Of a DNA stretch of 20,451 nt, positions 1 through 20,451 are shown piece by piece. Position 1 is the first letter of the stretch. Every line of letters starts with the position of its first letter. Under the pieces are notes generated by a model, which was not told where the DNA came from, did not search any database, and worked only from the letters and a program-made list of their open reading frames with translations. The position numbers were made by a program, and so were the translations under genes. Source of the DNA: a virus. The DNA lies in the IMG/VR virus record IMGVR_UViG_3300048691_000162, positions 1 to 20,451 of that record; one strand, 5' to 3'.

Positions 1-195
1 AGGAAGGAAGACATGCTGGCGATGGGCATCAGCTCTCCGGACATCATCGACGCGATGTCCTTCGCCTTCCTCGAAGACGCGCACTACATCGAAATGAGCG
101 CCGATGCGAGCAGCCTTGGCATGGCCCCTGCCGACATGCGGAAACTGCGGAGCGTTTGCAAGCGACAAGGTGTTGCCGGCTTGGATGCTGCGTGA
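1..195 (+). CDS. Probable large terminase, C-terminal fragment
   Basis: The reading frame is already open at base 1 and ends at TGA 193-195, giving 64 visible residues. The start lies outside the window. Residues 1-25 read RKEDM, then GISSPDIIDAM, then SFAFLED. This matches the end of the nuclease domain of phage large terminases, where a KEDM-like stretch is followed by SPD..DA and a hydrophobic run. Large terminase is the ATP-driven motor that cuts and packages phage DNA into the prohead. The last 30 residues are not diagnostic and overlap the next gene from base 104 in another frame. That could mean true overlap, or a terminase end replaced by foreign sequence. The identification rests on one short motif; a chance match in a fragment is possible. 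Confidence 0.5.
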   Translation, partial: RKEDMLAMGISSPDIIDAMSFAFLEDAHYIEMSADASSLGMAPADMRKLRSVCKRQGVAGLDAA

Positions 196-376
196 CCTGA
201 ATACAGAGGGCGTGCTGAAAGTTTACGGTGCCAGCGGCAGGTCGATAGAATTCAAGACGGCCGACGAAGTACCGGAATCCTACAAGGTGGAGGCCGCGAT
301 GCGCTGCACCGACCACGGCTTTGCAACCAAGAAGATGGCGGCGTGCAAACTATGGCGGTCAAAGCAAGACGCCTAA
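104..376 (+). CDS. Small putative zinc-binding protein, cassette-like gene
   Basis: This encodes at most 90 residues. It has a CGNC pair near residue 12 followed by GAF, and a second cysteine group (RC...GFAT...AACKLW) near the end. The spacing resembles small zinc-ribbon phage or cassette proteins. Function is unknown. The ATG at 104 is the first in the frame, but no convincing ribosome binding site precedes it and the first 90 bases overlap the terminase-like frame, so the true start is uncertain. The coding signal is clear from about base 137 on. The stop TAA (374-376) lies inside a GCCTAAC box that begins an attC-like palindrome, as is typical of integron gene cassettes. No core site is visible upstream of the gene. 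Confidence 0.55.
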   Translation: MRAALAWPLPTCGNCGAFASDKVLPAWMLRDLNTEGVLKVYGASGRSIEFKTADEVPESYKVEAAMRCTDHGFATKKMAACKLWRSKQDA

Positions 377-478
377 CGTGGGAGCTAAGTTGGAGACAAC
401 GGCGCCCGCACGAAACTGACCGGGGCATGACGGTGCAGAGTGGCGCTGTTGGCTCTCAACTTGAGCGACGTGTTAGGC
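371..478 (+). other. attC-like recombination site 1
   Basis: This 108-bp imperfect palindrome has the attC layout. It opens with an R'' box GCCTAAC (371-377) and closes with an R' box GTTAGGC (472-478), which fits GTTRRRY and is the exact reverse complement of the R'' box. Inner boxes pair: AAGTTGGAGA at 387-396 with TCTCAACTT at 454-462, leaving one unpaired G, like the extrahelical base used for strand recognition in attC sites. Pairing continues inward (CAACGGCGCC against GGCGCTGTTG). The upstream gene stops inside the R'' box and the next gene starts 26 bases after the R' box. Confidence 0.75.
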
Positions 479-503
479 CGCCGCAACCGAAGCTAGGAAA
501 AGC

Positions 504-797
504 ATGCGAGTGGTATTCAACAACGCTGGCGACTTTGCCGCCATGTACGCGGCCGAGGACTGGTGCGCAAAACACGGTCTGAGCGTGGGTTCGTCGGAGC
601 GTGGCAAGCCGCGCGGCATCTTGTTCGGGGACTACGCCATTGCCAAGTGGCACAACCTGCGGCAAGCCGACAAGGACGCGCTGCACGGCACGATGACCGG
701 CGACATGCGCAACGGCCCCGTCACGGTGGCGGTGGATGAGCATGCCGCGCGGCGCGCTGGCGGGCTTTTGCCTGCTGACACGCCACAAGCGGCCTAA
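504..797 (+). CDS. Hypothetical protein, cassette-like gene 2
   Basis: This encodes a 97-residue soluble protein with no signal peptide or membrane segment. An AGGA ribosome binding site lies five bases before the ATG. The sequence contains AAEDWCAKHG, then a GDYAIAKWHNL stretch, then GTMTGDMRNGPV. It resembles small hypothetical proteins of phages and mobile elements, and no function can be assigned. The gene is exactly framed by two attC-like sites. It starts 26 bases after the R' box of the first, and its TAA stop (795-797) is embedded in the GCCTAAC box of the second. This one-gene, one-site arrangement is what defines an integron cassette. Confidence 0.7.
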   Translation: MRVVFNNAGDFAAMYAAEDWCAKHGLSVGSSERGKPRGILFGDYAIAKWHNLRQADKDALHGTMTGDMRNGPVTVAVDEHAARRAGGLLPADTPQAA

Positions 798-892
798 CGT
801 CGAAGTTGAGGCGCAGACACCGGCCGCACCGACCTAGACCAAACGCGCGACTCCGCCTGCCGGTGGCTGTCGCCTCGAACGACCTGTTCGGC
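792..892 (+). other. attC-like recombination site 2
   Basis: This 101-bp imperfect palindrome begins with GCCTAAC (792-798) and ends with GTTCGGC (886-892). Inner boxes pair: GTTGAGGCG at 805-813 with CGCCTCGAAC at 871-880, again with one unpaired base. A further CACCGGC/GCCGGTG pairing lies inside. The R' box departs from GTTRRRY at its fourth base, so this site is more degenerate than the first. Its length and position between two small genes match site 1. Confidence 0.65.
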
Positions 893-923
893 TTCACTGG
901 CGGCCGAAGCAACTGGAGGAATG

Positions 924-1487
924 ATGGAAACGAAAACCTACACGACGATTGACCGCGCGGCACTCGGCTGGCCCGCAGGCCCGTGGGATGACGAGCCCGA
1001 CAAGGTGCAGTGGCCGGATGCCGCAACTGGCTTGCCGTGCTTGGCGGTGCGCCACAAGCGAAGCGGCCACTGGTGCGGCTATGTTGGCGTGAGCGACGCG
1101 CATCCGCTGCATGGGAAGGACTATGGTGAAGCCGAAGTTGATGTACATGGTGGCCTGACGTTCGCTGATGCTTGCAACCCAAGTGAAGCCGAATCGCAAG
1201 GCATTTGCCACACACCAGCACCCGGCGAGCCGGATCATGTGTGGTGGTTCGGGTTCGACTGCGCTCATGCGTGGGACTACTCGCCGTCTGACTTGAAGCG
1301 ATCGGAGCAGGGCTACCCATTCACCATCATGGATGACGAGCAGTACCGCACGCTGGCCTACGTGCAGAACGAGTGCGCGCGGCTCGCTGGGCAACTGGTG
1401 AAGCCGAACGTGATTTATCGGTCACCCGCTGCAGGGTTTGCATCTCAAACCCTGCATCACCTGCCATCGCGCAGCGAATCCAGGTAG
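924..1487 (+). CDS. Hypothetical phage-type protein, probably altered at the 3' end
   Basis: This encodes a 187-residue protein. ATG 924 is preferred over ATG 921 because GGAGG at 915-919 then has a workable 4-base spacing. The body contains YTTIDRAALGW, EPDKVQW, GLPCLAVRH, GYVGVSDAHP, VHGGLTFADAC, ICHTPAPGE and WWFGFDCAH, a pattern familiar from unnamed proteins of phages and plasmids. Its cysteines and histidines suggest metal binding, but no activity is known. A helical stretch (YRTLAYVQNECARLAGQL) looks like the natural end. The last 20 or so residues cross a perfect inverted repeat and overlap the end of the integrase gene tail to tail by 31 bases, so the original 3' end was probably lost. 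No attC-like site follows it. Confidence 0.6.
   Translation: METKTYTTIDRAALGWPAGPWDDEPDKVQWPDAATGLPCLAVRHKRSGHWCGYVGVSDAHPLHGKDYGEAEVDVHGGLTFADACNPSEAESQGICHTPAPGEPDHVWWFGFDCAHAWDYSPSDLKRSEQGYPFTIMDDEQYRTLAYVQNECARLAGQLVKPNVIYRSPAAGFASQTLHHLPSRSESR
1431..1455. terminator. Perfect 10-bp hairpin at the integrase 3' end
   Basis: Arms GCAGGGTTTG (1431-1440) and CAAACCCTGC (1446-1455) are exact reverse complements with a 5-base loop, one base past the integrase stop. Position suggests a transcription terminator between convergent genes, but neither strand has a following T-run. An alternative is a recombinase core site with inverted arms. Confidence 0.45.
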
Positions 1488-2671
1488 TCAGCCCACGCGG
1501 TCATCATCGCCCGCCGCTGCGCCAGAAACTCGGCCCGATCGTAGGCCGACCCGAGAGGCCCGGACTTGCTGTGCGCAAGCTGGGCCTCGATCACGTCTGG
1601 ACTGACACCGGGAAGTCTCTCCACGATCAACGTGCGCGCCATGGCCCGGAAGCCGTGCGGGGTCATCTCATCGTTCGAGTAGTCCAGCCGGCGAAGCGCC
1701 GCACGCACGGTGTTTTCGCTCATCGGCTTGAGGTGGGTCAGCAGCGACGGGAAGACGTGCTTGCCTGACCCGGTCACGGGCCGAATCTCCTCCAGCAAGG
1801 CCAGAGCTTGGGGCGCCAGCGGCACCAGGTGCGGACGGCCATTGATCTTGCCGTGCAGCGTGCGCTTCATCTTCATGGCCGGGATGGTCCACATCGCCGT
1901 AGTCACATCGACTTCCGCCCACTCCATCATCCGCACGTTGCCCGGCCGCTGAAACAGCAGCGCCGACAGGATCAGCGCAATGCGGGTGGTCGGCTGGCCA
2001 TGGTAGGTGTCGAAGGCGCGCAGCATCTCGCCGACCCTGGCCGGCTCCAGCAGCGCCGCCATGTTCTTGCGCAGCCGCTGCTTCAGGGCGCCGTTCAGGT
2101 CTTCGGCTGGGTTGCGGTCACACCGGCCGGTCTGGATGCCGTACTGGAACACCACGCCGGCCGTCTGGCGCAGCGAGTGCGCCGTCTCGCCGGATCGCTT
2201 CTCGACCTTGCGCAGGATGTCCAGCAGCACCGGGGCGGTGATGTTGCGCAGTGGCAGACTTCCGACCCGCGGGAACAGATCGTTCGCCATGCGCTCCAGC
2301 CACTTGCTGCCGTAGCGCGGGCTCCACCCGCTCGACTTCTGCTCATGGAACTCGCGGGCCACGGCCTCGAACGTGATGGCCGACGCCTGCTGCGCCAGGA
2401 TCTTCTCTGCCCGCCGCTGTTGCGCCGGGTGTGTGCCGCCCTGGTGGGTCTGCCGGGCCTTGTCCCGCTCCATCCGGGCGGACTTGAGCGAAACAGCGGG
2501 GTAGGCGCCAAGCGCCAAGCGAGACTCCTTCCCCCCGCCGTAGAACTTCCAGAACCACCGTTTCGCCCCGCTCGGAGAAACCTCCAGATACAGACCACCA
2601 GCATCGGTAATGCGCCGCCGTTTCGAGTCTGTCGGGCATGTGGCGGTTCGGCAATCAAGGTCGGTCAGCAT
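1457..2671 (-). CDS. int: Tyrosine-type phage integrase (DUF4102/P4-like)
   Basis: This is a complete 404-residue site-specific recombinase, the usual length for P4-type integrases. The N-terminus (about 15-90, with ITDAGGLYLEVSPSGAKRWF and LGAYPAVSLKSAR) is the DUF4102 arm-binding domain. A SAM-like core-binding domain spans about 100-190. The catalytic domain has R242 (FQRPGNVR), H339 and R342 (PHGFRAMART), H367 (LAHSK) and the nucleophile Y378 (SAYDR), so all the key residues seen are present. It would insert and help excise the phage genome. The ATG at 2671 has only a weak ribosome binding site. The gene is convergent with the small gene at 924-1487. A cluster of short repeats upstream may be its arm sites. 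Confidence 0.95.
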   Translation of the reverse strand: MLTDLDCRTATCPTDSKRRRITDAGGLYLEVSPSGAKRWFWKFYGGGKESRLALGAYPAVSLKSARMERDKARQTHQGGTHPAQQRRAEKILAQQASAITFEAVAREFHEQKSSGWSPRYGSKWLERMANDLFPRVGSLPLRNITAPVLLDILRKVEKRSGETAHSLRQTAGVVFQYGIQTGRCDRNPAEDLNGALKQRLRKNMAALLEPARVGEMLRAFDTYHGQPTTRIALILSALLFQRPGNVRMMEWAEVDVTTAMWTIPAMKMKRTLHGKINGRPHLVPLAPQALALLEEIRPVTGSGKHVFPSLLTHLKPMSENTVRAALRRLDYSNDEMTPHGFRAMARTLIVERLPGVSPDVIEAQLAHSKSGPLGSAYDRAEFLAQRRAMMTAWADYLDSLRDGR

Positions 2672-2709
2672 TGGGTGTCCCGTGGTGGCGGTGCCCCGGT
2701 TTCAGGCAC

Positions 2710-2965
2710 GTTCCCCGGATTGTTCCCCGGAATGGTCCGCGCTGCTACGGCAGCCACTGACATGGGGTGGCCCGAACTTGTCGGCGTGTTTTTGAGGTGA
2801 GTCTGATGATCTTGACCGTGCGGCCTGAGTCGGCCTGCCGGTTTGGCCTGCCCGGAGGAGTCCACACTGACCAGCGTTTTGCGCTATGCCGGATTGGCCT
2901 CAAGCTGAACCGAAGTGCCAGCGTGTTCCCCGATTTGTTCCCCGGTTTTCATGATGCTGGGGAAC
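2710..2965. repeat. Cluster of GTTCCCC repeats, candidate integrase arm sites
   Basis: Four copies of GTTCCCC lie at 2710-2716, 2722-2728, 2925-2931 and 2937-2943. One inverted copy (GGGGAAC) lies at 2959-2965. They form two tandem pairs, each pair spaced 12 bases apart. The cluster fills the gap upstream of the integrase and overlaps the 3' end of the 100-aa gene. Spaced short repeats beside an integrase are typical of arm-type binding sites in attP. No core sequence could be fixed. Apart from these repeats, the 212-base gap 2672-2883 shows nothing recognisable. Confidence 0.5.
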
Positions 2966-3186
2966 GCACATGCCGCGTAGGCGGCGGCTGCAGCCTCTGA
3001 TGCCACGATGGCATCGTGCCGCTTCACCGCATTGTAGATAGCCCGCGCCTTGGCCGCCGAAATGCGCTCATCCGTCCGCGCATCGTCGCAGCTCACCACC
3101 ACGTCACCGGATGCTGGCAGCGCAGCCGCCTCGAACACGGGCATCGATCGCAGGCCGAACGAAAGGCCAAAAAAGTTTCTTGCCAT
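2884..3186 (-). CDS. Hypothetical 100-aa protein
   Basis: This is the last gene of the minus-strand block before the integrase. It starts at ATG 3186, nine bases after the previous stop, with only a weak ribosome binding site. The protein begins MARNFFGLSFGL. A middle helical, Ala/Arg-rich region (ISAAKARAIYNAVKRHD, then ASEAAAAAYAACAF) follows. I do not recognise the family. Its position after two holin-like genes suggests a role near lysis, but it lacks a recognisable endolysin or spanin motif. The last 20 codons overlap the GTTCCCC repeats, so the C-terminus may be shaped by site function. Confidence 0.45.
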   Translation of the reverse strand: MARNFFGLSFGLRSMPVFEAAALPASGDVVVSCDDARTDERISAAKARAIYNAVKRHDAIVASEAAAAAYAACAFPSIMKTGEQIGEHAGTSVQLEANPA

Positions 3187-3194
3187 GGTCAGGT

Positions 3195-3563
3195 TCACTT
3201 TTTGCGGCGCGGCGTGATCCCGCCAGCGCCTGTATCGAAATCCGAAAAACCCGTCAGTTCCGATGCGACGGCACGAGCAACCGGGCTGCGCATGATGCGT
3301 AGTGCAATCCCGATGATCAGGACCGAGGCGCCGCACAGCACCAGCAGCAGCGCGGGCAGGATTCGGCTGATGATCGGGTGGTCGGCGACTGCCGTGCTGA
3401 CATCGATCATCGTGACCGACAGACCGATCAACCCGAGTGCCTGTGCGCCCAGGCCGAAGTTGATGATCGGACCCTCCCGTGTCCCAGGGTGTGCCGCGAT
3501 GACCACCGACAGCAGGCACAGCAGCGCGGCAATCAGTGCGATCAGGAATGCAGTGGTGCTCAC
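3195..3563 (-). CDS. Small three-TM membrane protein, possible holin partner
   Basis: This encodes 122 residues from a GTG start at 3563 that overlaps the upstream holin-like stop as GTGA, suggesting translational coupling. Three hydrophobic segments lie at about 4-24, 35-55 and 66-90, followed by a polar tail ending PRRKK. Small size, three membrane segments and a basic C-terminus fit a holin, an antiholin or another lysis-control protein. No specific family was recognised. Because it follows a LydA-like gene directly, a partner or modulator of that holin is a reasonable inference. Longer upstream extensions in this frame run through the holin gene and are rejected in favour of the coupled GTG. 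Confidence 0.55.
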   Translation of the reverse strand: MSTTAFLIALIAALLCLLSVVIAAHPGTREGPIINFGLGAQALGLIGLSVTMIDVSTAVADHPIISRILPALLLVLCGASVLIIGIALRIMRSPVARAVASELTGFSDFDTGAGGITPRRKK

Positions 3564-3910
3564 GATTTGTCCCCGCCTTTCCGCTGCAGCCATGAAGCGA
3601 TGAAATCGCCCCATGGGGCACGCTTGACGGCCTCCATCACTTGGTACATCAGCGAGAGGCCGAACAGTCCGGCCGAGAAGCTCAGCAGCCGGACACTCGC
3701 ATCGCCCTGGATGCGCAGGTACTCGCAGGCGGCCGGTGCGAGGTAGACGGCGACCAGCGCGCCGCTGGTGAATGTGCTGACGCGCTCGATCCACGACACG
3801 CCTGGCGCCATGCGCAGGCTCAGTAGCAGTGCGCCAGCAATGCCGGCGGTCGCAGGGTGCTGCGCCACATGCTGCGCCACGTTGCGGAGGTCGATGTCTG
3901 GTGAAGGCAT
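3560..3910 (-). CDS. Holin, LydA-like
   Basis: This encodes 116 residues from ATG 3910, preceded by a purine-rich GGGGCGG ribosome binding site. Membrane segments lie at about 22-38, 46-65 and 73-95, and the C-terminus is charged (WLQRKGGDKS). The pattern IERVSTFTSGALVAVYLAPAACEYL with a later GLFGLSLMYQ resembles the phage holin 3/LydA group. Holins make timed lesions in the inner membrane that release the endolysin to the cell wall. The gene is coupled to the next membrane protein by a GTGA overlap. No separate endolysin gene is visible in the window. Confidence 0.65.
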   Translation of the reverse strand: MPSPDIDLRNVAQHVAQHPATAGIAGALLLSLRMAPGVSWIERVSTFTSGALVAVYLAPAACEYLRIQGDASVRLLSFSAGLFGLSLMYQVMEAVKRAPWGDFIASWLQRKGGDKS

Positions 3911-4029
3911 CAATCCGCCCCGATCGTGTGGACTGCGTGGTGGTGGGTCATAGCGGTTGCGTCGTTGATCTACTGGTGTGGATTTTCAGCACCGGGACAC
4001 CCGCACACAGGACAGATTTCCACGGCCCG

Positions 4030-5008
4030 TCACCGACGCCGATGGCGGGCGAATCTGGCCTGCGCCTTGATCGACTCGCCGATGGCCCGAATCGTCCCGT
4101 CGCCGCGGCCGATCAGTGCGACCCACAGTTTCCCCTCGGATTCCATGCGCTTGATTTTGTTTGTGTACGCCTTGCTGGCAAAGAATGCATTCACATCGGA
4201 AACCTGCATGTCAAGCGCGGCAGGAAGCGGTGTTGACGACATCAGCGATAACTCGCATGCCGCATCGAAAATGTCAGCAGAATATTTCTGTCGTTCTTTT
4301 CGAGATGCCGGACAGGGGTTGAAATCGGCCCAGGCCGTAGCCTGCCTCCCCGTTGGAAGCGAAGCAGATTCCATCGTTGTCCAACGCAACATCAAACAGG
4401 TGCCTGAGTTTCTGCTGGCCGGGGACGAAAATGGTATCGAACAGTTCTGAGGCTTGCGACTCAGGCATGGAAGAGATGGCCTCGACACGGCTGTCCAGCC
4501 AACCGATACGCTCCACCTCGGACATCGTGGACAGGTCCACCGCCGGCATGGATTCAAGCCGGATCTGGCAGGCCATCATGCCGATCCGCCAGTCCCCGCG
4601 GCTCTTGCACATCGCCTCCAGATCAACGGCATGCTGCCCGAGCAAGTTGCCCATGTAGACCGGCTCTCCCTGGATCTCGCCCACCAACACCTCGTCGGCG
4701 TAGTGATCCGCCTCGAAATCAAGGAAGTCGCTCAGTCGCATGTCAGCACCAACGCCGAAGTTGGGGCCATCGTCCAGCATGGCGGCCAGGTACTGGCACA
4801 CCAGAAACGCACGCTCCTGCACGGTCATCAGCATCGGATCAAGCCCGGATCGGGTGGCATCGAACCCTGTCGCGAAGGACAGGAACTTGGTCACCGTGGC
4901 CTCGTGGCTGCGCGGGCTGATCTCGCACACGGCGCGGACCTCGCGCACCGAAAGCTCACGCAGCCGGACATCCAGGCGCTTGGTCTTGATGGGTTGGAAA
5001 GTGGTCAC
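4030..5008 (-). CDS. Tail assembly chaperone, frameshifted long form (gpG-T-like)
   Basis: This composite is read from GTG 5008 in one frame and then in a second frame to TGA 4030-4032. The second frame carries protein-like sequence after the crossover (ERQKYSADIFDAACEL, SDVNAFFASKAY, GKLWVALIGRGDG) but has no sensible start of its own. Joining the frames at the AAAA run (4297-4300), by a +1 shift after Lys237, gives a 325-residue product ending in the sequence ISK-ERQKYS. Tail assembly chaperone genes of many phages make such a minor extended form by programmed frameshifting. A genuine indel or an assembly error in the A-run would look the same. Confidence 0.55.
4274..5008 (-). CDS. Tail assembly chaperone, short form (gpG-like, putative)
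   Basis: This encodes 244 residues from a GTG start overlapping the upstream stop as GTGA. The N-terminus (MTTFQPIKTKRLDVRLRELS, then VREVRAVCEI) has the beta-strand-then-helix look of tail assembly chaperones and baseplate assembly proteins. The rest is helical and acidic, and no enzyme motif is visible. Such proteins bind the tape measure or hub during tail assembly and are absent from the mature virion. In this frame translation stops 7 codons after the AAAA run with the unremarkable end RTTEIFC, while the other frame continues with good coding character. A T4-like hub assembly factor is an alternative assignment. Confidence 0.55.
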   Translation of the reverse strand: MTTFQPIKTKRLDVRLRELSVREVRAVCEISPRSHEATVTKFLSFATGFDATRSGLDPMLMTVQERAFLVCQYLAAMLDDGPNFGVGADMRLSDFLDFEADHYADEVLVGEIQGEPVYMGNLLGQHAVDLEAMCKSRGDWRIGMMACQIRLESMPAVDLSTMSEVERIGWLDSRVEAISSMPESQASELFDTIFVPGQQKLRHLFDVALDNDGICFASNGEAGYGLGRFQPLSGISKRTTEIFC

Positions 5009-5781
5009 CGGAACCCCATTTTTAGAAAGTCAGCGCGGTCCAGCGCGGTCAGGCTGGATATCTGCATCTGCAGTGTCGTGAATGTGGTTTTGCCGTCCGC
5101 CGTGACGGGGCAATCCATCGGCTTTGAAATGGATTCGATGACCATGGGCATGTATTCCTTGCCCTGGTACACCATGCCGATGACGCTCGGCGTCAGCGAC
5201 GGGTAAATGGTTCGGAGAATATCTCCGACGCCTGTTTTTCCTGAGGCCAGCGCATCCACTGCATTCGTGGCGAGGCTGTTGTCTGCCAATTTCTCGGGCA
5301 GCATCCATGAGAATAACTGCGCGACTGGCGCCATGACCTCTTTGTCTGGGTTGGAAATCGCCCTGAATATGGCCGTCAGGGTGATTTTCATCGGCGGCGA
5401 CCCGTTGTAGATCTGCGTGCTGTTGAGCTTGGTCATGGATGACCGCCCGGCCAGCGTCGCGGCCCCTTCCTTGATCGCCGCGAACCCTCCGGCCGCCGCA
5501 CCGGGGGCGACACGCTCCAAGGCATTCAGGATCGGCTCCAGCGCACCGGCCTGCAGCATGTGCGAGAACGTCGAGAAACCGGCATCGGGGGTCTGGCTCT
5601 CGAACGGGCTGGTCCAGTTCGCCGTCTGCTCCATGCTCGCGTCCGAAATCGGTGCAGCCACGACGATGTCGCCGACACGCCGGAAGCTGCGCGTGTCGCC
5701 CTGCCGCTCCATCGCCACCGGGTAGAAGGCGGCGAGGAGGTGCGGGGACAGGCCGCCCCAGTCAGAGGACAGGACAGCCAT
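5005..5781 (-). CDS. Putative baseplate or tail-tube-associated protein
   Basis: This encodes 258 residues from ATG 5781, three bases after the previous stop, with a weak ribosome binding site. The first 50 residues are polar. A Gly/Ala-rich stretch follows at about 90-110. The C-terminal 130 residues contain SPPMKITLTAIFRA, then LFSWMLPEKL, then a late GMVYQGKEYMPMVIESISKP segment. This end-domain layout resembles tail-tube initiator or baseplate proteins of T4-like phages (gp48/gp54 type), but the similarity is judged by eye only. Coupling to the chaperone gene and position two genes after the sheath support a tail role. Confidence 0.45.
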   Translation of the reverse strand: MAVLSSDWGGLSPHLLAAFYPVAMERQGDTRSFRRVGDIVVAAPISDASMEQTANWTSPFESQTPDAGFSTFSHMLQAGALEPILNALERVAPGAAAGGFAAIKEGAATLAGRSSMTKLNSTQIYNGSPPMKITLTAIFRAISNPDKEVMAPVAQLFSWMLPEKLADNSLATNAVDALASGKTGVGDILRTIYPSLTPSVIGMVYQGKEYMPMVIESISKPMDCPVTADGKTTFTTLQMQISSLTALDRADFLKMGFR

Positions 5782-5784
5782 GGC

Positions 5785-6510
5785 TCACAGGTGCATCTTC
5801 TTGCGCAGGCGCATGCTCTTGGCTCGGTGCATCTTCGCCGTCGAGCTGTGGCTCTTCATGCTCGCGCGCTTGGTCGCGATCTTCTGCGCCCCGCTTCGTC
5901 GCACTGTCCCGCTCACGCGGACCTTGAGCACCAGCTTCTTGCCGCCACGCACCACGGCGGTTTTCTTGTAGACAGCATCCAGCACGCCGACCGAGTCGAA
6001 CACCGACGCCTGTTCGTCATCGCCGAAGGCAAATCCGTGCAGGTCATCCATGTCGGAATCGCCGCCGGAGAACTCGCCGGACAGGAACTCGTGGACACGC
6101 GCAGCGGCTTCGGCATCGCCGCCGTCGAACATCCCCACCACGTCAGATTCGGCTGCACCCTTGCCGATCATGTAGTTCGCCGCGGCATGCACGTAGGTCG
6201 TGGCCATCTCTTCCTGGCCGCCCGACAGCGGTTCGTCATCCGAGGATTCGGGGGCAGCCATCTCGACCAGCATCCCCACGACGCGGTCGATCAGCGTCTC
6301 GCCGTCTTCCAGGTCTGCCGGCGACGTGCCGGCCCACACCTGGACCACGGCTCCAGCATCGTTCTTGATCTCGGCGTCTGCAAAGCCCGCCGAATCGAAC
6401 ACCGCGGCCACCTGTTCAGCCGGCTTTGCCTTGGCTTCACGGGCCTGATGCGCCCGCATCTGGTCGACAGTGACAGGAAGGTCACGCAGCCGATCGCGCA
6501 GTTTGGACAT
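5785..6510 (-). CDS. Hypothetical protein with acidic body and very basic C-terminus
   Basis: This encodes 241 residues, starting at ATG 6510 with a strong AGGAG site six bases upstream. Residues up to about 165 are acidic and helical (SSDDEPLSGGQEE, SGGDSDMDDLHGF). The last 70 or so are extremely basic (VVRGGKKLVLKVRV, then KSHSSTAKMHRAKSMRLRKKM). Basic tails of this kind occur in several phage structural proteins and suggest contact with DNA or a capsid surface. The acidic/basic split is also seen in scaffolding proteins, but the gene lies between sheath and baseplate genes. No family assigned. Confidence 0.6.
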   Translation of the reverse strand: MSKLRDRLRDLPVTVDQMRAHQAREAKAKPAEQVAAVFDSAGFADAEIKNDAGAVVQVWAGTSPADLEDGETLIDRVVGMLVEMAAPESSDDEPLSGGQEEMATTYVHAAANYMIGKGAAESDVVGMFDGGDAEAAARVHEFLSGEFSGGDSDMDDLHGFAFGDDEQASVFDSVGVLDAVYKKTAVVRGGKKLVLKVRVSGTVRRSGAQKIATKRASMKSHSSTAKMHRAKSMRLRKKMHL

Positions 6511-6532
6511 TTCTCACTCCTTGCTTGAGGGT

Positions 6533-6576
6533 AGGCCCAGCCACCGAGGCGGCCGGGCCTGTCGGCACCGGTGCCG
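6533..6576. other. Two inverted repeats between sheath and next gene
   Basis: The 68-base gap after the sheath gene holds a perfect 14-bp palindrome, CGGCACCGGTGCCG (6563-6576), and a hairpin with arms AGGCCC (6533-6538) and GGGCCT (6555-6560) with a small inner GCC/GGC stem. There is no T-run, so it is not a typical intrinsic terminator. It may slow transcription or mark an mRNA processing point after a highly expressed gene. Confidence 0.35.
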
Positions 6577-6578
6577 GA

Positions 6579-8435
6579 TCAGCCGCTGATGGTCTCGCGC
6601 AGGAACACCTGACGCAGCACACCCTCATACGACGCCGAGATGCCGATGTTCATCACCGTCTTCGGATTCGACGCATTCGGCTGGATTTCAGCATCGAAGC
6701 TCTTGCCGTTCAGGCTCCCCGCGGGGACCAGCCAGCCTGCGGCTTCAGCGTCAGCCAGCAGCCGGTTCGCCGAGTAGCCCATGCGTTTCATGGCCTCCTG
6801 CATCGGCAGGTGGATGAGCTGCTTCGCGGCGCCAGCCAACGTGTTTTCGATCTGACTGGCCATCTCGCCGACCGACACCAGCCGGCGATCGGACGTGCCC
6901 GAGGCCACGAGCGTGATCGAGTCGGCGAACTGGTAGCTGCCACCGCCCGAAGACTCGTAGACCACCGGGTTGACACCAGCACGCGCCAGGTCAGACAGCT
7001 CGCTGTCCTTGACGACGGCGATCTGCCGGGGCTTGATCCGCTGCAAGGGGTAGCGGTGGCCGGCGATCGGGTAGTTCTTGGGCGCGAAACCGTTGCTGTT
7101 GACGTTCGCGTTGCGGTTGGCGCGCGCACCGGCTTGCAGGCCCGACGTACCGATCACCTCGAAGTAGCTGTTGTACTGGTCGAATGCCTCCAGCGGTGCC
7201 CAGTAGGCGGAGTAGAGGTGCGCGGCATCATCTGCCATACCGAGGCCGGCCACGTAGTCGATGGCGCCCTGTGCCGACAGCCGGCCGTCCACGTCGATGA
7301 CCAGCGGCAGGTTCAGCATCTTCGCTGCGCCGCCCAGCAGGCCGACCAGGGTGGGGCTGTAGAGACCACCGGTGATCAGCATGCCGAACGGAGTTTCGCT
7401 GTATGTCAGGCGATCGACCGCCGTGGCGTAGACCGACTGCGGGTAGCTGCCGATGGTTCCTTCCGAGAACAGCGACAGCGTGGACGAACGCGCCCAGTTG
7501 TCGGTGCCGGACGTGCCCCGGCCATAGGCGTTTTCGCACCACGACGGCACGGAGCCGCCAGAGGCGCACACCAGACGGTAGGTCGGGTCAACCCGCTGCA
7601 GCACGTCGGGCAGGTACTCGGACAAGCCGTTTGCATCCTTCGCTTGCGACGACAGCGAGCCGCTGACTTGCTGCACCACCGAGCCGTCCATGGGATCGAT
7701 CACGCGCAGCGTCAGGTACGAACTCGCCACAGCGGGGCCACTGAGCGGCGTTTTGTCGGCGTGGATTTCGAGGACGACGCCGCTGTTCCAGCAGTTGTGG
7801 TCCTCCAGGTACATGAGGAATGAACCATCGGCAGGGACAGCCGGGCTCACCGAGTACCACATGTCGGAGCTGGCGATGACTGCCGGGGCAGTGGTGTAGC
7901 CGGTGCCACCGATCAGGCCAGTGACGCCAGTGATACCGCCGCTGGCATTGACCGCAATGCGCGCCTTCGCGCCGCTGCCGCCGCCGCCGACGATCTGCAG
8001 CCAAGCGCCCGACTTGTAGTTCGTGCCCGTGCTGGTGACGGTGATGGCCGTGACGGCTCCGCCAGCGATGGTGGCCGTCAGCGTGGCCGTACCGCTGGGG
8101 ATGCCGACGACGGCGTAGGACTTGGCTGCCGTCGAGTTGACCAGGCGGGCCACGACAGCCGAACGGGCACCCGTGTCCAGGGCCTCGCGCAGCACGACGG
8201 ACGGGGCGTTTTCGGCCGAGTTGCGGATGGACTGCACGGGGCCGAGCTTGCTGCCGATGTTGCTGCGATCCACGACGATGTTGCGATCGATCGCACCGCG
8301 GGCGAATCGGCCGACCAGGGCAATGACCTGATCGTTCGATGACGAGCTGGCGCGCTCAGTCCGATCGATCGGCATGGCGAGCTGCACGCCGGTCTGGGAT
8401 CCGATCGAGCGGACGAAAGGCTGAAAAGTTGCCAT
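6579..8435 (-). CDS. Contractile tail sheath protein
   Basis: This complete 618-residue protein starts at ATG 8435, four bases after the previous stop, with an AAGGGG site. The C-terminal part shows the sheath signature: RQIAVVKDSELSDLARAGVNPV, then RRLVSVGEMASQIENTL, then a terminal NIGISASYEGVLRQVFLRE strand. Sheath subunits stack around the tail tube and contract to drive it through the cell envelope. The gene sits in the tail block after the capsid genes. Unusually, residues about 122-185 carry two Gly-rich beta repeats (AITVTSTGTNY, GGGGSGAKA, GVTGLIGGTGYTTAP) of a kind better known from tail fibres and adhesins. They are inserted in the outer N-terminal half. Confidence 0.85.
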   Translation of the reverse strand: MATFQPFVRSIGSQTGVQLAMPIDRTERASSSSNDQVIALVGRFARGAIDRNIVVDRSNIGSKLGPVQSIRNSAENAPSVVLREALDTGARSAVVARLVNSTAAKSYAVVGIPSGTATLTATIAGGAVTAITVTSTGTNYKSGAWLQIVGGGGSGAKARIAVNASGGITGVTGLIGGTGYTTAPAVIASSDMWYSVSPAVPADGSFLMYLEDHNCWNSGVVLEIHADKTPLSGPAVASSYLTLRVIDPMDGSVVQQVSGSLSSQAKDANGLSEYLPDVLQRVDPTYRLVCASGGSVPSWCENAYGRGTSGTDNWARSSTLSLFSEGTIGSYPQSVYATAVDRLTYSETPFGMLITGGLYSPTLVGLLGGAAKMLNLPLVIDVDGRLSAQGAIDYVAGLGMADDAAHLYSAYWAPLEAFDQYNSYFEVIGTSGLQAGARANRNANVNSNGFAPKNYPIAGHRYPLQRIKPRQIAVVKDSELSDLARAGVNPVVYESSGGGSYQFADSITLVASGTSDRRLVSVGEMASQIENTLAGAAKQLIHLPMQEAMKRMGYSANRLLADAEAAGWLVPAGSLNGKSFDAEIQPNASNPKTVMNIGISASYEGVLRQVFLRETISG

Positions 8436-8438
8436 GGG

Positions 8439-8864
8439 TTACCCCTTGATGTTCGGGAAAGATTCGAAGGAGACGCGGTCGCCGATGTAGATGGCGGCGG
8501 CGGACTCCAGCACTTCGCGGCGGAGTCGCAGGGCACTGTCTTCGTCGTGCAGCACGACCGACGCGCTGCTGGCCGGGCCGATGAACAGGCCCGATGTCAG
8601 CAGCGAAAGTGAAATGCCACTGTCGTTGATCACTTCGACGGTGACCGGCCAAGCGATGCCAGGCTCTTCAGCAGCGACCGGGGCAGGCGCTGCCACGACA
8701 GTGGGTTGCACGGGTGCAGCGACAGGCGCCGCGGGCGCGGGGGTTGCTGCTGGTTCAGCCTGGGCGGGCTGGACCGCTTTGGCCGTGGCCTTGGGAAGTG
8801 CGGCGGATGCGGAGGCCGAAGCCTCGGCATCGGCTGCAGCCTTGGGGATGGGTGCTGCAGCCAT
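8439..8864 (-). CDS. Hypothetical Ala/Pro-rich virion-associated protein
   Basis: This encodes 141 residues, starting three bases after the major capsid stop with a weak ribosome binding site, so it may rely on coupling. Residues 1-70 are a low-complexity Ala/Pro linker (repeated AAP and APV steps). The C-terminal 70 residues form a compact beta-rich domain: WPVTVEVINDSGISLSLL, a SGLFIGPASSASVVLHD strand pair, and YIGDRVSF near the end. A flexible linker plus a small domain right after the major capsid gene fits a head decoration or head fibre protein. This is inference from layout; no family was recognised. Confidence 0.55.
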   Translation of the reverse strand: MAAAPIPKAAADAEASASASAALPKATAKAVQPAQAEPAATPAPAAPVAAPVQPTVVAAPAPVAAEEPGIAWPVTVEVINDSGISLSLLTSGLFIGPASSASVVLHDEDSALRLRREVLESAAAIYIGDRVSFESFPNIKG

Positions 8865-8867
8865 GGA

Positions 8868-10559
8868 TCAGACCAGTCCGGTGATGTTGATGCGGGCGCA
8901 GCCCATCGCGCTCGGCGTGTGCGGGTTGCGCTCGGTGAAGTTCCGGGCGTACAGGCCGCGGTTGGTGTTGAAGTCCTTGTTCGTCGCGAGGTCGAGCAGC
9001 ATCGTCGGCACGGCATCGCCCAGAACCACCGGCGCGCGGCCGGGATCCGAGCCGCGGCCGATCAGCAGCATCTCGTGCTCACCGGCTGCGGCGTCACCAG
9101 TCAGCAGGCCAGTGCCATCCGGGATCGAGTACACGTCCACCATGCTGTTCAGGCGGCCAACGCGCCAGATGCCGGCGCTCGGGCGCTGCCCAGACGGCTC
9201 GAACATCGTGCTCGGCAGGCCCTGCAGCTCGGCGGTCACGCGGCGATCGACGTAAGCGAACTCGGCGCCGTAGTCCATCGTGACCTCGGCAACCATCTGC
9301 GATGCAGCACTCAGGGTCGGGCCAAAGTCCTGCCAGATCTGGGCGCGGACCAGCGCAGATGAACGGCTTGCCATGTCGAATTCGTGCGTGAGCACTGTGT
9401 TCGCCGACACGGCGTAAGCCATGCTCAGCGCACGGTAGTAACGCTCCATCGCCTGCTGGGCGCGGGCCGCGCGCAACTGCTGACTGGCGATATCGATGTT
9501 CAGTTCGCGGATTGCCTGGGTTCGCGCGTCGATGTCGGTCGAGGTCAGCATGCGATCGACGCTTGCAAACAGCGAAAAGGTCTCGATGCCAACGCCAATT
9601 TCAGGGGCCAGAGCCGGGGCCTTGGTGAAGTTGATCGACACCTCGGCTATCACCTCGACGCCGTCGGGCAAGGACGGGGTGATCGCGTTGAGAGTCACCT
9701 CACCGGTATCCGGAGCCACCGACGCGCTGACCGTGTACTCGGTGCCACGCAGCTTGACCGTTCCATTCAGCGGAGAGGTGGAGCCGGTCGGGTTACGACC
9801 CTCCTGCGCGGCGACCAGCCCGTTGACCACGATGATCGTCTGGCCGCGATTGATCGGGACGCCGGTCATCGACTGGTTGCAGTGCAGGCCGAACATGTCA
9901 CCGACCGTGCCGGGCGGGTTGTTGCGGGCGGTGCATTTCAGGGTGACGCCAGCGGCGCCAGCCGGGAACTTGAGCGACCGCTTGTTGCTCGCGTAGGCCC
10001 GGCCGATGCGCGAGCCGTTGATCATCTCGTCGGCCTGGTATCCGCCCAGCGCGCTCTTCGCGGTGTGGTTCAGGATCGCAAGCGTAGCCTCGTTCGAGCT
10101 GATGTCCGTGGGCAGATAGGCCGCGAAGGGGATCGCCGTTTCGAACAGGTTCAGCATCGAGACGACGGCGCGATTCGCCTGCAGCGACTGCGTGTCGCTC
10201 GCAGAGCTAGACGCCGCGCTGTCCAGAACCACATACGTACCATCGGCGCGGTGGTTGAAGCAGGCGCTGTTGGCCTGCTGGATCGCGGCGGCCATCAGGC
10301 TCGCGTCCGGGCGGCTGCCGTGCATGTCTTCGTAGGCGCGGACACCTTCGGCGATCGAATCCAGCACCACAGCACTCTTGTCGCCGACACGGTCCAGCAG
10401 TTGCCCCAGGGCCTCGGGCATGGCGCCATCGCTCTTGAGAATTTCACTCAGGCGCTGGCCGGGATTGCTTTCGCTGGGCGGGATCGAGCCGACCGAGTCG
10501 AGAACGTGCGCCATCTGGCGCTCGCCCTCGAAGACCTGTTGATTGAAGTTACTGGGCAT
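8868..10559 (-). CDS. Major capsid protein, T4-like (HK97 fold)
   Basis: This encodes 563 residues. ATG 10559 has a GGAGAG site just upstream. The helical N-terminal region (1-110) may be processed or act as a delta domain. The C-terminal third holds the recognisable capsid features: IWRVGRLNSMVDVYSIPD (464-481), then LIGRGSDPGRAPVVLGDAVP, matching the end domain of T4 gp23-type proteins. It would form the icosahedral head. The segment around residues 200-330, including NNPPGTVGDMFGL, looks like an inserted beta domain. A 99-base gap precedes the gene and holds a 20-bp element shared with the KilA-N upstream region. No portal, protease or scaffold gene was identified in the window. Confidence 0.75.
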   Translation of the reverse strand: MPSNFNQQVFEGERQMAHVLDSVGSIPPSESNPGQRLSEILKSDGAMPEALGQLLDRVGDKSAVVLDSIAEGVRAYEDMHGSRPDASLMAAAIQQANSACFNHRADGTYVVLDSAASSSASDTQSLQANRAVVSMLNLFETAIPFAAYLPTDISSNEATLAILNHTAKSALGGYQADEMINGSRIGRAYASNKRSLKFPAGAAGVTLKCTARNNPPGTVGDMFGLHCNQSMTGVPINRGQTIIVVNGLVAAQEGRNPTGSTSPLNGTVKLRGTEYTVSASVAPDTGEVTLNAITPSLPDGVEVIAEVSINFTKAPALAPEIGVGIETFSLFASVDRMLTSTDIDARTQAIRELNIDIASQQLRAARAQQAMERYYRALSMAYAVSANTVLTHEFDMASRSSALVRAQIWQDFGPTLSAASQMVAEVTMDYGAEFAYVDRRVTAELQGLPSTMFEPSGQRPSAGIWRVGRLNSMVDVYSIPDGTGLLTGDAAAGEHEMLLIGRGSDPGRAPVVLGDAVPTMLLDLATNKDFNTNRGLYARNFTERNPHTPSAMGCARINITGLV

Positions 10560-10627
10560 TGCGCTCTCCGGATGACGATCGGTTCTGTGATCGTGGTTGG
10601 TGTGCGCTGATTCTTTTGCCTTCTTTG

Positions 10628-10647
10628 ATGTTCTTTCTGGTTGTTTT
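10628..10647 (-). promoter_or_regulatory. Shared 20-bp element upstream of the major capsid gene
   Basis: On the minus strand this reads AAAACAAC, four variable bases (CAGA), then AAGAACAT. The same two boxes with the same spacing lie at 17936-17955 upstream of the KilA-N gene. It is 68 bases before the capsid start. A phage late promoter or activator site is the likeliest role. Confidence 0.5.
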
Positions 10648-10658
10648 CCGCCGATCGA

Positions 10659-11141
10659 TCAAGCGGTGGCGGTCTCGGCTTCCGCCAGCTTCGCAGTGAC
10701 CACCTCTACTTCCGCCAGCAGACCATCACGGCGTGCAGCCAGCTTGGCCAGCAGCGTGGTGCGTGCCGTGCGCACTGCGGGCGGGAGCGGTTCGATCGGC
10801 TGCGCGGCGAGCTTGCGCTGGAACTTGTCGCGCCCAGCCACGAGTTTCGCGGCGATCTCCTTGGCTGCGCCTGCGGCATCGGCCTGGCGGAACACGGGGA
10901 TGAGCGCGCCGTTGATCCGCGTCTCGAACACGTCGCCGGTCGCTTTCACCAGCAGCTCGACACGCTGGCCGTCCGACATCACCAGGCACACGGTCTTGAA
11001 GTCGATCCCCGCGCGCTTCACCGATTTGGTGTCGAACGTGGCGCTTGCCACCGGGCTGCCGGACTGACCGAGCAGCTTGCTGACCTGCTTGATGGCTGGA
11101 TCGCGGGGCGACGGGGAGTTGAAGTTGAAAGCGATGTTCAT
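10659..11141 (-). CDS. DarA_N-like protein, possible head-packaged anti-restriction factor
   Basis: This encodes 160 residues. ATG 11141 is chosen because a strong AGGAG lies six bases upstream; the open frame continues far upstream but only as antisense-like sequence through other genes. Residues about 40-110 (KRAGIDFKTVCLVMSDGQRV, then LLVKATGDVFETRINGALIP, then AKEIAAKLV) resemble the DarA_N barrel, the N-terminal domain of P1 DarA and related polyvalent phage proteins. P1 DarA is packed into heads and helps protect injected DNA from type I restriction. Residues 122-158 form a coiled coil. Its place directly before the capsid gene fits a head protein. The match is by eye and moderate. Confidence 0.5.
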   Translation of the reverse strand: MNIAFNFNSPSPRDPAIKQVSKLLGQSGSPVASATFDTKSVKRAGIDFKTVCLVMSDGQRVELLVKATGDVFETRINGALIPVFRQADAAGAAKEIAAKLVAGRDKFQRKLAAQPIEPLPPAVRTARTTLLAKLAARRDGLLAEVEVVTAKLAEAETATA

Positions 11142-11224
11142 GGGCGGCTCCTGGCCTTTCTGGTGCCGCCGATCTTCAGCGTCCCGCCCGACTGGGGCCG
11201 TGAGGTTTTCCGCTTCTGGTGGTA

Positions 11225-11515
11225 TCAGCCGCCAGCGAACACGTTCGGTGACCCCATTGCCGACACGCTGCCGCAGCTCACGCTGTCGCCGATCCGCATC
11301 AGCGGTTTGCCATTGACGAACACGCTGCTGCTGCCGCCCGCGGCGCTGCCGCTGTGGCACTTCTTCGGGCTGCAGTGCGGGACGTAGCCATCCCCTGTGC
11401 GAAGCGCACCGATGCCGTTGATGAACACGTCGCTGCTGCCGCCGTAGGAGGGGCGGCCAGGGAACGTGCCGTGGCCGGAACAGGAATCTCCGGATCGAGA
11501 TGCTGCTGGCATCAT
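11225..11515 (-). CDS. PAAR-domain tail spike tip protein
   Basis: This encodes 96 residues, about the length of a single PAAR domain. The start overlaps the upstream stop as ATGA; a second ATG follows at once (ATGATG), with AAGGA just upstream. Visible PAAR signatures are SGHGTFPGRPS, GSSDVFINGIGALRTGD, PHCSPKKCHSG, GSSSVFVNGKPLMRIGD, then SCGS and GSPNVFAGG. Histidines and cysteines of these repeats can bind a metal at the tip. PAAR proteins cap the trimeric spike and sharpen it for membrane piercing. The spike gene lies one gene upstream, in the same operon. Confidence 0.85.
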   Translation of the reverse strand: MMPAASRSGDSCSGHGTFPGRPSYGGSSDVFINGIGALRTGDGYVPHCSPKKCHSGSAAGGSSSVFVNGKPLMRIGDSVSCGSVSAMGSPNVFAGG

Positions 11516-12078
11516 GATTTCCTTCGCAGGTTGACCGCGGCGGCGAGGGCGTCGCGGTTGGGGGTGTAGTCCTTGCGCAAGCCGAACACGTAGGTCCGGC
11601 GCTCGGTGCCACGCTTGACGCCGCCGTTCGCCGCCCAGTCGGTGGCCTCGATGGTGATCGAGTAGTACGGCCGGTGCGAGGGGTCAGGGCGGTAGGTGAT
11701 GACCTCCTGGTGCTCGGCCGTGATGGCGCCGAATTCCCGCACATCCACCACCGGGCCGCCCGGCTCCACCTCAACGCCAAGCTCCAGGATGCGCGGGTTC
11801 TGCCCGCCGAGAATCCGCGCATCGCTGGTGGTCAGCGTCAACCGGACCACCTTCGACTTGGTCGGCGGGGTCAGCTCCAGCTTGACGCCAGCAGGCAGGG
11901 CCGGGACCACGCTGATGATCGACACCAGCACCTCCCCAGGAAGTGGCTCGCCCGCCTCCCCTGCGATGGTGATGACCTCAGCCAGCGCGCCGCGTGCCGG
12001 CTGCTGAAACCACACATCAGCGTCCTTCGCCTCATCCCGGCCACCCGTGGTTTCGTCGATCCGCCAGAGCGCCGCCAT
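11512..12078 (-). CDS. Hypothetical beta-rich tail protein
   Basis: This encodes 188 residues starting at ATG 12078, with GAGG five bases upstream. It is soluble and rich in predicted beta strands, with short motifs such as LVSIISVVPALPAGV, VVRLTLTTSDARI and YYSITIEATDWAA, and a basic end (NLRRKS). It has no cysteine. I do not recognise the family. It lies between the spike and PAAR genes and is coupled to PAAR by an ATGA overlap, so it probably belongs to the baseplate or spike complex. An adaptor or chaperone for the tip is possible, but this is inference from position. Confidence 0.6.
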   Translation of the reverse strand: MAALWRIDETTGGRDEAKDADVWFQQPARGALAEVITIAGEAGEPLPGEVLVSIISVVPALPAGVKLELTPPTKSKVVRLTLTTSDARILGGQNPRILELGVEVEPGGPVVDVREFGAITAEHQEVITYRPDPSHRPYYSITIEATDWAANGGVKRGTERRTYVFGLRKDYTPNRDALAAAVNLRRKS

Positions 12079-12085
12079 GGTGGCC

Positions 12086-12634
12086 TCAGTTCAGGTTCAC
12101 GCGCGCAGCATCGAGCGTGATGGCGCCGCCGGTGATCGACAGCGTCGAGCCACCGACCGTGAGCGTGATTCCGCCCGATGTGACGCGGATGCTGGCGCCG
12201 CCGACCGTGGCCGTGACGCTGCTGCCGGCCGTCACGGTCACATCGTTTTCAGCCTGCACGTCCACCTGCGCGCCGCTGCCGCTGACCTTCACCCAGCCGT
12301 TCGGCGTAGCGATCTGCGCAACCTCGTCGGCCAGGACTTCGATTTTCTTGTGGTGCCAGCGTCGCCAGTCGAGCCGGCTGTCCTCGTTGCGCGCGCGGTA
12401 CCCGACGATGATCGGGAACCGCTGGTCGCCCTCTTCGAACTGCACCCACACCCGGTCACCCGGCAGGATCTCGATCTCGGTCTTCTCCGATGCGTCGCCC
12501 ACGGCTTGCATGACCTGGGCCAGCAGCTTCTCGTTGGCGCCGTCGGTCATGCCGGGGATGTCGATCCGGCACTCTCTGCTGTCTGGCAGGTACTCGACCA
12601 CCACGCCTGGAATCATGCCGGCGATGCTGCTCAC
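12086..12634 (-). CDS. Baseplate spike protein (gpV/gp5-like)
   Basis: This encodes 182 residues. GTG 12634 is preferred: it overlaps the hub stop as GTGA and has AGGTGG just upstream. A TTG 21 bases further upstream is possible. Residues 5-80 form the OB fold of gpV/VgrG spikes (GMIPGVVVEYLPDSRECRI, then ILPGDRVWVQFEEGDQRFPI, then IVGY). Residues 120-182 are short beta repeats (VTVTAGSSVTATVG, then SIRVTSGGITLTV, then GSTLSITGG), as in a triple-stranded beta-helix needle. It would form the trimeric spike under the hub. It lies directly downstream of the hub gene. Confidence 0.8.
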   Translation of the reverse strand: MSSIAGMIPGVVVEYLPDSRECRIDIPGMTDGANEKLLAQVMQAVGDASEKTEIEILPGDRVWVQFEEGDQRFPIIVGYRARNEDSRLDWRRWHHKKIEVLADEVAQIATPNGWVKVSGSGAQVDVQAENDVTVTAGSSVTATVGGASIRVTSGGITLTVGGSTLSITGGAITLDAARVNLN

Positions 12635-13527
12635 GCTGCCACCTGCGCGAGCCAAATCGTGCTTGTCTGCGCGCCGCCGTTGCCGGAGGTGTTGGTCTCC
12701 ATCGTGTGCGCAGCGGTCACGACAAAGTACCGATTGGCCCCCACGTCGATGCAGTCGCCCGCCCGGATGTGCGGAGCGAACCCGCTGGACACCTTGCGCC
12801 GAACGATCGGCACAGACCGCATGGCGTTCAAGATGTCGGTCGTGCCACGCGGTCGGTAGGTGATGCCGCGCCCCGCGTCACTGCGGCCGGTCACGAACAG
12901 CCCAGCCCGGTCGGTCGAGAAGGCAAAGGGCACGGTGTGGCGCTCCAGCAATCCGGACTGCACCTGCTCAGCGGAATCCTCGCGCAGCCGCACCACCGGC
13001 TTCTGCGCGGTCAGGTCGCCCAGCCGCCTGAAGTCGATGCCGCCGCGGTCATTGACCACCAGCGCGCCGCCGGCTTCCACCAGTGCCTTGGCAATCTCGA
13101 AGCTTGGGGTCAGGCCGCGCATGCACACGAACACGGGGATGGGGATGTCCGAGCCAATCACCGCGCGTGCGCCGCTGGCACGGTACGCCTCTCCGAATGT
13201 GCCCCCATAGCGGATGACCGCCCGTTGCAGCGGCTCGGCGATTGGAGCACAGGAGGCGAGTAGTCCAATGTAGGTGCGAGACCCTGTGTTGCGCCCAGCC
13301 TGGGCATAGCCGTCTTCGGTATACCCGCCACGCTTGACGATCAGAAACTCGTGCTGATCACGACCGGCCTTGAACAGCGCACCCTCGCGCATGCTGGCCG
13401 TGTCCGGCGTGTCGCGCACCTCAATCTCGATCGTGACCGGGATCGGCGTCAGGTCCGAGCGCAGCACAGCGCGCACAAGCACGTCAGCGCGCAGTGGCCG
13501 GGATGCTCCAGGAGGGTAGACGACCAC
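12631..13527 (-). CDS. Baseplate hub protein, late control D/gp27-like (putative)
   Basis: This encodes 298 residues from GTG 13527, nine bases after the previous stop, with AGG eight bases upstream. A middle part reading GLTPSFEIAKALVEAGGALV then NDRGGIDFRRLGDL, and a C-terminal RAGDCIDVGANRYFVVTAAHT stretch, resemble gpD/gp27-type hub proteins. Hub trimers connect tail tube and spike. The next gene encodes the spike, the classic partner. The N-terminal 60 residues are less typical and rich in beta strand. Confidence 0.55.
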   Translation of the reverse strand: MVVYPPGASRPLRADVLVRAVLRSDLTPIPVTIEIEVRDTPDTASMREGALFKAGRDQHEFLIVKRGGYTEDGYAQAGRNTGSRTYIGLLASCAPIAEPLQRAVIRYGGTFGEAYRASGARAVIGSDIPIPVFVCMRGLTPSFEIAKALVEAGGALVVNDRGGIDFRRLGDLTAQKPVVRLREDSAEQVQSGLLERHTVPFAFSTDRAGLFVTGRSDAGRGITYRPRGTTDILNAMRSVPIVRRKVSSGFAPHIRAGDCIDVGANRYFVVTAAHTMETNTSGNGGAQTSTIWLAQVAA

Positions 13528-13536
13528 GGGTGCTGC

Positions 13537-13917
13537 CTACTCGACCGTGATGATTTCGGCGTCGTAGCTCAACTCGGGCAGCGACGCGAGATAGGCGTTG
13601 ATGTCACCCTCGACCTCTGCCACGCTGCGCCCGAACGACTCGATCCCGCCCGCACTGGCCGTGCTGATCCGCATCGCGTTTTCACGCTCCGCGAACAGCT
13701 CGAACAGCGGGCGGATCAAAGCCCACTCGCCCAGCGTCACATCGGTGTCCGGCGCAATCTCTACCGCATCGCCATCGAGTGCGGAGGTGATGTCGCCATA
13801 GGCGGCGTACTGGCGCGCCGCCCGCACTGCGCAGTCGAGAACCTCGCTGTCGAGCAGCATGAGGCCCGACGCTGCACGCAGCGCCAGGTACTCGGTGGAC
13901 AGGGTGGACAGCAGCAC
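13537..13917 (-). CDS. Small putative neck or adaptor protein
   Basis: This encodes 126 residues from GTG 13917, 13 bases after the tail tube stop. A later ATG at codon 19 would give a shorter form. The protein is helical in its first half (LLDSEVLDCAVRAARQYAAYG) with an acidic middle and the motif VTLGEWALIRPLFELFAERE. A second helical block (GGIESFGRSVAEVEGDI) and a short acidic beta end (AEIITVE) follow. Helical proteins of this size are common among head-tail adaptors and neck proteins. The assignment is by size and position only. Confidence 0.5.
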   Translation of the reverse strand: MLLSTLSTEYLALRAASGLMLLDSEVLDCAVRAARQYAAYGDITSALDGDAVEIAPDTDVTLGEWALIRPLFELFAERENAMRISTASAGGIESFGRSVAEVEGDINAYLASLPELSYDAEIITVE

Positions 13918-13930
13918 GCCTGCCCGCCAA

Positions 13931-14440
13931 TCAGATGCCGTCCGTCAGCGCGCCGGCAACGGTTTTGCCAAAGTAGTGGTACTTCAGTGCGCCGCTGATG
14001 GTGGCGACCTGGGTGTTGTCTTCCCACGCCCGCTCGAAGCCATCATCCGGCGTGAACACCGCAGCACGGAATTCGACATATTCCGTGTGGTTGTCTTTCG
14101 TCCCTTCGTACACCCGGCCGTTGAGACGGAACCAGCTCGGGGCACTGGCGAGCTTCGCGCAAAATTTCCGCACGTCGCCTGCGCGGTTCTCCATCAGCGT
14201 GATCTGGCCCTCGTGGAGGATCTTGGTCTGGCCCGGCTGGGCCATCAACATGCCGTTCGGCCCAGGAAAATCGACCGTGCCGATGTTCGTGGTCACCGGG
14301 TACGGAAAGCTCTTCGCGACGAGGCTCAGCTCTTCAAAACCGTCGAACTCGATCATCGAATCCGAGGCAACGATCATTTCGCCTCGCGAACGAATCGCAT
14401 CGAACTTCCGCTCCAACCATTTTTCGCTGTTCACCGACAT
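13931..14440 (-). CDS. Putative tail tube protein
   Basis: This encodes 169 residues. ATG 14440 is chosen for its strong AGGAGG site; an open frame extending 26 codons further upstream crosses a terminator-like hairpin and lacks coding character. Signs of a tube or related tail protein are a beta-rich layout, ISGALKYHYFG near the end, and internal segments IEFDGFEELSLVAKSFPYPV, GPNGMLMAQPGQTKILHEGQ and VRKFCAKLASAPSWFRLNG. Tube subunits form the inner channel inside the sheath. It is separate from the sheath gene, which lies about 5.5 kb downstream, an unusual order. A baseplate tube protein is an alternative. Confidence 0.5.
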   Translation of the reverse strand: MSVNSEKWLERKFDAIRSRGEMIVASDSMIEFDGFEELSLVAKSFPYPVTTNIGTVDFPGPNGMLMAQPGQTKILHEGQITLMENRAGDVRKFCAKLASAPSWFRLNGRVYEGTKDNHTEYVEFRAAVFTPDDGFERAWEDNTQVATISGALKYHYFGKTVAGALTDGI

Positions 14441-14491
14441 TTCGCGCCTCCTCAGGCCATGCATTGCAGATGAGGAATGATCAGGAGCGAC

Positions 14492-14512
14492 AACGGGGCA
14501 CAAGGCCCCGTT
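14492..14512. terminator. Intrinsic terminator-like hairpin
   Basis: Perfect 8-bp arms AACGGGGC (14492-14499) and GCCCCGTT (14505-14512) flank a 5-base loop. On the plus strand the second arm runs into a short T-run (TTTT). On the minus strand the following bases are TTGTCG, a weak U-tract. It lies between the 284-aa gene and the tail tube gene and may reduce read-through or act as an mRNA boundary. Confidence 0.5.
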
Positions 14513-14548
14513 TTCCATGTGCAGCCGGCTGGTTGCCGGTGGCGGTGG

Positions 14549-15403
14549 TCAGTCGGCGTCGTTCTCCGCCTTTGATTCGAAGGCGTCCAGCTCATCGAGG
14601 CCGAACATGGTGTTGGCGTGTGCCATCAGGACCAGATCCTGCGCCAGACTCGGCGGGACGCCGCGGCACACGGCCGCCCCCAGCAGCGTCAGCACATCCG
14701 CGAAGTGCGCCACTGCGCGGTCGATTGCGATGCCTTCGGGTGTGCGGATACGCCGCTGACCAGCTTCGGTCTGTCGCCGGCCGGCCACCTGGTCCGGCAC
14801 TTTTCTGTTTGTAGTGTCATTGAGCAGGGCCGTCGCGTAGAGCTTCGCGGACTCATTGTCGATCTGCATGACCTTCGACAGCAGGTGCTCCAGAGCTGGC
14901 CTGTCCAGGCCGAGGTCACGCACCAGGGTGAGCGTCTGCACCATCAGCACGCTGGCATTCATCGCGTCGGCAGTGGTCCGCTGACGCTCGCTATCCAGCG
15001 CGCTTAAATCTGTGGCTTTCAGCTCGGGCGCTACGGCGGCCGCAGCAGTCTCCGCGGCGAGTACAGGCGGGGTGATGGGCAGCATCAGCGCCGCACTCTT
15101 GGTCTGCATGTAGGCGACCAGCACCGACACCGACTTCATGTCGAGGTCGAGCGCGAGTTCCGGTGCTTCGTTCATCAGGGCTGACAGCATTTCAGCCGCA
15201 TCTCCCAGCGTCGTGGCGATGGCGTGGCGTGACGTGACGGCAGTATTCTGTTCGGTCGTGGTCATGGTCGTGCTCCCAGTAGGATTGATGTATTGTGGAA
15301 TTTGTCCGGCAGTATTGCCGGGTGCAGGCAGTGGCGCATTCTCTGCGGATTTGCCGGATTCGGCGGGAGGTACCACCTGTTTTGGGGTGTCGGGGCGGCT
15401 CAT
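14549..15403 (-). CDS. Hypothetical helical protein, coupled to the antirepressor
   Basis: This encodes 284 residues from ATG 15403, which overlaps the antirepressor stop as ATGA, with GAGG seven bases upstream. An internal ATG at 15265 has its own GGGAG site and would give a 238-residue form without the Pro-rich N-terminus. The protein is almost all helical, with an Ala-rich linker near residue 130 (LAAETAAAAVAPELKAT) and a helical block LDRPALEHLLSKVMQIDN. It ends in an acidic tail. No family was recognised. A tail assembly or scaffolding role is possible because structural genes follow, but a regulatory partner of the antirepressor cannot be excluded. Confidence 0.55.
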   Translation of the reverse strand: MSRPDTPKQVVPPAESGKSAENAPLPAPGNTAGQIPQYINPTGSTTMTTTEQNTAVTSRHAIATTLGDAAEMLSALMNEAPELALDLDMKSVSVLVAYMQTKSAALMLPITPPVLAAETAAAAVAPELKATDLSALDSERQRTTADAMNASVLMVQTLTLVRDLGLDRPALEHLLSKVMQIDNESAKLYATALLNDTTNRKVPDQVAGRRQTEAGQRRIRTPEGIAIDRAVAHFADVLTLLGAAVCRGVPPSLAQDLVLMAHANTMFGLDELDAFESKAENDAD

Positions 15404-16203
15404 GCCACCACCTCAGTGCCGAGTGCTTCCGCGAGCTTGGCCAGTCCCTTGGCGGTGAGGCGCATGTTGTCCACCGCCTTCTCGCTGCCGTCGCTGCGCT
15501 CGACGGTGGTGGTCGAGTGCTCGACAAGGCCGGCCTGGATGCGCTCCTGGTAGCCGAGCCAGACGCTGGAGCCGGCGCGCTTGTAGATCCACTTGTTGGC
15601 ACTGAGCCATGCGAACAGATCCTTCGGGCGCATCTTCAACTGCTTGGCGGCGTTGGTCACGCACATGCTGCCATCGGCGGAACCCAGGCGTTTCTGCGCG
15701 GCGACGGCCGGGGCCTGGGATTGCACTGTCGCTTCCATGGCGATGAGCTGCTCGGTATAGCCCAGCAGCGCGGCACGCAGGGAGTGCGGGTTCATGAAGT
15801 CGATGGCCTGGGCTGCCGGCTGCATGGCATAGCTGCCGGTCTTGCGCAAAGAGGGCAGCACGTCGCCAACAACCCACTCCTCAAACTCATGAGCGGACTC
15901 CAGCTTGGAACGCATCACCAGCCGGTACAGGTCACGCTCAGGGATGATGGAGGTCTGCGGATCGAGGGGGGTGAACGAATCGTTCACCCCCACCTGCCGC
16001 ATCGACTTGCAGTGGTCACGGCACGCCTTCTGCGGATTCGTGTACCCGAGTGCAGTGGCAACGTCTTTGGCGACAAACCAAGGCTCGATGTCGATGACGA
16101 TGGTTCGCACATCGAATGCAGTGCCGCTGGGGAGATGGAAGGTGAACAGGCGCACGTCGGCGCGGTGTGCCGGCTGTGCGGCGTGGGTGATGTTGTTGGC
16201 CAT
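15400..16203 (-). CDS. ant: Phage antirepressor (BRO-N plus C-terminal ANT domain)
   Basis: This encodes 267 residues. ATG 16203 is chosen over an ATG 12 codons upstream because GGAG lies seven bases before it. Residues about 17-125 are a BRO-N domain: DIEPWFVAKDVATALGYTNP, then IIPERDLYRLVMRSKL, then EFEEWVVGDVLPSLRKTGSY. Residues about 150-262 match the phage antirepressor C-terminal (ANT/KilAC) domain, with KQLKMRPKDLFAWLSANKWIY and NMRLTAKGLAKLAE. Antirepressors of P1/P22 type bind phage repressors and trigger lytic growth. The upstream leader is strongly structured and resembles a C4 antisense RNA, the known regulator of this gene class. The next gene is coupled by ATGA. Confidence 0.85.
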   Translation of the reverse strand: MANNITHAAQPAHRADVRLFTFHLPSGTAFDVRTIVIDIEPWFVAKDVATALGYTNPQKACRDHCKSMRQVGVNDSFTPLDPQTSIIPERDLYRLVMRSKLESAHEFEEWVVGDVLPSLRKTGSYAMQPAAQAIDFMNPHSLRAALLGYTEQLIAMEATVQSQAPAVAAQKRLGSADGSMCVTNAAKQLKMRPKDLFAWLSANKWIYKRAGSSVWLGYQERIQAGLVEHSTTTVERSDGSEKAVDNMRLTAKGLAKLAEALGTEVVA

Positions 16204-16219
16204 GATGGCGCTCCGGGTC

Positions 16220-16234
16220 GGTACTTGATGTACC
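16220..16234 (-). promoter_or_regulatory. Small hairpin just upstream of the antirepressor start
   Basis: Arms GGTAC (16220-16224) and GTACC (16230-16234) form a 5-bp stem with a 5-base loop in the mRNA leader, six bases before the GGAG site. It could influence ribosome access to the antirepressor start. Confidence 0.35.
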
Positions 16235-16266
16235 GCCACCCATCATCTGTCGGAGATGGGTGGCGG
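16233..16266 (-). promoter_or_regulatory. Perfect 12-bp inverted repeat in the antirepressor leader
   Basis: Arms CCGCCACCCATC (16233-16244) and GATGGGTGGCGG (16255-16266) are exact reverse complements with a 10-base loop, about 30 bases before the antirepressor start. The far arm touches the C4-like stem, so the two hairpins compete for two bases. It is a good candidate for the regulated target or switch region of the leader; a protein operator is the alternative. Confidence 0.6.
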
Positions 16267-16328
16267 GCCGTGTGGGTGACAGACCGGGACCACGGAACCG
16301 GCAGGGCTTACGCCCTCCCACACGGCCC
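16265..16328 (-). ncRNA. C4-like antisense RNA (phage antirepressor regulator)
   Basis: In the minus-strand RNA, a perfect 12-bp closing stem pairs GGGCCGUGUGGG (16328-16317) with CCCACACGGCCC (16276-16265). Inside it lie a GGGC-GUAA-GCCC tetraloop hairpin and a second arm closed by two CCGG boxes around UUCCGUGGUC. This is a three-way-junction layout. The interior GCCGGUUCCGUGGUCCCGGU is, from memory, close to the conserved core of the C4 RNA family of P1/P7 and of prophage IsrK, which block synthesis of a downstream antirepressor. UCUGUC (16283-16278) can pair with GACAGA (16251-16246) in the leader loop. The antirepressor gene starts 62 bases downstream. The family assignment was not tested with a covariance model. 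Confidence 0.65.
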
Positions 16329-16374
16329 ACCATTGAAATCGGGGCCATGCTGCGCAGCACGTCGCAATGACGTG

Positions 16375-16396
16375 AAAAAGCCGCGACTGGCGCGGC
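16375..16396 (-). terminator. Intrinsic terminator on the minus strand
   Basis: A 6-bp GC stem, GCCGCG/CGCGGC with a 5-base loop (16380-16396), is followed on the minus strand by five T residues (16379-16375). It lies upstream of the C4-like RNA and could stop read-through from the right, or act as an attenuator of a leader started near 16450. Confidence 0.7.
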
Positions 16397-16430
16397 GGCT
16401 GCGCCGTGATTTCCGGGCTGTCATCCCCGA

Positions 16431-16449
16431 CCGCTGTTTTTTGCAGCGG
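16431..16449. other. Hairpin with T-run loop in the leader region
   Basis: Arms CCGCTG (16431-16436) and CAGCGG (16444-16449) are perfect complements. The 7-base loop is TTTTTTG on the plus strand. It lies at the predicted beginning of a minus-strand transcript. Together with the palindrome TGCTGCGCAGCA (16348-16359) it shows that the whole 16204-16645 gene-free stretch is rich in secondary structure. Confidence 0.4.
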
Positions 16450-16456
16450 CAGAAGG

Positions 16457-16486
16457 AATGTAGCCCGGAAGTGCAAGAGCCGTCAA
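16457..16486 (-). promoter_or_regulatory. Predicted sigma70-type promoter for the C4/antirepressor leader
   Basis: On the minus strand, TTGACG (16486-16481) matches the -35 box at 5 of 6 bases, and TACATT (16462-16457) matches the -10 box at 4 of 6, with an 18-base spacer. Transcription would start near 16450 and run through the terminator at 16375 and the C4-like RNA into the antirepressor gene. A perfect TTGACA lies further upstream, but no -10 follows it. Confidence 0.45.
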
Positions 16487-16645
16487 CAGGCTCAAGTGAA
16501 GATTGTCAAGCAGCATTGTGCCGCCGATGGCTTGATATTACGTTGTTTTATGTTGTTGTTTGCTCTTTTGTGTGCCGTCAGTGGCGCTATGCGCCTCGCT
16601 TAAGCCGTGCATAATCAGCTTTTTCCACTTTCGGGATGCCGCGTG

Positions 16646-17296
16646 ATGAACGCTGATTTCAGGCCAATGGTGTTGTGTTGCGCGATTGCTGCGCTGTTGT
16701 GTGCATGCTCGCCCGGCGCTGGTGTTGATCGACCGCCAGCCGCTGCCGCCCTGGCTGCTTCGCAGGCTGAAGAGCAAGCGACCGCGCTGGCAGCGAAGGA
16801 GGCCGAAGAGGCGCGCAAGCGCGATGCGGCTCAGGAGGAGTCTCGCCAGCTTGTACTCGGCATGAATGGCGTGTGGAAATATATAACCTCTGGCGAGGTT
16901 TTGATAATTGCCTCGAATAAGTCAGGCATAAATATAAATGTGGCTGGCCGTATATTCACGACAACACTGGACAGTGTTGACAACGAAAATGGAATGGTCA
17001 ATTTGGCCACTTCAGGCCCCACGCAGGGTGACATCATTACCCTGAAGAGGATTCCAGCCATTGACGGCAAGACCTACCACATCTCTGCCGCCATGCCGAA
17101 CGGCGGCGTCTTCGAGTTGAGCTTCATCCGGAGGCTCACCAACGCCGACATCGCCAAGGCATCGAACACTGGTGCCGCGCCGACGTTGGCCGCGTCGCTG
17201 CCGAAAGAGGAGGTGATCAAGCCGGATCTCCAGCCGGCGAACACTGAGGTCAAGCACCAGGAAGAGCGGACTGATCCCGCGAAGCCTACGTTCTGA
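16646..17296 (+). CDS. Predicted lipoprotein, probable moron
   Basis: This encodes 216 residues from ATG 16646. A longer frame starts 13 codons upstream, but only this start gives a proper signal peptide (MNADFRPM, then a hydrophobic run) ending in the lipobox LCAC with Cys21. The mature part has an Ala/Glu/Arg-rich coiled coil at about 30-68. A beta domain (GVWKYITSGEVLIIASN to FELSFIRRLT) and a polar tail follow. It would be anchored in an envelope membrane. It is the only plus-strand gene among minus-strand phage genes, with AT-rich stretches at 16510-16610 and 16870-17000. These are marks of an independently acquired moron. Superinfection exclusion or envelope change is a plausible role; none is shown. 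Confidence 0.7.
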   Translation: MNADFRPMVLCCAIAALLCACSPGAGVDRPPAAAALAASQAEEQATALAAKEAEEARKRDAAQEESRQLVLGMNGVWKYITSGEVLIIASNKSGININVAGRIFTTTLDSVDNENGMVNLATSGPTQGDIITLKRIPAIDGKTYHISAAMPNGGVFELSFIRRLTNADIAKASNTGAAPTLAASLPKEEVIKPDLQPANTEVKHQEERTDPAKPTF

Positions 17297-17305
17297 TCTT
17301 GGCCA

Positions 17306-17327
17306 GCCGCCTCAAAATTGAGGTGGC
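17306..17327. terminator. Hairpin between convergent genes
   Basis: CCTCAA (17310-17315) and TTGAGG (17318-17323) extend outward through one G-T pair to a 10-bp stem, with the inner bases forming the loop. It lies between the lipoprotein stop (17296) and the KilA-N stop (17348), a natural place for a bidirectional terminator, but lacks a long T-run. Confidence 0.4.
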
Positions 17328-17347
17328 GAAATATCGCCGCAGCGCGC

Positions 17348-17908
17348 CTACTGCAGCCGCGTCGAAGCCGCGGCAGGCTCGATGCCGTCGAGCGTCAGTT
17401 GCAGCACCCGCTCCAGCGCCTCGATACGCTCCACCAGCGTGCGGCGGCGCTTGCCCCACTTGCCCAGCACCTTGCCGCACAGGCTCGCCTCTCTCTTGCC
17501 GCCCTGAAGCGCCAGGGCCAGTTGCGCAAGCTGCTGGTGCTGGATGGCGGCTTCGTGCTGGGCCTGCAGCAGCAGCCCGTCGAAGGCGCGGATGACCTTG
17601 AGCATGAAGGTGGCATCGATCCACATGGCGTAGGCGATGACCAGCTCACGGCGCACAAAGGTTGAGCCTCCAGCGGAACCACCTCGGGCTTTCTCGACCG
17701 CTCCGGGATTTCCCGGTTCGGCATTCAGTGCATCCGTCAAGCCTTTGGCGCTGGACGTGCGCAGGAAGTCGCTCGGCTGGTGCTTCTTGGCGCCACCGCT
17801 GGCGCGGTGCAAGTCGTTGAGGCAGAACCGCCCGTATGCATCGGCCCGGACCTGGGTTCCGATGATGTCGAGCGGCGCCGGCTGGGCGCGGGTGATGGCT
17901 GGGTTCAT
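17348..17908 (-). CDS. KilA-N domain DNA-binding protein
   Basis: This encodes 186 residues from ATG 17908. Residues about 13-112 form a KilA-N domain: VRADAYGRFCLNDLHRASGG, then KKHQPSDFLR, then GGSTFVRRELVIAYAMWIDA, and FMLKVIRAFD. The rest is helical and basic near residue 150 (KWGKRRRTLVERIEAL). KilA-N proteins are phage and viral DNA-binding proteins, often antirepressors or regulators. This phage therefore carries two related regulators, this and the BRO-N antirepressor. The ribosome binding site lies in the loop of a perfect hairpin directly before the ATG, so translation may be controlled. The 20-bp element upstream suggests its own promoter. It is convergent with the lipoprotein gene. 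Confidence 0.85.
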   Translation of the reverse strand: MNPAITRAQPAPLDIIGTQVRADAYGRFCLNDLHRASGGAKKHQPSDFLRTSSAKGLTDALNAEPGNPGAVEKARGGSAGGSTFVRRELVIAYAMWIDATFMLKVIRAFDGLLLQAQHEAAIQHQQLAQLALALQGGKREASLCGKVLGKWGKRRRTLVERIEALERVLQLTLDGIEPAAASTRLQ

Positions 17909-17909
17909 G

Positions 17910-17930
17910 GCAGTGAGGCTCCTTCACTGC
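17910..17930 (-). promoter_or_regulatory. Hairpin presenting the KilA-N ribosome binding site
   Basis: Perfect 7-bp arms GCAGTGA and TCACTGC enclose the 7-base loop AGGAGCC on the minus strand, and the ATG follows one base later. The linear distance from AGGAG to ATG is about 10 bases, and folding would shorten it. It could be a translational operator or a DNA operator for autoregulation. Confidence 0.6.
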
Positions 17931-17935
17931 ATTTT

Positions 17936-17955
17936 ATGTTCTTGAAAGTTGTTTT
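17936..17955 (-). promoter_or_regulatory. Shared 20-bp element upstream of the KilA-N gene
   Basis: On the minus strand this reads AAAACAAC, four variable bases (TTTC), then AAGAACAT. Boxes and spacing are identical to those at 10628-10647. It ends 27 bases before the KilA-N start. A weaker, shortened look-alike lies in the AT-rich gap near 16550-16562. Confidence 0.5.
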
Positions 17956-17963
17956 TCGTTCTT

Positions 17964-20451
17964 TCACCGCGTCTGCGAACCCAGCCCCCCCGTGACGATG
18001 TGGGCGAGCTGCCTGTCCGGCAGATCCTGGCTGACGGGCGTGCGCTGCTGCACGAACGACCGGTCATCCGAATCGCTGTTCAGCGGGGGAGGGGGCGCTT
18101 CGACCTTGGGCTGCTCTGGGATGGGCGGCATGACCCAGACGGGCGAGATGACCGGTGCCTTGATCGTGCCCGCGGAGACTGCCGACATGCGCGGTAGAGC
18201 GGTCGGTGAGACCTGCATTGCCGCGGGGCCTGCCGAAGTTGTCGTCGCAGCATTGGCCGATGTGGCGGCTTCGGTGGATGCATCGGCTGGCGGCTGGCGG
18301 CTGGTTGGCGGCTGGTTGGCGGCTGTCTTCTGGCTGGTGGCGACGGGTCGCAGGCTGCTTGAGGCCGGCACCATGAGTTCGGACATTGGGGTGGCCGCCG
18401 TTGCTTTGACAGCCGGCCCACGCTTTACCTCCTCAATCGCAGCCCGGTACCCGCCGACATCATTCACGATGTCGGCGGCGTACTTCTTCGACCCCACTCC
18501 GTTGTGATCCTTGGTCCCATCGGCCCCCCTCGCAACCCTCCTTGCCCCACCAACCCCGCCAATGTGAGCCGCCTTCAGTAGTGCCGCGACATTCTCGGGG
18601 GACGTTGACTTGCCGATAGGGCTAATCCCCGTCGCTGGGTCTGCCACGGTGAGGCGCTGGTACAGCTTGTTGTTGACGGTTGCAAACGCCTTGTCTTGAA
18701 TGTCCTTGCTGCCCAGGTACTTCTCCTGATTCATGCCATCGACCCAGTTGTTCGGGTCTTTCATGTAAGCCTTCGACCCGCCAGAAGTCATCCAGGCGCC
18801 GACATCTTTGGCTCCATCCCGCTTCATTGCGGCGTTCACGGCATTGGCGCCGCCGCGCATCAGGCCGGCATCGGCCAGCCACCCAGGTGTTGCTTGATAG
18901 GCACCGATGGCACCGCCTGTCAGTCGCTCGGTGATGCTGTAGTTGCCACCATTGGATTCGGTGGCAAGGGTCGATGCAATCAGTTGCTGCTGCGTTGTTT
19001 CGTCAAGCCCTTCGATCTTTCCGCCGCGGAAATCAAGAGCATTCTCAACAGCCCGCGCCTTGTTTTTTTCCTTGATGCCGAGCTTGTCTTTCGCCCAGGC
19101 TCTTGCAGGCTCTGGTGCCACATATCGAATCACCTTCTTCACTGACTCCGGCACAGCGTCTGCCGCCGCCGCCGCACCATTTGTCGCCAAGTCGTGGGCT
19201 GCAGCCTTTGACTTCTGTGCCACATCGGCCGCGATGTCCTTCACCGGCTGGGGGATGGCTGCGACAGCAGCGTCCTTCGCCGCCACGGCCTTGTCGGCCA
19301 CATCGCCAGCGAACTCCTTCACCGGCTTGGCGATGTCGGCCAGCGCCTTCCGTCCGGTTTCGGCCATGCTGGCCAGCTTGGCCGCGGCGTCCTTGGCTGT
19401 GGTGCTGGCGAACTCGCCTACCGATGCGGCCTTGTCCTGCACGCCGGCTTTCTCCAGCCCCTTGCCGACAGCCTTCCCGAGCTGCTCGCCAACAACTTCC
19501 CCGCCCATGGCCCCTGCGATGCTGCCGGCGATTGCCCCGACCAGCGCACCAGGCGGCCCAAGCACGGCGCCAAGTGCTGCACCAGTGGCGGCACCAGCAG
19601 CCCCGCCAGCCAGACCACCCGCAACGCCGCCGACAGCCCCAGCCTTCTTGTCGCGGTTCTGTTCTGGCGTGGCGGCAGGGTCGTCTGGCGCAGCCGCTGC
19701 AGAGTAGAGGCCCGCGGCGCCGATCGCGGCGCCCAGCCATGGCACGCGCTTCAGAATGGACCCGAGCTTGCTGCCGCCCTTGGCTGCGGCACCAGGTGCA
19801 GGCCCACCGGAAGGAAGACCAGCAGGCGTAGCACCAGGACTACCCGAACGTCCGGATCCACCGGCACCCCCACGACCAGGAATTCCACCCGGACCCGGAG
19901 ATGGCGGTAGCTGCCCGATCTTGCCCCGGCCCTTCCCGCCAAGACCCCCTAGGCCACCCAGCGCACCAAGCCCAGGGATCAGTGAGGCCAGCGTGGAGAG
20001 GATGCCGCCCTTCTTCTCGGCCCCTCCACCCGAGATTGGCTTGCGCTCGATCTCTTTCAGCACGCGGATGATTTCGCGGTCGTTCTTCTCTGCTGTGCGC
20101 GACGTGGCGCGTACATCACGGCGAGTCGGCCCGGCTTCATCTGCGCCTGAGCGGACTGAACGGCGCCCAGTGAACAGCGCCTTCAGAGGCGAAACACCCG
20201 AGCTTGCCGGAGGTGAACCGGCGGTGACACCCATTCCGGACAAGGTTAGGCTGCGGCGATGCCCCGTGTTGGATGTGGTGGTCTGTGCGGACTGCTGGGT
20301 GGCGCGGCCCGGCGCGGTCGGCGTGGTCGGCGCGGCGGTGCTGCTGGCGGCCGTGGTCGGCGTGGCCGGCGCGGTCGGCGTGGCGGTGCTTCTGGCGGCC
20401 GTGGTCGGCGCGGTCGGCGCGGTCGGCGCGGTCGGCGTGGCGGTGCTGCTG
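17964..20451 (-). CDS. Large tail or ejection protein with lysozyme-like domain, partial
   Basis: The frame runs off the right edge, so the N-terminus is missing; 828 residues are visible. Counting from an internal TTG at 20243, residues 1-180 are Gly/Pro-rich and disordered. About 200-262 is a glycine zipper (GAVGGVAGGLAGG to GEQLGKAVG) likely to enter membranes. About 265-390 is Ala/Lys helical. About 415-600 is a lytic-transglycosylase-like domain with candidate catalytic E429 in ATESNGG, GAYQ at 447-450 and AAHIGGVGGARR near 560. The tail is Pro/Thr-rich. Such proteins open peptidoglycan during infection, as tail-tip or ejected proteins. Before residue 1, Ala/Thr/Pro repeats continue to the edge. 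A tape-measure protein with a lytic domain is possible. Confidence 0.75.
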   Translation of the reverse strand, partial: SSTATPTAPTAPTAPTTAARSTATPTAPATPTTAASSTAAPTTPTAPGRATQQSAQTTTSNTGHRRSLTLSGMGVTAGSPPASSGVSPLKALFTGRRSVRSGADEAGPTRRDVRATSRTAEKNDREIIRVLKEIERKPISGGGAEKKGGILSTLASLIPGLGALGGLGGLGGKGRGKIGQLPPSPGPGGIPGRGGAGGSGRSGSPGATPAGLPSGGPAPGAAAKGGSKLGSILKRVPWLGAAIGAAGLYSAAAAPDDPAATPEQNRDKKAGAVGGVAGGLAGGAAGAATGAALGAVLGPPGALVGAIAGSIAGAMGGEVVGEQLGKAVGKGLEKAGVQDKAASVGEFASTTAKDAAAKLASMAETGRKALADIAKPVKEFAGDVADKAVAAKDAAVAAIPQPVKDIAADVAQKSKAAAHDLATNGAAAAADAVPESVKKVIRYVAPEPARAWAKDKLGIKEKNKARAVENALDFRGGKIEGLDETTQQQLIASTLATESNGGNYSITERLTGGAIGAYQATPGWLADAGLMRGGANAVNAAMKRDGAKDVGAWMTSGGSKAYMKDPNNWVDGMNQEKYLGSKDIQDKAFATVNNKLYQRLTVADPATGISPIGKSTSPENVAALLKAAHIGGVGGARRVARGADGTKDHNGVGSKKYAADIVNDVGGYRAAIEEVKRGPAVKATAATPMSELMVPASSSLRPVATSQKTAANQPPTSRQPPADASTEAATSANAATTTSAGPAAMQVSPTALPRMSAVSAGTIKAPVISPVWVMPPIPEQPKVEAPPPPLNSDSDDRSFVQQRTPVSQDLPDRQLAHIVTGGLGSQTR
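20304..20451 (-). repeat. GC-rich tandem repeats coding for Ala/Thr/Pro
   Basis: Three copies of a block made of GTGGTCGGCG, a variable number of 9-bp CGGTCGGCG-type units, then GCGGTGCTGCTGGCGGCC occur on the plus strand. In the coding frame they give TAP/TPT steps between SSTA and TTAA motifs. The number of 9-bp units differs among blocks, which suggests slippage. The array is cut by the window edge. Confidence 0.65.

Follow-up and report, generated by a model that had tools for sequence, protein, structure and literature searches.

Clusters of attC sites without the integron integrase IntI are known from the genomes of the phages TJE1, P12002L and PH101 (Qi et al. 2023, PMC9892861). In the same study phage attC sites recombined with attI1 and were active with IntI1, and a P1 isolate was found to carry class 1 integron fragments (Qi et al. 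2023, PMC9892861). Like these phage CALINs (PMC9892861), the locus presented here is a cluster of attC sites without IntI inside a phage genome. The window, i.e. the whole stretch of 20,451 nucleotides that was analysed, corresponds to an entire IMG/VR record. An original prediction, made from its letters, had proposed a cassette array in or next to a phage genome as an unusual route of cassette spread. This interpretation is partly supported: phage-borne cassettes are real here, but they are not new, attC clusters in phages having been reported in 2023 (PMC9892861).

attC sites and cassette units of the window

The two imperfect palindromes of 101-108 bp announced by the original prediction are present (Table 1), with the boxes it described when read on the plus strand (GCCTAAC...GTTAGGC for site 1, GCCTAAC...GTTCGGC for site 2) and with inner boxes which pair and leave single bases unpaired in both palindromes. 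Their supposed attC identity was confirmed with a covariance model of our own, calibrated on 26 aligned sites taken from cassette arrays adjoining integron-integrase genes of Burkholderiales and built without any window sequence. Searching the window with this model gave 52.2 bits for site 1 (E 3.5e-11) and 52.8 bits for site 2 (E 2.4e-11), both on the minus strand; these are the two strong attC of the window, the best remaining match being at 12.6 bits (E 0.21). Site 1 obtained merely 7.2 bits on the plus strand. Rfam gave no attC match anywhere in the window. Over 101 bp, site 2 shares 82% identity with an attC from the integron of Roseateles toxinivorans (L121, positions 597-698).

In both sites the left arm, as read on the minus strand, has two additional bases, a C and then an A, separated by six paired ones (GCT-C-AAGTTG-A-GAG against GCT AAGTTG GAG in site 1, GTT-C-GAGGCG-A-CAG against GTT GAGGCG CAG in site 2). 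The same arrangement of C and A on the minus strand is observed in the bacterial sites of the covariance model. On the plus strand these extra bases become a single unpaired G and a single unpaired T, which are the canonical extrahelical bases of attC. When folded as DNA, the plus strand has isolated bulged bases and z-scores against shuffled sequences of -4.5 (site 1) and -3.1 (site 2); the minus strand folds less well (-2.8 and -1.6). The single bulges of the predicted fold are clear in site 1 and less clean in site 2. The extrahelical bases are in the expected places; it is the plus strand that folds better, not the bottom strand which the original prediction had put forward for folding. 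In each case the R''/R' and L''/L' boxes form an imperfect palindrome, the L'' side has extrahelical bases and the model match is significant. Both palindromes can thus be identified as true attC sites, for which recombination by an integron integrase is predicted, and both are placed by the same features in canonical orientation on the minus strand. Since the unpaired bases lie on the minus-strand left arm and the plus strand gives the better fold, the plus strand is the one predicted to recombine; consequently, cleavage would fall in the left-hand boxes, which are R' (G|TTAGGC), the right-hand boxes being R''.

Table 1. Position of the array and of the neighbouring features in the window.
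Feature	Position	Strand	Remark
PacB C-terminus, P1-like large terminase	1..195	+	Relatives all viral
Truncated unit C	128..376	+	ORF with CxxC motif (LPTCGNCGAF...), TAA 374-376
attC site 1	371..478	-	108 bp; R'' 478-472 GCCTAAC, R' 377-371 G|TTAGGC
Extrahelical bases of attC site 1	T456 and G463	+	Located on the plus strand
Unit B (gene sense)	377..797	+	attC leader, then ribosome site and 97-aa gene; the last 3 bases of the unit are the final TAA
ORF2	504..797	+	97 aa; cassette gene without assigned function
attC site 2	792..892	-	101 bp; R'' 892-886 GCCGAAC, R' 798-792 G|TTAGGC
Extrahelical bases of attC site 2	T870 and G877	+	Located on the plus strand
Unit A (gene sense)	798..1408	+	attC leader 798-892 and phrog_2164-type gene
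ORF3	921..1487	+	188 aa as read; homology stops at ~1398-1409, the unit end
Hairpin between array and int	1430..1456	.	Perfect, 11-bp
P4-type phage tyrosine integrase, not IntI	1457..2671	-	Domain matches
Integrase arm-type repeats, int side of core	2710..2742	+	GTTCCCCGG repeats, 0 expected by chance
attP core, 16 bases	2842..2857	-	Identical to the 3' end of tRNA-Arg(TCT) in L005
Integrase arm-type repeat, other side of core	2925..2945	+	Repeat search

Two units and a truncated one were delimited. Unit B is bounded by the crossover points of the two R' boxes, and its end TTAGGC matches its own R'' GCCTAAC. Since R' reads GCC-TAA|C in reverse complement, the stop codon is exactly the end of unit B. 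The two ends of unit A (886-897 and 1398-1409) are perfectly complementary: its own R'' GCCGAAC pairs with its own end GTTCGGC (1409-1403), while the neighbouring R' is GTTAGGC. Judged from the boxes, this pattern at unit A shows past recombination. Unit A ends with GCCGAA|C, so its reading frame runs on to 1487, and the tail of ORF3 past ~1398-1409 falls outside the unit. The reading frame of unit C is cut at its 5' side by the pacB junction. The covariance model detected no attC on the far side of unit C within the window, nor did it find one at 1403-1409, the third boundary. No attI or attC partner is recognisable where the array ends on the right (1409-1430).

As originally described, the upstream frames stop with a TAA inside GCCTAAC (at 376 and 797) and genes start shortly after each site (at 504 and 921, 26 and 29 bases past); they are preceded by ribosome sites, AGGA at 496 for ORF2 and GGAGG before 921 for ORF3. 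ORF2 has 8 viral relatives, with 52-66% identity in the longer matches. ORF3 matches phrog_2164 (E 1.5e-32) and has 150 viral relatives. Substitutions against relatives, counted by codon position in the plus frame, are 14, 20, 28 and 16, 14, 27 for ORF2, and 26, 27, 58 and 35, 30, 103 for ORF3. The third position is the highest each time, which indicates that both genes code on the plus strand. The cassette genes, with their plus-strand coding, are therefore antisense to their attC, which lie on the minus strand. In a canonical gene cassette the attC comes after the gene and has the same polarity. What had been taken for the layout of integron gene cassettes is thus inverted relative to bacterial integrons: the polarity initially assumed was backwards, as the unpaired bases and the model place both attC on the minus strand.

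Some of the phage loci retrieved through ORF2 and ORF3 have attC as well; in one of them (L050) the relative of ORF3 lies between attC of opposite polarity. The best relative of ORF2 is found in a phage replication region (L104), with two attC at 90-146 and 7032-7132, also of opposite polarity, one of which has a degenerate R' box. A homologue of ORF2 on a Methylibium plasmid (L003) sits amid a string of plasmid genes and has no attC match.

Gene and attC polarity in viral and bacterial arrays

The viral set was obtained by scanning IMG/VR with an attC pattern blind to genes (48 stretches), and then with the covariance model. This pattern samples one attC style. The strand of cassette genes was called by a codon-usage score, which left 45 of the 96 viral cassettes undecided. 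The gene is antisense to attC in 50 of the 51 decidable viral cassettes, corresponding to 28 of 29 loci, several of which are near-identical or have common units, so that the contigs are not fully independent. The sole co-directional exception (L212) carries IntI. In bacterial arrays having the same attC pattern, antisense genes were found in 0 of 17 cases (Fisher, viral vs same-pattern bacterial, 4e-15); in bacterial arrays linked to intI, 3 of 27 were antisense and 24 co-directional. A cruder rule based on the longest ORF gives a weaker contrast, with 34 antisense vs 18 co-directional in viruses and 43 co-directional vs 2 antisense in bacteria. A TAA in the R' box closes an antisense ORF of at least 60 codons at 66 of 148 viral sites, and a stop is present in the R' box at 15 of 139 bacterial sites. 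The inverted polarity is general within the sampled viral set.

IntI was present in 4 of the 50 viral records with such attC. Three IMG/VR records which have both IntI and attC (L185, L203 and L204) are candidates for phages owning an integron integrase; the decidable cassette of L185 is inverted. The spot-checked viral arrays are flanked by terminase, DNA polymerase, helicase, Erf and RecT genes, which identifies those contigs as phage, the other viral contigs being classed by IMG/VR alone. The isolated phage TJE1 has the ordinary gene-attC polarity, so that the inversion is no rule for all phages. PH101 (first 50 kb) and P12002L gave no match with the Burkholderiales-trained attC model.

Predicted mobility of the units and the surrounding phage genome

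If cassettes have moved as circles, the R'' box of a unit should keep the sequence of its own end. In viral arrays the better partner of R'' is the R' of its own unit in 32 cases and that of the following unit in 9 (p 4e-4), and its match to the R' of the next unit is at random level. In bacterial arrays the corresponding counts are 66 and 6. We read this own-end matching, in viral and bacterial arrays alike, as a trace left by excised units whose two ends had joined into a circle. Between the sister phages L241 and L243 there is a difference of one cassette, which is about 347 bp long and lies between two attC, and the first bases of the unit after this cassette also differ. Some units common to other contigs end at crossovers. 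Besides, a segment of 547 bp located beside a minus-strand attC is inverted between the two sister phages (L241 11326-11872, L243 9538-8992). From box matching and from these relatives we infer that the two units of the window are mobile.

These observations bear on two other readings. The attC could be fossil or regulatory hairpins (leaders or terminators) of phage operons, their use in recombination having ended. That the contig is without IntI, that it holds two intact sites only, and that these have a fixed position before genes with TAA built into the box would all be in agreement with such a role. Yet both sites retain the two canonical extrahelical bases, and the unit-end matching and the one-cassette difference of the sister phages argue for movement, at least in relatives; we find this explanation unlikely. 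It is rather improbable, in turn, that units are exchanged at attC repeats by homologous recombination or by phage annealing proteins (Erf, RecT) in place of IntI. Several viral arrays do lie near Erf or RecT genes, but the attC within one array are often unlike each other, and G|TT, where IntI crosses over, is the position of several breakpoints and of the matches between unit ends.

The phage genome itself decides on a third reading, according to which 1-1409 would be a chromosomal array of the host and the phage would start at int. On the left, the L227 homologue of the window PacB matches PacB of D6, RCS47 and phiW39 and the large terminase of Xanthomonas phage Rb1. Bases 1-127 are identical to bases 1-127 of another contig (L224), exactly 127 bases at two contig ends, followed by differing pacB continuations. 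The shared 127-mer is probably a k-mer or assembly-graph branch, and there may be two coexisting versions of the sequence that follows pacB. A residual chance of an assembly error at the 127/128 junction is left; the int and attP junction is independent of it. On the right, the integrase has the domains Arm-DNA-bind_3 (7e-22), Phage_int_M (5e-30) and Phage_integrase (4e-12), with relatives in Burkholderiales of up to 69% identity. Most of its close relatives have a tRNA 5' of int, and int of the relatives adjoins tRNA 3' ends. In the window the attP core is likewise 5' of int; it is flanked by arm repeats to its left and right, a tRNA is absent, and on these features the attP is identified as intact. 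An intact attP on the 5' side of int places the array on the phage-interior side of int. Further right are PmgG-like, sheath, tube, Hdf-like and antirepressor genes and a C4 RNA; no close viral relatives were found for the tail sheath.

The host-array reading starts from the facts that integrons are common in Burkholderiales, that site 2 resembles a Roseateles attC and that IMG/VR contigs may include host flanks. It is largely refuted by the evidence from attP and tRNA position, i.e. an attachment site on the other side of int and an intact attP flanked by its arms left and right (2710-2945), and it also has to face the phage gene pacB on the far side of the array; we consider it very unlikely. 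As for ordinary cassettes, each gene being followed by its own attC in the same direction, the stops inside GCCTAAC and the starts just past the sites recall them, but this extremely improbable reading is refuted by the polarity (7.2 bits on the plus strand vs 52 on the minus strand for site 1, and extrahelical bases on the other arm).

The gene content thus upholds the location of the cluster within a phage genome, with pacB on its left and int, attP and P1-like genes on its right. P1-type packaging and structural genes are both present (PacB relatives, PmgG-like, sheath, tube and Hdf-like genes). A CALIN is defined by at least two attC within a few kb and without intI; here the two attC are 421 bp apart. 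The elements of a complete integron, intI and attI, were not recognised: the sole integrase of the window is of P4 type, no attI was recognised, and the contig is a fragment. We assign the array, on gene content and predicted sites, to a CALIN in a P1-like temperate phage with phage genes on both sides. The host is probably a member of the Burkholderiales.

Other features of the right part were noted. A C4 antisense RNA (16256-16463, 69.8 bits), with a1/b1 target-like and isrK-like sequences, adjoins a KilAC/BRO antirepressor (15400-16239), forming an immI-like immunity locus of P1/P22 type. A DarA_N / Hdf-like antirestriction protein, which P1 has likewise, is encoded at 10659-11822. Short GGCGCGGTCGGCGTGG-type repeats are present at 20312-20451 in a glycine-zipper ORF (17964-20450), and the contig probably ends there due to these repeats.

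Proposed mechanism and comparison with known systems

In gene sense, a unit is composed of a reverse-complement attC leader, a ribosome site and a small accessory gene of the phage; a stop, if there is one, is a TAA that closes the unit exactly at the crossover point. In the account that we propose, units would move in circular form, G|TT being cleaved on the folded attC (plus) strand by an integron integrase. As viral records of this kind are mostly without IntI, the integrase would be supplied in trans by the host. We infer that host IntI is the mover of the phage cassettes; an integron integrase is present in 95 of 250 Burkholderiales genomes. Cassettes would be expressed within the phage operon in which they sit. 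The recombining attC strand would be the sense strand of this operon and may be exposed during phage replication. This whole account, a phage CALIN of inverted units moved by host IntI and expressed from a phage operon, appears likely to us.

If a bacterial cassette were inserted at this locus, it would be antisense to the phage operon; likewise, a phage cassette that entered a bacterial integron would have antisense orientation relative to the promoter Pc. Insertion being the wrong way in either direction, polarity would keep phage and bacterial cassettes in separate pools and would itself be maintained by selection on expression. Proteins of the phage cassettes were matched in bacterial integron loci in 1 of 41 cases and in other viral loci in 14 of 41, a comparison which is only indicative since the viral set is larger and was partly fetched with two of these proteins. 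The inverted polarity in 28 viral contigs, including the window, suggests that phages have a mobile gene pool of their own; that polarity and expression keep the pools apart is a hypothesis consistent with the data. To the broader proposal, that phages of Burkholderiales have a separate and actively exchanged pool of inverted cassettes moved by host IntI, the recombinase being common to both sides and the genes not, we give an even chance. If true, phages would run their own cassette economy with a host recombinase, swapping small accessory genes as modules. Inverted polarity would predict the recombining strand, the expression of cassettes and the reason for the scant overlap of the bacterial and phage pools. 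Tools which presume that gene and attC are co-directional may misread such arrays.

Phage-borne attC and their activity with IntI1 are already known; we did not find the systematic gene-attC inversion reported. A search for orientation words in the main text of PMC9892861 returned no description of a general inversion, and the literature searched held no relevant report on inverted phage cassettes, which is no proof of novelty. The phages concerned differ from those described there (PMC9892861): TJE1 is co-directional, whereas gene and attC are opposed in the window and, among the sampled viral arrays that could be decided, in nearly all. The sedentary chromosomal integrons of Burkholderiales, e.g. 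that of Roseateles toxinivorans, have the same attC sequence and structure, with a length of ~102 bp and the canonical extrahelical bases. They differ in being linked to IntI, in having genes co-directional with attC (24:3) and in having few cassette proteins common to the phage pool. With P1-like phages (P1, D6, RCS47, Xanthomonas phage Rb1) the window phage shares PacB, PmgG-like and Hdf/DarA-like proteins and the sheath, and likewise the C4 antisense RNA and the antirepressor. Unlike them, it has a P4-type integrase, an attP corresponding to tRNA-Arg, and a cassette array after pacB.
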